DNA from: Nibricoccus aquaticus
GTDB lineage: Bacteria > Verrucomicrobiota > Verrucomicrobiia > Opitutales > Opitutaceae
Length of the DNA stretch: 64,000 nt
NCBI RefSeq assembly: GCF_002310495.1
Contig: NZ_CP023344.1
Location: 1,984,001 to 2,048,000, forward strand
Reading direction: 5' to 3'
Shown: positions 1 to 64,000 of the stretch, one piece after another
Position numbering within the stretch: position 1 is the stretch's first letter
How the letters are laid out: each line of letters begins with the position of its first letter
Notes under the pieces: generated by a model
Database searches by the model: none
What the model was told of the DNA's origin: nothing
Seen by the model: only the letters and a program-made list of their open reading frames with translations
Program-made: the position numbers and the translations under genes

Positions 1-414
1 ATCACCCCGCAAAAAATCGCCCTCACCTTCGCCGTCGGCAGCGCCTGCGCCCTCTTCCCCATCCTCGGCACCACCACCCTCCTCTGCATCGCCGCCGCCA
101 TCGCGCTGAAACTCAACCAGCCACTGATCCACATTCTGAATCAACTGCTCTGGCCCGCGCACATCCCCGTCATGTACGGCTGTATCCGCCTCGGAGAGAC
201 ACTCTTCAATGCGCCCCGCATCTCCTTCGACGTCGTCCGCATGACCGAGCTCTTCTGGGAGCACCCCACGCAATTCCTCCACCAGTTCGGTGCCACCGCC
301 CTCCACGCGATCATCGCCTGGACGCTCCTCGCCCCTTTCTTCATCGCCGCGATCTACTTCATCGCCCTCCCGCTGACCCGCCGACTCGCCCGTAAAAAGC
401 CCGCCGTCTCGTAG
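1..414 (+). CDS. DUF2062 domain membrane protein (5' end outside window)
   Basis: The reading frame is open from the first base and ends at 412-414, so only the last 137 residues are seen. The visible start, with TFAVGSACALFPILG then a hydrophobic stretch, matches the core of the DUF2062 family, small inner-membrane proteins of unknown function. Two further hydrophobic segments follow, and the protein ends in a basic tail (RRLARKKPAVS), consistent with a cytoplasmic C-terminus. The function is unknown. The next gene on the same strand is also a membrane protein, 70 bases downstream. Confidence 0.75.
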   Translation: MTPQKIALTFAVGSACALFPILGTTTLLCIAAAIALKLNQPLIHILNQLLWPAHIPVMYGCIRLGETLFNAPRISFDVVRMTELFWEHPTQFLHQFGATALHAIIAWTLLAPFFIAAIYFIALPLTRRLARKKPAVS

Positions 415-484
415 TCGATCTCATCGCCCTCAAGTCCTGCGCTTTCACTGCAACCGTGCAGCGCACTCGCACGTAGCAGTTAAT

Positions 485-1276
485 ATGACCGCGCTGCTCC
501 TTCCGCTCCTCGCCCTCGTGGCCCTCTGCGCGATTTTCCACGCCGTCTTCCTCCTCGCCCGCCGCATCGACAACTACGGCATCGTCGACATCGCCTGGTC
601 CTACGCCTTCGCCCCGCTCGCGCTCTTTTACGCCCTCGCCGCGTCCACCGGCTGGGCTCCCCGCCGCGCCCTCATCGCCACCCTCGTCACCCTCTGGAGC
701 CTCCGCCTCGGCACGCACCTCTATCGCCGCGTGATGGGCCACCACCCCGTCGAAGACACCCGCTACCAAACCCTCCGCGAAACCTGGTCCGCCAACTTCT
801 CCTCGAAGATGGCCTGGTTCTTCCAATCCCAGGCCGCCTCCGTCGTCGTCCTCGGCCTCCCCTTTCTCCTCATCGTCCGCAACCCCGCCCAGTCGTTCCA
901 CCCGCTCGAACTCGCCGCCTCCGCCCTCTGGCTCATCGCCGTCCTCGGTGAATCCCTCGCCGACGCCCAACTCGCCGCCTTCCGACGCGACCCCTTCCGT
1001 CACGGCCAGGTCTGCGATCGCGGCCTCTGGCGCTTCAGCCGCCACCCCAACTACTTTTTCGAGTGGCTCATCTGGGTCGCCTATTTCGTCTTCGCCCTCG
1101 CCTCCCCGTGGGGCTGCTTCGCGATCATCGCCCCCGGCATCATTCTTTATCTCCTGCTCCGCGTCACCGGCATCCCTCTGGCCGAAGCCCAAAGCCTCCG
1201 CAGCAAAGGCGACGCCTACCGCCGCTACCAAGCCACCACCAGCCCCTTCATCCCCTGGTTCCCGAAAAAATCCTGA
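485..1276 (+). CDS. DUF1295 family membrane protein (steroid reductase-like fold)
   Basis: This 263-residue polytopic membrane protein has the DUF1295 signature: NYGIVDIAWS near the N-terminus (about residues 31-40) and FSRHPNYFFEWLIW near residues 183-196. The latter resembles the NADPH-binding C-terminal region of steroid 5-alpha-reductases and isoprenylcysteine methyltransferases. The substrate is unknown. In many bacteria, DUF1295 genes sit beside cyclopropane-fatty-acid-synthase-like methyltransferases, and the next gene here is one (1409-2419), so a shared role in modifying membrane lipids is a reasonable inference. The ATG at 485 gives a start immediately before the first hydrophobic helix. 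Confidence 0.85.
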   Translation: MTALLLPLLALVALCAIFHAVFLLARRIDNYGIVDIAWSYAFAPLALFYALAASTGWAPRRALIATLVTLWSLRLGTHLYRRVMGHHPVEDTRYQTLRETWSANFSSKMAWFFQSQAASVVVLGLPFLLIVRNPAQSFHPLELAASALWLIAVLGESLADAQLAAFRRDPFRHGQVCDRGLWRFSRHPNYFFEWLIWVAYFVFALASPWGCFAIIAPGIILYLLLRVTGIPLAEAQSLRSKGDAYRRYQATTSPFIPWFPKKS

Positions 1277-1400
1277 TCTGGAACTCAGGAATGCTGGAAA
1301 ATACCAGCCCCCGCTCCGCCCCACCTCCGTTCCAGATTTCCTGAGTTCCAGATTAAAAATCCGACCTACTCGCTACCCGCTACTCACTACTCGCTACTTC
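1277..1400. repeat. Inverted 'GGAACTCAGGAA' element followed by 'CTACTCGC' repeat
   Basis: The gap between the DUF1295 gene and the methyltransferase starts with GGAACTCAGGAATGCTGGAA and returns in inverted form as TTCCTGAGTTCC by about 1350. It is an imperfect inverted-repeat element, related to the block at 23455-23660. It is followed by a simple sequence of CTACTCGC/CTACTCAC units (1366-1400). The same simple sequence also lies in frame inside the penicillin acylase gene at 5631-5664. Confidence 0.7.
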
Positions 1401-1408
1401 TGCCTCCC

Positions 1409-2419
1409 ATGCTCGACGCCCTCCTCGAAAAAAACCTCCTCCCCGACTGGCTCATCCGCATCGGCATCCGCCGCCTCCTCGCCCAGCGTATCCAGGAAGA
1501 AACTCCCCGTTACGACCCCGCCGCCTACGCCGCCAACCTCGCCACCCGCCCCCTCGCCGAGCAGACCCGCGCCGCCAACGAGCAACACTACGAAGTCCCC
1601 ACCGCCTTCTACCAACGCTGCCTCGGCCGCCGCCTTAAATATTCCGGCTGCCTCTACCCCACCGGCACCGAAACCCTCGACCACGCCGAGGAGGCCATGC
1701 TCGCCATCTACGCCGAGCGCGCGCAGCTCGCCGACGGACAACACATCCTCGAACTCGGCTGCGGCTGGGGCTCCCTCTCCCTCTGGATGGCCGAAAAGTT
1801 CCCCCGCTCCCGGATCACCGGCGTCTCCAACTCCCGCACCCAAAAAGAACACATCGACGCCGAAGCCGCCCGCCGCGGCCTCACCAATGTCCAGATTATC
1901 ACCTGCGACATCAACGCCCTCGAACTACCCCCCGCCGCCTTCGACCGCGTCGTCTCCGTCGAGATGTTTGAACACCTTAAAAATTACCGCCTCCTCTTCG
2001 AAAACATCGCCCGCTGGCTCCGCCCCGGCGGACTCCTCTTCGTCCACATCTTCACCCACAAAAACCTCTCCTACCACTTCGTCCCTCGCGACGACTCCGA
2101 CTGGATGAGCCGCTACTTTTTTACCGGCGGCCAAATGCCCGCCGACGACCTTCTCCCGCGCTTTCAAGATCACCTCAAACTCGCCGACCACTGGATCGTC
2201 AACGGCACGCACTACCAACGCACCGCCGAACACTGGCTCCAAAACATGGACCGCCACCGCGCCGAAATCCTCCCCCTCTTCGCCCAAACCTACGGTCCCG
2301 CCGAAGCGAAAAAATGGTGGGCCTACTGGCGCGTCTTCTACATGGCCTGCGCCGAACTCTGGGGCTACCGCCGCGGCACCGAGTGGCTCGTCAGCCACTA
2401 CCTCTTCCGAAAACCGTAA
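1409..2419 (+). CDS. Cyclopropane-fatty-acyl-phospholipid synthase-like methyltransferase
   Basis: This is a 336-residue SAM-dependent methyltransferase of the cyclopropane-fatty-acid synthase/coclaurine N-methyltransferase superfamily. The HYEVPTAFYQRCLG segment (about 70) precedes the SAM-binding motif LELGCGWGSLS (about 114-124). ITGVSNSRTQKEHI and VVSVEMFEHLKNY follow, both typical of the family. It is shorter than E. coli Cfa (382 aa) and lacks much of that enzyme's N-terminal domain, so it may act on another lipid-like substrate. It pairs with the upstream DUF1295 gene. The C-terminal half (WWAYWRVFYMACAELWGYRRG) is also typical of this subfamily. Confidence 0.85.
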   Translation: MLDALLEKNLLPDWLIRIGIRRLLAQRIQEETPRYDPAAYAANLATRPLAEQTRAANEQHYEVPTAFYQRCLGRRLKYSGCLYPTGTETLDHAEEAMLAIYAERAQLADGQHILELGCGWGSLSLWMAEKFPRSRITGVSNSRTQKEHIDAEAARRGLTNVQIITCDINALELPPAAFDRVVSVEMFEHLKNYRLLFENIARWLRPGGLLFVHIFTHKNLSYHFVPRDDSDWMSRYFFTGGQMPADDLLPRFQDHLKLADHWIVNGTHYQRTAEHWLQNMDRHRAEILPLFAQTYGPAEAKKWWAYWRVFYMACAELWGYRRGTEWLVSHYLFRKP

Positions 2420-2456
2420 CCCACTCCACCCCGCAGATCTTCCACACGGCTCAGAT

Positions 2457-2495
2457 CATAAGTCCTATACGTCCTCTTGGACCCATAAGACCTAT
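2457..2495. repeat. Dispersed repeat 'ATAAGTCCTATA..ATAAGACC' (copy 1)
   Basis: CATAAGTCCTATACGTCC is followed by ACCCATAAGACCTATT. Related copies lie at 4783-4820, 58198-58240 and 59120-59160, all near gene ends. The unit is built from ATAAG/CCTAT words read in both orientations, so it is partly self-complementary. Confidence 0.7.
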
Positions 2496-2600
2496 TTTCC
2501 GTCGCCCCTTCTTCCGCCCACGACAAAAAGGCCGGCATCACGCCGGCCTTCGTCTTTCCACAGCGAGTCCTCTCGCACGCACTCCCTGAGGCTTCGCTGG

Positions 2601-3149
2601 CTACTTTTTCTCCTTCGCCGCCTTCACCTTCGGAAACTCACTCCGCAGCCAGCCATCCAGCAACGCCTTCTCGTACCGCAGCGAATCGCTGCTAAACGCC
2701 GGCGACGCGCTCATCTGGAAACTCATATCGCGCAGCTTCTGCGTCCCCTCTTTCACCACTGCCCCGCTCGCGTCCGTTACCTTGAACGTCAGGTCTATTC
2801 TCGGCGGATAAAGGTCCTTCACGATCCTCACATCGTTGAATTTCGGTCCGCGCCACGGCTCAAAATCCCCCGCCATATCGATATCCGTGATCGTCACCGA
2901 CAACACCTGCCCCTCGGGCAGCAGCTTCGGCGCTCGCTCCACGAGAAATTCCTTCAATAACGCCAAAATATCGTCGCGCTGCCGCTCCGTCCCGAAGTCC
3001 GAATCCTTCACATCCGTAAATTTCTCCGGGTTCACAAACGTCACTTCGACACGCGCACCCGCCTCGGCGGACACCGCAGAATCAGCCGGAAACACCGGCG
3101 CACACACCGCCGCCAGCAAACCGGCGGCCACTGCAAATTTAGTTTTCAT
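2601..3149 (-). CDS. DUF3016 domain-containing exported protein
   Basis: The 182-residue product begins MKTKFAVAAGLLAAVCAPVFPADS, a typical Sec signal peptide; a longer frame upstream adds no signal-like sequence, so I start it at 3149. The mature part includes VEVTFVNPEKFTDVKDSDFG and a later ITDIDMAGDFEPWRG. Together these match DUF3016, a family of short periplasmic proteins of unknown function. The C-terminus is lysine-rich. It lies alone on the minus strand between + strand genes. Confidence 0.8.
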   Translation of the reverse strand: MKTKFAVAAGLLAAVCAPVFPADSAVSAEAGARVEVTFVNPEKFTDVKDSDFGTERQRDDILALLKEFLVERAPKLLPEGQVLSVTITDIDMAGDFEPWRGPKFNDVRIVKDLYPPRIDLTFKVTDASGAVVKEGTQKLRDMSFQMSASPAFSSDSLRYEKALLDGWLRSEFPKVKAAKEKK

Positions 3150-3344
3150 AGGGGGGAAGGGAACTGACCAGTTGCGACCAACGATACCGGGACTTTGTTT
3201 CATCGCAATGCCGTGTGCATTTTCCCTATGCCCACCGCGCGTTTATCCCGGCGTTTGGAGATTATGAAAATATCGCCCGCCGCTTTCGCATTCTCGTTTT
3301 CGCGCTATCGTTTCAACTAGGTAGTCAGCAAGAAAGCGCCCGCG

Positions 3345-3617
3345 ATGCTCACCAACTTCCTCCAACTCTTCGGCCGGAATCCGGATAACGAATACGAACA
3401 AGCGTTCGTGAAGGAGATCATCGTGCGCGAAAAGCCCGCCCGCGATCCCCGCGTCGAACGCATCATCGTCATCGGCTGGGTGCTGATTGCCTTCAAAAGC
3501 GCGTTCATCTGGTGGGCCTGCGCGAATTACACGGTCCCCTTTCACCCCCTCTGGATCATCGCCCCGACCGTGATGTTCGGCCTCCTCTGCACCGCCATCT
3601 ACTACGGCCGCCGCTGA
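3345..3617 (+). CDS. Small two-helix membrane protein, unknown
   Basis: This is a 90-residue protein with a soluble basic N-terminal half (FVKEIIVREKPARDPRVERI) followed by two hydrophobic helices, about residues 41-62 and 67-85, and a short YYGRR end. I do not recognise a named family. Codon use is like its neighbours, which supports a real gene. A hairpin (CGTCTCTC / GAGAGACG, 3622-3642) follows the stop codon and may act in transcript ending. Confidence 0.6.
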   Translation: MLTNFLQLFGRNPDNEYEQAFVKEIIVREKPARDPRVERIIVIGWVLIAFKSAFIWWACANYTVPFHPLWIIAPTVMFGLLCTAIYYGRR

Positions 3618-3621
3618 CCGG

Positions 3622-3657
3622 CGTCTCTCTGCTGGAGAGACGATCTCCGCGTCGCCC
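3622..3657. repeat. Palindromic intergenic element (GGA-GACGA-CTCCG type)
   Basis: CGTCTCTC and GAGAGACG form an 8-bp hairpin at 3622-3642. It overlaps a CTGGAGAGACGATCTCCG unit related to the palindromes at 8875-8898 and 35663-35695. Confidence 0.55.
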
Positions 3658-3697
3658 ATTTAGAATCCCCGTATTTCGCGCTCACGCCACCTGCTTC

Positions 3698-3722
3698 GTA
3701 GGGCTCGACCTCGCGTCGAGCC
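3698..3722. repeat. REP-like palindrome beginning GTAGGG
   Basis: GTAGGGCTCGACCTCGCGTC contains the inverted arms GGCTCGAC and GTCGAGCC (3702-3709 and 3715-3722). The GTAGGG head and long GC palindrome recur at 37874-37899 and 51911-51938. Confidence 0.65.
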
Positions 3723-3831
3723 GTTCGCGAACCTCCCGTTTCCTGTTAGCCGCGCAGCGCCTCTGGTCTCTGGCCGCGCCTGGCCTCTTTGGCCTTTGCC
3801 CCTTTGGCGTTTGTGATTTTTCTCTTCCACC

Positions 3832-4287
3832 ATGTCCTTCGTCCCCGGTCTCCGCAGCAGCTATTCCAAAGTCGGCCGCCTCGTTTATTTCGGCCGCCTC
3901 CTCGATAAAATCCGCCTCCAGGCCGCCGACCGCCTCCCCACCGACTACCACGCCAATCTCGGCATCGGCTTCGATGCCCGCACCTGCACCTTCCTCGGCG
4001 TCGCCTACGCCGACCTCAAAGCCCGCACCCTCGCTGGCGGCACCGACGCCGACATCCTCGCCTGGGCCCACGCCCACGGCACGCCCCGCACCGACGACGA
4101 ATGCAACACCTGGTCCCGCTTCATGATGAAGATCGGCTGGCGCGACGACCGCTCCGCCGCCCTCCAGCAACGCATCACCGCCCTAGGCCTCGAAGGAAAA
4201 CCCATCGAAACCTTCTTCGACCTCAACGAATTCGACGAAGGCCGCGACCCCGTCACCGGCCGCTTCTGGGAAAACCCGCCCGCATGA
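3832..4287 (+). CDS. DUF5069 domain-containing protein
   Basis: This is a 151-residue soluble protein. It matches the DUF5069 family, common in Verrucomicrobia and Planctomycetes: GLRSSYSKVGRLVYFGRLLDK at the N-terminus, a DYHANLGIGFDARTCTFLG centre and a DDECNTWSRFMMKIGWRDD segment. The function is unknown. Its stop codon overlaps the ATG of the gluconokinase gene (ATGA at 4284-4287), so the two are almost certainly co-translated. Confidence 0.85.
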   Translation: MSFVPGLRSSYSKVGRLVYFGRLLDKIRLQAADRLPTDYHANLGIGFDARTCTFLGVAYADLKARTLAGGTDADILAWAHAHGTPRTDDECNTWSRFMMKIGWRDDRSAALQQRITALGLEGKPIETFFDLNEFDEGRDPVTGRFWENPPA

Positions 4288-4787
4288 TCATCCTGCTGAT
4301 GGGCGTCGCCGGGAGCGGCAAAACCACCCTCGGCCGCCTCCTCGCCACCGATCTCGCCTGGCCGTTCTACGACGCCGACGACTTCCACCCGCCCGCCAAC
4401 GTCGCCAAAATGGCCGCCGGTACTCCACTGACCGACGGCGACCGCGCCCCCTGGCTCGCCGCCCTCCGCCAGCGCATCGAGCAAAGCCTCGCCGCCAACG
4501 AAAACGCCATCCTCGCCTGCTCCGCCCTCAAAGCCGCCTATCGTCACGTCCTCCAGCCCGTGCCCAACGAGCCGATACGCCTCGTCTATCTCCGAGGCAC
4601 CCCCGAGCTCCTCGCCTCCCGCCTCGCCGCCCGCACCGGCCACTTCATGAAACCCGCCATGCTCGCCAGCCAGCTCTCCACCTTGGAAGAACCCGCCGAC
4701 GCCCTCCTCGCCGACATCGCCCTCCCTCCCGCAACCATCGTCGCCCAAATCCGCCAATCCCTCGGCCTCTCTCAAAATAATCTATAA
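4284..4787 (+). CDS. gntK: Gluconokinase
   Basis: The 167-residue product is a P-loop kinase that phosphorylates gluconate with ATP to give 6-phosphogluconate for the pentose phosphate or Entner-Doudoroff pathways. Walker A is GVAGSGKTT (residues 7-15), followed by the family markers FYDADDFHPPANVAKMAAG and PLTDGDRAPWL. FMKPAMLASQLSTLE near residue 130 is also diagnostic. The length fits the usual 165-180 aa. I start at the ATG overlapping the DUF5069 stop; upstream in-frame sequence is out-of-phase DUF5069 code. The TAA stop (4785-4787) lies inside a dispersed repeat, so the last two or three residues come from the repeat. Confidence 0.92.
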   Translation: MIILLMGVAGSGKTTLGRLLATDLAWPFYDADDFHPPANVAKMAAGTPLTDGDRAPWLAALRQRIEQSLAANENAILACSALKAAYRHVLQPVPNEPIRLVYLRGTPELLASRLAARTGHFMKPAMLASQLSTLEEPADALLADIALPPATIVAQIRQSLGLSQNNL

Positions 4788-4820
4788 GTCCTATCGGTCC
4801 CATACGTCCTATAAGACCTG
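4783..4820. repeat. Dispersed repeat 'ATAAGTCCTATA..ATAAGACC' (copy 2)
   Basis: TATAAGTCCTATCGGTCC is followed by CATACGTCCTATAAGACC. It overlaps the end of the gluconokinase gene and supplies its stop codon. Confidence 0.75.
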
Positions 4821-4835
4821 TCCTCCCTCTCCCCA

Positions 4836-7277
4836 ATGCCCGCCGCCAAACGCCGCTCCTTCAAAAAAATCCTCCTCCGCATCCTCGCGGTCGCCCTCCT
4901 CACCATCGCCCTCTCCAGCGGCTGGTTCTACTGGCAGCTTAAAAAATCCCTCCCCGTCCTCGACGGCGAAATCGCCCTCCCCGCCTCCGGCCTCACCGCT
5001 CCGGTCACCATTGAGCGCGACGCCCTCGGCGTCCCCACCATCCGCGCCGCCAGCCGCCTCGACGCCGCCCGCGCCCTCGGCTTCCTCCACGCCCAGGAAC
5101 GCTTCTTCCAGATGGACCTCTCCCGCCGCAAAGCCGCCGGCGAACTCTCTGAACTCGTCGGCGAAGGCGCCCTCCCGCTCGACAAAACCGCTCGTATCCA
5201 CGCTTTCCGCACCGTCGCCCGCGCCACGCTCGCCCAGCTCGCCCCCGCCGAACGTTCCCTCCTCGACGCCTACACTGCGGGCGTCAACTCAGGCCTCTCC
5301 TCCCTCCACGCCCGCCCCTTCGAATACCTCGTCCTCCGCTCCGAGCCCGCCCCCTGGCAGCCCGAAGACAGCATCCTCGTCGCCCATGCCATGTGGATGG
5401 ATCTGCAAGACGCCGACGGCGCCTACGAACGCACCCTCGCCGCCCTCCGCGACACCCTCGGCACCGCCGCCACCAACTTCTTCTCCCCACTCATCGCCCC
5501 CGACGACGCCGCGCTCGACGGCTCCACCGCCGCCCTCCCGCCCACCCCCGGCCCCCGCATCCTCGACCTCCGCCCCCGCCCCGAACCCGGCTCCGAAACC
5601 ACCTTCTCCTCCGCCTCCTCCGATTCCGCCCTACTCACTACTCGCTACTCGCTACTCACTACTCCCAAAGAAGGCTCCAACAGCCTCGCCCTCTCCGGCG
5701 CCCACACCGCCACCGGCGCCGCCCTCCTCGCGAACGACATGCACCTCTCCCTCCGCGTCCCCAACACCTGGTACCGCGCGTCCCTCGACTTCCCCTCCGC
5801 TTCCGCCGCCACGCGCACCCGCGTCACCGGCGTCACCCTCCCCGGCACCCCCCTCGTCATCGCCGGCAGCAACGGCCACATCGCCTGGGGCTTCACCAAC
5901 AGCAACGCCGACACCGTCGATACCGTCGCCATCTCCGCCTCCGACCTCGACCGCACCCTCTACCTCCACGAAGGCCGCACCCGCGAATTCGAGAAACGCG
6001 TCGAAACCATCGCCGTCCGCGGCGGCGACCCCGTCACCCACACCATCCTCCTCTCCCCCTGGGGCCCCATCATCGGTAACAACATCCGCGGCCAGCACCT
6101 CGCCCTCAAGTGGACCGCCCACGACCCCGCCGCCACCAACTTCACCCTCGGCGAACTCGAAACCGCCACCACCGTCGACGACGCCGTCGCCATCGCCCAC
6201 CGCTCCGGCATCCCCACGCAAAATTTCCTAGTCGCCGACTCCACCGGCGCCATCGCCTGGACCCTCGCCGGCAAACTCCCCCGCCGCATCGGCTTCGACG
6301 GACGCCTCCCTGTCACCATGTCCTTCGGCGACCGCCGCTGGGACGGCTTCGTCCCCGAAAACCAAATACCCGTTATAGGCGAAGGGCCGCTTTCCTTCGA
6401 CGCTTCCCGCCTCAGCACTGCCAACCAGCGCCTCCTCGGCGGCGACGCCCTCGCCCTCATCGGCGACGGCGGCTACGAACCCCCGCTCCGCGCCTCCCGC
6501 ATCCAGCAACTCCTCGCCCCCCTCGAAAAAGCCACCCCCGCCGACCTCCTCGCCATCCAGCTCGACGACCACGCCCCCCACCTCGACCGCTGGCACCTCC
6601 TCCTCCTGCGCACCCTCGCCGACGACACCCGCATCTCCGCCAAAACCCGCGACGCCCTCACCCCCGCGCTCTCCCCCTGGACCTCCCGCGCCACCACCGA
6701 CTCCACCAGCTACCGCCTCGTCCATAACTTCCGCCGCCACGTCACCGCCCGCGCCCTGGGCCCGATCTTCGAGCGCACCACCGAACTGTATCCAGAGTTC
6801 AACATCTACCGCCTCCGCTACGAACCCGCCCTCTGGCGCCTCCTCGACGAAAAACCCGCCCACCTCCTCGCCCCCGCCTACGCCACCTGGGATGACCTCC
6901 TCGCCGCCGCCGCGACCGATCTCGCCACCGACGACGACGGCCCCGCCACCACCTGGGGCGAGCAAAACACCGCCCGCATCCGCCACCCCCTCTCCCGCTC
7001 CCTGCCCGGCTTCCTCGCCCGCCTCCTCGACATGCCCGCCGACCCGCTACCCGGCGACAAAGACCTCCCCCGCGTCCAGACGCCCAACCACGGCGCCTCC
7101 GAACGCTTCGCCGTCTCCCCCGGCCATGAGTCGGAAGGCATCTACCACATGCCCGGCGGCCAAAGCGGGCATCCACTTTCCCCCTACTACCGCGCCGGCC
7201 ACGACGCCTGGCTCAAAGGCGAGCCCACCCCCTTCCTCCCCGGCCCCGCGCAACACACGCTCACCCTCACACCCTAA
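4836..7277 (+). CDS. Penicillin acylase family protein (Ntn hydrolase)
   Basis: This is an 813-residue exported amidohydrolase of the penicillin G acylase/acyl-homoserine-lactone acylase family. It is made as a precursor that cuts itself into alpha and beta chains. An N-terminal basic patch and hydrophobic helix (residues 9-30) act as signal or anchor. Alpha-chain motifs include DALGVPTIRA and ALGFLHAQERFFQMDLSRR. The beta chain should begin at Ser281 in EGSNSLALSG, the autocatalytic nucleophile; GHIAWGFTNSNADTVD follows as expected. Just before Ser281 (residues 266-276) the frame reads through a simple repeat (LLTTRYSLLTT), placing foreign sequence in the spacer normally removed on maturation. 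The substrate cannot be told from sequence. Confidence 0.9.
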   Translation: MPAAKRRSFKKILLRILAVALLTIALSSGWFYWQLKKSLPVLDGEIALPASGLTAPVTIERDALGVPTIRAASRLDAARALGFLHAQERFFQMDLSRRKAAGELSELVGEGALPLDKTARIHAFRTVARATLAQLAPAERSLLDAYTAGVNSGLSSLHARPFEYLVLRSEPAPWQPEDSILVAHAMWMDLQDADGAYERTLAALRDTLGTAATNFFSPLIAPDDAALDGSTAALPPTPGPRILDLRPRPEPGSETTFSSASSDSALLTTRYSLLTTPKEGSNSLALSGAHTATGAALLANDMHLSLRVPNTWYRASLDFPSASAATRTRVTGVTLPGTPLVIAGSNGHIAWGFTNSNADTVDTVAISASDLDRTLYLHEGRTREFEKRVETIAVRGGDPVTHTILLSPWGPIIGNNIRGQHLALKWTAHDPAATNFTLGELETATTVDDAVAIAHRSGIPTQNFLVADSTGAIAWTLAGKLPRRIGFDGRLPVTMSFGDRRWDGFVPENQIPVIGEGPLSFDASRLSTANQRLLGGDALALIGDGGYEPPLRASRIQQLLAPLEKATPADLLAIQLDDHAPHLDRWHLLLLRTLADDTRISAKTRDALTPALSPWTSRATTDSTSYRLVHNFRRHVTARALGPIFERTTELYPEFNIYRLRYEPALWRLLDEKPAHLLAPAYATWDDLLAAAATDLATDDDGPATTWGEQNTARIRHPLSRSLPGFLARLLDMPADPLPGDKDLPRVQTPNHGASERFAVSPGHESEGIYHMPGGQSGHPLSPYYRAGHDAWLKGEPTPFLPGPAQHTLTLTP
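5631..5664. repeat. 'CTACTCAC/CTACTCGC' repeat in frame inside the acylase gene
   Basis: The units CTACTCACTACTCGCTACTC run for about 34 bases and are the same simple sequence as at 1366-1400 between genes. Here they are translated as LLTTRYSLLTT. Confidence 0.8.
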
Positions 7278-7284
7278 GCTCTCT

Positions 7285-7326
7285 GCCATCCCTGCCCATC
7301 TGTGTCATCTGTGGTTAAAAAATTCC
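7285..7326. repeat. Dispersed repeat 'AACCACAGATGACACAGATGG' (copy 1)
   Basis: On the minus strand it reads TTAACCACAGATGACACAG then ATGGGCAGGGATGGC. Related copies occur at 7921-7960, 9068-9099, 9117-9155 and, more diverged, 61491-61530. Confidence 0.75.
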
Positions 7327-7333
7327 CGCCCCC

Positions 7334-7783
7334 TCACCGCCCCGCCGGCAGACTCCGCAAATACGCCACCACCTCCGCCGCCTCCTCCCGGCTCAATGCG
7401 TACTCCGGCATCGGCGGCAGACACTTCGTGCCATTAGGCCGCACGCCCGTCATGAAAAACGCGATCGCCTGCTCCTCCGTGTAGCCCGGCAACCCCGCGA
7501 TCCCCGGAGCCACCGGCATCCACGGCATTTCCATGAGCGGCTTGAATCCCAGCGGCGCTCCTTGCAGCCACCGCGACCGGTCCAGCTGCCCCGTCGCCAG
7601 CCGCGGCGTATGACAATCCGCGCACTGAGCGACCTTCTCCACCAGATTGCGCCCCCGCTCCACCCGCTGCTCCGGCGACGGATTCTCCCGCGCCGCGATC
7701 CCGATCTGCATCCGGAAAACGGTGACAATTAACGCCGCGATAAACGCGCCCAGGATGGCGATGATCTTGTGATACTTGCTCAT
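7334..7783 (-). CDS. Membrane-anchored mono-haem cytochrome c
   Basis: The 149-residue protein starts with a signal or anchor helix (IIAILGAFIAALIVTVF). It has one haem-attachment motif CADCH (about residues 54-58) and a likely axial methionine in PPMPEYALSREE near the C-terminus. The C-terminal helix AAEVVAYLRSLPAGR is typical of class I c-type cytochromes. It probably carries electrons in the periplasm; its partner is not evident from the neighbourhood. It is the only minus-strand gene in this stretch. Confidence 0.88.
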   Translation of the reverse strand: MSKYHKIIAILGAFIAALIVTVFRMQIGIAARENPSPEQRVERGRNLVEKVAQCADCHTPRLATGQLDRSRWLQGAPLGFKPLMEMPWMPVAPGIAGLPGYTEEQAIAFFMTGVRPNGTKCLPPMPEYALSREEAAEVVAYLRSLPAGR

Positions 7784-8103
7784 GCCGCAAAAAGCGGCCC
7801 GCCCCCGTCACAAACTCAAGCCCTAACCTCCCCGCCCCCTATCGTTCTCCTCTGCCTCCGCCCTCACTCCGACCCATTCGCGTCCATCGTGCCCCATTCG
7901 CGGTTAAAAATTCCGCCTCTGCCATCCCTCCCCATCCGTGTCATCTGTGGTTAAAAATTTCCGCGCCTCCGCCCTTCAGCACTTCCGCGATCCCTCCGCT
8001 CTACACCTTCACTCCCTTCACGAGACCAACATCCCGCCCACGCCCCCAGATTCCCGTTGAGCTTGGCACGCCTCCCGCGTTACGACGACTCCGTCACCCA
8101 CGC
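7784..8103. other. 320-bp intergenic gap with repeats
   Basis: The gap lies between divergent genes (cytochrome c and the deoxyribosyltransferase-like gene), so it should contain promoters for both. I see no strong consensus. It holds one full copy of the CACAGATGACACAG repeat (7921-7960) and a related 'CATTCGCGGTTAAAAATTCC' unit (about 7880-7915). Confidence 0.6.
7921..7960. repeat. Dispersed repeat 'AACCACAGATGACACGGATGG' (copy 2)
   Basis: GCCATCCCTCCCCATCCGTG then TCATCTGTGGTTAAAAATTT, the same orientation and word order as 7285-7326. Confidence 0.75.
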
Positions 8104-8808
8104 ATGAAAACCAAAAAGAAGAGCTACACCGTCTACTTCGCCAGCGAGCTCTTCAGCCTCAAGCACCTCATCGGAAACGCGTACCTGGCCGAGGCCATCT
8201 ACGAAAAATCGCACGGCCGCTACCTCTGCGTCCTGCCCCAAAATTTGGAGCAGCGCGGCAACACCGCTCAATCCATCCGCGATCAGGACATCCGCACGCT
8301 CCTCGAGTGCGACCTCGGCCTCTTCAACTACGACGGCCCCGAACTCGATTCCGGCACCGTCGTCGAATTCATGTTCGCGAAATTCGCCGACATCCCCTCG
8401 GTCATCCTCCGCAGCGATTTCCGCCACGGCGGCGACCAGCGCGGCGACCCGTGGAACCTCATGACGAGTTTTTATCCGCGCACCGCCAACGTCATCCTCG
8501 ACAGCCTCGGCCTCTACAAAGCCCAGCTCGGTAACCGCCACCGCGGCAACGCCCCCCTCGACGAAGTCGTCCGCCTCGCCGGACAACACAGCTCCGCCGG
8601 CGCCCAGCTCATGTGCGAACAAATCGCCCAGGCCTGCGTCCGCGCCCTCGACCGCGTCGTCGCCACCGAGCCCATCATGCCCAAACACCTCCGCGAAGAA
8701 GTCTACCACTGGCTAGCGCTGATGCCCGGTTTCAAAGGTAAGGAAAAAGAACTCCGCAAAGACCTCGAAAAAATCCTCGAACGCAAAGTCGACCACGACC
8801 TCCTCTAA
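8104..8808 (+). CDS. Nucleoside 2-deoxyribosyltransferase-like protein
   Basis: The 234-residue protein carries the nucleoside deoxyribosyltransferase signature: TVYFASELF at the N-terminus, RDQDIRTLLECDLGLFNYDG in the middle and LDSGTVVEFMFA, in which Glu88 aligns with the catalytic nucleophile of the family. Family members move deoxyribose between bases or hydrolyse nucleosides. It is longer than classical enzymes (about 150-165 aa), with an extra C-terminal helical region from about residue 150. The gene for uracil phosphoribosyltransferase lies 450 bases downstream, which fits a role in nucleoside salvage. Confidence 0.8.
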   Translation: MKTKKKSYTVYFASELFSLKHLIGNAYLAEAIYEKSHGRYLCVLPQNLEQRGNTAQSIRDQDIRTLLECDLGLFNYDGPELDSGTVVEFMFAKFADIPSVILRSDFRHGGDQRGDPWNLMTSFYPRTANVILDSLGLYKAQLGNRHRGNAPLDEVVRLAGQHSSAGAQLMCEQIAQACVRALDRVVATEPIMPKHLREEVYHWLALMPGFKGKEKELRKDLEKILERKVDHDLL

Positions 8809-8874
8809 CCCGTCCCGTAGCCACGAGCGCCAGCGAGTGGAGCTTCCCCCGTCGCACATTCACGCTCCTTCCGG

Positions 8875-8898
8875 ATGGACGACCTCCGTGTCGTCCAT
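8875..8898. repeat. Perfect palindrome ATGGACGAC / GTCGTCCAT
   Basis: Nine-base arms with the spacer CTCCGT. It is nearly identical to the unit at 35663-35695. Confidence 0.75.
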
Positions 8899-9067
8899 TC
8901 CGTCTCCGACAATCCCTTTAATCCCAACAATCCTGTCCAAAACTCCGCCCGCTCCGAACCATTAGCGTCCCTCAGCGCTCTTTAGCGGTTAAAGAAATCC
9001 GTCCTCCGCCTCCTCCGAAAAATTCGCGTCCCTTAGCGTACATTCGCGATTAAAAAATTCCCCTTCC

Positions 9068-9155
9068 GCCATCAGTGCCCATCAGTGGTTAAAATTTCCG
9101 ACACCACTCCCCTTCCGCCATCCCTCCCCATCTGTGCCATCTGTGGTTAAAAAAT
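9068..9155. repeat. Dispersed repeat CACAGATG family (copies 3 and 4)
   Basis: Two tandem, slightly different copies: GCCATCAGTGCCCATCAGTG with GGTTAAAATT (9068-9099), and GCCATCCCTCCCCATCTGTG with CCATCTGTGGTTAAAA (9117-9155). Confidence 0.7.
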
Positions 9156-9257
9156 AATCCCACCGCACCCACCCGTTTCTCAGTCTCCGCCCCTAGCCTC
9201 TCCCGTTCTGACTCTGGCCTCTCACGTTCTGGCATCTGCCCTCCGATCTGATCCCAC

Positions 9258-9875
9258 ATGCCCCTCCACGTCCTCACCCACCCGCTCGCCGCGCACCTCG
9301 TCACCCACCTGCGCGATAAGACCACCGAGCCCGCCACCTTCCGCCGCCTCACCCACCAGCTCTCGCTCCTCCTCGCGCTTAAAGCCACCCACGATCTCCC
9401 CACGCGCGAGATCCCGATCGACACGCCCCTCGAACACACCGCCGGCCGCGTCCTCATCAAACCCCTCGTCGTCGTCCCCATTCTCCGCGCCGGCCTCGGC
9501 ATGGTGGAGACCATCGTCGACCTCTTCCCCGACGTCTCCATCGGCTACATCGGACTCGAACGCGACCACACCACCGCCATCGCCCGCAGCTACTACTGCA
9601 AACTCCCCCCGCTCGAAGGCACCCGCATCCTCCTCGTAGACCCCATGCTCGCCACCGGCGGCTCGGCCGTAAACGCCCTCGACGTCATCGCCCAACGCGG
9701 CGGTCAAGACATGCACCTCCTCAACGTCGTCGCCTCCCCCGAAGGCGTCCGCGCAGTCGAGAAAGCGCACCCCAACGTCCCCATCTACGCCGCCGCCCTC
9801 GACCGCGAATTAGATTCTCGCAAATACATCCTCCCCGGCCTCGGCGACTTCGGCGACCGCCTCTACGGCACGTGA
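9258..9875 (+). CDS. upp: Uracil phosphoribosyltransferase
   Basis: The 205-residue enzyme converts uracil and PRPP to UMP and pyrophosphate in pyrimidine salvage. Clear family motifs are PILRAGLGMV (substrate loop), YIGLERDH, the PRPP-binding loop LLVDPMLATGGSA (about residues 127-139) and the uracil-binding C-terminus LPGLGDFGDRLYGT. Length and order match Upp proteins (about 208 aa). It follows the deoxyribosyltransferase-like gene, supporting a small salvage cluster. Confidence 0.96.
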   Translation: MPLHVLTHPLAAHLVTHLRDKTTEPATFRRLTHQLSLLLALKATHDLPTREIPIDTPLEHTAGRVLIKPLVVVPILRAGLGMVETIVDLFPDVSIGYIGLERDHTTAIARSYYCKLPPLEGTRILLVDPMLATGGSAVNALDVIAQRGGQDMHLLNVVASPEGVRAVEKAHPNVPIYAAALDRELDSRKYILPGLGDFGDRLYGT

Positions 9876-9935
9876 GCTGAAGCGAGAAATGCGTAGTAGT
9901 TCAATGACGCTAACACGCGATATTCAGATCTCCAA

Positions 9936-10736
9936 ATGCTGCCCAAATCGCTCTTCAAACATTACTCTGCGAGCTTACAATCTCTCGAAAATATCAAGCG
10001 GCAGTGCTTCTTCTTTGGCGGGGTCGACGCATTCAATGATCCTTTCGAGTGCCAGATAGCTCCGGCATCAGCCAACGACAATGACACCGTGATTCAAATG
10101 ATGAGGGACCACTACTCAAGCTCCCCCGACATTCCCGATTCGATTCGGCAGGGCATTCAGAAAATGGATCCGCTTGAATTCAGAGACATGCTCAAACGTT
10201 CGGCTGTGGATATGGTCGCCCAATCAAAAAAAGATTTCATAGCCCATCGCGGGGTGACATGTTTCTCTGAGCGAAACGAGAACCTCTTGATGTGGTCACA
10301 TTACTCGTCAGGCGGAACTGGCGTTTGTTTGGAATTTAGCACCAACAGCGAAATTTTCGAGAAGGCGATTAAGGTTCACTACAAAGAGAAGCCTCCGGTC
10401 TTGGACGCCTTGGATATCCTGATGAGCGTGTTCGGAACCAGAAAAGCCACATGGATAGATGACATGTACTGCACCAAGCCTGCAGACTGGCACTATGAAC
10501 GCGAATGGCGGGTAATTCACCGTTCACGTGGAACAGTCTACATCTACCCAAAAGAGTCTTTGAAAGCCGTCTACTTTGGCCCTCGATGCACTAGAGAATT
10601 TGTCGAGATCGTTTGCTTAACGCTGCTTGGCCAGAACAGAGCTGTAGAATTCTGGAAAGGTGCCATCAGCCACACAAAATACGCGGTCGAATTTGAGCGT
10701 TTCACCTATACTCCTAACTGCGAGATCGTGAAATAG
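9936..10736 (+). CDS. DUF2971 domain-containing protein
   Basis: This 266-residue soluble protein matches DUF2971: LFKHYSASLQSLENI at the N-terminus, FFFGGVDAFNDPFEC, GVTCFSERNENLLMWSHYS in the centre and WHYEREWRVIH near residue 190. The family is of unknown function and scattered patchily across bacteria. Base composition is clearly less GC-rich than its neighbours and codon choice is more relaxed, suggesting recent transfer. A weak hairpin follows (ACCAGAA/TTCTGGT, 10748-10770). Confidence 0.88.
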   Translation: MLPKSLFKHYSASLQSLENIKRQCFFFGGVDAFNDPFECQIAPASANDNDTVIQMMRDHYSSSPDIPDSIRQGIQKMDPLEFRDMLKRSAVDMVAQSKKDFIAHRGVTCFSERNENLLMWSHYSSGGTGVCLEFSTNSEIFEKAIKVHYKEKPPVLDALDILMSVFGTRKATWIDDMYCTKPADWHYEREWRVIHRSRGTVYIYPKESLKAVYFGPRCTREFVEIVCLTLLGQNRAVEFWKGAISHTKYAVEFERFTYTPNCEIVK

Positions 10737-10747
10737 CCTGCGACGAT

Positions 10748-10770
10748 ACCAGAAACACATCTGTTCTGGT
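10748..10770 (+). terminator. Possible weak terminator hairpin after the DUF2971 gene
   Basis: Seven-base arms ACCAGAA and TTCTGGT with a 9-base loop sit 12 bases after the stop. Only TTCC follows rather than a run of T, so the call is weak. Confidence 0.3.
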
Positions 10771-10809
10771 TTCCCCAGTGCTACGCAGATAGTCTCGCGC
10801 ATCACCGCG

Positions 10810-10938
10810 ATGATCGAATTCCTCGCCCCACCCCCCACTATCGACAGCGACCACCCGGCGATCATCACCACGCTCCACCGCTGGCCCACCGCCCAGGAAG
10901 TCCGCGCCAACCTCCCCGATCATCCACCCGCACCATGA
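10810..10938 (+). CDS. Small 42-residue open frame overlapping the TonB-like gene
   Basis: An ATG at 10810 opens a 42-residue frame (MIEFLAPPPTIDSDHP..) with GC-rich codon use like the resident genes. Its TGA overlaps the next gene's ATG (ATGA, 10935-10938), the arrangement of translationally coupled genes. I recognise no family. It could be a true small protein or the remnant of a larger gene interrupted when the DUF2971 gene arrived. Confidence 0.35.
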   Translation: MIEFLAPPPTIDSDHPAIITTLHRWPTAQEVRANLPDHPPAP

Positions 10939-11378
10939 AATCCTTCGCCGCCGTCCGCATCACCACCTCCCTCACCCTCCTCGCCTGCGCCCTCCTCATC
11001 GCCGCCTGCCAGAGCAAACCCGCGCCACCCACCGCCCTCACGGCCGAACCCCCGCCTCCCCCCACCGGCATCCTCAGCGCCACCGAGGTCGATCAAGCCC
11101 CCCGCCTCCTCAAATACCCGCCGCCCCGCCCCGACTACCCCGCCGATATGCGCCGGGAAAACATCTCCGGCTCCGCCACCGTCCGCTTCATCATCACCCA
11201 CGACGCCCGCATCATCGACATCACCGTCATCCAGGCCACGCATCCATCTTTCGGCGACGCCGCCGCCCGCGCCATCGCCAGGTGGCAATACTCCCCCGCC
11301 GTCAAAGACGGCCAGCCCATCGCCTGCTACCTCTCCGTCCCCGTCGTCTTCGACATCACCGGCAAGGGTGCCCCGTAA
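10935..11378 (+). CDS. TonB C-terminal domain lipoprotein
   Basis: The 147-residue protein has a lipoprotein signal peptide with lipobox IAAC (lipidated Cys25). A short proline-rich spacer follows, then a TonB C-terminal domain: YPADMRRENISGSATVRFII, IDITVIQATHPSFG and AARAIARWQYSPAVKDGQP. TonB domains contact TonB-dependent receptors, and a receptor gene lies 2.5 kb away on the other strand. A lipid anchor in place of the usual N-terminal membrane helix is unusual, since it could not couple to ExbB/ExbD in the normal way; a structural or regulatory role is possible. Confidence 0.85.
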   Translation: MKSFAAVRITTSLTLLACALLIAACQSKPAPPTALTAEPPPPPTGILSATEVDQAPRLLKYPPPRPDYPADMRRENISGSATVRFIITHDARIIDITVIQATHPSFGDAAARAIARWQYSPAVKDGQPIACYLSVPVVFDITGKGAP

Positions 11379-11381
11379 ACG

Positions 11382-12371
11382 CTAGACATCGCTCGCGCAT
11401 CGGAACCCGATGTTCGTCGTGCTCGTGTCGGCGCCGTTGCGATTGCGCGCATCCACCCGGTACCGGTTGCAGTAACTCGCGTGGCAAAGATAACTCCCGC
11501 CACGCATCACCCGCTCGTTCCCCTTTTCCGGCCCCGCCGGATTTTCCCTCGGTGACACACGATAATACCCCGCGCCGAACCAGTCCGCGCACCACTCCCA
11601 GACATTCCCCGTCATCTGATAAAGCCCGTACGCGTTCGGCCTGAAACTCTGCGCCGGCGCCACGCCCGCATGCCCGTCCGCCGCCGTGTTCTTCGACGGG
11701 AAAACGCCCTGCCACACATTCATGCGATGCCGCCCTTCCGGCTCCAAGACATCGCCCCAAGGAAAACGATTCCCCGCCGGCAACCCGCCCCGCGCCGCAA
11801 ACTCCCACTCCGCCTCCGTCGGCAGCCGCTTCTTCACCCAAGTCGCATACGCGACCGCATCGTTCCACGAGACATGCACGACCGGATGCTTCCAGCGTTG
11901 CTTGATGTTTGACCCCGCACCCTCCGGATGCCGCCAAGTCGCCCCATCCACCCGGCACCACCACTCGCTCCCGCGCACCACACCACGCACCGCGCTCGCC
12001 AGCTGCTTCGCGCTGAGATCTCCCTCAAAAACAAAACTCCACCCAAAACGCTCCGCCTCCGTCTTGTAGCCCGTCGCATTCACGAAATCGTTGAACTGCT
12101 CGTTCGTGACCGTCGTCGCATCGAGGTAAAACGGCGCCACCGTCACCGCATGCACCGGCCCTTCTCCATCCAGCGGGAAACCATAGTCGCGCTCGTTGCC
12201 CATTAAAAAATCCCCGCCCGGGATCAGTTTCATTCCCGACGTATTGGCATTCCGGGCACGCTTTCCCGGCAACTCTCCGCCGCCAGCCGGTTCCACTGCC
12301 GCCGATTCGCCGCGCGCCGGTGCGCAACAGCCCTTGGCTTTTTGCCCATCGGCGGCGGCAGAGGATTCCAT
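11382..12371 (-). CDS. Formylglycine-generating enzyme (sulfatase-modifying factor)
   Basis: This 329-residue enzyme oxidises the active-site cysteine of type I sulfatases to C-alpha-formylglycine. The FGE-sulfatase fold is clear: GGDFLMGNERDYGFPLDGEG, VTNEQFNDFVNATGY, RLPTEAEWEFAARGG and GNVWEWCADWFG. The C-terminal segment carries Cys296 and Cys301 in GGSYLCHASYCNRYR, the two metal-binding catalytic cysteines of true FGEs, so it is a functional maturase rather than a generic SUMF1-fold protein. The N-terminal 45 residues include a CC pair and look unstructured. It is the last gene of the operon, 15 bases after the sulfatase stop, which gives a matched enzyme-maturase pair. Confidence 0.93.
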   Translation of the reverse strand: MESSAAADGQKAKGCCAPARGESAAVEPAGGGELPGKRARNANTSGMKLIPGGDFLMGNERDYGFPLDGEGPVHAVTVAPFYLDATTVTNEQFNDFVNATGYKTEAERFGWSFVFEGDLSAKQLASAVRGVVRGSEWWCRVDGATWRHPEGAGSNIKQRWKHPVVHVSWNDAVAYATWVKKRLPTEAEWEFAARGGLPAGNRFPWGDVLEPEGRHRMNVWQGVFPSKNTAADGHAGVAPAQSFRPNAYGLYQMTGNVWEWCADWFGAGYYRVSPRENPAGPEKGNERVMRGGSYLCHASYCNRYRVDARNRNGADTSTTNIGFRCASDV

Positions 12372-12386
12372 AATTACGCGCGCACC

Positions 12387-13889
12387 TTACGGCGCCGGCT
12401 CCGCCTGATCGCGCACATGCGCTTTCACGAGCGCCGCGAGTTCAGTCACGACTTCGCGATAACGCGGATCGCCCACGAGATTTTTCAACTCGTGCGGATC
12501 GTTCTTTGGATCGGTGAGAAACGCGCCGGGATCGCGACCGAAAAATTCGGCGTAGCGCCACTTCTCCGTACGCACCGCCACGCCGGTCACGCCACGGTCG
12601 CGCTCGTTCCAGACGGTGTACGCGGGCTTGTCCCACGCAGCCTCCGGATCGTCCAGCAGCGGCGTGAGATCGGCTCCATCGAGTCCGTCTGGAACCGGCA
12701 GTTTTGCGAGCGCCGCGAGCGTCGGGTAAAGATCCACCGACTGCACGATGCGCGTGGAGGCACAGCCATTTCCTTTCGCACGCGGATCGTGGATGATCAG
12801 CGGAACCCGCGCGCCCTGCTCCCACAACGAGCCCGCCTTCGACCACTTGCCCTTCTCGCCGAGCTGATAGCCGTGATCGCTCCAGAAAACGACGATCGTC
12901 GATTCGCGCAGACCGAGTTTATCGAGTTCTGCGAGCACGCGTCCGACGTTCCAATCCACGTACGACACGCACGCGAGATACGCGCGGATGTACGCCTTGG
13001 CCTCCTCCGGTGTCGCATCGCGTCGCACGAAAAGGTCCGCGTTATTGGGCCGGATCGAGCCGTTCGGAAACCCTTCGGGCACGGTGGGCCGCGGTGCGAA
13101 ATCGACCGGTAGCGTGATGCTTTCGAGCGGGTACTTGTCGAAGAACTCCTTCGGCGCGACCAGCGGGCTGTGCGGTTTCGAAAATCCGCACGCCAGGAAA
13201 AACGGCGCGTCAGCCTGTTTCCACCGCCGCAAATGTTCGATCGCCCGGTCCGCGACGCGCGTGTCACCCTGCGTGGCGACCGCCTCGCCTTCGACGGCTT
13301 CCCAGCGATCGGAACTCCTCGCTCGCGTGAGGTCGCCGGCTGCGATTTGTTGAGTGTGCTTTTGCTGTTCCGTGTCGGTCACGGCCCGAGCGCCGATCGG
13401 TGTCAGCGTTTGTTTTCCGTAGGCGTGTGGCTCTCCGCCCTCCGTCCAGGCCTCGAAATCGTCGATGTTGCCGTGGAAAACTTTTCCGGTGCGCAGAGTT
13501 TGATAGCCATGCGCCTTGAAGTATTTCGGCAGGCTCACCAAGTCCGGGTAAACGCCGTTGAACCAGTTGCGATTACTATAAAGCCCGGTCGTGGTCGGAT
13601 AACGCCCGATGAGCATCGAGGTGCGCGACGGATTGCACAGCGGATACTGGCAATAAGCGTTTTCGAAACGCACGCCTTGCGCGCCAAGCCGGTCAATGGC
13701 CGGCGTCTGCGCGAGCGGATGTCCGTAGGAGCCGAGGTCCGTGCGCAAATCGTCCGAGAGGATGAAAAGCACATTGAGCGGACGCTCAGTGCCAGTCGCG
13801 GCCGCCACCCGTTCGGCGGCAGGCAGCGTGCCCAAGGCGGCGCCAAACGCGGCCGCCGTGGTGGTGAGAAGTGACGTCAGTTTGTTCAT
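12387..13889 (-). CDS. Type I (Cys-type) sulfatase, iduronate-2-sulfatase-like
   Basis: The 500-residue exported sulfatase begins MNKLTSLLTTTAAAFGAALG, a signal peptide; I place the start at 13889 because upstream in-frame sequence overlaps the receptor gene. Metal ligands are in FILSDDLRTDLG (Asp46, Asp47). The active-site motif is LCNPSRTSMLIGR with Cys85 as the formylglycine precursor. FWSDHGYQLGEKGKWSK carries the C-terminal metal ligands. The CQYPLCNPSR context resembles the iduronate-2-sulfatase/S1_7 group, so a sulfated polysaccharide is a likely substrate. It sits 4 bases after the TonB receptor gene and 15 before the maturase. Confidence 0.93.
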   Translation of the reverse strand: MNKLTSLLTTTAAAFGAALGTLPAAERVAAATGTERPLNVLFILSDDLRTDLGSYGHPLAQTPAIDRLGAQGVRFENAYCQYPLCNPSRTSMLIGRYPTTTGLYSNRNWFNGVYPDLVSLPKYFKAHGYQTLRTGKVFHGNIDDFEAWTEGGEPHAYGKQTLTPIGARAVTDTEQQKHTQQIAAGDLTRARSSDRWEAVEGEAVATQGDTRVADRAIEHLRRWKQADAPFFLACGFSKPHSPLVAPKEFFDKYPLESITLPVDFAPRPTVPEGFPNGSIRPNNADLFVRRDATPEEAKAYIRAYLACVSYVDWNVGRVLAELDKLGLRESTIVVFWSDHGYQLGEKGKWSKAGSLWEQGARVPLIIHDPRAKGNGCASTRIVQSVDLYPTLAALAKLPVPDGLDGADLTPLLDDPEAAWDKPAYTVWNERDRGVTGVAVRTEKWRYAEFFGRDPGAFLTDPKNDPHELKNLVGDPRYREVVTELAALVKAHVRDQAEPAP

Positions 13890-13893
13890 GGGG

Positions 13894-16800
13894 TCAGAAC
13901 GAGAACGAGTTGGTGAGCACGAAAGTACGCGGCTCGACGAGATTGTAGACCTGCACGATACCTGAACTGTCCACGCGTTGCGCGAGCGGATCATCGTCGT
14001 CCAGTAAGTTACGGACATTCAGCTGCACGCGCCACTGGAGTTTTCCATCGAGGAACGTACGGCTGTAACCGACAAACGCATCGAACGCCGTCAGCGCATC
14101 GCTGTAATAAGGACGCGTGGTGTCTATCGCCTGGAGATCGCCAGTCGTGAGTCCGGGATAGGAAAACTCCAGCTGCGAAGCGGGCACTGTCGTCGTGGCA
14201 TAGCCAAGCACGGCCTTGCTGCGCCAGATGTAGCTGCCGCCGATGAAGGCGTTTTTGAGCGGTCCGTTTGCCACCGTGTAGCGCGTCGTCGCATTCACGC
14301 GGTATTTGCGAATCGCGGGATTGGAACGGCCATCCTGCGCGCGGATAAAATTCCAGCTGGAGATGACGTTCGTGTTGATGAAATTCGCCACCGTGCGACT
14401 GGGATCGTTGTGCAGCGGAGAGTTCGCGTATGCGGCCCAGACCGGCAGACGCGTATTGATAAACGCGAACCAGTCCGAAGCGATGTCCGTCTCGACCGAT
14501 TCGGTTTCCGAGAAGCTTGTGCTCAAACGCCACTGGCGCGTGGGATTGGCGACGAGTTCGACTTCGTAACCTTCCGACTGCGTATTCGACGACACGTCGT
14601 AAACTTCGCGCCCGGCGAAACTCGTGCCCGGCGCATTCGCGGCGACGGCGTTTCCATACGAAGCGTACGCGGCGTTGATCGGCGCGCCCGCGTTCAACAC
14701 GCTCTTCTCGATGTTAAACACGGTGTCGCGAAACGGATTGATGCCGCCGATGCCGGCGCCGGCGCGGTAGCCGGAAAGACCTTCGAGCAGGATCGATTCG
14801 TAGCGGTTCACGCGCAGGGAAATCTGTTCGTTGAGCAAGTTCAGGCTGAAGCCATAGTCCTTGCCCGTGCCGTCGCCCGTGGGCTTGAGCGATCCGTCGA
14901 GATCGAGCGTCGAAGCGCTCGACGGGTTCTGGCTGTTCGACTCGTTGTAATGCAGCGAAAGCCATTTGAAGGGATGCGCCACCGCGCCTTTCAGATCGGT
15001 GCGGAGCGTCTTTTTGCTGACGCGGTTGAAGACATCGAAGCGCCCCACCAGCGATCCGGGCACACCGGCGCGCGTAGTGGCGCCGATCGCTTCGTCGTTA
15101 CGTTTTCCATAGGTAAGCACGAGACGATCCTGCAACAGGAAGTGCTGCGTGGCGTAGAGCTGGGTCTGCAGATCCCCCGCGCTGCCGTTGGCAGCGGCGA
15201 AGGTCGCATTGGTCGCGAACGGCGAAGTGAGCGTCGTGTTCGTGCCAGGCAGCGTGTATCCGGAAAATAGATCGAACGGGATGTTCACATGGTAAACTCC
15301 GCCGGAATTCGCGTCATCCGGACGATCCACGTAAACGCGGTAGTAAGGCACGGCGCCTCCGCCCACGACGCTCGGAGTCGAGCGCTGGAGTATGCGCCAG
15401 TTGCGATCGCGGGCGAGCAGGCCGGCGATGCGGTGACGCCCGAGCCAGCGCGCGCCGCCTTTTTCTCCGGTGAAATCGAGTTCGTACGACGCCGTACCGC
15501 GCCAGTTTTGATTATGATTCCACGCTGTGCCCGAGGCGACGGTGCCCTGGATGTAATAGCGGCCGGCGTTGGGATTGAGCGTCACGCCGTCTGGCAGATA
15601 ACGATTCGCATCGACCATCAGCGCAGTCGCGCCGACATCGCCGAACTCCACGAAGCACTGCTTGTACGCCTCTTCGTTGAAACCGAGTTCGACGTAGAAA
15701 TTTTTAAACGGATTCAGCTCGGCACTGCCGCCGCGGATGAAACCGCTCAGGCGATTTTGCAGGCCGTTACCGGTGATGTTGGTGTCGTTCGGAAACACGG
15801 CGGAGTTGTTCACACTGTGATCGAATCCATCGGCGCCGCTGAGCGTCGTGTCATAGCCGCGAGAGATGACTGTGTTGGTCCAGAACGCAGGTGTCACAAA
15901 CGAGCCCTGGCCGAGCACGTAAACCTGACGACTCGTCGCATTCGTGCCGGTGAACGGCAGGAAAACCGGCGAGTAGTTCGCGCTGCCCGGCGTGTTGTTA
16001 TTCGCCGGCGGTGTGTAGCCGAGCGCGTTGTTGAAAATAGGCCGGCCCGCCGCGATCCATGACGATACGCGGTCTTTCACGATCGTATTGCGCACCGGCT
16101 GACGGTCGATCTGCACATCCTCATACCAGCCGCGCAGACTCAACCAGCGCAGCGGCTCGTAGGTCGCAGTGATGTAGGTGCGCTCGGTTTTTTCGAAGTT
16201 AGGCTTACGAAATTCTTCGCCTCGGCTCTTCACGCCGGCCACGCGCACCGAAAGCACGTTCGCGATCAGCGGCTGGTTCACGTCCAGACTGCCGCGCAGG
16301 CCGTCTTCGGAATCGCCGCGGAGCTCGAGGTTCACCCGCGTCTTCCCGTGGCGCGCGCGCTTGAACGCCGTGTCGATGCTGCCCGCGGGATTACCCGAGC
16401 CGAACAAGATCGCGTTGGGCCCGCTCGTGAACGTGAAGCGTTCGGTGTTGTAAGAATCGACCGGCAAATAGGTCGGGAAAAAATCATGCGTGGTGGTCGA
16501 TGACGCCAGACCGCGCGTCCGGCCCTGACCCGAGAACGGATTGAGCGTAAGCGATGTGTTATTCGCTCCAGTGGCGTCGTAGTACTCTTTTGGATTCTCG
16601 ACGTTGAGCGAGTAGCGGAGCGCTTCATCGAGCGTTACCGCGCCGACGTCCTGCAAAAATTCCGGTGTCATCACCGACACTTGCGACGACACATCGCGCA
16701 GCGACGTTTTCAGACGGCTGCCAGCAAGCGTTTCGCGCGCGAGATAGCCCACGTCTTTCGTGGAGCTCACTTGAAACGGGCTCAGCTCCACAAGGCTTTC

Positions 16801-16974
16801 ATCCACCACCGCAGGCTTTACGGGCTCACTCGCGGGAGTAGCGGGGCCCTCCCGGTCTTGCGCCGACAAGGATGAAAGAGCGATGCCTATCGCCCAAATG
16901 GATGCGATGCCTGCAAAGGCGGGTTTACGAACTCCTCTGAAGCTCAAATTATAAATCAAATCGGTGGCTAACAT
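13894..16974 (-). CDS. TonB-dependent outer-membrane receptor
   Basis: This 1,026-residue receptor imports a ligand across the outer membrane using TonB energy. I choose the ATG at 16974, which gives a signal sequence (FAGIASIWAIGIALSSLSAQ); a TTG four codons upstream is possible. ELSPFQVSSTKDVGYLARET, with the TonB-box-like region, precedes the plug domain (TSLRDVSSQVSVMTPEFLQD, about 85-215). The rest is a long beta-barrel ending in ...TFVLTNSFSF, with the expected terminal aromatic. The sulfatase and its maturase follow immediately, so the ligand is probably a sulfated glycan or its fragments. There is no SusD-type partner. Confidence 0.92.
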   Translation of the reverse strand: MLATDLIYNLSFRGVRKPAFAGIASIWAIGIALSSLSAQDREGPATPASEPVKPAVVDESLVELSPFQVSSTKDVGYLARETLAGSRLKTSLRDVSSQVSVMTPEFLQDVGAVTLDEALRYSLNVENPKEYYDATGANNTSLTLNPFSGQGRTRGLASSTTTHDFFPTYLPVDSYNTERFTFTSGPNAILFGSGNPAGSIDTAFKRARHGKTRVNLELRGDSEDGLRGSLDVNQPLIANVLSVRVAGVKSRGEEFRKPNFEKTERTYITATYEPLRWLSLRGWYEDVQIDRQPVRNTIVKDRVSSWIAAGRPIFNNALGYTPPANNNTPGSANYSPVFLPFTGTNATSRQVYVLGQGSFVTPAFWTNTVISRGYDTTLSGADGFDHSVNNSAVFPNDTNITGNGLQNRLSGFIRGGSAELNPFKNFYVELGFNEEAYKQCFVEFGDVGATALMVDANRYLPDGVTLNPNAGRYYIQGTVASGTAWNHNQNWRGTASYELDFTGEKGGARWLGRHRIAGLLARDRNWRILQRSTPSVVGGGAVPYYRVYVDRPDDANSGGVYHVNIPFDLFSGYTLPGTNTTLTSPFATNATFAAANGSAGDLQTQLYATQHFLLQDRLVLTYGKRNDEAIGATTRAGVPGSLVGRFDVFNRVSKKTLRTDLKGAVAHPFKWLSLHYNESNSQNPSSASTLDLDGSLKPTGDGTGKDYGFSLNLLNEQISLRVNRYESILLEGLSGYRAGAGIGGINPFRDTVFNIEKSVLNAGAPINAAYASYGNAVAANAPGTSFAGREVYDVSSNTQSEGYEVELVANPTRQWRLSTSFSETESVETDIASDWFAFINTRLPVWAAYANSPLHNDPSRTVANFINTNVISSWNFIRAQDGRSNPAIRKYRVNATTRYTVANGPLKNAFIGGSYIWRSKAVLGYATTTVPASQLEFSYPGLTTGDLQAIDTTRPYYSDALTAFDAFVGYSRTFLDGKLQWRVQLNVRNLLDDDDPLAQRVDSSGIVQVYNLVEPRTFVLTNSFSF

Positions 16975-17020
16975 ATTAATTTCCAATGTTAAGCGCCACC
17001 CGTTTTCGGGAAGGACGGTT

Positions 17021-17110
17021 CTCTTACCTGACGTAAGTTTACTTGGTATTTCTCCGGTTGACCGGTAAGAGAGGAGCGTCTAATTAGTATCCTACCTAAG
17101 TAAGTAAACT
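17021..17110 (-). promoter_or_regulatory. Inverted-repeat-rich upstream region of the TonB receptor operon
   Basis: The low-GC upstream region contains several nested inverted repeats. CTCTTACC (17021-17028) pairs with GGTAAGAG (17064-17071). CTTAC-CTGAC-GTAAG lies at 17023-17037. CCGGT-TG-ACCGG is a perfect palindrome at 17054-17065. AGTTTACTT (17036-17044) is inverted as AAGTAAACT (17102-17110). Such density suggests an operator or leader structure controlling the receptor-sulfatase operon. The regulator is unknown. Confidence 0.5.
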
Positions 17111-17218
17111 CAAAATCCCTAGATCTTTTTTGTAGCTGAAACGCTAATGCGTCGGGCAAGCATCCCTTGTCCTGCTCTCTGAGCGCTACCGATGAAAATG
17201 AGACACTCAGACACGCAC

Positions 17219-17248
17219 AAAAAAGCCCCGGCTCATCAGAGCCGGGGC
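17219..17248 (-). terminator. Rho-independent terminator of the DUF481 gene
   Basis: On the minus strand a perfect 10-bp stem GCCCCGGCTC/GAGCCGGGGC (17225-17248, 4-base loop) is followed by a run of T (TTTTTTG). It lies about 45 bases beyond the DUF481 stop codon and separates that gene from the receptor operon. Confidence 0.9.
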
Positions 17249-17294
17249 CAAATAACGTTGAGCGTAGTAGATTATGATTAACCGGGTCAGTCGC

Positions 17295-18341
17295 TTACTT
17301 GAAGCTCAGCACCAGACGCGCGAAGTACGTCGTATCCAGCTTGTCCACGCCAGGAGCGGGCTCGCTGTTGAAATCGTTGCTCACGCCGAAACGCGCCTTC
17401 CACTTCGGATTCGCCATCGGCAGCTCGAGATAGGATTCGTGCTGCGCACGGTAATTGCCGAAATCCTCGAAGAGCGGCACCCAGGAGATGCGGTTCACGA
17501 GCGACCAGAACGAGCCAGTGTACTCATGCGTCAGACCGAAGTCCAAACCGGCGGCCTTCACATCCTCGATGAGAGGGTTCTTGTAACCTTCATAGCGGAA
17601 CGACACACCCGCGCGGCCCGTCAGAGTCTGATTGGCCTTCTTGATGAAATCATAACCGAGACCGGCAGCCGCGATGTTGTAGAGCTCGATATCCTTCACG
17701 CGGTCGAAACCGCCTTCGTCGCGGGTGTACCATGAGAGACGGCCCGCAAAATTGTTGGCGTAATCGACACCGGCCTTGAACTGATCAGCCGATTTTAGGC
17801 CATCAGTTTCCTGACGATCGTAAGCGGTGTAGAACTGGAGCGTGTCCTGCGCGTTTTTTTGCACGGCGCGCGCGCTGAACGAAGTGCCCAGCTGCTCCTT
17901 GTTACCCGTCTTGCCCGTCACATCGACGGCCACCTCGTAAGCCCAGCCACGCTGGAGCGCCGCCAGCTCAGGATCGATCGTACCGGGAGCCCACGTCGTG
18001 GCGATTTTTTCGACCGACGTATTGATGGTGCCTTCGGAGCCCGTGAGAACCACCGCGCCACCACCCGTCGGGCTGCTCAACGTGCCCTGAAGCACCGTGC
18101 CGCCTGCGAGACGGATATTCAGCGGAGCCTCAGTGGAGATGCTCACCACTTCGGACTGCTTCACTTTGATATCACCGGCGAAATCGGTGTTCACGACGAC
18201 CGAGCTGCCATCGATCTTAACGACTTTTCCCGTGATGCGGGAACCGCTCTTCGTCTCGATGACGTCAGCGGAGAGTTGGGCAACGGCGCTTACCGCGACG
18301 ATGCAGGCCGCGAAGGCCTTGGTCAGTGTGTGTAGTTTCAT
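17295..18341 (-). CDS. DUF481 outer-membrane protein
   Basis: The 348-residue product starts at the ATG at 18341, just behind a GGGGGTG ribosome-binding site and ahead of a signal peptide (LTKAFAACIVAVSAVAQLSAD). An N-terminal beta-rich region (IETKSGSRITGKVVKIDGSS, VVNTDFAGDIKVKQSEVVSI) resembles the small SH3-like module often found ahead of DUF481. The C-terminal two thirds alternate as beta strands (WAYEVAVDVTGKTGNKEQ.. LDTTYFARLVLSFK) and should form a barrel. DUF481 proteins are predicted outer-membrane proteins of unknown, possibly salt-responsive, function. The codons are highly regular, suggesting good expression. Confidence 0.88.
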   Translation of the reverse strand: MKLHTLTKAFAACIVAVSAVAQLSADVIETKSGSRITGKVVKIDGSSVVVNTDFAGDIKVKQSEVVSISTEAPLNIRLAGGTVLQGTLSSPTGGGAVVLTGSEGTINTSVEKIATTWAPGTIDPELAALQRGWAYEVAVDVTGKTGNKEQLGTSFSARAVQKNAQDTLQFYTAYDRQETDGLKSADQFKAGVDYANNFAGRLSWYTRDEGGFDRVKDIELYNIAAAGLGYDFIKKANQTLTGRAGVSFRYEGYKNPLIEDVKAAGLDFGLTHEYTGSFWSLVNRISWVPLFEDFGNYRAQHESYLELPMANPKWKARFGVSNDFNSEPAPGVDKLDTTYFARLVLSFK

Positions 18342-18469
18342 CACCCCCGAGCTATGCACCCGCCTCAAGCTGTCAATCGGCCGTTAATTTCGCCCGCGCC
18401 TTGCCCCCCCCCCGCACACTCGACAACCCCGCCCCCCGACCCTTCGCTCCGTCCACTCAACACCGCCAC

Positions 18470-19375
18470 ATGCCCGCCGAATCATCCTCCATCGCCCGCC
18501 CCTCCCTCATCGTCGCCGACCAGTGGAAAGACTACCAGCTCCTCGACGCCGGCCACGGCATGAAACACGAACGCTGGGGCCCCTACACCCTCGTCCGCCC
18601 CGACCCCCAGATCATCTGGCCCCGCTCCGGCGGCGCGACGAAATGGGAAAAATGGGACGGCTTCTACCACCGCGCCGACACCGGCGGCGGCAAATGGGAA
18701 TACCGCCGCGAACTCCCCGACCACTGGAAAATCAGCTACGGCGCGCTCACCTTTAAGATACACCCCACCTCCTTCAAACACACCGGCCTCTTCCCTGAGC
18801 AAGCCGTGAACTGGGACTGGTTCTCCGCCAAAATCCGCGCCGCCAAAGCCGCCGGCCGCGACGTCAACGTCCTCAACCTCTTCGGCTACACCGGTGCCGC
18901 CACCTGCGCTGCCGCCAAAGCCGGCGCCAGTGTGACCCACATCGACGCCGCCGAAGGCATGGTCAAATGGTGCAAAGAAAACGCCGCCCTCTCCGGCCTC
19001 ACCGACGCCCCCATCCGCTACCTCACCGACGACTGCCTCAAATTCGTCCGCCGCGAAATCAAACGCGGCAAAAAGTACGACGCCATCATCATGGACCCGC
19101 CCACCTACGGTCGCGGCTCCACCGGCGAAATGTGGAAACTCGAAGACCACCTCTGGGAACTCTTGGGCGAGTGCAAACAAGTCCTCACCGACCGTCCCCT
19201 CTTCTTCCTCATCAACGCCTACACCGCCCGCCTCTCGCCCACGGTCGTCGCCAACCTCCTCTCCGCCCTGATGCACGACGCCGGCGGCACCATCACCGCC
19301 GGCGAAGTGGGTCTCCCAATACAACGCGACGGAAAAACCCTCCCCTGCGGCATCTACGGCCGCTGGGAGGCGTGA
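18470..19375 (+). CDS. RlmI-like class I SAM-dependent RNA methyltransferase
   Basis: The 301-residue protein has a C-terminal Rossmann methyltransferase fold related to RlmI/YccW, which methylates 23S rRNA cytosine. Motif I is LNLFGYTGAATCAAAKAGAS (about residues 140-160). The acidic loop is VTHIDAAEGMVKW, and motif IV is IMDPPTYGRGSTG (about 205-217). The N-terminal part (DQWKDYQLLDAGHGMKHERWG) is specific to a bacterial subfamily. It lacks the PUA domain of E. coli RlmI, so the RNA target is uncertain. I start at the ATG at 18470. Confidence 0.85.
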   Translation: MPAESSSIARPSLIVADQWKDYQLLDAGHGMKHERWGPYTLVRPDPQIIWPRSGGATKWEKWDGFYHRADTGGGKWEYRRELPDHWKISYGALTFKIHPTSFKHTGLFPEQAVNWDWFSAKIRAAKAAGRDVNVLNLFGYTGAATCAAAKAGASVTHIDAAEGMVKWCKENAALSGLTDAPIRYLTDDCLKFVRREIKRGKKYDAIIMDPPTYGRGSTGEMWKLEDHLWELLGECKQVLTDRPLFFLINAYTARLSPTVVANLLSALMHDAGGTITAGEVGLPIQRDGKTLPCGIYGRWEA

Positions 19376-19420
19376 GTTGCCGAAAATCATCATGAAGATC
19401 ATTTGATTGGAATCGCCGAT

Positions 19421-19537
19421 ATGATCGAGCCCGGCAAAATCGCTTCATCCGTTTTCAGGATGATCACGAAAGCGGTTTCGGTATCCTCGACGAATTGGAA
19501 AGACTCCATCGGTGATCTTGTGAAACGCAGACGTTAA
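19421..19537 (+). CDS. Possible 38-residue small protein or remnant
   Basis: Between the methyltransferase and the ImmA/IrrE gene an ATG at 19421 opens MIEPGKIASSVFRMITKAVS... ending KRRR. The frame is in phase with the preceding gene after its stop. Base composition shifts lower here, as in the downstream acquired genes. No family is recognised; it may be a remnant left at the edge of the acquired segment. Confidence 0.25.
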   Translation: MIEPGKIASSVFRMITKAVSVSSTNWKDSIGDLVKRRR

Positions 19538-19556
19538 CGCTTACTTCATCCTATCG

Positions 19557-20750
19557 ATGCCGACCGCGCTCCCTGTTCCCATTTCACCTTCTGTGCTCAT
19601 CTGGGCGCGGCTGGAAAGTGGCTACCCGGCTGAACGCGTGGCCGAACGACTCGGAGTAAAGCCCGAGCGCTTGACCGAGTGGGAACATGGGGATCGTCAA
19701 CCAACCATGCGACAGGTGGAAGAGCTGGCGAAATTCTATCATCGACCGTTGAGCCTCTTCTTTCAGCCAAAGCCACCGGTGATTCCGGCGCTGGCAGCTG
19801 AATATCGTCGTCTATCTGGAGTAGTACCCGGTCACGAATCGCCTGAGCTGCGTCTCGCTTTGCGCAAAATGTCGTCGCGGCGTGAAACAATGCTTCAATT
19901 GTTGCTCGAGCTCGGCGAATCGACTCCGGCTTTCGACTTAATCGCTCATTTATCCGAAGCCCCGGCTGCTGTTGCCGGACGGTTACGCGCCGCGCTCGCA
20001 CTCAGCCCTAAAGAGCAAAGCGACTGGGCCAATGAGTGGCAGGCATGGGCAGCATGGCGTGCGGCAGTCGAGCGCATTGGCGTGCTGGTGTTTCAGTTTC
20101 CAAGAGTACCACTCGCGGAAGCACGCGGTCTGTCTCTGCTTCGCGCGCCATTGCCGGTTGCCGCGGTCAACTCCAAGGAAGGCCCCGAATCCCGTGCGTT
20201 CACGCTTCTCCACGAAGTCGTCCACTTGATGCTGGCAGCTGGAAAAGAAGAAGCTCCAGCAGCACGAGAGACTCGCAATGGCGAAGCATGGGCTGAGGTG
20301 GAGCGCTTTGCAGAAGAGACCGCGAGCCACACCCTCGTTTCCGAAACGATGCTGGCGCAGCAAATTCGTTCAGATGGCTTTCCGCGCAATGGCTGGGACA
20401 TCGGGGACGTACGCGTGCTCGCCAGTCGCTTCAAGATCACCTCGCTGGCCATGGCCACACGGCTGCGCGCCTCCGGGTATTTTGATTGGGCCCATTACCA
20501 AAGCTGGAAACGCGGCTGGGATGCTTATGTCGCCACATTAAAACCAAAGACCGGCGGCTTTGCCCATCCAGTCACAATGACACTTGGCCGGGCCGGACGG
20601 CCCTTCACCCAAACCGTCTTGGAAGCGCTTGCTGCCAATCGAATCACCGTCGTCAACGCGGCACACCATCTCGATCTCAAGGCCGAACATTTTGAAAAAT
20701 TGAAAGACGCATTACTAACTCGTCCTGGTCAGGGAGGAGACGATGAGTGA
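19557..20750 (+). CDS. XRE-family HTH fused to ImmA/IrrE metallopeptidase
   Basis: The 397-residue protein joins an N-terminal helix-turn-helix (LIWARLESGYPAERVAERLGV, about residues 15-55, with LTEWEHGDRQPTMRQVEELA) to an ImmA/IrrE zinc metallopeptidase with the HEVVH motif in FTLLHEVVHLMLAAG (about 222). Such COG2856-type proteins cleave repressors or act as antitoxins. It overlaps the next gene (DUF4411, PIN-like) by 8 bases, the usual layout of a two-gene toxin-antitoxin-like module. Codon usage is more AT-tolerant than in the flanks, consistent with acquisition. Confidence 0.9.
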   Translation: MPTALPVPISPSVLIWARLESGYPAERVAERLGVKPERLTEWEHGDRQPTMRQVEELAKFYHRPLSLFFQPKPPVIPALAAEYRRLSGVVPGHESPELRLALRKMSSRRETMLQLLLELGESTPAFDLIAHLSEAPAAVAGRLRAALALSPKEQSDWANEWQAWAAWRAAVERIGVLVFQFPRVPLAEARGLSLLRAPLPVAAVNSKEGPESRAFTLLHEVVHLMLAAGKEEAPAARETRNGEAWAEVERFAEETASHTLVSETMLAQQIRSDGFPRNGWDIGDVRVLASRFKITSLAMATRLRASGYFDWAHYQSWKRGWDAYVATLKPKTGGFAHPVTMTLGRAGRPFTQTVLEALAANRITVVNAAHHLDLKAEHFEKLKDALLTRPGQGGDDE

Positions 20751-21237
20751 CGCGCCCCGCCGTCCACTCTACGCAGTGGACACCAATGTGTTCATGGATT
20801 GGCAATTTCGGTATTATCCAACGGATATCTTCTCTTCGTTAATCGAGCGAGTGGACGCGCTCGTCGCTGAACAACGCTTCTGTTCTCCAGCACTCGTCGA
20901 CGAAGAACTTCGAAAAGTCGGTACCCCCGAATTGATCGCTTGGTCAGACGCTCACACCTCGATTTGGGTGCCAAATGCCGAAGTGCTCGCAGCAGCCCTT
21001 ACAATTCAAAGTCGTTTTCCCGGCCTTCTTGACCCGAAGTCCGAGTTCGATGAAGCCGACGCGTACGTGATCGCCCTTGCCCAGCTCCGGGATGGCATCG
21101 TGGTGACTCAAGAAACATCAGCCTCAGAGAAACGGAAACCGGCCCGGCCGATGTATATTCCCGACGTTTGCCGCGAGCTTGGAGTACATTGCATCACGTT
21201 GCAGGGCTTGATGCGACGCGAAGGCTGGAAGCTATGA
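20743..21237 (+). CDS. DUF4411 family PIN-like protein (putative toxin)
   Basis: The 164-residue protein matches DUF4411, a PIN-domain-like family. Acidic residues are placed as in PIN nucleases: YAVDTNVFMDWQ (Asp13 region), LVDEELRKV, DEADAYVIALAQL and the ETSASEKRKPARPMYIPDVC block. The predicted role is an RNase toxin paired with the upstream ImmA/IrrE protein. In other genomes this pair is frequently lodged inside type I restriction-modification loci. Here its stop overlaps a start codon (ATGA, 21234-21237) of a broken hsdM-like frame. Confidence 0.88.
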   Translation: MSDAPRRPLYAVDTNVFMDWQFRYYPTDIFSSLIERVDALVAEQRFCSPALVDEELRKVGTPELIAWSDAHTSIWVPNAEVLAAALTIQSRFPGLLDPKSEFDEADAYVIALAQLRDGIVVTQETSASEKRKPARPMYIPDVCRELGVHCITLQGLMRREGWKL

Positions 21238-21363
21238 TTTCCTTAAAAGGCGACAGCATCATTTCCAAGGTCTGGTTATTTTGCCACACGATCCGCGCAA
21301 CGGCGGGCATGGGTCGGCCTGAACAATTTCCGCAACGTCGTCTCCGCGCTCTCCAATAAATAG
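21234..21363 (+). pseudogene. Decayed type I restriction methylase (hsdM-like) start, deletion scar
   Basis: The ATG at 21234 overlaps the DUF4411 stop and reads MISLKGDSIISKVWLFCHTIR, which resembles the conserved N-terminus of HsdM proteins (S-K-V-W-x-F-C-x-x-L/I-R). After this the expected DDGVSYGDYLEQL-type continuation is missing and the frame ends at 21359. A second phase, from 21304, reads RAWVGLNNFRNVVSALSNK then stop at 21363, like the C-terminus of another gene. The simplest reading is a large deletion that removed most of a restriction operon. Recognition rests on about 20 residues. Confidence 0.5.
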
Positions 21364-21395
21364 AATCATCCGCCCTTCGACACCGCACATCGCAC

Positions 21396-22481
21396 ATGAA
21401 GCTCACCTTGTTTCTGACGGCCGGTCTTCCCTCCCTCCTAGCCGCGTTCGCCTTATTGCCCGCCGCCCTCCAAGCCACCGACACCCCGCCCGTCACCGAA
21501 GAATCCCCCCGCTACCGCGATCTCTTCAACACCAGCGCCTTCACCCTCGTCACCGAGAACGACAAATATTTCGCCGGCACCGACCGCCACTACACTAACG
21601 GCCTCAAGCTCTCCTTCCTCGGCACCACCCGCCTCAACGAATCCCCCGACTTCATCCGCCGCGTCACGCAACTACTCCCGACTCTCCGCGCCGACGCCTC
21701 CCGCCAGCTCTACAAAGTCGGCGTCTCCCTCGGTCAAAACATCTACACCCCGGGCGACACCGAGATATCCACACCCGATCCGCTCGACCGTCCCTACGCC
21801 GGCTGGCTCTACGGCTCCTTCGACTTCCAGGCCAAATCGCTCGACGGCAAAACGCTCCGCATGGTCGAAATCGCCTTCGGGGTCGTCGGCCCCGCCGCCC
21901 TCGGCCGCGAATTCCAAAACGGTTTCCACGACATCATCAACGTCCCCCACGCCAACGGCTGGGACCACCAGCTCAAAAACGAGCCCGGCCTCATCCTCAG
22001 CTGGGAACGCCGCCACCGCCTCCTCCAGCTCGGCCTGAACGCGTCCGAAGATTTTTCCGCCGACTTCATCGGCCGCTACGGCCTCTCGCTCGGCAACATC
22101 CGCACCAACATCGCCGGCGGCTTCGGCGCCCGCATCGGCTGGCGCCTCCCCGAGGATTTCGGCGCCGACCTCATCCGCCCCAGCGGCGGCGACGAAGCCC
22201 CCGCCCGCGCCACCAGCATCTATTTCTTCGGCAGCACCGAAGTCCGTGCTGTCGCCCGCAACATCTTCCTCGACGGCAACACCTGGCGCGACAGCCCCTC
22301 CGTGGACAAACGCCCCGTCGTCGCCGACCTCAACGCCGGCCTCGTCTTGCGCTTCCCCGCCCGCCTCGGCTCCATCCGCGGCCTCCAGCTCGCGTATATC
22401 CAAAATTACCGGACAAAAGAATTCTACGGCCAGCTCAAGCGCGACGTCTTCGGCTCCATCAGCCTCACCGCCCTCTTCTGA
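21396..22481 (+). CDS. LpxR-family lipid A deacylase (DUF2219)
   Basis: The 361-residue exported protein has a signal peptide (LFLTAGLPSLLAAFALLPAALQA) and the LpxR signature: FTLVTENDKYFAGTDRHYTNGLKLSF, in which the Asn, Asp and Tyr-Thr-Asn-Gly residues are conserved. Later come GVSLGQNIYTPGDTE, DRPYAGWLYG and EFQNGFHDIIN. LpxR is an outer-membrane beta-barrel that removes the 3'-acyloxyacyl group from lipid A. The window shows no other lipid A genes. GC content returns to the resident value here, marking the end of the acquired segment. Confidence 0.9.
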   Translation: MKLTLFLTAGLPSLLAAFALLPAALQATDTPPVTEESPRYRDLFNTSAFTLVTENDKYFAGTDRHYTNGLKLSFLGTTRLNESPDFIRRVTQLLPTLRADASRQLYKVGVSLGQNIYTPGDTEISTPDPLDRPYAGWLYGSFDFQAKSLDGKTLRMVEIAFGVVGPAALGREFQNGFHDIINVPHANGWDHQLKNEPGLILSWERRHRLLQLGLNASEDFSADFIGRYGLSLGNIRTNIAGGFGARIGWRLPEDFGADLIRPSGGDEAPARATSIYFFGSTEVRAVARNIFLDGNTWRDSPSVDKRPVVADLNAGLVLRFPARLGSIRGLQLAYIQNYRTKEFYGQLKRDVFGSISLTALF

Positions 22482-22483
22482 AA

Positions 22484-22512
22484 TCCTGTAAATCCGCTTA
22501 ATCCTGTCCCAA
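22484..22512. repeat. 'AATCCTGTAAATCC..AATCCTGTCC' repeat
   Basis: AATCCTGTAAATCCGCTTAA then TCCTGTCC; a related block lies near 8908-8940. It begins within three bases of the LpxR gene stop codon. Confidence 0.6.
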
Positions 22513-22529
22513 AAAATTTCGGCCCCTTG

Positions 22530-22670
22530 TTGAATCGCAAAGTCGCAAAGAGCCCAACTCAGGCAACGGTCTCTCCCAAAACCAACTCAAGTCTCGGTCT
22601 AACTCTTCGAGTTCAAATCGATCCCCGGCTCTTCGCGCCACCTTCGCATCTTAGCGTCTTCGCGATTCAA
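22530..22670. repeat. 141-bp MITE-like element with terminal inverted repeats
   Basis: The left end TTGAATCGCAAAGTCGCAAA and the inverted right end (TTGAATCGCGAAGACGCTAA on the minus strand) are matching termini around a 100-bp non-coding core. Single ends of the same family appear at about 23690, 44830, 58295 and 59215. No transposase is present. Confidence 0.65.
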
Positions 22671-22704
22671 CCCAACTCACCGCCCGCTTTAATCACCTAT
22701 CGCC

Positions 22705-23439
22705 ATGTCCGCCTCCGCCCTCGCCGACGCCTACTACGCCAAGTCCCTCGAACTCCTCGCCGCTTCCCGCGAGAAAAATGCCGCCGCCCTCGCCGCGCTC
22801 GCACCCATCATCGGCCGCTCCATCGCCGCCGGCGGCGTCCTCCACACCTTCGGCTCCGGCCACTCCGAGATGATCGCCCGTGAAATCATCGGCCGCGCCG
22901 GCGGACTCATGCCCGTCACCGGCCTCTTCGATCCCGGCTACGGCTTTTCCGAAAACGTCGTCGGCTACGGCACCCGGCTCGCCCAACGCCACGACCACCA
23001 CTACGGCCTCCGCCCCGGCGAGACGATCATCGTCATCTCCAACTCCGGCAAAAACGCCTCGCCCATCGAAGTCGCCCTCTACGCGAAACAAAAAGGCCTC
23101 ACCGTCGTCGGCCTCACCTCGTTCGCCATGAGCACGACGGCGAAGACCGTCCACCCCGGTGGCAAAAACCTCCACGCCATCGCCGACTACACCCTCGATA
23201 ACCTGGGCGTCTCGGGCGACGCCATCACCGAGGTCACCCCCGGCCAGTTCGCCGGCCCCACCTCGACCTTCATCGGCTGCACCCTCCTCAATCTCCTCAT
23301 GCTCGCCGTCCTCGAATGGCTCCGCGACAACGGTCACCCGCTCCCCCTTGTCCGCAGCCAGAACCTCCCCGGCGGCATGGAAGTCAACATCGAGCTCTCC
23401 CAAAAATACCGCACCCGCCTCAGCAAACTCATCGGCTGA
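22705..23439 (+). CDS. SIS-domain sugar isomerase family protein
   Basis: The 244-residue protein belongs to the SIS-domain 'sugar isomerase domain-containing' group. The phosphosugar-binding SIS core shows LHTFGSGHSEMIAREIIGRAGG (about 47-67) and IIVISNSGKNASPIE (about 108-122), followed by TSTFIGCTLLNLLML. Its substrate is likely a phosphorylated amino sugar. An N-acetylglucosamine-kinase-like gene lies 270 bases downstream on the same strand, so a kinase-isomerase pathway for cell-wall or dietary amino sugars is inferred. Confidence 0.85.
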   Translation: MSASALADAYYAKSLELLAASREKNAAALAALAPIIGRSIAAGGVLHTFGSGHSEMIAREIIGRAGGLMPVTGLFDPGYGFSENVVGYGTRLAQRHDHHYGLRPGETIIVISNSGKNASPIEVALYAKQKGLTVVGLTSFAMSTTAKTVHPGGKNLHAIADYTLDNLGVSGDAITEVTPGQFAGPTSTFIGCTLLNLLMLAVLEWLRDNGHPLPLVRSQNLPGGMEVNIELSQKYRTRLSKLIG

Positions 23440-23454
23440 TTTCGATCCGAAGAA

Positions 23455-23660
23455 GTAATGCGGAACTCAGGAAAACTGGAAAATCTTCCAAGCCCATACG
23501 CCCCATTACCGAGTCCCAACGTCCCGTTTTCAGCTCCGTATCTTTCAGTTCCCGAGTTCCAGCTTTCCAGATTAACTCTCCGACCCGTTTCCATTCCTCC
23601 TGATTCCCTCAGTCTGCTCTGAATTCTCTCCGTTCCAGCCTTCCTGAGTTCCACATTTTA
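23455..23660. repeat. Cluster of 'GGAACTCAGGAA / TTCCTGAGTTCC' repeats
   Basis: The block starts GCGGAACTCAGGAAAACTGG and contains the inverted words CCCGAGTTCCAGCTTTCCAG (about 23552) and CCAGCCTTCCTGAGTTCC (about 23636). It is a longer relative of the element at 1277-1358. No coding potential is seen. Confidence 0.65.
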
Positions 23661-23712
23661 ATTTCCGTCCCGAAATCATCCCAAGCTCTTCTTTGCGCCT
23701 TCGCGACTTTGC

Positions 23713-24636
23713 GTGAACCTCTCTTATAAAATCGGCGTCGACGGTGGCGGCACCAAAACCGAACTCATCCTCGTCGATGACCGCGGCGAAATCGTCGCCC
23801 GCCACCACGCCCCCGGCTGCAACCCCAACATCGCCGGCCCCGAGCGCGCCCGCGAAACCCTCCTCGACGCCCTTCACGCGCTCGCCGCCAATTCCCCGCT
23901 CTGCATCGGCGCCACCCGCCCCGCCTCCACGCTTCTCTGCATGGCCGGCGCCCCCGACTTCTGGCGCGAAACCGCCACCACCCTCACCGCCTCCCGCGAA
24001 TTCGGCCCCGTCACCGCCCTCGACGATTCCATCCCCGTCCTCGAATTCGCCACCGACGGACGCCCCGGCCTCGTCCTCCACGGCGGCACCGGCTCTTTTG
24101 TCGCCGCCCGCGATCCGTCCGGGAAAACCCACTACGCCGGCGGACTCGGCTGGCGCTTCGGCGACGAAGGCTCCGGCCACGAAATCGGCCGCCTCGCCAT
24201 CGCCCGCGCCCTCCTCGAACTCCAAGGCTGGGCTCCCGGTACCAGCCTCGCCCAACTCATCCGCAAACACACCGGCCTCCCGACCGACTCCGACTCCCGA
24301 GCCATCACCCGCTGGTTCTATCAACACCCCGAGCCCAACCGCCAGATCGCCGCGCTCGCCCCCGCCGTCCTCGACCTCGCCGAGCACGGCGACGAACACG
24401 CTCAACACATCATCCGCGACGCCTGCCTCCCCCTCCTCGCCCTCGCCGAACGCGTCGCCGCGAAACTCTTCCCCGCCCGCGAACTCTCTCACCTCCCCGC
24501 CGGCCTCAGCGGCCCCATCCTCACCCACCCCGTCGTGCAATCCCTCTTCCGCGCCCGCACGATCCTCCCCCTCACGCCGATCACCACCCCTCCCATCGAA
24601 GGCGTCCGCCGCCTCCTCCAGCACCTGCCACCCTGA
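23713..24636 (+). CDS. N-acetylglucosamine kinase-like protein (BadF/BadG family)
   Basis: The 307-residue kinase of the ASKHA fold has the phosphate-1 motif IGVDGGGTKTELILVD (residues 7-22). The phosphate-2 region is FATDGRPGLVLHGGTGSFV, and GGLGWRFGDEGSGHEIGR (about 139-156) carries the family GDEGSG motif. Members phosphorylate N-acetylglucosamine, N-acetylmuramic acid or glucosamine. The start is a GTG (23713), and the bases leading into it (CTTCGCGACTTTGCGTGAA) belong to a dispersed repeat, so the repeat may supply or overlap the start. It pairs with the upstream SIS gene. Confidence 0.88.
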   Translation: MNLSYKIGVDGGGTKTELILVDDRGEIVARHHAPGCNPNIAGPERARETLLDALHALAANSPLCIGATRPASTLLCMAGAPDFWRETATTLTASREFGPVTALDDSIPVLEFATDGRPGLVLHGGTGSFVAARDPSGKTHYAGGLGWRFGDEGSGHEIGRLAIARALLELQGWAPGTSLAQLIRKHTGLPTDSDSRAITRWFYQHPEPNRQIAALAPAVLDLAEHGDEHAQHIIRDACLPLLALAERVAAKLFPARELSHLPAGLSGPILTHPVVQSLFRARTILPLTPITTPPIEGVRRLLQHLPP

Positions 24637-25088
24637 ATCTTCCGCTCAACACGAAGCGGATAAAACGCCCCCGGCCCTTCCTCGCTAAAGCAGCTCAAAT
24701 AAAGCGACGGCCGTACTATGGAGAGACAACCTCCGCGTGGGCCACGCTCAGCACGATGCCCGGCTCGCATCCACACGGCCACGACTTTTCCGAAAAGGCC
24801 ATAACCCCCGCCTCCTGATCGTCCGCCCCACTCCTGTCATCAAAATTGATGACAAGACGCCCCGCGCGCGCGCGACTATAGTCCGCCCCGCAAAAGTCCC
24901 CCTGCCCCGCGCTCACTGACACGGCCCGCTCAACCGACGTCCCTCCGTCGCCACCCAGGCCCGCCTCAATCCCGCTCCCGTTTCGCCTCATCGTCCCCGC
25001 ACGCTTCGCGGTCGCGATGCGCGCTCAACGACGAGCGCCCCCCCCCGGATTGAGCCCACGTACCGCCCACCGGCCCCCTCCCTTTATT
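24637..25088. other. 450-bp intergenic gap before the pectin island
   Basis: I see no convincing gene. A degenerate copy of the GGAGAGAC/CTCCGCGT palindrome lies at about 24717-24748. The rest contains an alternating CGCGCGCG run (about 24865-24875) and a C-run near 25030-25040. The promoter of the large pectinolytic gene should be here, but no strong consensus is visible. Confidence 0.5.
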
Positions 25089-28000
25089 ATGAAAATCCCC
25101 GCCCTCCTCCGCAGCCTCCTACTTCTCGGAACTGCCCTCCTCGTCGCCCAACCCGCCCACGCCGCCACCACGCTCCTCGACGACTCCTTCGCCGACGCCA
25201 ACAGCCAGAACCAGGCCCTCGCCAGCAACTCCGCTTGGCTCTTCAACGGCCGCGCCGCCCACACCCGCACCGACACCGCCGGCTCCGTCTCCTTCGCCGT
25301 CACCTCCAGCAGCTCCGACGGCTTCTGGGCCCACTTCACCGACAGCGCCAGCCCCGTCACCCTCGCCGTCGGCGACCAGCTCACCGTCAGCATGACCTTC
25401 TCCGTCACCGGCCTCGTCGGTACCGGCCAGGACATCCGTTTCGGCGTCTTCGACAGCAAAACCACTCGCAACACCGCCAACCTCACCGGCGGCATGAACA
25501 GCACCACCGTCTTCCCCGACGACACCGCCTACGCCCTCCAATTCTACGCCAGCGGCACCGGCAGCCCCTTCGTCGCCTATAAACGCGTAGCCCCCGGCAC
25601 CACCGGCATCACGTCCTCCGGCAACCCCTTCAACACCCTCGCCGCCACCGACTGGACCCCGCTCACCGACTCCTCTTCCGGCGCCACCGCCCGCACCGCC
25701 CTCTCCAACTCCACGCCCTACACCCTCACCTACAGCATCACCCGCGTCGACGCCTCCAACACCCGCATCGACGCCGCCGTCACCGGAGGCTCCCTCTCCA
25801 ATTACACTTGGACCGCGACCGACACCTCCGCCCCGTACACGACATTCGACATGATGGCCTTCCGCATCGGCGGCAGCGGCTTCTCCACCGGCATCGCCTT
25901 CACCAACGTCAAAGCCATCTACACCCCCGCCCTCCCCGTCATCACCGCCCAGCCCACCTTCACCGGCGGCGTGACCACCCTCTCCATCGGCACCGGCGGC
26001 ACCACCACCCTCTCCGTCACCGCCACCGGCTCCGCCCTCACGTATCAGTGGAAAAAGGACGGCAACGCCCTCTCCGGCGCCACCGCCTCCACCCTCGCCC
26101 TCGCCAACCTCCAGATCGCCGACTCCGGCGCGTACACCGTCGATATCACCAACGGCGGCGGCACCGTCCCCAGCTCCGCCGCGAATCTCACCGTCACCAG
26201 CGGCTCCGTGAATCCCCCGCCCGTCATCGGCACGCACCCCGCCAGCCAGAATCTCCTCAACGGCGCCAACATCACCCTCACCGTCACCGCCACCGGCAAC
26301 GCCCTCACCTACCAGTGGAAGAAAAACGGCGCCGACATCTCCGGCGCCGCCACCGCCTCCCTCGCGCTGACCAACCTCCAGCCCTCCGACGCCGCCAGCT
26401 ACACCGTCACCGTCAGCAACGACGGCGGCGCCGTCACCAGCAACCCCGCCCTCCTCGGCGTCCTCAGCCCCGCGCTCACCTTCGCCTCCGCCTCGCCCTC
26501 CGCCGGCACACTCGTCAACCCCGACACACCCCTCACCCTCACCTTCGCCTCCGCCCCATCTTTCGGCACCTCCGGCACGATCAAAATCTACGACGCCTCC
26601 AACGACTCCGTCGTCGACACCATCGACATGGCCAGCACCGCCGTGACCGGAAATCTCTCCTACCTCTCCGGCGTCCCCTACCAGACCAAAACCGTCGGCG
26701 GCCTCACCAGCGTCAACTACTACCCCGTCATCCTCTCGGGAAACACCGCCAAGATCTACCCGCGCAACGGCTCCCTCGCGTACAATAAAACTTACTACGT
26801 CCGCATCGACCGCGGCGCGTTCAAAGACGCCCAGGGCGACTTCGCCGGCATCGCCAACAACACCACCTGGACATTCGCCACCAAGACCGCCGCCCCCGCC
26901 CTCGGCACGCTCGTCACCGTCGCCGCCGACGGCTCCGGCGACTTTAACACCGTCCAGGGCGCCCTCGATTTCGTCCCCGCCGGCTCCACCGCCCGCACGA
27001 TCTTCATCAAGAACGGCACCTACTTCGAACAGATCTATTTCACCGGTCGCAACAACCTGACCCTCCTCGGCGAAAGCGCTGACAACACCGTCATCGTCTA
27101 TCCCACCAACAACACCTTCAACAACGTCTCCTCCGGCAGCTACCGCCGCGGCACCGTCCTCGCCCAAAGCGTCAACGGTCTCGTCCTCGCCAACTTCACC
27201 ATCCGCAACAGCACCCCGCAAAACGGCTCCCAGGCCGAGGCGCTCATCGTCAAGGGCTCCGCCACCACCGGTCGCAACCTCGCCACCCGCCTCAAACTCT
27301 ACAGCTACCAGGACACGCTCCAGGTCGATGGACAGTTCTACATGTCCGACTCCTACATCGAGGGCGACGTGGACTTCCTCTGGGGCAACGGCCCGAGCTT
27401 CTTCCGCAACTGCGAAATTAAGAGCCTGCTGCGTGCAAACAACAACGCGCCTGTCGTCGCTCAGGTCCGCAACAGCGCCGGCAACCACGGCTTCGTCTTC
27501 CAAGCCTGCCGCTTCACCGCCTCCGCCGGCGTAACCGGCGGTTTTCTCAACCGCATCGATCCAAGCTCCGCCCAGTACCCCAACTGCGAAATGGTCCTCC
27601 TCGATTCCATCATTGGCGATGCGACTAATAACAATTTCCTGAATACAAACGTCGGCACCTCCGGCTCCAACTACTTCACCGGTTGGTGGCAGCTCAACAA
27701 CGTCGCCGCAGACGTCGCCACCGTCCACCACTGGGATAACAACTCCGTCGATAAGGACGGCGCCCCCGTCACCTTCGCCCCCCCGCCCGCCTCCCGCCCC
27801 GCATCCACCATCATGCCCGTGGACACCACCACCCAGGCCAACTACCGCGACGCCTTCTGGGTGCTCAACACCACCATCACCGGAGCCGCCACCGCCGGCA
27901 CCTGGACCCCCGCCCTCTCCCCGCTCTTCCTCACTCACCCCGCCGCCGCCTCCGTCAACGCCGGCCAGCCCGTCACGCTGACCGCAACCACTGCCGCCAT

Positions 28001-31000
28001 CCCGTCCGCCACGTATCAGTGGAAAAAAGACGGCACCGACATCTCTGGCGCTACCAGCGCGACCTACACGATCGCCTCCGCCGCCGCGGGTGACACCGGC
28101 ACCTACACCGTCGTCGCCACCAACGCCTCCGGCTCAACCACCAGCAACCCCGCCACCGTCACTGTCGCTGGTGGCGTAGTCGCGCCCACCATCACCACGC
28201 ACCCCGCCAGCCAGAACGTCTCCGCCGGCACCAACGTCACCTTCACCGTCGCCGCCACCGGCACCACCCCCTTCACCTATCAATGGAAGAAAGGAGGCAA
28301 CGACATCTCCGGCGCCACCTCCGCCTCGCTGCTCCTCTCCGCCACCACGCTTGCTGACTCCGGCACCTACTCCGTCGTCGTCACCAACTCCGCCGGCTCC
28401 GCCACCAGCAACGCCGCCACCCTGGCCGTCAACGGCCTCGCGGGCATCTCCACACCCGACGGCTTCGCCGCCACCGTCACCGGCGGTGCCGCCGGGCCGA
28501 CTGTCACCGTCACCACCGCGTCCGCCCTTCGCCAATACGCCGAAGCCGCCGCGACGAGCCCCTACGTCATCATCGTCTCCGGCACGATCGACCTCGGTGC
28601 CGCCGGCCGTGTGAACGTGAAATCCAACAAAACCATCAAAGGCGAAAACACCGCCTCCACCATCCTCGGCACGCTCACCATCAGCAACGCCACCAACGTC
28701 ATCGTCTCCAACCTCCACGTCTCCGCCAACACCGGCGCCGCCGCGGAAAACGACGGCATCACCATCGCCGCCTCCACTTACGTCCTCGTCACCAAGTGCA
28801 CGATCTACGATTGCACCGACGGCAACCTCGACGTCATCAACGGCTCCGACTTCGTCACCGTCTCGTGGTGTAAATTCTACTACACCCGCAACAACGGCCA
28901 CAACTTCTCCAACCTCATCGGCTCCGCTGACGACGACCTCGGTGCCGGCGGCCAGTACCGCGTCACCTGGCATCACAACTGGTGGTCCACTGGCGCCATG
29001 CAGCGCATGTTGGCCTGCCGCTTCGGCGGCGCCCACATGTACAACAATTACTGGGACTGCTCCGGCAACGACTACGCCACCGAGTCCCGCAACACCGCCG
29101 AGATGCTCTCCGAGCACAACTCCTACAACGGCGTCAAAAACCCCCTCGCCAAACGCACCGCCCTCCCCGTTGACCAGAGCAAGCTGATGACCATCGGCAA
29201 TCTCTTCACCAACTGCACCGGCACCCAGGCGACCAGCGCCGACGCCATCTTCAGCCCGCCCTATTCCTACCCGCTCCTCGACGTGAACAACGTCGCCGCC
29301 CTCGTCCAGGCCGGCGCGGGTAACGTCGCCATCGACGCCCCCGCCTCCCTCGGTTCCGCCACGATCACCGGCTCCACCTCCGTCGTCACCGGTGCCAGCG
29401 TCACCTTCACCGCCGCGCCCACCGGCTTCACGCCCGCCTCCTACCAATGGCGTTTCAAAAACGCCGCCATTTCCGGCGCGACCTCGGCGACGCTCGCGCG
29501 CCCCAACGTCCAGAGCACCGACGCCGGAGCCTACACCGTCGTCCTCGGCCTCCCCGGCGGCGGCTACATCGTCAGCACCCCGCTGACCCTCGCCGTCACC
29601 GCCGCGCCGATACCGCCGGCAATCACGAGTCAACCCGCCTCGCTGACCGTGAGCATCGGCAGCTCCGCCGCCTTCAGCGTCACCGCCACCGGTACCGGCC
29701 TCTCCTACCAATGGAAAAAAGCCGGCGCTAACATCAATGGAGCCACTGCGGCGACCTACACTATCGCCACCGCCGCGCTGACCGATGCCGCCAGCTACAC
29801 CGTCACCGTCACCAACACCGCCGGCTCCGTCACCAGCAACGCCGCCACCCTCATCGTCGCCCCCGCCTTCGCCGCGCCCGCCCCCGGCGGATACTCCACC
29901 GGCACCACCGGCGGCGGCAGCGCCACCCAGTCCGTCGTCACCACCGCCGCCGACTTCCGCACCCAAGCAGAGTCCACCACCGCCGCCGTCATCACCGTCT
30001 CCAGCACGCTCAACCTCGGCTCCACCAAAGTCGCGGTGAAATCCAACAAAACCATCCAGGGCCTCGACGCCAACAGCACCCTCATCGGCAACCTCGAACT
30101 CGCCTCCGGCGTTTCCAACGTCGTCCTCCGCGGCCTCAACCTCACCAACCCCGCCGGCGACGCCCTCACCCTCACCGGCGCCACCGGCGTCTTCATCTCC
30201 CACGTCACCTTCTTCGACTCCTCAGACACCCTCCTGCGCATCGCCGCCGGCACGGACAACATCACCATCTCCTGGTCCGAGTTCTACTACTCCACCAGCC
30301 ACTCCGGCCCCCGCCGCGCCCTCCTCATCGGCGCAGCCACCGGCGAAACCAAAGCCCTCCGCGTCACCCTCGACCACAACTGGTTCGCCGACCGCGTCGA
30401 CCAGCAGCAACCCGACTCCACCTGGGGCCAGGTCCACGCCTACAACAACTACTTCAACCCCGCCGGCACCGCCAACACCTCCGGCTCCATCGCCCGCGCC
30501 AGCGCCCAGTTCCTGTCCGAAAGAAACCAATACACCAGCATCGTCAGCCCGCTCACCAAAACCGGCGGCGGCCTCATCCGCACCATCGGCAACGCGTACA
30601 CCACGACCACCGGCACCGCGGCCGACGCCGGCACCGACACCGTGTTCACACCGTCGTACTCCTACCACCTCCACACCACCGCCGACGTCCCCGCCCTCCT
30701 CCTCGCCGGTGCGGGCAACACCGCCGGCGGCGCCTCCGCCACGCTCAGCGCGGCCTCCGCGTCAATCAACGCCAGCGCCACCACCGTCACCGCCGGTTCC
30801 TCGTTCACGCTGACCGCCTCGACCTCCATCTCCGCCGTCACCAGCTGGCAATGGCGCCTCAACCACACCGACATCCCCGGCGCCACCAGCCAGTCGTACA
30901 CCGTCAGCAGCGCCCAATCCGCCAACGCCGGCACCTACACCGTCGCCGCCCTGCAAGTCACCGGTGAAGCCGTCATCAGCACTCCCGTCACCCTCACCGT

Positions 31001-31121
31001 GAACCCAGCCCCCCTTCCCCCACCTGCCAAGACCGGCGGTGGTGGCGGCTCGCCCTCCCTGTGGTTCTTCGGTGCCCTCGCACTGCTCGCCAGCCTGCGA
31101 AATTTCAAAAAATCTGTTTAG
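25089..31121 (+). CDS. Giant exported pectin methylesterase-pectate lyase fusion with Ig-like modules
   Basis: This 2,010-residue protein has a signal peptide (LLRSLLLLGTALLVAQPAHA). Domains in order: N-terminal beta-rich region (25-270), two Ig-like (280-458), SbsA-like Ig (460-602), CE8 pectin methylesterase (606-945), two Ig-like (945-1115), PL1 pectate lyase 1 (1119-1417), two Ig-like (1415-1593), PL1 domain 2 (1597-1877), Ig-like (1883-1972) and a C-terminal tail. The esterase keeps QDTL (about 740) and GDVDFLWG (about 758). Lyase 1 keeps DGNLD (1244-1248) and Arg1306/Arg1311. Domain 2 has DTLLR (1713-1717) and QQPDST (1773-1778), so the Ca2+-ligand Asp and catalytic Arg are gone. The tail has GGGGG, a SPSLWFFGALALLASL helix and basic end. 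It heads a pectin-degrading cluster; I start at 25089 for the signal peptide. Confidence 0.9.
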   Translation: MKIPALLRSLLLLGTALLVAQPAHAATTLLDDSFADANSQNQALASNSAWLFNGRAAHTRTDTAGSVSFAVTSSSSDGFWAHFTDSASPVTLAVGDQLTVSMTFSVTGLVGTGQDIRFGVFDSKTTRNTANLTGGMNSTTVFPDDTAYALQFYASGTGSPFVAYKRVAPGTTGITSSGNPFNTLAATDWTPLTDSSSGATARTALSNSTPYTLTYSITRVDASNTRIDAAVTGGSLSNYTWTATDTSAPYTTFDMMAFRIGGSGFSTGIAFTNVKAIYTPALPVITAQPTFTGGVTTLSIGTGGTTTLSVTATGSALTYQWKKDGNALSGATASTLALANLQIADSGAYTVDITNGGGTVPSSAANLTVTSGSVNPPPVIGTHPASQNLLNGANITLTVTATGNALTYQWKKNGADISGAATASLALTNLQPSDAASYTVTVSNDGGAVTSNPALLGVLSPALTFASASPSAGTLVNPDTPLTLTFASAPSFGTSGTIKIYDASNDSVVDTIDMASTAVTGNLSYLSGVPYQTKTVGGLTSVNYYPVILSGNTAKIYPRNGSLAYNKTYYVRIDRGAFKDAQGDFAGIANNTTWTFATKTAAPALGTLVTVAADGSGDFNTVQGALDFVPAGSTARTIFIKNGTYFEQIYFTGRNNLTLLGESADNTVIVYPTNNTFNNVSSGSYRRGTVLAQSVNGLVLANFTIRNSTPQNGSQAEALIVKGSATTGRNLATRLKLYSYQDTLQVDGQFYMSDSYIEGDVDFLWGNGPSFFRNCEIKSLLRANNNAPVVAQVRNSAGNHGFVFQACRFTASAGVTGGFLNRIDPSSAQYPNCEMVLLDSIIGDATNNNFLNTNVGTSGSNYFTGWWQLNNVAADVATVHHWDNNSVDKDGAPVTFAPPPASRPASTIMPVDTTTQANYRDAFWVLNTTITGAATAGTWTPALSPLFLTHPAAASVNAGQPVTLTATTAAIPSATYQWKKDGTDISGATSATYTIASAAAGDTGTYTVVATNASGSTTSNPATVTVAGGVVAPTITTHPASQNVSAGTNVTFTVAATGTTPFTYQWKKGGNDISGATSASLLLSATTLADSGTYSVVVTNSAGSATSNAATLAVNGLAGISTPDGFAATVTGGAAGPTVTVTTASALRQYAEAAATSPYVIIVSGTIDLGAAGRVNVKSNKTIKGENTASTILGTLTISNATNVIVSNLHVSANTGAAAENDGITIAASTYVLVTKCTIYDCTDGNLDVINGSDFVTVSWCKFYYTRNNGHNFSNLIGSADDDLGAGGQYRVTWHHNWWSTGAMQRMLACRFGGAHMYNNYWDCSGNDYATESRNTAEMLSEHNSYNGVKNPLAKRTALPVDQSKLMTIGNLFTNCTGTQATSADAIFSPPYSYPLLDVNNVAALVQAGAGNVAIDAPASLGSATITGSTSVVTGASVTFTAAPTGFTPASYQWRFKNAAISGATSATLARPNVQSTDAGAYTVVLGLPGGGYIVSTPLTLAVTAAPIPPAITSQPASLTVSIGSSAAFSVTATGTGLSYQWKKAGANINGATAATYTIATAALTDAASYTVTVTNTAGSVTSNAATLIVAPAFAAPAPGGYSTGTTGGGSATQSVVTTAADFRTQAESTTAAVITVSSTLNLGSTKVAVKSNKTIQGLDANSTLIGNLELASGVSNVVLRGLNLTNPAGDALTLTGATGVFISHVTFFDSSDTLLRIAAGTDNITISWSEFYYSTSHSGPRRALLIGAATGETKALRVTLDHNWFADRVDQQQPDSTWGQVHAYNNYFNPAGTANTSGSIARASAQFLSERNQYTSIVSPLTKTGGGLIRTIGNAYTTTTGTAADAGTDTVFTPSYSYHLHTTADVPALLLAGAGNTAGGASATLSAASASINASATTVTAGSSFTLTASTSISAVTSWQWRLNHTDIPGATSQSYTVSSAQSANAGTYTVAALQVTGEAVISTPVTLTVNPAPLPPPAKTGGGGGSPSLWFFGALALLASLRNFKKSV

Positions 31122-31523
31122 TCGCGAGCACCTTCCTCACCCCTACGTACCTCTCGAAAAAGAAGCGCGCCCACAACTCACCCAAGGCTCCGGACACTTC
31201 CCGTTTCCAACCAAGCGATTAACACCGCTTACCACCCCGATCCCGGCCACCAGTTCGTTGCCCCGCATATCCGCCCGCCTTCGACAAAGCCCCGCACCTG
31301 CAACCTCCCCGCACTTGACAGCTAAAAAAGATGAGAACACCTCTTGTGCGTTCTTATTCTCGGTCGGCCTACCCTGCTGACTGATTATCCCGTTCCTTCC
31401 CTTCTTAGTGTCCGTAGACCCGCCACGCGGAAAGAGTCACCACCCCTCTTTTTATCGGCGAGTCCAGTTTGCCCCTCTTCCTGCACATGCAGGGGCGTCA
31501 CCACCAGTAAACCAACGTCCCGT
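31122..31523. other. 400-bp intergenic gap
   Basis: No gene is seen. A TTGACA box is at 31315-31320, followed by an A-rich stretch (CTAAAAAAGATGAGAAC), a possible promoter for the next pectinolytic gene, but no good -10 box follows at 17 bases. The region from about 31300 is less GC-rich than the flanks. Confidence 0.45.
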
Positions 31524-34358
31524 ATGTCCCTCCTCCGTCGTCTCAGTGGTCGTGTCTCTGCGTCCACGCTTCTCGCGCTGACCGCGACTTCTCTAGCGCT
31601 CGCGCAAACCCCCGTCACTGTCTTCAACGACACCTTCGCCGGGGGCAGCACCGTAAACTCCAATCCTACGTCGCCAGCCAACCCATCTCTGGGAACCGCT
31701 GCCTATCAGGTAATCTCGGGCCAAGCCTTTGCCTCTGGCACCCCTCAGATTGTCGCCCCCGCCTCTGGTCAACCCGGAGCGCTGCGCTTGGGCTTAAACT
31801 CCACCGGAGCAGCGAGCTTTTCCGAGGCTCAGGCGATTTTTTCGCGTTACGCCGTCAAGCTGGCCAACCTCAACGACTACATTGAGGCACAGGTCACCTT
31901 CACCGCTGAAACGGCCCTCTTGGAGGACGGCAACAACGGCGTCTTTTTTGGCCTTTTCAATTCCAGCTCCGTAGCCCCGAGCAGCGCAATCGCGTTGGAA
32001 GATCCCGTCATCAGCCAGCCCCTCCCGGGCGGCAGAGACAACTCCACGGCTACTCTCGCAGGCTACGCAGCCGTTTGGAGGGGTTATGTGTCCAGAATCT
32101 GGGGTAACACAGGAGGCACTGCGCAATACCGCGTTTACACGAGGACTCCCCAAACCGGCGGCTTCAATCAAGAGGTGCTCGCGACAACCGGAACCGCGAT
32201 TGTTTCGAGCCCCGCCTCAACGTTTACGCCCTTACTCGCTGGATCACAATACACCGCCGTCATTCGTTTCACCAAAACGAACACGGATGCCGCTCCACGT
32301 ATCACCGTCACCACAGCCATGTACCCTGGCGCCACCGCCACCGGTACTCCGTTGGGTAACGGTATCCTTACCGTGCAGGCCAACACCGGTAGCCAGCACA
32401 TGGGCTTGGTGTACGACGCTTTTAGCTTCGGTTTCAGAACGGCTACCAACGCCAGCGGAGGTTTGCGCGTGATGGCGATTAACTCGATCGACATCAAAAC
32501 GACCGGCCGGACCGTGATCGTCCCCGTCATCACCACCCAGCCCCAGAGCCAGACCGTGATCGTCGGCGACCCAGCTACCCTCAGCGTCGTCGCCTCCGGT
32601 GGCGGCGATACAGCTGGCACCCTCTCCTATCAGTGGAAAAAGAACGGCATGGACATCACCGGCGCTACCGGAAGCTCCTACGCGATTCCCGCCACCATCT
32701 TCGGCGACGCCGGCAACTACACCGTTACCGTCACCAACTCCATCGGCAGCACCACCAGCTCCACCGCGATTCTAGCAGTCAATCCTCCCGCTCCTCCCTC
32801 CATCACCTCCGATCCTGCCAACCAGACCGCCGTCAGCGGCGGTCCTGCGACATTCTCCGTCACCGCAGTCGGCAGCGGCCTCACCTACCAGTGGCAAAAG
32901 AGCTCCGATAACGGTGCCTCCTTTAGCAACATCGCCGGTGCGACAACCGCCACCTACACCATCACCCGCACTCAGACCTCCTCCATCGGCCAGTACCGCG
33001 TCGTGGTGACCAACTCCACCGCCGCAGTCACCAGCGCCGCCGCCACCCTCAGCCTCACCTATAACTTCTCTGGCATCGCCCCCAGCGGCTACGCCGCTTC
33101 GGCCACCGGCGGCGGCAGCGCCGCAGCCGTCACCGTGACAACTGCGGCCGACTTCAAGACCCAGGCTGAATCCACCGCCGACGCCGTCATCACGGTCCAA
33201 GGCACGCTCACCCTGCCCGCCAAAGTCAGCGTGAAGTCCAACAAGACCATCCAAGGCATCGACGGCGAGGCCACCCTCATCGGTAACCTCGAACTCGCCA
33301 GCGGCGTTTCCAACGTCGTCATCCGCGGCCTGAATATCACCAACCCAGCCGGCAACGGCATCACCATCACAGGCGCGTCCAAAGTCTACATCAACCACGT
33401 CTCGTTTTATAACTGCAGCGACACCTTGCTCGCGATCACTGGTGGCGCCGATAACGTGACCGTCTCATGGAGCGAATTCTACTACACCGCCCTCGCTGCC
33501 GGTAACAAAGCAGTCCTGGTCGGTGCGACCGGCGAAACCAAGCCCCTCAGTGTCACCTTCGATCACAACTGGTGGTCGGATAACATCGCCACCCACATGC
33601 CCGAGACCACCTACGGCCGCGTGCATATGTACAACAACCTGTTCCGCACCGAGGCCGGCACCCCGATGGGTAACACCACCGGCACGCTCGTCCACGCCAA
33701 CGCCCAGCTGTTCTCCGAGCGCAACCAGTACACCGCCATCACCGCTCCCCTCACCAAGGAAGCCGCCGCCATCGGCCTCGTCAGGGCAATCGGCGACTCC
33801 TACACGGCAGCGACTGGCACGGCCGTTTATGCAGGCACGGACTTCATCACCTTCGCGCCTCCATACTCCTATCAATTGATCCCCACCACCTCCGTCGCCG
33901 CCGACATCTCGGCCAGCGCAGGTAACACCGCCGGTGCCTCCACCACCACGCCAGCCCCGGTCGGCACCGCGTCCGTTACATCCACAGCCACCACCGTCCC
34001 ACTCGGCGGCTCCTTCACGCTGTCTGCCGTGACCACCGGCCTCAACGTTGCCCCGGCCACCCCGGTGCCTCCCTACCAGTGGCGCCTCAATGGTACGCCG
34101 CTCGGTACGCCAACCGCCGACCCCACGTTCACCATCAACGGAGCGACCGGCTCCAACACCGGTAACTTCACCGTCGCCGTCCTCCTGGCGACCGGTGAGA
34201 CCATCGTCAGCACGCCGATCACCATCGCCGCCAGCTCAGGCAGCTCCACCGTCCCCAGCAGCAGCTCCGAAGCTGCCGGCGGCGGCGGCGCTCCCTCCCT
34301 CTGGTTCTTGGGCGCACTGACGTTCCTCGCCGGACTCCGCCGGTTCTTCCGCCGCTAA
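31524..34358 (+). CDS. Exported Ig-like/PL1 pectate-lyase-fold protein (active site not conserved)
   Basis: The 944-residue protein has a signal peptide (SASTLLALTATSLALAQ). A 300-residue N-terminal beta-rich region follows, then two Ig-like domains (about 330-510) with VITTQPQSQTVIVGDPATLS, a PL1 domain (about 515-800), an Ig-like region and a C-terminal tail (GGGGAPSLWFLGALTFLAGL then RRFFRR). The PL1 fold is close to domain 2 of the preceding protein. It has DTLLAI (Asp633, Ala637) where Asp-x-x-x-Asp binds calcium, and HMPETT (691-696) where RxPxxR is expected. It is likely a binding or scaffold protein rather than a lyase. Codon usage is more relaxed than in the adjacent genes. Confidence 0.87.
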   Translation: MSLLRRLSGRVSASTLLALTATSLALAQTPVTVFNDTFAGGSTVNSNPTSPANPSLGTAAYQVISGQAFASGTPQIVAPASGQPGALRLGLNSTGAASFSEAQAIFSRYAVKLANLNDYIEAQVTFTAETALLEDGNNGVFFGLFNSSSVAPSSAIALEDPVISQPLPGGRDNSTATLAGYAAVWRGYVSRIWGNTGGTAQYRVYTRTPQTGGFNQEVLATTGTAIVSSPASTFTPLLAGSQYTAVIRFTKTNTDAAPRITVTTAMYPGATATGTPLGNGILTVQANTGSQHMGLVYDAFSFGFRTATNASGGLRVMAINSIDIKTTGRTVIVPVITTQPQSQTVIVGDPATLSVVASGGGDTAGTLSYQWKKNGMDITGATGSSYAIPATIFGDAGNYTVTVTNSIGSTTSSTAILAVNPPAPPSITSDPANQTAVSGGPATFSVTAVGSGLTYQWQKSSDNGASFSNIAGATTATYTITRTQTSSIGQYRVVVTNSTAAVTSAAATLSLTYNFSGIAPSGYAASATGGGSAAAVTVTTAADFKTQAESTADAVITVQGTLTLPAKVSVKSNKTIQGIDGEATLIGNLELASGVSNVVIRGLNITNPAGNGITITGASKVYINHVSFYNCSDTLLAITGGADNVTVSWSEFYYTALAAGNKAVLVGATGETKPLSVTFDHNWWSDNIATHMPETTYGRVHMYNNLFRTEAGTPMGNTTGTLVHANAQLFSERNQYTAITAPLTKEAAAIGLVRAIGDSYTAATGTAVYAGTDFITFAPPYSYQLIPTTSVAADISASAGNTAGASTTTPAPVGTASVTSTATTVPLGGSFTLSAVTTGLNVAPATPVPPYQWRLNGTPLGTPTADPTFTINGATGSNTGNFTVAVLLATGETIVSTPITIAASSGSSTVPSSSSEAAGGGGAPSLWFLGALTFLAGLRRFFRR

Positions 34359-34387
34359 GACCCCGGAGAAATCCGCAACCCTTCAAA

Positions 34388-34417
34388 CCCCGCAGCCCTC
34401 CGGCTGCGGGGTTTTTT
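34388..34417 (+). terminator. Rho-independent terminator
   Basis: Perfect 10-bp stem CCCCGCAGCC/GGCTGCGGGG with a 4-base loop, followed by TTTTTT. It lies 30 bases after the 944-aa gene and closes that transcript. Confidence 0.92.
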
Positions 34418-34730
34418 ATTCTCCACGCGCCGCCCCGCGATTCCCCCGCACCCGTCAACGATGCGTGCAACGCCCCCGTTGCAGCCCGCCACGCGCGAAG
34501 CACAAACCTCCTCCCGTCAGCCGCGCCACCCCACTTTCGCGCTCCCGCTGACCGCCCACCCCGGCGTCGTTCTTTCGCTGCTTTCTCACCCCGCTTGGTT
34601 TCTCACCCCGCAACCGCCCGCCAAGGCTGCTGCGCGCGCGAAGCGTTCCCCCGGCCCGCCCCCAACCCCTGATCCGATGCTCAACCGCTTCGCACGGGCA
34701 CTCCGTCCGCGCGCACCCACCCCAAACGTT
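34418..34730. other. Intergenic leader region of the next PL1 gene
   Basis: About 310 bases lie between the terminator and the chosen ATG (34731). The frame is open through much of this, but the sequence is basic and proline-rich with no signal peptide, so I treat it as untranslated. An ATG at 34677 is a possible but poorer start. Confidence 0.45.
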
Positions 34731-35648
34731 ATGCACCTCCTCCAAACTCCGCTCGCCCGCATCCTCGCACTCGCCCTCCTCTGCCTCGCCCCTCACGTCG
34801 CCTCCCACGCCGCCGACGGCTACGGCCGCAACACCACCGGCGGCGGCTCCGGCACCACCGTCACGGTCACCACCGCCGCCCAGCTCAAAACCTACGCCGA
34901 ATCCACCACCGCCTATAACATCATCGTCTCCGGCACCATCGACGCCGCCGCCACCGGCTCCTCCGTGAAGGTCAAATCCAACAAAACCATCAAGGGCGCC
35001 AACACCTCCGCCACCATCAAGGGATGCCTCGATCTCGGCAGCGGCGGCGTGAACAACGTCATCATCCAGAATCTCAACATTACCAACCCCTCCGGCGATG
35101 GCGTCACCTGCTGGGGCGCGACCAACGTCTTCTGCACCAAGGTTAACTTCTACGACTGCGGCGACGGCTCCTTCGACATCTCTCAAGGCGCCAGCAAGGT
35201 CACCGTCTCCTGGTGCAAATTCTCCTACCCCACCCAGAGCGCGCATCGTTTCGCCATGATTCTCGGCAACGTCGACGTCTCTCAAAATTACGAGACCACA
35301 CTGCATCACAACTGGTTCGCCGCCCGCTGCGATCAGCGCATGCCCTCCGGCAGCTACAGCATGGCGCACGTCTACAACAACTACTTCAACGCCACTGGTA
35401 ACAGCTACTGCACCAACGCCCGCGCCGGCTCCAACTGGATCGCCGAAAACAACTACTACCAGAGCGTGAAGAGCCCGCTCTACGAAGAGGGCGGCGGCAA
35501 AATCAAATCCTCCGGCAACACCTTCGCCAGCTGCACCGGCCTCATCAACGTCGCCACCGGCACCGGCTTCACCCTGCCCTACGGCTACACGCTCGACCCC
35601 ACCGCCAACGTTCCGACGCGCGTCCAAAACGGCGCCGGCAACCGCTGA
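34731..35648 (+). CDS. Secreted PL1 pectate lyase
   Basis: The 305-residue enzyme has a signal peptide (LARILALALLCLAPHVASHA) and a single PL1 parallel beta-helix domain. This eliminates across polygalacturonate using calcium. Conserved features are ADGYGRNTTGG, VKSNKTIKG, DGSFD (Asp145, Asp149), VTVSWCKFSY and QRMPSGS (Arg203). The first, catalytic Arg is kept but the second (expected at 208) is Ser. Cysteines are common in the mature part. It has the same length as the PL1 gene at 36938. It lacks Ig modules and a C-terminal tail, so it should be freely secreted. Confidence 0.9.
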   Translation: MHLLQTPLARILALALLCLAPHVASHAADGYGRNTTGGGSGTTVTVTTAAQLKTYAESTTAYNIIVSGTIDAAATGSSVKVKSNKTIKGANTSATIKGCLDLGSGGVNNVIIQNLNITNPSGDGVTCWGATNVFCTKVNFYDCGDGSFDISQGASKVTVSWCKFSYPTQSAHRFAMILGNVDVSQNYETTLHHNWFAARCDQRMPSGSYSMAHVYNNYFNATGNSYCTNARAGSNWIAENNYYQSVKSPLYEEGGGKIKSSGNTFASCTGLINVATGTGFTLPYGYTLDPTANVPTRVQNGAGNR

Positions 35649-35662
35649 GCCCAGTCTTCACC

Positions 35663-35695
35663 CTGGAGGGACGACCTCCGTGTCGTCCTTCCGTC
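35663..35695. repeat. Palindrome GGACGAC / GTCGTCC
   Basis: GGAGGGACGACCTCCGTGTC then GTCCTTCC; arms 35669-35675 and 35682-35688. Near-copy of 8875-8898. Confidence 0.75.
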
Positions 35696-35723
35696 GAGCC
35701 CGCTTCCCGCCACCCGTCCTCCC

Positions 35724-36869
35724 GTGATCCACTCAGCCCTCCCCATTATCCACCTCCTGCGCCTCACCGCCGTTATCACGGGCATCGGTGTATCCATCGT
35801 CTGCGCACGCGCTGAGGCCGTCAGCACCGCGACTCCACTCACCACCGAAGCCCTCTCCTTCGACCGCATCGCCACGACCGATCTCCCCGCTCTCAAAAAC
35901 TCCCTCGAAAAAGCCGGCTGGCCCGACTCCCACATCCGCGCGCTCCTCGGCCTCGAAGTTCAGCGCCGTCTGAATCCCGAGCCCGTCCTCCGCTTTGAGG
36001 ATCTGAAACCGTTTCACTTCTGGCACACCGGCCCCGATTCCCTGCCCGTCAGCAATCTCAACACACCCGAACTCGTCAAAGCCCGCACCGCGCGCGAGGA
36101 ACTCGTCCGCGCCAAATACGACGAACTCTTCCCCCACGCCGAAACCGAGACCGGCCTCCTCGACCGCTGGGAAGAACAACGCCGCTGGGGCGATCTCCCC
36201 GCCGATAAACGCGCCCAGGTCCTCGCCCTCCTCGACCGCTCCGCCCGCGCCCGCGACGACTTCCTCGAATCCCGCGGCCGCATGCTCAACCCCCAGGAAT
36301 GGGAAACCCTCTGGCAGACCAACCACGACACCCGCCGCCAGCTCGAACAACTCCTCACCGCCGACGAGCTCCTCGACTACGATCTCCGGAATTCGAATAC
36401 AGCCGCCCGCATGCGCAACGAGCTCGATGCCTTCGCTCCCACGCGCGACGAGTTCATCGCTGTCTTCCGTCTGCGTCACCCGCTGGAACTCGCCTTCGAG
36501 GACAAACCGCACGGCGGCGATCCCGCCATCGACGCCCAACGCGAGGCCGCCGAAAAATCCGCGCTCGAAAAAACCGCCGCACTCCTCGGCCCCGCACGCT
36601 TCGACGACTACCTCATCAGCCTCGATCCCGTCTGCCAGACTTTGCGCTTCGACGGCCGTCACGCGCGCACCGATGCCGCCACCGTCCGCCGCCTCTATCG
36701 ATCCTTCCTCAACGCGAAACAACGCCTCGCCAGCCTCGACACCCAACCACTCCCCGAACGCGAAGCCGCCGCCACCTCCCTCAAGGCCGGCATCCACCGC
36801 GAATTCCGCACCGTTTTCGACGAAGAAGCCACCCGCCGCTTCCTCCAGGAACAATCCCTCTGGCCCTGA
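35724..36869 (+). CDS. Uncharacterised exported helical protein
   Basis: The 381-residue protein has a GTG start and an N-terminal signal or anchor (LLRLTAVITGIGVSIVCARA). The remainder is charged and predicted mostly alpha-helical. Markers are WPDSHIRALLGLEVQRRL, ELLDYDLRNSNTAARMRNEL and RDEFIAVFRLRHPLE. I recall similar unnamed proteins in Verrucomicrobia but know no function. It lies between two pectate lyase genes, 75 bases after one and 69 bases before the next ATG, all on one strand, so it is probably co-expressed with the pectinolytic genes. Confidence 0.7.
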   Translation: MIHSALPIIHLLRLTAVITGIGVSIVCARAEAVSTATPLTTEALSFDRIATTDLPALKNSLEKAGWPDSHIRALLGLEVQRRLNPEPVLRFEDLKPFHFWHTGPDSLPVSNLNTPELVKARTAREELVRAKYDELFPHAETETGLLDRWEEQRRWGDLPADKRAQVLALLDRSARARDDFLESRGRMLNPQEWETLWQTNHDTRRQLEQLLTADELLDYDLRNSNTAARMRNELDAFAPTRDEFIAVFRLRHPLELAFEDKPHGGDPAIDAQREAAEKSALEKTAALLGPARFDDYLISLDPVCQTLRFDGRHARTDAATVRRLYRSFLNAKQRLASLDTQPLPEREAAATSLKAGIHREFRTVFDEEATRRFLQEQSLWP

Positions 36870-36937
36870 TCGCCACCCCGCTTTCACCGGCACCCGCCGG
36901 TCAGAAAATCCAACCCCACAACTCAACCCTACCCCAA

Positions 36938-37855
36938 ATGAAACTACCCCACCTAAAACTCGCCCTCGCCTTCCTCGCCGCCTGCGCCGCGCCCGTTCTT
37001 TCCGTCGCTGCCGACGGCTACGGTCGCTCCGCCACCGGCGGCACCGGCGGCGCCAACGTCACCGCCACCACCGCCGCTCAGCTAAAAACCTACGCCGAGT
37101 CCGCCACCACCTACACGATCACCGTCTCCGGCACGATCGACCTCGGGGCCAGCGGCCGCGTGAACCTCAAATCCAACAAAACCCTCAAGGGCGCCAACGC
37201 CTCTGCCACCATCAAAGGCACCATCAACCTCAGCAGCGTTAACAACGTCATCATCCAAAACCTCAACGTCACCGCCAACACCGGCGAACCCGCCTCCAAC
37301 GACGGCATCTCCGTCAACGCCTCCACCAACGTCTTCATCACCAAGTGCACCATCTACGACTGCACCGATGGCAACCTCGATATCGCGAAGGGCTCCGACA
37401 ACGTCACCGTCTCGTGGTGCAAATTCTACTACACCCGCAACAACGGCCATAACTTCTCCAACCTCATCGGTTCCTCCGACACCGACACCGGCGGCTACCG
37501 CCACACCTGGCATCACAACTGGTGGTCCACCGGCTGCAAACAGCGCATGCTGGCCGACCGCTTCGGCCCCTGCCACATGTATAACAATTACTGGAACTGC
37601 GCCGGTAACGACTACTGCACCACCGCTCGCAACGTCACCCAGATGCTCAGCGAGAACAATTACTACGACGGTGTGAAGAACCCCCTCGACAAGCAGAACA
37701 GCGGCAAGCTCAAGACCTCCGGCAACGTCTTCAACAACTGCACCGGCACCATGGTCACGAGCAACGACAGCGTGTTCACGCCCACCTACGGCTACACACT
37801 CGACACCGCCGCCAACGCCAAGACCCGCGTCCTCGCCGGCGCCGGCAACCGCTGA
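36938..37855 (+). CDS. Secreted PL1 pectate lyase
   Basis: The 305-residue enzyme begins MKLPHLKLALAFLAACAAPVLSVAA (signal peptide), followed by ADGYGRSATGG and a PL1 domain. It keeps the calcium site DGNLD (Asp144, Asp148) and both active-site arginines in RMLADR (Arg203, Arg208), with HMYNNYW next. It is therefore expected to be an active pectate lyase. It closely matches PL1 domain 1 of the giant protein (for example TVSWCKFYYTRNNGHNFSNL), so one probably arose from the other by duplication. I start at 36938; the long open frame upstream is out-of-phase code of the preceding gene. Confidence 0.93.
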   Translation: MKLPHLKLALAFLAACAAPVLSVAADGYGRSATGGTGGANVTATTAAQLKTYAESATTYTITVSGTIDLGASGRVNLKSNKTLKGANASATIKGTINLSSVNNVIIQNLNVTANTGEPASNDGISVNASTNVFITKCTIYDCTDGNLDIAKGSDNVTVSWCKFYYTRNNGHNFSNLIGSSDTDTGGYRHTWHHNWWSTGCKQRMLADRFGPCHMYNNYWNCAGNDYCTTARNVTQMLSENNYYDGVKNPLDKQNSGKLKTSGNVFNNCTGTMVTSNDSVFTPTYGYTLDTAANAKTRVLAGAGNR

Positions 37856-37873
37856 GCCACGCGCCCTCCGAAG

Positions 37874-37899
37874 GTAGGGCGCGTTAGCCCTAACGCGCC
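37874..37899. repeat. REP-like palindrome GTAGGGCGCGTTA / TAACGCGCC
   Basis: Nine-base perfect arms GGCGCGTTA and TAACGCGCC (37878-37899) with a GCCC loop, headed by GTAGGG. Related to 3698-3722 and 51911-51938. Confidence 0.75.
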
Positions 37900-38014
37900 G
37901 GAGCGACGTCGCACACCCGCAACGTCGCTCCATCCCCGTAGGCCAGCGTGCTCGCACGCGCTCTCCGCACTCATCCGCGTCCCACGCCCCTTTCGCCGAA
38001 ACGCCCCGCCCGCC

Positions 38015-39196
38015 ATGCCTCGCGCCTCACACTCCACCCTCCTCCTCTGCGCAACCGGCACCGCTCTCCTCACCGGCGGATTTTTCCTCGGCCGCACTAC
38101 CGCGCCCGCCCTCTCCAACTTCCCCTCCTCCGCGCTTCTGCCCTTCAGCGCTTCCGCGATTGCTGACGTCCGCCCATCCGCCTCTTCCACATCACCCGCC
38201 TCTTCGAACAACACGCCCGCACTCTCCACCGCGAACTGGCCCGCCTCGCTCGCCATTCCTTCCACGCCCGCCAGCGAAGACGCTCAACGCGCATGCCTCC
38301 GCACCCTCGCCACCACCAACCCTACGCTCGCCCTCCAGCTCGCCCAAGCCGCCCCCAGTCCCCGCCAGCGCGATGAATTCATCCGCGCCGCGCTTCAAGG
38401 CTGGGCCGCCTCCGCACCTCTCGACGCCGCCCGCTGGACCCTCGATCACGTCCGCCTCGGCGAACGCCGTCTCGCTGCCGAGGCCCTCCTCTCCGCCGCC
38501 ATCGCGCAACCCGAGGCCGCGATCCAGGCCGCCCACTTTCTTTGCGCATCCGATCCGCTGCTACAAAGCGATCACGGCAACGCCCTCGTCACCGCCTTCG
38601 CCAGCGCCGGTCGTTTCGATCTCGCCTCCCAATTCGCCGCCACCGCTCCCGGCGAATTCCGCGCCCACTGGCTCTCCACCGCTTTCTCCCGCTGGGCTCA
38701 ACACCAACCCTCCAGCGCCATCGCCGCCGCGCACGAGCTGCCCGACGCCACCGCCCGCACCGAGGCGCTCCAAGGCGTCATCACCGGCTGGGCCATGAGC
38801 GATCCCGCCGCCCTCGTCGCTAACGCCGATAAACTTCCCGCCGGCGAAACCCGCGCCACCGCCCTTCGCGATGGTCTCCAGCAATGGGTCTCGCTCGATC
38901 CCATCGCCGCCTCTGCCTGGATGGACCGCCTCGATCCCAGCCGCGATCTCGACGCCGGAGCCGCCGCCGTCGCCACCACCGCCGTCATCGCCCAAAAAAA
39001 TCCCGACGTAGCTGCCAGCTGGGCCGAGAGCATCGTCGATCCTGAGCTTCGCGCCAATACGCTCCTCGACTTCATCCGCCTCTGGGCCGAGCGCGATCCC
39101 TCCGCCGCGCGTAGTTACGCTGCGAATTCACCCGCGCTACGCCCCGAAACCCGCGCGTCCGCCCTCGCCTCTTTCGAGCCACACGCCACGCCCTGA
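38015..39196 (+). CDS. Exported or anchored helical-repeat protein
   Basis: The 393-residue protein has an N-terminal hydrophobic segment (LLLCATGTALLTGGFFLG) and then about six tandem helical repeats of roughly 32-40 residues. These are marked by a W-x(3-4)-P-x-A pattern: GWAASAPLDAARW, RWAQHQPSSAIAA, GWAMSDPAALV, QWVSLDPIAASAW, KNPDVAASWAESI, LWAERDPSAARSY. The fold resembles TPR or HEAT solenoids, suggesting protein binding. Its place between a pectate lyase and a pectin methylesterase suggests a link to that system, but no function is known. Confidence 0.75.
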   Translation: MPRASHSTLLLCATGTALLTGGFFLGRTTAPALSNFPSSALLPFSASAIADVRPSASSTSPASSNNTPALSTANWPASLAIPSTPASEDAQRACLRTLATTNPTLALQLAQAAPSPRQRDEFIRAALQGWAASAPLDAARWTLDHVRLGERRLAAEALLSAAIAQPEAAIQAAHFLCASDPLLQSDHGNALVTAFASAGRFDLASQFAATAPGEFRAHWLSTAFSRWAQHQPSSAIAAAHELPDATARTEALQGVITGWAMSDPAALVANADKLPAGETRATALRDGLQQWVSLDPIAASAWMDRLDPSRDLDAGAAAVATTAVIAQKNPDVAASWAESIVDPELRANTLLDFIRLWAERDPSAARSYAANSPALRPETRASALASFEPHATP

Positions 39197-39238
39197 TTTT
39201 CCAGCTGCGACCATACGTCAGAAAAACAAAACAACCCC

Positions 39239-40135
39239 ATGAAACTACCCCTCCTCATTGCCGCGGTCGCGACCTTCGCGACCGCCCTCTCCGCCGCCAC
39301 GCGCAGCGTTCCCTCACAGTACTCCACCATCCAGGCCGCCGTGAACGCCGCCGCTAACAACGACACCATCAGCATCGCCAACGGCACCTACACCGAGCAG
39401 GTCAACATCCCCTCCGGCAAGACCGGCCTCAAACTCGTCGGCGCCTCCCAGACCGGCGTGAAAATCCGCGCCACCACCGCCGCGCAGACCGCCCTCACCG
39501 TCAACGGCAACGACACCACCATCAGTTACCTCACCGTCGAAAACACCGCCGGCGCCACCGCTGGTCCCGCCCTCGCCGCCCGCGTGAACAGCAAGCGCGT
39601 CGAGTTCTACCGCTGCTACATCAACGGCTGGCAGGACACGCTTGGCCTCTGGGACAACTCGCTCTCGTTCTTCAAATTCTGCGAAATCCGCGGCAGCGTG
39701 GACTTCATCTACAGCGGCGGCACCGCCTTCTTCGAATCCACCAACATCAAACAAATCCGCGACACCGGCGGCCCCGCCACTGCTCCCAGCACGCCACAAG
39801 GCGTGACGTACGGTTTCGTCTTCAACAGCTGCACCTTCAACCGCTCCAGCAACGTCGCCAACAACAGCTCCACCTTCATGCGCCCTTGGCGTCCCTACGG
39901 ACAGACCGTCGTCATCAACTGCTCCGTCGACTCCCACATCACCGCCGCCGGCTGGAGCCCCTGGGACGGCCGCGAAGCCACGTGCCGGGCCGCTGAATAC
40001 GGCACCAAGACCCTCGCCGGCGCCGCGGTGAATCTCTCCACGCGCTCATCCTGGGTCGTCCGCCTCACCGCCGCCCAGGCCGCGACTTATTCCCGCGCCA
40101 ACGTCCTCGGCGGCTGGACCCCGCCCCTCCTGTAA
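39239..40135 (+). CDS. Secreted pectin methylesterase (CE8)
   Basis: The 298-residue enzyme has a signal peptide (LLIAAVATFATALSA) and a CE8 beta-helix. It removes methyl esters from homogalacturonan, exposing sites for the neighbouring pectate lyases. Catalytic residues are present: Gln132/Asp133 in GWQDTL, Asp155 in GSVDFIY, Arg215 to Arg218 in RPWRPYG and GWSPWDG near the C-terminus. It is the last gene of the cluster, before a strong terminator. Confidence 0.94.
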   Translation: MKLPLLIAAVATFATALSAATRSVPSQYSTIQAAVNAAANNDTISIANGTYTEQVNIPSGKTGLKLVGASQTGVKIRATTAAQTALTVNGNDTTISYLTVENTAGATAGPALAARVNSKRVEFYRCYINGWQDTLGLWDNSLSFFKFCEIRGSVDFIYSGGTAFFESTNIKQIRDTGGPATAPSTPQGVTYGFVFNSCTFNRSSNVANNSSTFMRPWRPYGQTVVINCSVDSHITAAGWSPWDGREATCRAAEYGTKTLAGAAVNLSTRSSWVVRLTAAQAATYSRANVLGGWTPPLL

Positions 40136-40159
40136 TCTCGTTTCCCTCACATCCTCATT

Positions 40160-40195
40160 AAAGACGGCCCGCCCCACCGGCGGCCGTCTTTTTTA
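40160..40195 (+). terminator. Rho-independent terminator of the pectin island
   Basis: AAAGACGGC..CGCC pairs with GGCG..GCCGTCTTT, with one extra C on the left arm; TTTTTT follows. It lies 25 bases after the pectin methylesterase stop. Confidence 0.88.
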
Positions 40196-40215
40196 TTTCC
40201 CCACCGACGTGCACC

Positions 40216-41799
40216 TCATTCTCTGCGAACCAGCTTCAGCGTCGTCTTCAGCATCTCCAGCGCCCGTCCCCGGATGACCACGACATCCGTGCTCTCCGTC
40301 GCCGCCGCCCCCACGCGCCACAACCCCTCGCCCGTCGCGCACGCCTGATCGATCACATCGCCCGCACTCATCAACCGCGGCGCTTCACCCGCCGCCTCCA
40401 GCGTCACCGAACCGCGCTTCACAAAATAAAACGCCCGCACCTTCGTCCCCGCCTCGAATAAACTCTCGCCCGTCTCCAGGTGGATCGCCCGCAACAAATC
40501 CTCCGCCGGAGGCAGCACCAGCGAGATGTCCCGCGCGAAAAACAGATCGAACGTCCAGTCCACCATCACGCGAAACCGCCGCCCCATCCCCGGCAGCTTC
40601 GCCAGGTAGATCGTCCGCCACATCCACCACGCGAAAAAGCCCGAGAAGTGCATCCCGAAAACCTCCGCCACCGCCTCGCGCTCGCCCACCGTCGCCAGCT
40701 GTCCCATATACCGATAACTAAACGGCCTCAGCTCCGCCCCCGCGCCCCGCTTGAGCACGCGCGCGATATTTTCCCCCAGCTGCTTCCCCTGCCGCATCGC
40801 AAACTGCGCGGTCGGTGGAGCCACCTTCATCGTCCCGCGATCATCCCACGGCACCGACGCGCAATCACCCGACGCCCAGAGCTTGTCCACGCCCTTCACC
40901 CGCATCGTCGCCTCCACCTCCACCCGCCCCTTGTCGCCCGGCATCCCCAGCTGCTTCGCCAGATCCAGCACCACCGGACTCGGCGCATTCCCCACCGTGC
41001 AAACCACCGTGTGCGCCTCGATGAAACTCCCATCCTGCAAAATCACCTTCGCCGCCGTCACCTCCGTCACCCGCGTGTTCAGCCGTACTTCCATCCCCCG
41101 CTTCTCCAGCACCCGCTGCGCATAGTCGCCCAGCTTCTCCCCGATCTCCTCCAGTAGATGCGCCCGGCTGTGCGCCAGAATCACCTTGGGCAACGTGTCT
41201 TTAAGATTCGCATACAACGGCCGCACCTCGTGCAGCAAATCCATGATCTGCCCCGCCGTCTCCACCCCCGTGTAGCCGCCGCCGACCACGACAAACGTCA
41301 TCAACCGCTGCCGCAGCTCCGCGTCTTCCACCAAATTCGCCTCCTCCAGCCGGTTGATCAGCGCCGCCCGCAGCCGCAGCGCATCCGCGACACTCTTCAT
41401 CGGCCACGCATGATCGCCCATCCCCGGCACTCGGCTCATATCCGTCACACTCCCGAGCGTCAGCACCAGATGATCAAACGTCACCACATGGTTGCGCGTG
41501 AACCGCCCTCCATCGAGCACCAGCTGCTTCTGCGCCCAATCCACTTTGTGGATCACGCCCTGCAGCACATCGACGTTTTTGCAAAACTCCCGGAGCGGAT
41601 TCACCACATCCAGCGGCGAGAGCGCCGCCCCCGCCACCTCCGCCAGCATCGGGTGAAACACCAGCACGTTCCTCTCCGCGATGAGCGCCACCCGCTTCAC
41701 ACCGGCCGCACCGAGTGCCTTGCCCAGCACCCGCGCGCAATAAGCCCCCGCAAATCCACCACCGGCAATCACCACGTCATACTTCATGCGCGCCACCAT
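40216..41799 (-). CDS. Type II NADH dehydrogenase fused to a cyclic-nucleotide-binding-like domain
   Basis: The 527-residue protein starts with an NDH-2-type flavoprotein of about 420 residues. The FAD motif is VVIAGGGFAGAYCARVL (about 9-25), the NAD motif is FVVVGGGYTGVETAGQ (about 169) and the second FAD segment is KLWASGDCASVPW. It passes electrons from NADH to quinone without pumping protons. The C-terminal 100 residues (LVLPPAEDLLRAIHLETGES, AFYFVKRGSVTLEAAG) resemble a cNMP-binding or CAP-type effector domain, which is not part of standard NDH-2. A membrane-binding patch (FFAWWMWRTIYLAKLPGMG) lies between. The start may alternatively be 41787. Confidence 0.88.
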   Translation of the reverse strand: MVARMKYDVVIAGGGFAGAYCARVLGKALGAAGVKRVALIAERNVLVFHPMLAEVAGAALSPLDVVNPLREFCKNVDVLQGVIHKVDWAQKQLVLDGGRFTRNHVVTFDHLVLTLGSVTDMSRVPGMGDHAWPMKSVADALRLRAALINRLEEANLVEDAELRQRLMTFVVVGGGYTGVETAGQIMDLLHEVRPLYANLKDTLPKVILAHSRAHLLEEIGEKLGDYAQRVLEKRGMEVRLNTRVTEVTAAKVILQDGSFIEAHTVVCTVGNAPSPVVLDLAKQLGMPGDKGRVEVEATMRVKGVDKLWASGDCASVPWDDRGTMKVAPPTAQFAMRQGKQLGENIARVLKRGAGAELRPFSYRYMGQLATVGEREAVAEVFGMHFSGFFAWWMWRTIYLAKLPGMGRRFRVMVDWTFDLFFARDISLVLPPAEDLLRAIHLETGESLFEAGTKVRAFYFVKRGSVTLEAAGEAPRLMSAGDVIDQACATGEGLWRVGAAATESTDVVVIRGRALEMLKTTLKLVRRE

Positions 41800-41860
41800 G
41801 CCGCCCCCTTTTCACTCCGCAACCCTGCCCTCCATAAACCAGCGCGAGGCGCGAAACGCC

Positions 41861-44257
41861 TCACCTCGGCCTGAACAACAACAACGTGCTGTCATCATGC
41901 CGCGGCACCAGCGCCGAAAACTGCCGCGCAAACCGATCCACCCGCTTCACCGCCTCGCTCAGTGTCCGGTCCTCGTTGCGCAGCAACGCCGCCGCCAGCC
42001 GGTCCCGCCCGAACTCATCGCCCGCCGCATTCCGCGCCTCGGTGATCCCGTCCGTGTACAGCGCCACCAGATCCCCCGGATTCAACGCCACCTCCTTCTC
42101 CTCGATCATATCGTCGAAAATCGCCCCGTCATCCAGGCCCACCGCCAGCCCCTCGCCGTGCAGCAGCTCCGGCACCGTCGAGCCCTTCCTCATCACAATC
42201 ATGTCCTCATGCCCCGCCCGCACATACTTCAACGCATTCGTATCCAGATCCAGAATGCCATAAAACAACGTGATGAACATCCCCGGCCGCATGTCCGGCT
42301 GGATCGCCCGGTTCAACCGCCGGATCACCGTCGCCGGACTCAGCTCGCCCGACGCGCACAGCCGCAGCGTCGCCCGGCACTCCGCCATCATCAACGCCGC
42401 GCCTGCGCCCTTGCCCGACACATCCGCGATCACGAACGCCCAGTGCCGCTCGTCCACCTTGAGCACGTCGAAATAATCCCCGCCGATGTGCATCGTGCTT
42501 GCCGAAAACATCTCGATCTCCACCTCGCTCAAATCGGGAAACACCCGCGGCCGCAGATGCTGCTGGATGTCCGCCGCCACCCGCAGATCGCGCTCGCGCG
42601 CCGCCCGCTCCGCCTCCTCCGCCACGTGCCGGTCCGTCACATCGGAGATGAGCCCTTCATGATGCGTCACCTTCCCCTCCGCATTGCGCCGCACCACCGT
42701 GTGATCGTCCACCCACCGCACCGAACCATCCGCGCAGACGATGCGATAACTCTGATTGTATTCAGGATCTTGAGCCTCCGCATGGGCCGCCACCTCCGCC
42801 AGCACCCGCTCGCGATCCTCCGGATGCGTGATGTCCGTGAACAACAACTGCCGCCCGATAAACTGCTCCGGCGTGTAGCCAAACTGCTTCACACTCGCCG
42901 ACACGAACTCCACCGGCCACTGCCCGCCATCCGCGCGCCACAGCACCACCACCGACGGCGACCGGTTCACGATCCGCTCCAGCTCCTCACGCTTCGCCAG
43001 CGATGCCTTGAGCTCATCCTGCGCCTGCCGCCGCAGACTGATATCCCGCCCCACGCCGAAATATGCGTGCCGCCCATCCCGGTCGATGTACGCCGATCCC
43101 GTCGATGCATGCCACACCCAGCGCCCATCCGCATGCTGCGCCCGGTATTCGATCAAGTTGGAGTGCGGCTCCGCTTCCATCACCGCGTTGATAAACTCAC
43201 TACAGATCTGCCGGTCCTCCGGATGCACGAACTCCGTGAATTCCCGCCCGATCACCGCCTCCGTCGCGTGCCCGAGTTTCGCCGTCCACGCTTCGGATAC
43301 GAATTTGAACCGGTGCTCCGGCGTCAACGCGTAGAGGATCTCGCTCGCCGTGCTCAGATACGTCCGCCACCGCGACTCGCTCCGGCGCAACTCATCCTCC
43401 GCCGCACGCCGCGCCGTGATGTCCTCCAGCATCGCGAAATGATGCGTCACATGCCCCGCGCCATCGCGCAACACCACCACCGTCAGCGTCGACCACACCA
43501 CCTTGCCGTTCCGGTGCAGATAACGCTTATCCAGCGCGAACCGGTCACGACGTCCCTGATACAGCTCCGCCGTCAGCTTGTCCTGCACCGCCCAGTCATC
43601 CGGATGCGTCGCCCGCCGCACGTTATTGATGTCGCGCGCCTCCTCCGCCGTCAGCCCGATCAACTCGCAAAACTTCCCGTTCACATGGTTGATCCCCGGC
43701 TTCCCGTCGCGGTCAATCTCGCGCCAGCTCAACCCGATCGGCGCCTGCTCCGAAAACAACGCCAGCTGCGCCTGCGTCTGCCTCAGCTCCTCCGCCCGCG
43801 CCGTCACCTCCGCCGCCAGCCGCGCGTTATTTTCCTCCGCCTGCTTCAGCGACGTCACGTCCGTCCGCAGCGCCAGATAAAACCTCGGCCGCCCATCTGT
43901 CCCCAAAAGCGGCACCAGCGTGCTCTCCACCCAATAAAGCGCCCCGCCCTTCGCCCGGTTGCAGATCATCCCATTCCACACCCGCCCCCCTGCGATCGTC
44001 CTCCACAACTCCGCATAAAATTCATCCGGATGCGCCCCTGACTTCAGGAGACGATGTGTCTGCCCAATCAATTCCTCCCGCGCATACCCCGACACCGCGC
44101 AAAAACGGTCATTCGCAAACACGATCACACCCTTCGCATCCGTGATCGCCACGATCGCATGCGCATCGATCCCCTGCCGCAACCACGCCGCCAGCTCCAC
44201 ATCGTTGATGGCCAACGGCGCGGCAGATGCGAGGAGCTTGGGATCGGGCGACGACAT
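41861..44257 (-). CDS. Four-PAS sensor with SpoIIE (PP2C) phosphatase output
   Basis: The 798-residue cytoplasmic protein has four PAS domains (about 20-140, 165-285, 290-415 and 420-545; for example VFANDRFCAVSGYAREELIG). A linker helix joins these to a SpoIIE/RsbU-type PP2C serine phosphatase (about 565-795). Metal-site motifs are GGDYFDVLKVD, IADVSGKGAGAALMM and LVALYTDGITEARN. It should dephosphorylate an anti-sigma antagonist or STAS partner in response to a small-molecule or redox signal. No partner kinase or STAS gene is near. It is the first of two minus-strand genes, upstream of the NADH dehydrogenase, whose start lies about 60 bases after its stop. Confidence 0.92.
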   Translation of the reverse strand: MSSPDPKLLASAAPLAINDVELAAWLRQGIDAHAIVAITDAKGVIVFANDRFCAVSGYAREELIGQTHRLLKSGAHPDEFYAELWRTIAGGRVWNGMICNRAKGGALYWVESTLVPLLGTDGRPRFYLALRTDVTSLKQAEENNARLAAEVTARAEELRQTQAQLALFSEQAPIGLSWREIDRDGKPGINHVNGKFCELIGLTAEEARDINNVRRATHPDDWAVQDKLTAELYQGRRDRFALDKRYLHRNGKVVWSTLTVVVLRDGAGHVTHHFAMLEDITARRAAEDELRRSESRWRTYLSTASEILYALTPEHRFKFVSEAWTAKLGHATEAVIGREFTEFVHPEDRQICSEFINAVMEAEPHSNLIEYRAQHADGRWVWHASTGSAYIDRDGRHAYFGVGRDISLRRQAQDELKASLAKREELERIVNRSPSVVVLWRADGGQWPVEFVSASVKQFGYTPEQFIGRQLLFTDITHPEDRERVLAEVAAHAEAQDPEYNQSYRIVCADGSVRWVDDHTVVRRNAEGKVTHHEGLISDVTDRHVAEEAERAARERDLRVAADIQQHLRPRVFPDLSEVEIEMFSASTMHIGGDYFDVLKVDERHWAFVIADVSGKGAGAALMMAECRATLRLCASGELSPATVIRRLNRAIQPDMRPGMFITLFYGILDLDTNALKYVRAGHEDMIVMRKGSTVPELLHGEGLAVGLDDGAIFDDMIEEKEVALNPGDLVALYTDGITEARNAAGDEFGRDRLAAALLRNEDRTLSEAVKRVDRFARQFSALVPRHDDSTLLLFRPR

Positions 44258-44398
44258 CGACCCTCACAAAAACAAAACCCGCCCCCAAATCAACCACCTC
44301 GCCCACGATAAATTTCCCCGCCCGCCATGACCTTTATTCATCCCGTCACCGATCTCCCTATACATGCCCCCGTCTGATATACTATCCCACCGCTCATT

Positions 44399-44425
44399 CG
44401 CGCGAGCGCCGCAGGCGCTCGCGCG
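44399..44425. repeat. Perfect 11-bp palindrome GCGCGAGCGCC / GGCGCTCGCGC
   Basis: Arms 44400-44410 and 44414-44424 with a 3-base loop. A REP-like hairpin upstream of a small gene. Confidence 0.8.
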
Positions 44426-44522
44426 CCCTAGCCATTCGGCTAATTCCCAAACCGCCCCCGCCGCGATAGTCTGTAACGAACAACCGCCACCCGGGAAATT
44501 CCCCTTCAGACACCGCACCGCC

Positions 44523-44723
44523 ATGACCGCGCCCGCCCAATACCTCGGCCTCCAGCCCGGCTTCCGCCACCTCCCCGCCATCGAGCTCTACAACCTCCTC
44601 GCCCCCGTCGGCGAACACCCCCGCGGCTCCACCGTCTCCCGCCAGACCCTCGAAAAACACGGCTACACCCTCCCCACTAAACGCCGCCTCCGCCGCAAAC
44701 TCCGCCTCCTCACCCTCGCCTGA
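44523..44723 (+). CDS. Small basic protein, unknown
   Basis: The 66-residue protein has codon use like that of resident genes and an ATG following a CACCGCC context. Its N-terminal half is mixed (LGLQPGFRHLPAIELYNLLA) and its C-terminus is strongly basic (TLPTKRRLRRKLRLL). It may bind nucleic acid, but I know no family. A short spacing to a repeat makes a chance frame possible. Confidence 0.45.
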   Translation: MTAPAQYLGLQPGFRHLPAIELYNLLAPVGEHPRGSTVSRQTLEKHGYTLPTKRRLRRKLRLLTLA

Positions 44724-44825
44724 ATTTTTCTCCCCTCTCCGCACCCCAACCCGCCGGACCCGCAATCGCGACCGGCGGTTTTTATTTTTAACCACACCCA
44801 CAAATGACGCTCCACGACTTTGCTC

Positions 44826-44857
44826 CGATCTTATCATCTTCGCGCCTTTGCGATTAA
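44826..44857. repeat. 'TCTTCGCGCCTTTGCGATTAA' repeat
   Basis: A single end of the repeat family bounding the 22530-22670 element: CATCTTCGCGCCTTTGCGAT then TAA. Confidence 0.6.
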
Positions 44858-44911
44858 CCTCACCACCGTAAAAGCTGGAGACTGGTCTCGCCGCCTCCCG
44901 CCTCCACACCC

Positions 44912-45577
44912 ATGACTCCCGCCGAAGCCACCGCCCGCTGGACCCAGCTCTGCCGCTCCGTCCGCAACTCAGCCGAAGCCCACACCCACGCGCAAGCATG
45001 GCTCCCCCGCCTCCTCGCCGCCTACTCCGAAGCCCACCGCCACTACCACACCTTCGCCCACATCGCCGACAGCCTCCGCCACTTCGACGCCTCCCGCGCT
45101 CTCGCCCAAAACCCCCGCGCCCTCGAATTCGCCCTCTGGCTCCACGACGCCATCTACGACCCCCGCAGCCCCCTCAACGAAGAATCCAGCGCCGCCCTCG
45201 CCCGCCAGTTCCTCCACGAACTCGGCGCCGACGACTCCCTCACGCAACAAGTCCACGCCCTCATCCTCGCCACCAAAACCCACACCACTCCGCCTTTGGC
45301 CGATTCCTCCCTCGCCACCGACGCTGCCCTCCTGATCGACATCGACCTCGCCATCCTCGGCCAGCCCCCAGCCGCCTTCGACCTCTACGAAACCCAGATC
45401 CGCCAGGAATACGCCTGGGCCACCCCCGCCAACTTCGCGAAACGCCGCAGCGAAATCCTCCGCCACTTCCTCGCCCGCCCCCGCCTCTACACCACCGATT
45501 TTTTCTTCACTCACCTCGAACCCCAAGCCCGCACCAACCTCACCCGTTCCCTCCAAAAACTCGAAGCCGCCCCGTAA
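44912..45577 (+). CDS. HD-superfamily metal-dependent phosphohydrolase
   Basis: The 221-residue protein matches the COG4339 group of predicted HD hydrolases. Ligands are in YHTFAHIADSLRHF and WLHDAIYDPRSPLNEESS (the HD pair at about residue 75), with a later Asp in LIDIDLAILGQP. The substrate is unknown; relatives have been suggested to act on nucleotides. It lies 55 bases upstream of the SanA-like gene on the same strand. Confidence 0.85.
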   Translation: MTPAEATARWTQLCRSVRNSAEAHTHAQAWLPRLLAAYSEAHRHYHTFAHIADSLRHFDASRALAQNPRALEFALWLHDAIYDPRSPLNEESSAALARQFLHELGADDSLTQQVHALILATKTHTTPPLADSSLATDAALLIDIDLAILGQPPAAFDLYETQIRQEYAWATPANFAKRRSEILRHFLARPRLYTTDFFFTHLEPQARTNLTRSLQKLEAAP

Positions 45578-45583
45578 CTCCCC

Positions 45584-45608
45584 GTAGCCGCGCTGTCCGC
45601 AGCGTGGC
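45584..45608. repeat. REP-like unit starting GTAGCC
   Basis: GTAGCCGCGCTGTCCGCAGC then GTGGC, with arms GCCGCGCT and AGCGTGGC (imperfect). It is related in layout to 8818-8843. Confidence 0.55.
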
Positions 45609-45631
45609 CTTCCGTACGCTCTCTCCACCCC

Positions 45632-46303
45632 ATGCTCCCCTCTCTCCCGCGCTTCCTCCGCCTCCGCCCGCGCACCGTCCTCCTCAGCTCCCTCGCTCTC
45701 GCCGTCCTCTTCGTCGCCTTCGCCAACCTCCGCATCCTCACCCAAAACTCCGCCCGCCTCTTCACGCGTATCGACGATCTCCCCACGCGCGACATCGCCC
45801 TCGTCCTCGGCGCCAGCCCCGTGCTTTCCGACGGCCGCCCCAATCTCCACTTCGCTTCCCGCATCGCCGCCGCCGCACAGCTCTATCACGCCGGAAAAGT
45901 CCGCCACCTCCTCGTCAGCGGCGATAACGGCCACGCCTCCTACAACGAACCTCACGCCATGCGCGACGCTCTCATCGCCCGCGGCGTCCCTTCCGAAGCC
46001 ATCACCTGCGATTACGCCGGCTTCCGCACTCTCGATTCCGTCATCCGCGCCCACCGCATCTTCGGCGCGGAAAAACTCACCATCGTCACCCAGCGCTACC
46101 ACAACACCCGCGCCCTCGCCATCGCCCGCCACGAAGGCATCGACGCCATCGGCTTCTGCTCCGCCGACGTGAACCTCCGCGATTCCCTCCGCACCGAACT
46201 CCGCGAAGTCATCGCCCGCGCCGCCACCATCGTCGATCTTCACATACTTCATCGCGCTCCCAAATTCCTCGGCCGCCCCGAACCGATTCTCGCGAGCCGC
46301 TGA
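45632..46303 (+). CDS. SanA/YdcF-like DUF218 membrane protein
   Basis: The 223-residue protein has an N-terminal membrane helix (VLLSSLALAVLFVAFANL) and a DUF218 domain facing the periplasm. Motifs are DIALVLGASPVLSDGRPN, HLLVSGDNGHASYNEPHAM and TIVTQRYHNTRALAIARHEG. SanA is implicated in envelope integrity and vancomycin exclusion in E. coli. An A/T-rich hairpin follows (46362-46383). Confidence 0.88.
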   Translation: MLPSLPRFLRLRPRTVLLSSLALAVLFVAFANLRILTQNSARLFTRIDDLPTRDIALVLGASPVLSDGRPNLHFASRIAAAAQLYHAGKVRHLLVSGDNGHASYNEPHAMRDALIARGVPSEAITCDYAGFRTLDSVIRAHRIFGAEKLTIVTQRYHNTRALAIARHEGIDAIGFCSADVNLRDSLRTELREVIARAATIVDLHILHRAPKFLGRPEPILASR

Positions 46304-46361
46304 TCGCCAGCGCTTTGACCGCGCCGTGCAAACCGCACGCGCCGCGCCCATTGATTTTCCT

Positions 46362-46383
46362 AAAAATCCCGCCCCGGATTTTT
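46362..46383 (+). terminator. Possible terminator AAAAATCC / GGATTTTT
   Basis: Perfect 8-bp arms (46362-46369 and 46376-46383) with a 6-base loop, about 60 bases after the SanA-like gene. The T-run is part of the stem, so termination is plausible but unproven. Confidence 0.4.
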
Positions 46384-46468
46384 CATACGCCCGCAGAGCC
46401 GTGCCCGTGAAACGCTTGCGGGATTCGCCCCGCCCCCGCGCGCACCGCCCCGCACTTTCCCGGTCAAA

Positions 46469-49400
46469 GTGCATCCCGTGGAAAATACCGACCTGCCCGC
46501 CACCGCCGTCCTCGAAGCCCCGCTCGCCCGCACCCGCCTCGCGCAATTATTCGAGTTCCTCAAAGCTTACACCGACCTCCGCTACCCGCCCGTCCGCGAC
46601 CTCGCGCAGCAGCCGCACGCCGTCTGGCTCCACGAGCTCCCCGACGATTCCTCCGTCGAGCGTCACCGCGCAACCTCCAGCGCCGCCACGTCCGCCACCG
46701 ATGAAAACGCCGAGGACTCCGGCATCATCCTCCGCCTCACGCGCCCGGTCTGCACACCCTGCCCGCCTCCGCACGAGGACATCGCCGACTGGCTGAAACC
46801 CGGCTGGCAGGAATTCTCCGCCAAAGCCGAGTTCCTCCCCGCCCGCGAATTCTCCGCCGACCGCGGCCTCCCTCGTATCGAGAAATTCGACACCGACGAA
46901 CGCCGCCTCACCCGCCTCCGCGCCTGGCTCGCCCAGCGCGACGCTTGGATCGCCCGCGAACGCCCCGTCCGTCAGGCCCTCGACCTTTTCCAGCGCGCCT
47001 ACGAATGGCACGGCATCCTCGAGCGCGAAGGCGAACGCATCGAACTCCTCGTCGGCGACGGTCTCCTCCACTGCCCCGACGCCACCGGCGATTTCCGCCA
47101 CCCCGTACTCTTCCAAAAACTCACGCTCGAGTTCTACCCCGACACCCCGCAGCCGTGTTTCGTTTTCCGCAAACAGGAGCACCCGCCCGCTCTCTACATG
47201 GAGCTGCTTCGCGTCCTCCCCAGCGTGAACAACCAGCAACTCGCCCAATGCGCCGACGAACTCAAACGCATGGAGTTCTCCCCACTCGGCGGCGACGACA
47301 CCGACGCCTTCCTCCGCCGCCTCATCCAAGGCCTCTTCCCCGGCGCCGGCACCGTCTCCACACCCGGCCAGTCCGCCGCCACGCCCACCATCACCCGCCA
47401 GCCCGCGATCTTCATGCGCGTCCGCCGCAGCGGCCCGGGCAACGTTTTCGATCTCGTCCTCGAAGACATCCACAAACGCCAGGACGCTCTCCCGCCCTCA
47501 CTCCTCCGCATCCTCGGCTTCTTCCCGCCCGACGCCGAACTCGCCGACGATTCGCTCGCTCCTTTCTCCGCCTCCGGCAACGAGGACGACGACATTCTTC
47601 TCAGCAAACCCGCCAACCGCGAGCAGCTCGAAATCGCCCGCCAGCTCGAACGCAAAGACTGCGTCCTCGTCCAAGGCCCGCCCGGTACCGGGAAAACCCA
47701 TACCATCGCCAACCTCCTCGGCCACCTCCTCGCCCAAGGCAAACGCGTCCTCGTCACCGCCCACACGCCCAAAGCCCTGCGCGTCCTCCGCGAAAAAGTC
47801 GTCGAGCCGCTCCGCCCCCTCTGCGTCAGCGTTCTCCACAACGACAAGCCCAGTCAGGAAGAACTCCAGGCCTCCGTCCGCACGATCCACACGAAGCTCA
47901 GCCAGGATAACGTCGTCCTCGAACGCGAAGCCCGCCGCCTCCAGTCCGAGCGCACCCGCGTCCTCACCGCCCTCCGCGAAGCCCGCACCCGCTTGCTCGA
48001 AGCGCGCATGGACGAGATCCGCGACCTCACCATCGATGGCACCACCTTCCGCCCGGCCGACGCCGCCCGCCACATCCGCGAAGGCGCCGTCAAAGACTCC
48101 TGGATACCCGGCCCCGTCACACCCGGCGCGCCGCTTCCGCTCCACGCGTCGCACCTCATCGCCCTCTACCAAAGCAACGCCCGCCTTTCCCTCGCGGACG
48201 AACGCGAGCTCGCCCTCGCCCGCCCCGATCTCACCAGCCTCGCCGCACCCGCCGACTTCAAAGCCACCGTCGAAGCCCGCGATCAGCTCGCCCACCTGCC
48301 ACTGCGCTTCCGCGAAGAGCTCTGGAATCAACCCGCCGTCGCCATCGACCCCGCCGCCTTCAACCGCCTCTTCGACCAAGCCGACCGCACCATCGCCTTC
48401 CTCCGCGAAAGCACACCCTGGCAGCTTGAAGCCATTCAGGCCGGTCGCGACGGCCAGCAAGCCCGCCGCGTCTGGGACGCCTTCGCCGAGTACCTCGAAC
48501 TCACGTGGAAAGAACTCCAGGACTGCCACGCCCTCATCCTCGAACACGGCCCCGCGCTCACCGATCCGCGCCCGCCTCGCGACCTGCTCCCGTTGATCGA
48601 CGCCATCATCGTCCACCACGAAACCGGCGGCTCCTTCAACCTCATCGCCAAGCTCACCAAACGCTCCTGGTTCGCCCTCAGCGAAACCATGACCGTCGGC
48701 AACCGCCCGCTCGACATCGCCAGCCTCCCGCAAGTCCGCGCCGTCCGCGCTCTCCTTCGCCAGCACCAGCTCCGCGCCGAACTCGTCGAGCGCTGGGCCC
48801 GCTACATGAGCGCCCGCGGCGGCATTCCCTCCACCGAACTCGGCGAACGCCCCGAACAAGTCTGCCGCCAGTTCGTTCCGCAAATCCGTGCCAGCCTCGA
48901 CTGGCACGCCAATGTCTGGCTCCCGCTCGAAGCCGAGTTCCACCGCCTCGGCTTCCGCTGGAGCGCCTTCCTCGAATCCACTCCGCCCGAGTCCGGCGAA
49001 AACGCCGACCTCCGCCGCCTGCGCCGCGCCATCGTGGACAACCTCGCTCCCGTTCTCGAAGCCCGCGCCAACCATCTCCGCCACGAAGTTCTCCAGTCCC
49101 GTCTCGCCCGCTGGCTCGCCTCGCTCCCCGAAACTCCACGCGACGCCCTCGCCACCCGCCGCCTCCGCCAGGCCCTCACCGAGTCCTCACCGATCGCGTA
49201 TCAAGAAGCCTACGACGAGCTCGCCCGTCTCCGCGCGCTCGAGCCCGAGCTCCACTCCCGCCGCGAACGCCTCGCCACGCTCTCCTCCACCGCACCCGCC
49301 TGGGCCTCCGCCCTGGAAAACCGCGTGCAGCCGCACGAAGCGCCCCAGCCTCCCGGCGATCCCCGCGCCGCCTGGATCTGGCGCCAGCTCCACGACGAAC

Positions 49401-51046
49401 TCGAAGTCCGCGCCGCCGTCTCCCTCGACTCTCTCCAGGCTCGCATCGAGCAGCTCTCCACCGAACTCCGCGAAGTCACCACGCAGCTCGTCGAAAAACA
49501 GACCTGGCTCCACCGCCTCGTGAAAACCGGCAACCCGCAGAAGCAGGCGCTCGGTGCCTACGCCGCGCTCCGCAACAAAATCACCAAGACCGGCAAGGGC
49601 GTGCGCGACGCTGAGAACCGCGCCGCCGCCCGCCGCGAGATGGCCGTCGCCAAGGACGCCGTCCCCGTCTGGATCATGCCGCTCGCCGAGGTCGCCGAGA
49701 CCTTCGATCCGCGCACCGCTCGCTTCGACGTCGTCATCGTCGACGAGGCCAGCCAGTGCGATCCCACCTCGCTCTTCGCCCTCTATCTCGGACGCCAGAC
49801 CATTATCGTCGGCGACGACGAGCAGGTGACGCCCATCGCCATCGGCACACACTCCGAAGACGTCAGCAAACTCGTCAGCATCTTCCTCGACGGCGTCCCC
49901 CACAAAGAACTCTACGACGGCGAAACCTCCGTTTACGAACTCGCCCAGATCGCCTTCGGCGGCGTCATCCGTCTCACCGAACACTTCCGCTGCGCCCCCG
50001 ACATCATCGGCTTCAGCAATCATCTTTCCTACAAAGGCGAGATCCAGCCCCTCCGCGAATCCTCTGCCGTTCCGCTCCGCCCGCACGTCGTCCCGCTCCA
50101 CGTTCCCGAGGGCCGCGCGCGTGCCGGCGAAACCAACGATGCCGAGGCGCAAACCATCGCCTCGCTCATCTGCGCCGCCCACGAACTCCCCGAGTTCGCC
50201 AAAAACGACCGCGGCACGCCCGTCTCCTTCGGCGTCGTCTCCCTCGTCGGCGACAAACAGGCCGTGAAAATCGACGCCCTGCTCCGCCGCCACCTCACGC
50301 CCGCCGCCTACAAGCAGCGCCAGATCCTCTGCGGCGACGCCGCCCAATTCCAAGGCGACGAACGCGACGTCATGTTCCTCTCCGTCGTCGACGGCCCACC
50401 CGCGAACCCGCCACTCGCGATCCGCCAGGAAGGCCCGAAGAAGGTCTTCAAAAAACGCTTCAACGTCGCCGCCAGCCGCGCCCGCAACCAGATGTGGGTC
50501 GTCCACAGCCTCGCCCACGAAACCGATCTCCAGCCCGGCGACTACCGCCGCCGCCTCATTGAGCACGCCCTCGATCCGCAAGGCTTCGAGCCGCGTATCG
50601 AAACACCCGATGCCGCCACCCCCGGCTTCGAAGAACAGGTCCGTCGCCACCTCGTCGCGCGAAACTTCCAAGTCCTCTCCGACTACCGCGCCGGAGCCTG
50701 CGTCCTCGATCTTGTGGTCATCGGCGCCAACGGCCGCCGCCTCGCCGTCGAGTGCGACGGCAGCCGCTTCCACGGCCCCGAACAACTCGAGGCCGACATG
50801 GAGCGCCAGTCCGTCCTCGAACGCCTCGGCTGGAAATTCGTGCGCATCCGCAGCAGTCTTTTCTTCCGAGACGAAGAAAGCGCCCTCGTCCCGCTCTTCC
50901 GCCGCCTCCACGAATTAGGCATCGAGCCCCACCCCACCTCCGCAAACAACCAGCCCGCGCCGGCCGCCGACCGCTCCAAATCCCTCGTGGAAAAAGTCAC
51001 CCAGCGCGCCTCCGCCCTTCGGAAATTCTGGTCCGCCAGCGACTGA
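46469..51046 (+). CDS. SF1 DNA/RNA helicase with C-terminal PD-(D/E)xK-like nuclease
   Basis: The 1,525-residue protein resembles COG1112 (DNA2/NAM7) helicases. A unique N-terminal region of 370 residues precedes helicase motif I GPPGTGKT (403-410). Motif II, VDEAS (Asp1092, Glu1093), comes about 680 residues later, after a long charged coiled-coil-rich insertion. Then come the GDDEQVTPIA motif III region and RNQMWVVHS near motif VI. The last 130 residues (FEEQVRRHLVARNF.. CVLDLVVIG.. LAVECDGSRFHG.. SVLERLGWKFVRIRSS) match a Vsr/MTES-type restriction endonuclease fold. Helicase-nuclease fusions of this kind often belong to anti-phage systems or repair. It stands alone with its own terminator. 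The start is GTG (46469 or 46478). Confidence 0.87.
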   Translation: MHPVENTDLPATAVLEAPLARTRLAQLFEFLKAYTDLRYPPVRDLAQQPHAVWLHELPDDSSVERHRATSSAATSATDENAEDSGIILRLTRPVCTPCPPPHEDIADWLKPGWQEFSAKAEFLPAREFSADRGLPRIEKFDTDERRLTRLRAWLAQRDAWIARERPVRQALDLFQRAYEWHGILEREGERIELLVGDGLLHCPDATGDFRHPVLFQKLTLEFYPDTPQPCFVFRKQEHPPALYMELLRVLPSVNNQQLAQCADELKRMEFSPLGGDDTDAFLRRLIQGLFPGAGTVSTPGQSAATPTITRQPAIFMRVRRSGPGNVFDLVLEDIHKRQDALPPSLLRILGFFPPDAELADDSLAPFSASGNEDDDILLSKPANREQLEIARQLERKDCVLVQGPPGTGKTHTIANLLGHLLAQGKRVLVTAHTPKALRVLREKVVEPLRPLCVSVLHNDKPSQEELQASVRTIHTKLSQDNVVLEREARRLQSERTRVLTALREARTRLLEARMDEIRDLTIDGTTFRPADAARHIREGAVKDSWIPGPVTPGAPLPLHASHLIALYQSNARLSLADERELALARPDLTSLAAPADFKATVEARDQLAHLPLRFREELWNQPAVAIDPAAFNRLFDQADRTIAFLRESTPWQLEAIQAGRDGQQARRVWDAFAEYLELTWKELQDCHALILEHGPALTDPRPPRDLLPLIDAIIVHHETGGSFNLIAKLTKRSWFALSETMTVGNRPLDIASLPQVRAVRALLRQHQLRAELVERWARYMSARGGIPSTELGERPEQVCRQFVPQIRASLDWHANVWLPLEAEFHRLGFRWSAFLESTPPESGENADLRRLRRAIVDNLAPVLEARANHLRHEVLQSRLARWLASLPETPRDALATRRLRQALTESSPIAYQEAYDELARLRALEPELHSRRERLATLSSTAPAWASALENRVQPHEAPQPPGDPRAAWIWRQLHDELEVRAAVSLDSLQARIEQLSTELREVTTQLVEKQTWLHRLVKTGNPQKQALGAYAALRNKITKTGKGVRDAENRAAARREMAVAKDAVPVWIMPLAEVAETFDPRTARFDVVIVDEASQCDPTSLFALYLGRQTIIVGDDEQVTPIAIGTHSEDVSKLVSIFLDGVPHKELYDGETSVYELAQIAFGGVIRLTEHFRCAPDIIGFSNHLSYKGEIQPLRESSAVPLRPHVVPLHVPEGRARAGETNDAEAQTIASLICAAHELPEFAKNDRGTPVSFGVVSLVGDKQAVKIDALLRRHLTPAAYKQRQILCGDAAQFQGDERDVMFLSVVDGPPANPPLAIRQEGPKKVFKKRFNVAASRARNQMWVVHSLAHETDLQPGDYRRRLIEHALDPQGFEPRIETPDAATPGFEEQVRRHLVARNFQVLSDYRAGACVLDLVVIGANGRRLAVECDGSRFHGPEQLEADMERQSVLERLGWKFVRIRSSLFFRDEESALVPLFRRLHELGIEPHPTSANNQPAPAADRSKSLVEKVTQRASALRKFWSASD

Positions 51047-51095
51047 TCCCCCGACCCGATTCCCGCGCGACGCCATCACCTGCGTTCAGGTTACG

Positions 51096-51126
51096 GCCGG
51101 TGCAAAAATATAGGCACCGGCTTTTT
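51096..51126 (+). terminator. Rho-independent terminator after the helicase gene
   Basis: GCCGGTGC pairs with GCACCGGC (10-base A-rich loop), followed by TTTTT. It lies 50 bases after the stop. Confidence 0.9.
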
Positions 51127-51189
51127 CGCGCCCGTTGAAACCGCCCGGCGAAACCCCGCGTCTCGCCGGGAGTAACCGCCCTCACTCCC

Positions 51190-51798
51190 ATGAATTATTC
51201 GCTTATCCACAAGTTTCTCGGACTCACCTTCCTCGTCGGCGTCATCCTTGCCCTCGTCACTCCTTCCGAAGCAGCCGAACGCACCCGCACCCGATCCGGC
51301 AACTACACCACTGGCTCCGGCAAATCCGGCAGCTTCAAGAGTATATCCACCCGCGACGCCGGCACGCGCACGACCGACGCCTCCCGCACTAATCAGGACG
51401 GTGCCACCGCCACGCGTTCCTCCGCACGCACCTGGGATAAGGAAATCGGTTCCGGCACCACGTCCTCAACAACCACGCGCGCCAATGGCAAAACCAGCAC
51501 CCGCGAAGGCACGCTCACCAAAACCGCCGAAGGCACCGTCACCACTCAGGGCACCGCCACCGGCATCAACGGCCGCACCGGCACCTATAACTCCACGACA
51601 ACCAAAACCGAAACCGGCCGCGCCACCACCGGCACGATCACCGGCCCCAACGGCAAAACCACCGAGCGCGAACTCTCCCGCCAGGTGAACGCCGACGGCA
51701 CCGGCACCCGCACCGTCGCAATCACCAAGCCCGACGGCACCACCGAAACGCGCACGCAGTCCTTAATGATCGTGAAGGAACCCGCTCCGACGCCGTAA
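51190..51798 (+). CDS. Secreted Thr/Gly-rich repetitive protein
   Basis: The 202-residue protein has a signal peptide (FLGLTFLVGVILALVTPSEA). The mature part is built almost entirely of Thr, Gly, Ser, Arg and Lys, with imperfect units such as TTTRANGKTSTREGTL, TATGINGRTGTYNSTTTK and GTITGPNGKTTERELS. The 'NG+T' turns suggest a regular beta-strand/turn fold at the surface. I know no name for it. It is flanked by terminators, so it is an independent transcript. Confidence 0.7.
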   Translation: MNYSLIHKFLGLTFLVGVILALVTPSEAAERTRTRSGNYTTGSGKSGSFKSISTRDAGTRTTDASRTNQDGATATRSSARTWDKEIGSGTTSSTTTRANGKTSTREGTLTKTAEGTVTTQGTATGINGRTGTYNSTTTKTETGRATTGTITGPNGKTTERELSRQVNADGTGTRTVAITKPDGTTETRTQSLMIVKEPAPTP

Positions 51799-51837
51799 GT
51801 CCCATTTCGCGCGCACACGTTGCGCCCGACCACCACA

Positions 51838-51877
51838 CCCCGCCGCCCGGCCTTGCACCGGCGGCGGTTTAATTTTC
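51838..51877 (+). terminator. Terminator-like hairpin after the Thr/Gly-rich gene
   Basis: CGCCGCC pairs with GGCGGCG around a 12-base spacer, followed by GTTTAATTTT. About 45 bases after the stop. Confidence 0.65.
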
Positions 51878-51910
51878 CCCGCGGAGGCCTCTCGCTCGCT
51901 GCCTCCGAAA

Positions 51911-51938
51911 GGTAGGGCGGGTTGGCCCAACCCCGCCG
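51911..51938. repeat. REP-like palindrome GTAGGGCGGGTT / AACCCCGCC
   Basis: Same GTAGGG head and GC-rich inverted arms as 37874-37899, with one unpaired C. Confidence 0.65.
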
Positions 51939-51998
51939 GTTCGACCTCGCCCGCATTTCCACGCCGTATTCACGGACCAACGCCAGCCGACGCCTGCA

Positions 51999-52030
51999 CC
52001 GGAACGGCACTTAGTATGTGCCGCCCCTCC
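51999..52030. repeat. 'GGAACGGCACTTA' palindrome (copy 1)
   Basis: CGGCAC (52005-52010) inverted as GTGCCG (52018-52023). The same GGAACGGCACTTA unit occurs at 53035-53060, so the two copies flank the dehydrogenase gene. Confidence 0.65.
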
Positions 52031-52065
52031 CACGCCGCACCGGCTCACCCAGCCATACCGCACGC

Positions 52066-52950
52066 TCAGCCGTGCCGCCCTTTGAACGTCAGCTCCGCCA
52101 CCCCGCTCTTGTCGAGCCCGCCGAGCCCCAGCCGCACCATCTCGTCGAATTGCGCCTTCGTCGCCTGCGCCAGCGGCAGCTTCAGCCCCGCCTCAACTCC
52201 CAGCTGCAACGCGATCCCGCTGTCCTTCGCCGCATGCGCGCCCGAGAAAAAACAATCGTGCGCCCGGTTCTGCATGTCCTCGCCATCCGTCTTGAGCACC
52301 TGCGAATTCGCACCCGTCTGCGCAAAAACCTCGCGCAACATATCCAGATCCAGCCCCAGCGCATTCCCCAGTCCGAGTCCCTCCGCCAGCCCCGCCGTGT
52401 TGATATTCATGACCATGTTCACGAGCGCCTTCACCTGCGCCGCCTGCCCGGTCCCGCCGATGTAGCGCAGCGCCGTGCTCAACTTTTCCAGAATCGGCTT
52501 CACCCGCTCAAACGTCGCCCGCTCGCCTCCACACATCAGATACAACGTCCCGTTCCGCGCCTGTGGGATCGACGACGCCATGCAGCCTTCGAGCGAAACC
52601 GCGCCCACCGCCTTCGCGCGCCGCTCCACCTCGACATGCGTCGCCGGCGTGATCGTCGCGCAGTTGATAAAAATCTTCCCCTTCGCGCCGATCAGCAACG
52701 TGTCGCCCGAAGCGGCAAACACGCCCAGCTGCGCCGCGTCGTCCGTCACCACCGTGAAAATCACCTCCGCCGCCGCCGTCACCTCCGCGAGCGTCTTCGC
52801 ATGTCGCGTCTTCAACTCCGCCGCCAGCGCCTCGGCCGACGGTGCGTGCGCATCGTAAACCGCCACCACGGGAAACCCGCACTCCTGAAGACGCCGCGCC
52901 ATGTTGGCACCCATCCGACCGACTCCGACAAACGCAATTTTTTCAGCCAT
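52066..52950 (-). CDS. Beta-hydroxyacid dehydrogenase (3-hydroxyisobutyrate dehydrogenase family)
   Basis: The 294-residue enzyme has the NAD(P)-binding motif FVGVGRMGANMARRLQECG (about 6-24) and FTVVTDDAAQLGVF. Substrate-binding segment FINCATITPATHVEVERRA includes the Ser/Thr region. The catalytic lysine lies in GQAAQVKALVNMVMNINTAG (about residue 170). Family members oxidise 3-hydroxyisobutyrate, tartronate semialdehyde or related acids; the exact substrate is not clear. I start at 52950; upstream in-frame sequence overlaps a repeat and has no ribosome site. Confidence 0.9.
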   Translation of the reverse strand: MAEKIAFVGVGRMGANMARRLQECGFPVVAVYDAHAPSAEALAAELKTRHAKTLAEVTAAAEVIFTVVTDDAAQLGVFAASGDTLLIGAKGKIFINCATITPATHVEVERRAKAVGAVSLEGCMASSIPQARNGTLYLMCGGERATFERVKPILEKLSTALRYIGGTGQAAQVKALVNMVMNINTAGLAEGLGLGNALGLDLDMLREVFAQTGANSQVLKTDGEDMQNRAHDCFFSGAHAAKDSGIALQLGVEAGLKLPLAQATKAQFDEMVRLGLGGLDKSGVAELTFKGRHG

Positions 52951-53034
52951 AAGAACCGCCACGAAACGCCGTCGCCGCGACAGCGCGAACCTTTCCGCAA
53001 GATTTCCCCTGCCCATCGCCCCGCGCACCTCCGT

Positions 53035-53060
53035 CGGAACGGCACTTACCAAGTGCCGCT
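53035..53060. repeat. 'GGAACGGCACTTA' palindrome (copy 2)
   Basis: Eight-base perfect arms CGGCACTT (53040-53047) and AAGTGCCG (53051-53058). Confidence 0.7.
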
Positions 53061-53104
53061 CCCCATCTCTCAGCTCAGCTTGCGCCAACTCGATCACCGC
53101 CGTC

Positions 53105-56100
53105 TCACTCCGCCAGCGGCTGCAACCCCAGCGTGTGCTGCAACCCCGCCAGATACTCCGGCGACTCCACGCTCGTCAGCTCCGCCTTCGCCCGCGCCAG
53201 CCGCCCCTTGAGATCGAACCGCGCCGCCGTATCGGCGCAATTAGGACGATCCAGGTACGTCTCCAGATATTTCACGTGCCGCTTCCACAACGTCGTGTCG
53301 GCGCGCTGCTTCGACGTGAGCCGTTGCGCGTACCACGAACTGCTCAACAGGCTCTCCTTCGTGAACAGAGCGCGCACGCCCGCATCCTCGAGCGTTTTCC
53401 CCTCGAAGCTCCCATGTGCCATGATGTGCAGCAGCGCCTTGAGCGGCGGCACCGCGACATCGATCGAGCCGTCGTTGAAATAACTCTCCGCCACGCGGCG
53501 ATGCGTCGCGCAGATATTGTCCATGCCATCGAGGAAGACCGCCATGTCCTGCAGCTCCGGCCGCAGCATCTCGTCGGTGAACACCGCGTGCGGATGATCG
53601 AAAACGCGCCCGAAGTAAATCCGCACGAAACGCGTCGTGATGCGGTATCCGAGACGGCTCGCGAGCACGTTCTTCCCCTCGTGTGTGAAGTCCGAGCATT
53701 TCTCCAGACAGCCCGCGGCGATCAACGCCTTCGCGTCGCGCTCCGCCGCAGTCATGCGGGAAAACACTTCCGGGATGAGCAGGCTCACGTCGTGATCCAC
53801 GCGCACCTTCGGCCCCACATAACCCGCCGCTGACACAAACGCATCGTGCCCGGTGAGGATCACCGAGATCAGCGCCGCGTTGAGATCCACGATCGGCCTC
53901 AGCGCATTGAACGGCCCCTTGGTCAGCGCGCCCTCAGAACCCGCACCCGTCGTGGACGGCGATTTCCCCGTCATCGAGCTGATGAACTCCATGAACAGCT
54001 CCGGCAGTTCGAGATAATGAATCGGATTAAACACCGCCAGCGCACGCACGCCTTTTTCCGGCGGGTTGTTGCGCCGCCCCGGCACCAGCACACCCACTGG
54101 CGTGAACACCGGATCGGCCGCGCTCAACCCGCGATGCAGCCGCGCGCTCAGCTGCGCGAGATACGAGCCGAGCGGATTCGCCAGATCCGGACGCACCTGG
54201 AGATAACGCGGATTCTTCGTCGGCTTCCCATCGACGATGCGCGAGTGCGCCGACGACACGAAATACTTCGGCTTCGCATCCGGCTCCGCCGCATCGCGGA
54301 TCAGATCGCGCATCGGCGCGGTGTACGCGTTGTACCCGATCGCGTCCTCGATCAGCGCCCGCGCATCATCGCCCGTGAGTGGCTCGAAGTTCGAGATGAA
54401 AGAACCGGGCGAAGCCATGTCCGCCTCCGCCTGGTGATCGTACCCGCGATGCACCGCATCGTCCGGCCGCTGGAAAAGCCGAGCCTCCGTGTTCTCCACA
54501 AACTTCACCGCGACCGACGCGTGCAGATTCGCCGGCAGGTTTTTAAGCGCCTTCACCGGCGCCACGACCGATGCCGTTATGTCGTCCTCCATCTGCACTT
54601 TCACTGCCGGATGGAAATCGTTGCGCAGTCCAAACACCCGCCACGAGCCGTCCTCTTCGAAGCCTACCCGCAAACAGTTCGTCACCAGCTTGCGGCCGTC
54701 GAGCTTCAGCTCGTAGCCGGGCCGCCCGTTGATCGTATCCACGGAAAAATGCTCGCGCCAGTGCGCGCCCCACTCCGCCTTGTGGAAACGTTTCAGCACG
54801 AAGATCAGCTCCTTGATGTGCTGCGGGATCGCGGTGATCCACGTGTTGTACTCCTCGCTGTACTCGCGACGCGACGGCGTGAGCAGCTTGATCACGCTGC
54901 CCAACGAGCGCTGCGGACTGAGGATCAGGCGCGTGTCTTTCCCGTTGTTCGCCGCATCGCGGAAGCGTTGCGAAAAATCCTTCGCCAGAATCGCCGCCAC
55001 CTGGTCGAAGTCCTTGTCGAAATCCGCCACGAACACATGCCCCGGCAAAATCGCGTATGAGATCGCCTTCGATATCTCCGATTTCCCACCACCCGAGACC
55101 GTGCAGGGCTTATGGCAAACCGTTCCTTCCGCGACCGTGCCCACCAGCCGCCACGCGGAATTCGTCCCGCTCATCTGCTCCATGTGAACACGATAGCCGC
55201 TCGGCCGCAGATAGGTTTTTCCCGCGAGCAGTTTGATGGATTTCACCGCGCCCGTGGCGTCCTTCCACGACACCGTTTGCTTGCGCAGATTAAACGTCGT
55301 CGCCTCCGGCACGATCACCGCTTCCGGCCGCTCCAGCGCGATCGCATAGCCCTCAGGCTTGCATTCAAAACCGCCGCCCAGCCGCTTCACCACCGACTCG
55401 ACCGACCCGATGTTCTCCTCGGAAAATCCTGAAAATTCTTCGCCAAGATCGTAGCTCGGGAACACCAGCGCGCCGCCCGCGTGCTCCTCTTCAGCGAGGC
55501 CGTAGAGATTGGCCGAGAAGCTGATCTGCGTCTTCACCTCCTTCTTGCAGTAACCATAGTAGTTATCGGCGATCAGCGTCACCATCACACCGCGCTCGTT
55601 ACGCGCAGTGAGTTTGAAAGCGGATCCGTTGTTGTAGAGCTCCGCCTCATCCTTCCAGCACATCCCATCGCGGCGCTGGCGCGGCGTCGCCAGATCCCAG
55701 TGCGGCAGCCCCGCCAGATGCTTCGGCACCGTCACCAGATGCGGCGCCAGGATCACGCAGCCCGTATGCCCGTTCCAGTGATCGACATCGAGCCCCGCGT
55801 CATTCTCCGGCAGATACGGATCGCCCGCGTTGCCGAAGATCGACTCCACGAAATCCAGATTGCTCACCAGCGAGCCCGGCGCGAGGAACCGGATCTCCAT
55901 CCGCTTCTCCTCGGTAAACCCCGCCACTGCCGGGCACACCAGCGGCCGCAACAGCAGCGACACAAACGACTGCGCCTCCTGCGGCCGGCCCTGCGTGAAC
56001 GGCAGCTTGAGCAACTCGCGTGGCGGATTCAGCGCGATCTCCAGCATCTTCGAGTACGTGCGCTTCGGCACCGCGAGCTTGTCGTCCGGAATCGGCAGTC

Positions 56101-56527
56101 CGCCTTCGCTCACATGGAAAACTCCCTGCGTCGTCCGTCGGTCGCTCGCCGGATTATGCAGCACGCCCTGCCGTACCCGGTAACTTTTCAACAGCGGTGA
56201 CGAACACTCATCTCCCTCCGCCGGCAGCGACAACGTCCGCGCCAGCCCCGCCTCATCCAAAATAAACGAGCGCGCGGGCAACATCGGTGCCGGTCCCACA
56301 TCGGCCAGGAAATGCTCCAGCCACGCCTGGATGCGGTGATCCGCCGGACAAAGCGGATCGATCAGCTGCCGCGTCGTCTCGCGATGCCGCGCGAAAATCG
56401 GCGCCGCCATGTCCGTCCACCGCTCCGACCGCGCATCGCTCACCGTCGGCAAGCCGAGCAGCGCAAGGCGAAGGTTGATCGCGTGGCGGAGTTTTTCTTC
56501 AGAGGAAACAGGCAATGGGGCAGGCAT
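53105..56527 (-). CDS. Large protein, probable PPi-dependent phosphoenolpyruvate carboxykinase
   Basis: The 1,140-residue soluble protein has no transmembrane segment or signal. Its size and motifs suggest the PPi-type PEP carboxykinase family (about 1,100-1,200 aa), which interconverts PEP plus CO2 plus phosphate with oxaloacetate plus pyrophosphate. The stretch CTVSGGGKSEISKAISYAIL (about 470-489) resembles a P-loop-like phosphate-binding site and is followed by FVADFDKDFDQVA. Other conserved-looking blocks are DAGLDVDHWNGHTGCVILAP and EEHAGGALVFPSYDLGEEF. Assignment is from memory of the family, not an alignment. It is monocistronic here. Confidence 0.55.
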   Translation of the reverse strand: MPAPLPVSSEEKLRHAINLRLALLGLPTVSDARSERWTDMAAPIFARHRETTRQLIDPLCPADHRIQAWLEHFLADVGPAPMLPARSFILDEAGLARTLSLPAEGDECSSPLLKSYRVRQGVLHNPASDRRTTQGVFHVSEGGLPIPDDKLAVPKRTYSKMLEIALNPPRELLKLPFTQGRPQEAQSFVSLLLRPLVCPAVAGFTEEKRMEIRFLAPGSLVSNLDFVESIFGNAGDPYLPENDAGLDVDHWNGHTGCVILAPHLVTVPKHLAGLPHWDLATPRQRRDGMCWKDEAELYNNGSAFKLTARNERGVMVTLIADNYYGYCKKEVKTQISFSANLYGLAEEEHAGGALVFPSYDLGEEFSGFSEENIGSVESVVKRLGGGFECKPEGYAIALERPEAVIVPEATTFNLRKQTVSWKDATGAVKSIKLLAGKTYLRPSGYRVHMEQMSGTNSAWRLVGTVAEGTVCHKPCTVSGGGKSEISKAISYAILPGHVFVADFDKDFDQVAAILAKDFSQRFRDAANNGKDTRLILSPQRSLGSVIKLLTPSRREYSEEYNTWITAIPQHIKELIFVLKRFHKAEWGAHWREHFSVDTINGRPGYELKLDGRKLVTNCLRVGFEEDGSWRVFGLRNDFHPAVKVQMEDDITASVVAPVKALKNLPANLHASVAVKFVENTEARLFQRPDDAVHRGYDHQAEADMASPGSFISNFEPLTGDDARALIEDAIGYNAYTAPMRDLIRDAAEPDAKPKYFVSSAHSRIVDGKPTKNPRYLQVRPDLANPLGSYLAQLSARLHRGLSAADPVFTPVGVLVPGRRNNPPEKGVRALAVFNPIHYLELPELFMEFISSMTGKSPSTTGAGSEGALTKGPFNALRPIVDLNAALISVILTGHDAFVSAAGYVGPKVRVDHDVSLLIPEVFSRMTAAERDAKALIAAGCLEKCSDFTHEGKNVLASRLGYRITTRFVRIYFGRVFDHPHAVFTDEMLRPELQDMAVFLDGMDNICATHRRVAESYFNDGSIDVAVPPLKALLHIMAHGSFEGKTLEDAGVRALFTKESLLSSSWYAQRLTSKQRADTTLWKRHVKYLETYLDRPNCADTAARFDLKGRLARAKAELTSVESPEYLAGLQHTLGLQPLAE

Positions 56528-56731
56528 GAGCGGTACGGGTTTGGGTGAGAACTGGCTGATCAGGTGGGTAGCGAAGACAGTGACGCCATGAATAGGATTT
56601 CTTCGATCGCGCGCGGCAACCCAAGGATTGCAAAAAACACGCGACGCGACGCCCCGCTCGTGAGCAGCGTTCAGGCCAGATCACTCACCGCATCTAAACA
56701 GTGGAAGCCACTCCTCGTCGCGCTCACGCCG

Positions 56732-57445
56732 TCACCACCACGACACCACCCAATCCTTCAACCACACCAGCGCGCGCTGCGTCGCCTCCCCGAGGAAAAC
56801 GAAATACAGCACCCCCGCCGCAAACGCGAGATACCCGCCCAGAATGAACAGCCCGTCCCGCTCCAGCAACCCCGCCGCCACCAGAATGATCGTCCACGCC
56901 GGAAACGTATTCGTGAACGGGATCGGCAGCGGCAGCAGCAACGCCAGCGCCGCCACCAGCATCAGCGCCGCATGCGTGCGGTATAAAATCACCGTGTCCG
57001 TCAAAAACGTCAGCCGTGGTTTCAGCAGCTTTTCCAGAAACCGGATAACTCCCGCCGCGAACTTAAAAACTTTTCCGAAAAACCCCGGCGGTATCGGCCG
57101 GTTCAACACCTTCTCCGGCAGCCATGGCTTCTGCCCAAGCATCAGCCGCAGCGCGATCAACCCTACCGCCACCCCAAACGGCGTGGACAACCCCGGAAGC
57201 GGGATCGGCGTGATGAACGGCAGCGACAGCAAAATCAGCAGCAACGTATACGCGCGCACGCCGAGCACCACGATCGCCTCGCGCAACGTCAGCTCGCCCT
57301 CCGCTGAACGCGCCTTCAGCGCCTCCATCTCTTCCGAGAGTTTCCGCCTGCGCGCCACATAAACGGTCAGCGCTCGCGGCGATTCCAGCGGCAACTCGCC
57401 CGTCCCCTCGGGCTGCTCAGGCTCAGGTGCCGCGTTTGTTGCCAT
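56732..57445 (-). CDS. ExoD-family membrane protein
   Basis: The 237-residue protein has an N-terminal cytoplasmic helix region (VARRRKLSEEMEALKARS) and about five hydrophobic segments, with the ExoD hallmarks LLILLSLPFITPIPLPGLST and PFTNTFPAWTIILVAAGLLERDG. ExoD affects exopolysaccharide synthesis and alkaline tolerance in rhizobia. I start at 57445, which overlaps the end of queE by 23 bases, so the two are probably cotranscribed. Confidence 0.88.
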   Translation of the reverse strand: MATNAAPEPEQPEGTGELPLESPRALTVYVARRRKLSEEMEALKARSAEGELTLREAIVVLGVRAYTLLLILLSLPFITPIPLPGLSTPFGVAVGLIALRLMLGQKPWLPEKVLNRPIPPGFFGKVFKFAAGVIRFLEKLLKPRLTFLTDTVILYRTHAALMLVAALALLLPLPIPFTNTFPAWTIILVAAGLLERDGLFILGGYLAFAAGVLYFVFLGEATQRALVWLKDWVVSWW

Positions 57446-58115
57446 AAAGTTCCACATGCAGCCGGTGCGCGTAACGATATCCACGTTCCTTGCACAGTTC
57501 CCCCAGCCATCCCGCCCTCGCCCGCAACGCCTCCATCGATGTCCCCTCCGGCATCAGTAACACCTTCGCACGCGGGATGTCGCGCCCCAGCTCCGCCAGC
57601 ATCTCTTCGATCTCCTGCACATCCGCCGCGCTGCTCACGACAAACTTCAGCTGATAATCCCCCGCATCGATCCACGCGCGCACCACCTCCGGCTGCCAGC
57701 GAGTCGCCTCATGCCGCTCCCGCCACGCATCCGGCAACCGCTCATCCGGCGCCGAGTTTTTCAACTTCGGGCTGATCGACGCCAGATCGCACGCGATCCC
57801 CTCAGGCGCAACCGTCCCCGCCGTCTCGATCGTGATATGATACCCGAGTTTTTTCACCTCGCCCGCCAGCTCACGAATTTCCTTCGCGATCATCGGCTCG
57901 CCCCCCGTCAGCACGACATGCTTCGCCGGATGCCGCGAAATCTCCGTCACGATTTCCGCCACCGACCGCGTCTCGCCCTCCGGCTTCCACGAAGCGTACG
58001 GCGTGTCGCACCAATTGCAGCGAAGATTGCAGCCCGCCGCGCGCACGAAAACCGACGGCACCCCCGTCAGCACACCCTCGCCTTGCAGCGAGTAGAAAAT
58101 CTCAGAAATCAGCAT
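57423..58115 (-). CDS. queE: 7-carboxy-7-deazaguanine synthase
   Basis: The 230-residue radical SAM enzyme makes 7-carboxy-7-deazaguanine for queuosine. The [4Fe-4S] motif is CNLRCNWCDTPYASW (C-x3-C-x2-C), preceded by EIFYSLQGEG. HVVLTGGEPMI and HITIETAGTVAPE follow as in QueE. I choose the ATG at 58115 (MLISEIFYSLQG). queC lies about 245 bases upstream on the same strand; the gap contains dispersed repeats. Confidence 0.95.
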   Translation of the reverse strand: MLISEIFYSLQGEGVLTGVPSVFVRAAGCNLRCNWCDTPYASWKPEGETRSVAEIVTEISRHPAKHVVLTGGEPMIAKEIRELAGEVKKLGYHITIETAGTVAPEGIACDLASISPKLKNSAPDERLPDAWRERHEATRWQPEVVRAWIDAGDYQLKFVVSSAADVQEIEEMLAELGRDIPRAKVLLMPEGTSMEALRARAGWLGELCKERGYRYAHRLHVELYGNKRGT

Positions 58116-58197
58116 CGTCAGTTGGAAGCCGACTAGGTGAATCGCAAAGCCGCCAAGAAGCAAAGGTCCGAGCAAAGGAAAACCTCTCCGATTCCGA

Positions 58198-58240
58198 CAT
58201 AGGTCTTATCAGTCTCATAAGACCTATGGGCCCTATTCCG
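58198..58240. repeat. Dispersed repeat 'ATAAGACCTATGGG' (copy 3)
   Basis: CATAGGTCTTATCAGTCTCA then TAAGACCTATGGGCCCTATT. It lies between queE and queC, in opposite orientation to copy 2. Confidence 0.7.
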
Positions 58241-58360
58241 ATGACCGCGAAATCCCGGTCACCGAAATAACCCGCCGCTCTTCGCTCCGACCTTTGCGTC
58301 TTAGCGTCTTCGCGCTTCAACAACCCCACCGAAAACCTGCCCGCCGGTTTCGCCGTTCCC

Positions 58361-59041
58361 TCACGGCTTCGCCGGCAACGCCCCCGTCTCCGCATACACC
58401 GTCGGATCGACAACGCCCGCCGTCAAAAACGCTTCGCGCCGCTCCACGCACGTCCCGCACTTCCCGCAATGGATCGCCCCACCCTTGTAGCACGACCACG
58501 TCCGCGAAAAATCCACGCCCAGCTTCGCCCCCTCCGCCGCGATCTGCCCTTTGCTGATCGCGATGAACGGCCTCAAAAGTTGGATACCCGCGTACGTCCC
58601 CAGCCGCATCGCCTCGCCCATCGCCCGCATGAACTCCTCCCGGCAGTCCGGATAAATCGCGTGATCCCCGCCATGCGCCGCGATCACGAGCCCCTCCGCG
58701 CCGATGCTCTCCGCAAACCCCGTCGCGATCGACAGCATGATCGGATTCCGAAACGGCACCACCGTCTGCTTCATGTTCGCCGCCTCGTAATGCCCCTCGG
58801 GAATCTCCCCGCCCGAACTCAACAAATCCGACGTGAATAACCGGTCCATAAACCGCAGCGACACCACCTCATGCCGCACGCCCAACGCCGCCGCATGCTC
58901 CGCCGCAAACGGCAGCTCCTTCGGGTTATGCTTCGCCCCATAGTCAAAACTCACCGCCGCGAGCACGGCATGTTCTTTCCGCGCCCAATAGAGCGCAGTC
59001 ACCGAATCCATCCCGCCAGAACAGAGCACGACGACCTTCAT
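58361..59041 (-). CDS. queC: 7-cyano-7-deazaguanine synthase
   Basis: The 226-residue enzyme converts 7-carboxy-7-deazaguanine to preQ0 with ATP and ammonia. The PP-loop is LCSGGMDSVTALYWA (about residues 6-20). Zinc ligands are the cysteines of WSCYKGGAIHCGKCGTCVER. HGGDHAIYPDCREEF is a further QueC marker. I start at 59041, beginning MKVVVLCSGG. With queE it forms part of the queuosine pathway; queD and queF are not in the window. Confidence 0.95.
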   Translation of the reverse strand: MKVVVLCSGGMDSVTALYWARKEHAVLAAVSFDYGAKHNPKELPFAAEHAAALGVRHEVVSLRFMDRLFTSDLLSSGGEIPEGHYEAANMKQTVVPFRNPIMLSIATGFAESIGAEGLVIAAHGGDHAIYPDCREEFMRAMGEAMRLGTYAGIQLLRPFIAISKGQIAAEGAKLGVDFSRTWSCYKGGAIHCGKCGTCVERREAFLTAGVVDPTVYAETGALPAKP

Positions 59042-59119
59042 GCCGCCCATCGCCGCAAAACTCCCCTCCCTCCGCAAGCCCGCCCCGGCCACCCATCCAT
59101 CTTTCCCTTCATCGTCCCC

Positions 59120-59160
59120 GCATAAGTCCTATAAGTCCCATAGGACCCATAAGACCCATT
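59120..59160. repeat. Dispersed repeat 'ATAAGTCCTATAAGTCC' (copy 4)
   Basis: CATAAGTCCTATAAGTCCCA then TAGGACCCATAAGACCCATT, the most regular copy. It is followed at about 59210-59245 by the TTAGCGTCTTCGC family, in the gap between divergent queC and rnd genes. Confidence 0.75.
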
Positions 59161-59323
59161 CCGACCACCACGATCCCAATCGCTCCAATCCCACCCGCCG
59201 CTCTTCGCTCCGACCTTAGCGTCTTCGCATCTTTGCGCTTCACTAAACCCTCGCCCACTCCTCGCGCTTGGAAAGCCCCCGCCTTTCTGCCTCCCTTCCC
59301 CAACACACTACGTCTCCGTCCCG

Positions 59324-60460
59324 ATGCCCGACACGCCTCCCTACGCCCTCATCGAAACCCCCGCGCAACTCGCGCCCCTCCTCGCCGCCCTCGACCGCTC
59401 CGGCGAAGCCGCCCTCGATACCGAGGCGGACAACATGTACCACTACAAGACGCGCGTCTGCCTCCTGCAGTTCTACGTCTCCGGCGAAATCCACCTTGTC
59501 GACGTCCTCGCCCCCGGCCTCGACCTCTCCGCCCTCTGGACCCGCCTCGCCACGAAACACCTGCTCATGCACGGCAGCGATTTCGACATCCGCCTCCTCC
59601 ACGACCTCTGCGGCTTCCGCCCCAAAAGCATCTTCGACACGATGCTCGCCGCCCAGCTCCTCAACCGCCCCCGCGTCGGCCTCGCCGCGCTCCTCGAAGA
59701 ACACTTCGGCGTCACCCTCGACAAAGACTCCCAGACCGCCAACTGGTCCAAACGCCCCTTCACCCAACGCCTCCTCGACTACGCCTCCCTCGACGTCTTC
59801 TACCTCTACCAACTCCGCGACCTCCTCACCGCCGAACTCGCCGCGCTCAACCGCCTCGACTGGCTCGCCCAACAGTGCAACCGCCAGATCGAGTCCGGCC
59901 TCCTCGGCTTCCCCAAAGACGACGAAAACGACTGGCGCATCGGCCGCTCCGAACGCCTCCGCCCCTACGGCCTCGGCGCCCTCCACGCCGCCTGGCACTG
60001 GCGCGAAGACTGGGCCCGAAAACTGGATACACCGCCCTTCAAAGTCACCAGCAACGACACCCTCCTCCGCATCGCCGAAGCCGCCGACCACGGCCTCTCC
60101 CCCCGCGCATTGATGGAGAACGTCAACCTCGGCAAACGCCACGACCGCATCGCCCCCAGCCTCTACGACGCGCTCGACGCCGGCCTCAACCGCGACCCGC
60201 ACACCCTCCCCAAACGCCGCGGCCGCGACCCCAATCATCAACCGCTCACGCCCGCCGAGTTGGAACTCCAAGACCGCCTCAAAGCCGACCGCGACCGCGT
60301 CGCCGCCGCCATCAACCTCGACCCGACCTTGATCGCCAACCGCGCGACCCTCGCCCAACTCGCCCGCAACCCCGAAAAGTTAGACGAAATCCTCCTCCCC
60401 TGGCAGGCCAACCTCCTCCGCAACGAACCGTGGATGAAGGCCAATAGTTCAAGTCCATAA
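59324..60460 (+). CDS. rnd: Ribonuclease D
   Basis: The 378-residue 3'-5' exoribonuclease trims tRNA and other RNA ends. The DEDDy motifs are present: LDTEADNMYHY (Asp/Glu, about residue 32-36), HGSDFDIRLLHDL (about 82) and DYASLDVFYLYQL (about 148-160). A C-terminal HRDC-like region follows (RALMENVNLGKRHDR). Length fits RNase D (about 375 aa). A low-GC gene follows 13 bases after its stop. Confidence 0.94.
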   Translation: MPDTPPYALIETPAQLAPLLAALDRSGEAALDTEADNMYHYKTRVCLLQFYVSGEIHLVDVLAPGLDLSALWTRLATKHLLMHGSDFDIRLLHDLCGFRPKSIFDTMLAAQLLNRPRVGLAALLEEHFGVTLDKDSQTANWSKRPFTQRLLDYASLDVFYLYQLRDLLTAELAALNRLDWLAQQCNRQIESGLLGFPKDDENDWRIGRSERLRPYGLGALHAAWHWREDWARKLDTPPFKVTSNDTLLRIAEAADHGLSPRALMENVNLGKRHDRIAPSLYDALDAGLNRDPHTLPKRRGRDPNHQPLTPAELELQDRLKADRDRVAAAINLDPTLIANRATLAQLARNPEKLDEILLPWQANLLRNEPWMKANSSSP

Positions 60461-60473
60461 AAGACCCGATTGA

Positions 60474-61238
60474 ATGAGGCCTCTCGCTCTAAGGATCGCA
60501 GCAATTCAGATTCAACTCGTGCGAGAGCTGAACGACTCGCACATCTTTTTGAGCCAGGCAGCTCCAGTACTTAAGGATGCTCGTGAGCCCTTCGCATCTT
60601 CAACTCATGAAGAAGATCGGAAGTATTTCGTTCCTGCATTGGGAAAGAGTAAAATCGCCCAAAGAACAGACCAAGAGCTGAAGGCCATCTACGATCGATT
60701 TCTATCTTCTGGTCTGTTCGAGGCATTTCTTGTCGCTTCGATTTCGGCCTTTGAAGCATTTCTCCTAAAAGTTTTGCGGGAGATTATTTCTGAATATCCC
60801 GGAAAGCTTAGCATTTCAGTTCCCGGCGTTAGCGCCTGCAAAACAGCACCCATCTCTACCATTTTTGACGCATCCAGCTTGGAGGAAGCGCAAGAAGCGG
60901 TAATCGCTGAGCACCTGAGTGGAGTGTTTTACGCCCAACCAAAGGCATACCTCGATTACGCAAAAAAAATTATTGGTATCGAAGAACCCGACGATGCTTT
61001 TGAGCAGTATCTAGAAATGAAGGCCACACGTGATCTCTTGGTTCACAGTGACGGCGTTATCAACAGCGTGTATTTGGCTAAGGCTGAGCCGAACGCTCGA
61101 GGCAACATCGGCCAAAGATTAGTAGTTGATGGCAATTATTTCGAAAACTCGATCGCGGCGCTAAAACGAATTGCGGGGATCATTAAACGAGACTCCGAAG
61201 GAAATTTTCCTGTTAGAAAAAAAGAGCCCAAAGCGTAA
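60474..61238 (+). CDS. HEPN-like protein (putative RNase), horizontally acquired
   Basis: The 254-residue helical protein contains RDLLVH (Arg186-x4-His191) in EMKATRDLLVHSDGVINS, the R-x4-6-H signature of HEPN-fold ribonucleases. An earlier segment ASISAFEAFLLKVLREIIS resembles the first helix of MAE_28990/RiboL-PSP type HEPN proteins. Such proteins act as toxins or anti-phage effectors, or in tissue-like swelling sensors; the role here is unproven. GC content and codon use differ sharply from rnd and the OleC-like gene, so it is probably an insertion. No antitoxin gene is visible beside it. Confidence 0.6.
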   Translation: MRPLALRIAAIQIQLVRELNDSHIFLSQAAPVLKDAREPFASSTHEEDRKYFVPALGKSKIAQRTDQELKAIYDRFLSSGLFEAFLVASISAFEAFLLKVLREIISEYPGKLSISVPGVSACKTAPISTIFDASSLEEAQEAVIAEHLSGVFYAQPKAYLDYAKKIIGIEEPDDAFEQYLEMKATRDLLVHSDGVINSVYLAKAEPNARGNIGQRLVVDGNYFENSIAALKRIAGIIKRDSEGNFPVRKKEPKA

Positions 61239-61560
61239 ACGACCTGATCGGCGAGATATCGCGTATCTGTTGTTTGAGATCTTCCAATCCAAAGATCGCC
61301 ACCCACAGCGCCAGCCGAATGCTTGAACCCCCGGCGGCATCAGCCGCCCCTCCGCCACCCAGCCGAAGCATTGCGAGAGGCCGCACCTCGAGAATCGCCC
61401 GTTGGGCGATTCCATCAGTGGTTAAAATTCCGTCTCCGCGGTTCCCATCCTCTCCGCCATCCCTGTTTCCACACACGGGCTCTCCTCCGAAAAATCCGTG
61501 CCCATCCGTGAAATCCGTGGTTTCAACTCCGTCGCTCCCGACGCAGCCTTCCGTCCACCG
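61239..61560. other. 320-bp repeat-containing gap
   Basis: It contains a perfect 9-bp hairpin GAATCGCCC-GTT-GGGCGATTC (61392-61412). It also holds a fragment CATCAGTGGTTAAAATTCCG (about 61405) and the diverged repeat TCCGTGCCCATCCGTGAAAT with CCGTGGTTTC (61494-61530). No gene is seen. Confidence 0.6.
61392..61412. repeat. Perfect palindrome GAATCGCCC / GGGCGATTC
   Basis: Nine-base arms with a 3-base loop; no T-run follows, so it is more like a REP unit than a terminator. Confidence 0.75.
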
Positions 61561-63402
61561 ATGCCGCCCGCCACCACCGACAGCGCCAACATCGCGCGCC
61601 ACCTGCCGCTCATGGCCGCGCGCCAGCCGGATCACCCGGCGCTGAAAATCCCCCGCGGCCGCACTCGCGCGGGCGACATCGATTACCTCACGCTCACCTT
61701 CGTCGAACTCGACGCCGAAGTCTCCGCCTGGGCCGCCCGCATCACCGCCGCCGGCGTCAAAACCGACGACCGCGTCCTCGTCATGGTCCGCCAGGGCCTC
61801 CCGCTCATCGCCGCCGCCTTCGCCCTCTTCAAAATCGGCGCCGTCCCCATCGTGATCGATCCGGGCATGGGCCTGAAAAGTTTCCTCACCTGCGTCGAAC
61901 GCACCCAACCCCGCGCCCTCCTCGGCATCCCCTTGGCCCGAGTCATCAGCCGCGTCTTCCGCCAAAAATTCCGCTCCGTCCAAATCCGCATCCCCGCCAG
62001 CCCCAACCCCACCGCCCGCCTCTCCGCTTCCGTCTCTCAACTCTCAACCCTCAACTCTCAACTCGTGAACAGAAACGCCGCCGATCTAGCGGCGATTCTG
62101 TTCACCTCCGGCTCCACCGGCGCACCCAAAGGGGTCTGCTACGAACACGGCATGTTCGAAGCCCAGGTCCGCCTCATCCGCGCCACCTACGGCATCCAGC
62201 CCGGCGAAGTGGACCTGCCGATGCTCCCGATCTTCGCGCTCTTCAATCCCGCGCTCGGCATGACCACCATCGTCCCCGAGATCGACCCCGCCCGCCCCGC
62301 CGCCGTCGACCCCGCCAAAATCGTCCAGGCCATCCGCCAGGAAAACGTCACCAACTCCTTCGGCTCGCCCACGCTCTGGAACAAAATCGCCGACCACTGC
62401 CTCGCGCACGATATCACCCTGCCCAGCCTCCGCCGCGTACTCTCCGCAGGCGCCCCCGTCCCCGAAACCCTCTGGGAAAACTCCCGCCGCTTCCTCACGC
62501 ACGGACAACTCCACAGCCCCTACGGCGCCACCGAAGCCCTCCCCATCGCCAGCGTTTGCTCCGCCGAAATCATCCCGCGTTCCGCCGCGATCAACGCGCC
62601 TGCGAAGAGCCCGTCCGTCTCCGCCTCGTCCGTATCCGCTTCGTCGGCACCTTCGCCCTCCACCCAATTCCGTTCCGTCGCCGACACCTCGCAATCCCCC
62701 TTCTCGCAAGAGACCCGCCCGGCCTTTCACCCGTCACCCTTCACCCCTCACTCGTCCAACGCGCCGTCCGGCGGCGCCTGCGTCGGCCGCCCGCTCCCCG
62801 GCATCGACGTCCGCATCATCGCCATCACCGACGCTCCGATCACCACGATCGCGGACGCCCGCGAACTCCGCCCCGGCGAAATCGGCGAAATCATCGTCCG
62901 CGGCCCCGCCGTCACCAAAACCTACGACGCACTCCCCGAAGCCACCGCCGCCGCCAAAATCACCGGCGACCACGGTGCATTCTGGCACCGCATGGGCGAC
63001 TGCGGCTACTTCGATCCCCTCGGCCGCCTCTGGTTCTGCGGTCGCAAAGTCGAACGCGTGCTCACCGAGAAAGGCCCGCTCTTCACCGAACCCGTCGAAC
63101 AAATCTTCCGCTCGCACCCCCAAATCGCCCGCTGCGCCCTGATCGGCCTCGACGTGCCCGGAAAACAACTACCCGCGCTCGTCATCCAGCCCCGCGCAAA
63201 ACTCTCCGCCTCCGCGAAGTCTGCCCTCGCCCGCGAACTCCGCTCCCTCGCCGCCGCGCACGCAACGACCGCCGGGATCGCCCGTTTCTATTTCCACAAA
63301 GCCTTCCCCGTCGACGTCCGCCACAACGCCAAAATTCACCGCCTCACTCTCGCGAAGTGGGCCGCGAAGAATCCGTCACACGAAATTCTTTCGAGTGCCT
63401 GA
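61561..63402 (+). CDS. OleC-like fatty acid CoA ligase / beta-lactone synthetase family protein
   Basis: The 613-residue ANL-superfamily adenylating enzyme has the P-loop FTSGSTGAPKGVCYEHGMFE (about 179-198) and HSPYGATEALPIASVC (about 320), a signature of the OleC/fatty-acid-CoA-ligase group; DRVLVMVRQGLPL and the IDPGMG motif also fit. The C-terminal KIHR-x-L segment contains the family lysine. OleC closes beta-hydroxy acids to beta-lactones in olefin synthesis. Two low-complexity in-frame insertions interrupt it: SQLSTLNSQL (62033-62064) and a Ser/Pro-rich stretch ending HPSPFTPHSS (62600-62755). I start at 61561; the GTG at 61498 lies in a repeat. No oleA, oleB or oleD is nearby. Confidence 0.78.
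   Translation: MPPATTDSANIARHLPLMAARQPDHPALKIPRGRTRAGDIDYLTLTFVELDAEVSAWAARITAAGVKTDDRVLVMVRQGLPLIAAAFALFKIGAVPIVIDPGMGLKSFLTCVERTQPRALLGIPLARVISRVFRQKFRSVQIRIPASPNPTARLSASVSQLSTLNSQLVNRNAADLAAILFTSGSTGAPKGVCYEHGMFEAQVRLIRATYGIQPGEVDLPMLPIFALFNPALGMTTIVPEIDPARPAAVDPAKIVQAIRQENVTNSFGSPTLWNKIADHCLAHDITLPSLRRVLSAGAPVPETLWENSRRFLTHGQLHSPYGATEALPIASVCSAEIIPRSAAINAPAKSPSVSASSVSASSAPSPSTQFRSVADTSQSPFSQETRPAFHPSPFTPHSSNAPSGGACVGRPLPGIDVRIIAITDAPITTIADARELRPGEIGEIIVRGPAVTKTYDALPEATAAAKITGDHGAFWHRMGDCGYFDPLGRLWFCGRKVERVLTEKGPLFTEPVEQIFRSHPQIARCALIGLDVPGKQLPALVIQPRAKLSASAKSALARELRSLAAAHATTAGIARFYFHKAFPVDVRHNAKIHRLTLAKWAAKNPSHEILSSA
62033..62064. repeat. 'CTCTCAACTCTCAACCCTC' repeat in frame inside the OleC-like gene
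   Basis: CTCTCAACTCTCAACCCTCA then ACTCTCAACTC, translated as SQLSTLNSQL. It falls at about residue 158-168, between two conserved parts of the enzyme. Confidence 0.75.
62723..62754. repeat. 'CCTTTCACCCGTCACCC' repeat in frame inside the OleC-like gene
   Basis: CCTTTCACCCGTCACCCTTC then ACCCCTCACTC, translated as AFHPSPFTPHSS, at the end of a Ser/Pro-rich insertion. Confidence 0.65.
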
Positions 63403-63411
63403 CCGCTGCCA

Positions 63412-63684
63412 TCAGGCGGAATCTTTGCCGCTTGATCGCTTCCTGCGAAGCCTGTCTCCCACATAGTCCTCCACGACGATCAGAAGGCCGATCACCCCGA
63501 TACCGTAGATATAGTACCGCAAGCCTCGGAGCAGACCGTATCGCTCGTCTTCTTTCTTAGCCGTGCCCCATCGAATTTCCGCAGCTGTTGGCTGTTGCGG
63601 CTTCGGCTCAAAAATTTGGATGCGCGTCGCGAGAATGAAGCAAATCGTGAACACCACGAAACCGATGTGGCGTAGTTTGATCAT
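63412..63684 (-). CDS. Small membrane protein, unknown
   Basis: The 90-residue protein starts MIKLRHIGFVVFTICFILATRIQIF, a signal or anchor helix. It has a second hydrophobic segment (IYGIGVIGLLIVVEDYVG) and ends in a basic tail. I recognise no family. The start at 63684 is preferred because earlier in-frame sequence is out-of-phase code of the dUTPase gene. It lies 3 bases after that gene's stop and is probably cotranscribed with it. Confidence 0.6.
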   Translation of the reverse strand: MIKLRHIGFVVFTICFILATRIQIFEPKPQQPTAAEIRWGTAKKEDERYGLLRGLRYYIYGIGVIGLLIVVEDYVGDRLRRKRSSGKDSA

Positions 63685-63686
63685 CC

Positions 63687-64000
63687 TCAAATATGCCGCG
63701 AGTCCGCTTCGTCCTTCTTCACGTAGCCGCTTTCCTGACGCGCGTGGTTCACCGCGTTCTTCTTGAGGTAAGCCTGGTAAACATCGTCCGCGCTCATCCC
63801 GAGCGTCTGCGCGAGTGACACCAAAAAGTGAAACAGGTCCACGACCTCCACCTTGGCGTTCTGCTCGTCGAACTTCTGGTACTTCGCCCACCACTTCCAC
63901 GGCACGGAGTCGATTAGCTCGGCTGTCTCCTGCTGCATCGCCCGAGTATAGTTGAGCACCCACTTGGTTTTCTCCTCCTCCGTCGGTGGCGGCAGCGTGA
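63687..64000 (-). CDS. Dimeric dUTPase-like protein (5' end outside window)
   Basis: The last 103 residues are visible and run to the window edge. RAMQQETAELIDSVPWKWWAKYQKFDEQNAKVEVVDLFHFLVSLA is characteristic of the all-alpha dimeric dUTPase family (PF08761), with E-x-x-E/D ligands for Mg2+. The enzyme hydrolyses dUTP to dUMP and keeps uracil out of DNA. The C-terminus (NHARQESGYVKKDEADSRHI) also matches this family's tail. Confidence 0.8.
   Translation of the reverse strand, partial: TLPPPTEEEKTKWVLNYTRAMQQETAELIDSVPWKWWAKYQKFDEQNAKVEVVDLFHFLVSLAQTLGMSADDVYQAYLKKNAVNHARQESGYVKKDEADSRHI

Follow-up and report, generated by a model that had tools for sequence, protein, structure and literature searches.

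Five PL1 domains lie across four genes within one stretch of 64,000 nucleotides of the Nibricoccus aquaticus genome (contig NZ_CP023344.1, positions 1,984,001 to 2,048,000; here called the window): D1 and D2 in a giant protein, and D3, D4 and D5 in one gene each. An initial annotation of this DNA pointed out that two of them, D2 and D3, do not have the residues on which a pectate lyase of this family depends, and proposed that they may be binding modules derived from lyases.

The two genes concerned share a general plan, as judged by Pfam. The giant protein runs from Ig-like domains to a CE8 pectinesterase, an Ig domain, D1, another Ig domain, D2, Ig-like sequence and a C-terminal tail. The D3 gene encodes an N-terminal region, an Ig domain, D3, Ig-like sequence and a tail; its ATG at 31524 opens what looks like a signal peptide, both the start and the signal peptide being judged by eye. 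The positions of these features are given in Table 1.

Table 1. Features of the window discussed in the text (positions counted from the first letter of the window).
Feature	Positions	Strand	Basis
Giant protein, 2034 aa open frame	25017..31121	+	ORF list, Pfam
Pectinesterase domain PF01095 of giant protein, residues 633-838	26913..27530	+	Pfam 101.9 bits, cut-off 27
D1, PL1 domain, DDDRR, none of the five tested residues lost	28443..29324	+	residue reading
D2, degenerate PL1 domain, DDRQT	29865..30719	+	residue reading
Linker and Ig-like domain, D2 to tail	30720..31034	+	
C-terminal tail of giant protein, Gly-rich, hydrophobic, basic: GGGGGSPSLWFFGALALLASLRNFKKSV	31035..31118	+	tail profile E 7.5e-16 (the profile includes this tail among its rows)
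D3 gene, open frame	31344..34358	+	ORF list, Pfam
D3, degenerate PL1 domain, NDAHT	33066..33926	+	residue reading, AF2, VIA-align
Linker and Ig-like domain, D3 to tail	33927..34277	+	
C-terminal tail of D3 gene: GGGGAPSLWFLGALTFLAGLRRFFRR	34278..34355	+	tail profile E 8.5e-15 (the profile includes this tail among its rows); TIGR03501 8.3 bits
D4, PL1 domain, DDDRS, without tail tag; gene frame 34461-35648	34812..35645	+	residue reading, tree
D5, PL1 domain, DDDRR, without tail tag; gene frame 36299-37855	37010..37852	+	residue reading, tree

Active-site residues and fold

In the Pel of Bacillus subtilis (BsPel), the accessible portion of PMC10992409 names Asp223, Asp227, Lys247, Arg279, which is the base, and Arg284, and gives Arg218 as the base of PelC. 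Five columns were read in the domains of the window, namely the three Ca ligands, the catalytic Arg (Arg1) and a second Arg (Arg2), and were anchored by HMMER alignment to solved PL1 enzymes, D1 on 3zsc and D3 on 7bbv. The upstream Ca-ligand Asp is residue 184 in BsPel and 131 in PelC. Read in this order, D1 and D5 are DDDRR, D4 is DDDRS, D2 is DDRQT and D3 is NDAHT. In the alignment of D3 with 7bbv (HMMER, E 7.6e-21), GNGITI stands over GDAIGI, DTLLAI over DGLLDI and HMPETT over RNPSVR.

In D2, the third Ca-ligand Asp is replaced by Arg (30237-30239), the catalytic Arg by Gln (30405-30407) and the second Arg by Thr (30420-30422). In D3, the same three positions hold Ala (33432-33434), His (33594-33596) and Thr (33609-33611). 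One of the three Ca-ligand Asp residues is lost in D2 and two in D3, and in both domains the first Asp of the DxxxD motif is retained and the second is gone. D4 has its Ca site and catalytic Arg, with Ser in place of the second Arg. The motifs and coordinates assigned to the five domains in the initial annotation were right when read on these anchored columns: domain 1 of the giant protein and the gene at 36938 (D5) keep both motifs, the gene at 34731 (D4) keeps the first Arg and has Ser at the second, and the absence of the catalytic Arg and a Ca-site Asp from D2 and D3 was upheld by the alignment with solved enzymes. The close sequence of D2 and D3, also remarked upon there, corresponds to 61% identity and to a sister relationship in the tree described below (support 99/88). 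D3 shows one further change, from Asp to Asn at the first Ca ligand (33354-33356), which had not been listed.

D3 scores 59.6 bits against PF00544, with a cut-off of 24, and belongs to the PL1 fold family. When its AF2 model (pLDDT 92.4, pTM 0.92) was compared with solved structures by VIA-align, the pectate lyase 7xks scored Z 36.9 and PelC (2pec) Z 31.5. The model of L073, a fully degenerate copy from another genome (pLDDT 85.1, pTM 0.84; other four models 63.7-76.8), gave 28.8 to 7bbv and 24.6 to 2pec; these VIA-align comparisons were a second look at Foldseek match lists. According to the predicted structures, the PL1 fold is retained in D3 and even in the fully degenerate copy. Of the features of a catalytic PL1 pectate lyase, D2 and D3 lack the catalytic Arg, Ca ligands and the second Arg. 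With no catalytic base, no second Arg and an incomplete set of Ca ligands in a fold that persists, the loss of lyase activity predicted for D2 and D3 is well supported, with the reservation that Arg or Lys occupies their Lys247 column.

A lone sequencing error was considered as the origin of these losses and was rejected, given that the frames are open, that related losses recur in seven further PL1 domains of this genome and that dN is lower than dS. Those seven domains also indicate that D2 and D3 are not exceptional in their genome. Searching the 4.73 Mb genome with PF00544 gave 19 matches, 13 of which fall in the subfamily of D1-D5, the remaining six lying at 106k, 1972k, 2287k, 2288k, 2419k and 3870k. 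The subfamily members outside the window are 1675kA (DDDRR), 1675kB (DDDRT), 4588k (DDERS), 1671k (DDKNT), 1652k (NNKNT), 755k (TGTRT), and 1712k and 2276k, both DDDST, where both Arg residues have disappeared and the Ca site is retained. All five tested residues are found in only three of the 13 domains (D1, D5 and 1675kA). A single genome thereby offers a graded series of paralogs, DDDRR, DDDRT, DDDST, DDRQT and NDAHT, and a pectate lyase annotation within this bacterial family calls for a check of the Arg and Asp residues before the domain is counted as a pectinase.

Relatives of D2 and D3 and their place before the tail

A profile made from D2 and D3 found matches in 19 of 200 genomes of the family (E up to 1e-10). 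In a tree of 50 domains, from which the five active-site columns were left out, the 36 domains of tail-bearing proteins that stand last before the tail (here called tagged) form one clade of 37 rows with L100, whose C-terminus was not readable (bootstrap/SH-aLRT 85/90). Every row of this clade was sampled from one bacterial family; its support is moderate. The D2 and D3 pair adjoins 1712k and 2276k (99/92). The intact group (96/98) comprises D1, D5, 1675kA and five domains of other genera; D4 is its neighbour (85/82), and D1 is 74% identical to L094, an untagged PL1 of another genus. Along the tree, the residue losses build up stepwise.

The tail status of the tree rows was assigned by hand. 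The domain is the last one before a tail in 36 of the 38 non-intact rows with a known C-terminus, the exceptions being D4 and L037, against 0 of 11 intact rows. D1 and 1675kA do sit in tailed proteins, but a degenerate copy is nearer the tail in each of them. The Fisher p of 2.7e-9 for residue loss against position before the tail is overstated and cannot be taken as independent evidence, since common descent within a single clade links the tagged domains. From the domain to the C-terminus there are 133-257 aa in 32 cases, 325 aa in L070 and 591-598 aa in L097-L099. Arg2 is lost in all 36 tagged domains. Arg1 is still Arg in six of them, or seven if the other alignment of L074 is counted, and judging by the residues present those with the catalytic Arg could be active. 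Intact PL1 domains of other genomes are under-sampled here, given that the degenerate D2 and D3 were used as seeds. Four intact-looking domains (L192, L194, L198 and L199, picked by eye; nine genomes) had no tail in the stretch read; L198 and L199 belong to frames of 3713 and 3675 aa in which a tail match lies some 8 kb downstream, and are not directly before it.

Fifteen domains from six genomes are fully degenerate. Two of the three Ca columns are deleted in them, the Arg1 column holds Asp (11), Asn (3) or Ala (1), and the Arg2 column holds Thr (14) or Ser (1), while core residues are conserved across the 15 sequences. In nine genomes that between them hold all 15, PF00544 recovered none of these domains at E up to 1e-5.

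A wider contig search with the D2 and D3 profile found no relative, and one with the fully degenerate alignment returned nine loci, eight from Opitutaceae and one from Alteromonadaceae (23% identity). A scan of 387 genomes of the phylum with the fully degenerate profile (E up to 1e-8) matched two genomes outside the family. L104, from one of them, has the Ca site and Arg1 and has lost Arg2, with no tail in the part read, where the frame runs off the locus; L105, from the other, has the look of an ordinary PL1 by eye. A literature search, in which subscription journals were thinly covered, found no description of this module.

The N-terminal partners of the tagged domains are varied. A Pfam scan covered 28 of the 36 tagged proteins, the two of the window and 26 others, those outside it being L077, L081, L089, L090, L092, L097, L098 and L099. 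Pectinesterase was detected in three of the 28, all from the genome of the window (the giant protein, L082 and L086), and not in the other 25. The heads found include RCC1-like propellers (L065, L070, L076, L079 and L091), NHL and YCF48-like repeats (L066), BspA LRR (L068), calcineurin-like phosphoesterases (L071, L073 and L075), laminin-G (L062 and L074), MBG (L067 and L069) and Big, cadherin or fn3 domains (L064, L084 and L085); L083, L087 and L088 have Ig only, and L063 has a weak GH30 match slightly below the cut-off. Absence in Pfam scans of such long proteins is unsafe, as the scan of L085 came back without its PF00544, which the genome search had found. Since the heads are mostly unrelated to pectin, the module is not tied to it.

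Tail, rhombosortase and type II secretion

Most tails are GGG(A/S)PSxWF-like and combine Gly-rich, hydrophobic and basic parts at the very C-terminus, resembling GlyGly-CTERM. Three of the 36 differ (L065, L066 and L068, all from genome G009) and read GGGGACG instead of PSxWF. TIGR03501 reported four of ten submitted tails, at 8.3, 13.5, 10.4 and 11.4 bits, all below its cut-off of 15.5, and did not list the other six; among the tails of the window, that of D3 is the one at 8.3 bits and that of D2 was not listed.

A tail profile was built from 19 tails and used at a loose threshold (E up to 5). It found ten tails in the genome of the window, nine of them in degenerate-PL1 frames, a recovery that is by construction because all nine are rows of the profile. 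The tenth, at 4023k, has no PL1 domain and shows NHL-like repeats and a HELGHALGLDH motif by eye. Tails outside the profile rows were also found at this threshold, 60 in G045, 37 in G050, 21 in G002 and nine in G009, and those in domain-bearing proteins number 5 of 60, 6 of 37, 4 of 21 and at most 4 of 9, respectively. As so few of the tails in G045, G050 and G002 are in domain-bearing proteins, the tail does not need the degenerate PL1 domain. Two other descriptions were discarded: that domain and tail always occur together, given that most tails in these three genomes belong to other proteins, and that Ig alone is the constant element, given that among 27 tailed frames without PL1 many have NHL-like repeats (by eye) before the tail and others an Ig match.

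The genome of the window encodes two rhombosortases (TIGR03902, 120.9 and 109.9 bits, cut-off 84). The gene of one of them, which has GLSG and His226, lies in tail-to-tail orientation with the degenerate-PL1 gene at 2276k, and 126 bases, counted with the stop codons, separate the two; this adjacency concerns the 2276k gene and not the genes of the window. In G009, a tail without PL1 (C59, 12041-12145, E 9.2e-4) has a rhombosortase after it, at 12308-12772, and in G045 and G050 no such neighbours were seen in the match lists of tails and rhombosortases. A rhombosortase over the cut-off is present in 107 of the 200 family genomes, so it is common without the module. It occurs in eight of nine genomes with the module and in 99 of 191 others, a weak association from hand-read counts (Fisher p 0.039). 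According to the sections of Haft and Varghese (PMC3237569) at hand, one GlyGly-CTERM gene of Opitutus terrae adjoins its rhombosortase, and divergent tags are possible in a verrucomicrobial genome that has a rhombosortase and no recognised target.

T2SSE, T2SSF, T2SSK and a secretin are also encoded in the genome of the window, the best GspD match scoring 273.6 bits, under the TIGR02517 cut-off of 351.35, and T2SSK is found in eight of nine genomes with the module. PL1 pectate lyases are among the cargo of type II secretion. In Vibrio cholerae, VesB is cut by rhombosortase and depends on type II secretion for its arrival at the surface (PMC6219818, in part). Association with the membrane takes no more than the tag and rhombosortase in this bacterium, and crossing of the outer membrane by VesB needs a second secretion signal, its Ig fold (PMC13393428, in excerpt). 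The type II secretion signal of Pel3 has been described as a composite of several distant loops, and the recruitment of type II substrates as elusive, in the available text of PMC7949064.

Possible roles of the degenerate domains

From these findings, we suggest that D2 and D3 are dead PL1 folds, no longer catalytic, that make up the part nearest the tag in a reusable C-terminal display module, a reading to which we assign a probability of roughly one half (0.52). The module would consist of a degenerate PL1 beta-helix, Ig-like sequence and a GlyGly-CTERM-like tail, in this order. D2 and D3 would be catalytically inactive, rhombosortase would cut the tail, and type II secretion would carry the tagged proteins across the outer membrane, with the beta-helix acting as a folded stalk or an export determinant that keeps N-terminal enzymes or other heads off the membrane. 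The tail tag probably fixes these large proteins to the bacterial surface, and the job of the beta-helix may be that of a stalk, an export signal or a ligand site. If this is true, an enzyme fold has been turned into a portable display part.

The degenerate domains could instead be carbohydrate-binding modules, whose cleft still holds pectin or another plant polysaccharide and tethers the cell or its enzymes to the fibre. The fold kept in D3 and the pectinesterase in three tagged proteins of the window's genome are in line with this idea, and inactive chitinases that still bind chitin, cited in the part of PMC6223089 consulted, provide a precedent; however, the heads found in other genera are unrelated to pectin, apart from the weak GH30 match of L063. 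Moreover, mean Lys+Arg per domain falls from 19.8 in intact domains to 14.2 in the genome's own tagged domains and 9.2 in the fully degenerate ones, and mean net charge is -1.9 (8 domains), -5.9 (9) and -9.3 (15), respectively, with a wide spread within each of the three groups. Fewer Lys and Arg, and the Asp that 11 of the 15 fully degenerate copies have in place of the old catalytic Arg, disfavour a polyanionic ligand. Two genomes argue in the same direction, G002 (listed complete) and G099 (68% complete), where zero PF00544 matches were obtained at E up to 1e-5 and the D2 and D3 profile search with frame reading identified four and three degenerate domains, respectively. The proposal in the initial annotation of binding modules derived from lyases thus holds as far as the predicted loss of activity is concerned, while the varied heads and the charge trend speak against pectin-specific binding, and we consider this alternative possible but rather unlikely.

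A more specific form of the display reading would have the type II machinery read the dead beta-helix together with the Ig domain and export unrelated giant proteins, which the tail then holds on the surface. This seems to us a doubtful proposition at present. If the export machinery does read the dead fold, the 36 tagged copies could reveal which pectate-lyase surface acts as a type II signal.

It is improbable that D2 and D3 are still lyases through other residues, by a Ca-independent, pectin-lyase-like or Lys-base mechanism. At the gap-sensitive column that corresponds to the conserved Lys247 of BsPel, D1, D5 and the other six members of the intact clade have Phe. Counting from the IG motif places Arg there in D2 and Lys in D3, but the sister domains 1712k and 2276k have Tyr. 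The base is Lys in PL3 and PL9, and Arg176 replaces Ca in pectin lyase B, recalling the Arg at the third Ca ligand of D2; pectin lyase B, however, retains a catalytic Arg236 (PMC10992409, in the same portion), where Gln or His is found here, and the second Arg is also gone from both domains.

That the domains are role-less relics drifting after duplication, as the stepwise losses along the tree might suggest, is highly improbable in view of their open frames, dN below dS (NG86) in 14 of 14 domain pairs, core residues conserved in 15 sequences and a place before the tail kept across genera. Omega was 0.19-0.53 in 12 non-intact pairs (0.28 for L073/L075 and 0.53, likely saturated, for D2/D3); two intact pairs gave 0.19 and 0.30.

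D2 and D3, and the display module proposed for them, resemble several known systems in part. D3 is related in fold and sequence to the PL1 enzymes PelC, BsPel and TmPelA (PF00544), from which D2 and D3 differ in having neither the catalytic Arg, nor the second Arg, nor the full set of Ca ligands. Its beta-helix also matches that of PfbA, a surface adhesin of the Gram-positive Streptococcus pneumoniae (3zpp, 4mr0; Z 20.4 to D3), a distant match of structure only. To our knowledge, Pel3 and PelI have no GlyGly-CTERM-like tail. They are pectate lyases exported by type II secretion in which the lyase adjoins an Fn3 domain (PMC7949064, available text), and they are catalytically active PL3 enzymes, unlike the domains described here. 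As in the GlyGly-CTERM/rhombosortase system (TIGR03501, TIGR03902), a tripartite tail is found in a genome with rhombosortase, in one case beside the gene itself, although the tails fall below the TIGR03501 cut-off. VesB of Vibrio cholerae has an Ig fold before its tag, as is the case here (PMC13393428, in excerpt), but its passenger is an active protease, whereas in the proteins of the window it is a degenerate PL1 domain that precedes the Ig.

Phe in place of the conserved Lys

Throughout the intact-looking clade of pectate lyase family 1 (PL1) domains, Phe replaces the conserved Lys of solved PL1 enzymes (GHNFSNLIG-like; the column is gap-sensitive), which suggests from sequence that even these domains may differ in mechanism or substrate from the solved enzymes.

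Features discussed, with coordinates
Feature	Genome	Coordinates
Clade domain with Phe, window		28443-29324
Clade domain with Phe, window		37010-37852
Clade domain with Phe, L086		3148-4005
Clade domains with Phe, L093-L096		
Clade domain with Phe, L101		
Tail and receptor-like sequence, L167	G050	2699000-2703500
Tailed protein, L164	G000	4022900-4026400

A PL1 domain from another family of the same class, L104 (G466), keeps the Ca site and the first Arg and has Ser at the second Arg, as does domain D4 of the window; by eye, it is followed by autotransporter-like repeats.

Sequences adjoining the tail

The sole tailed protein without a PL1 domain found in the window's genome, L164, carries, by eye, an HELGHALGLDH motif and NHL-like repeats. 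Such repeats immediately precede the tail in many PL1-free tailed proteins (among L143-L182, by eye), and appear to be a further recurring tag-proximal domain.

In L167, L156 and L175, a GGGG-type tail continues within one open frame into a long sequence that, judged by eye, resembles a TonB-dependent receptor; this could represent fusion, read-through or overlapping genes.

Three tails of another genome, G009 (L065, L066 and L068), contain GGGGACG, whose Cys is reminiscent of MYXO-CTERM tags.
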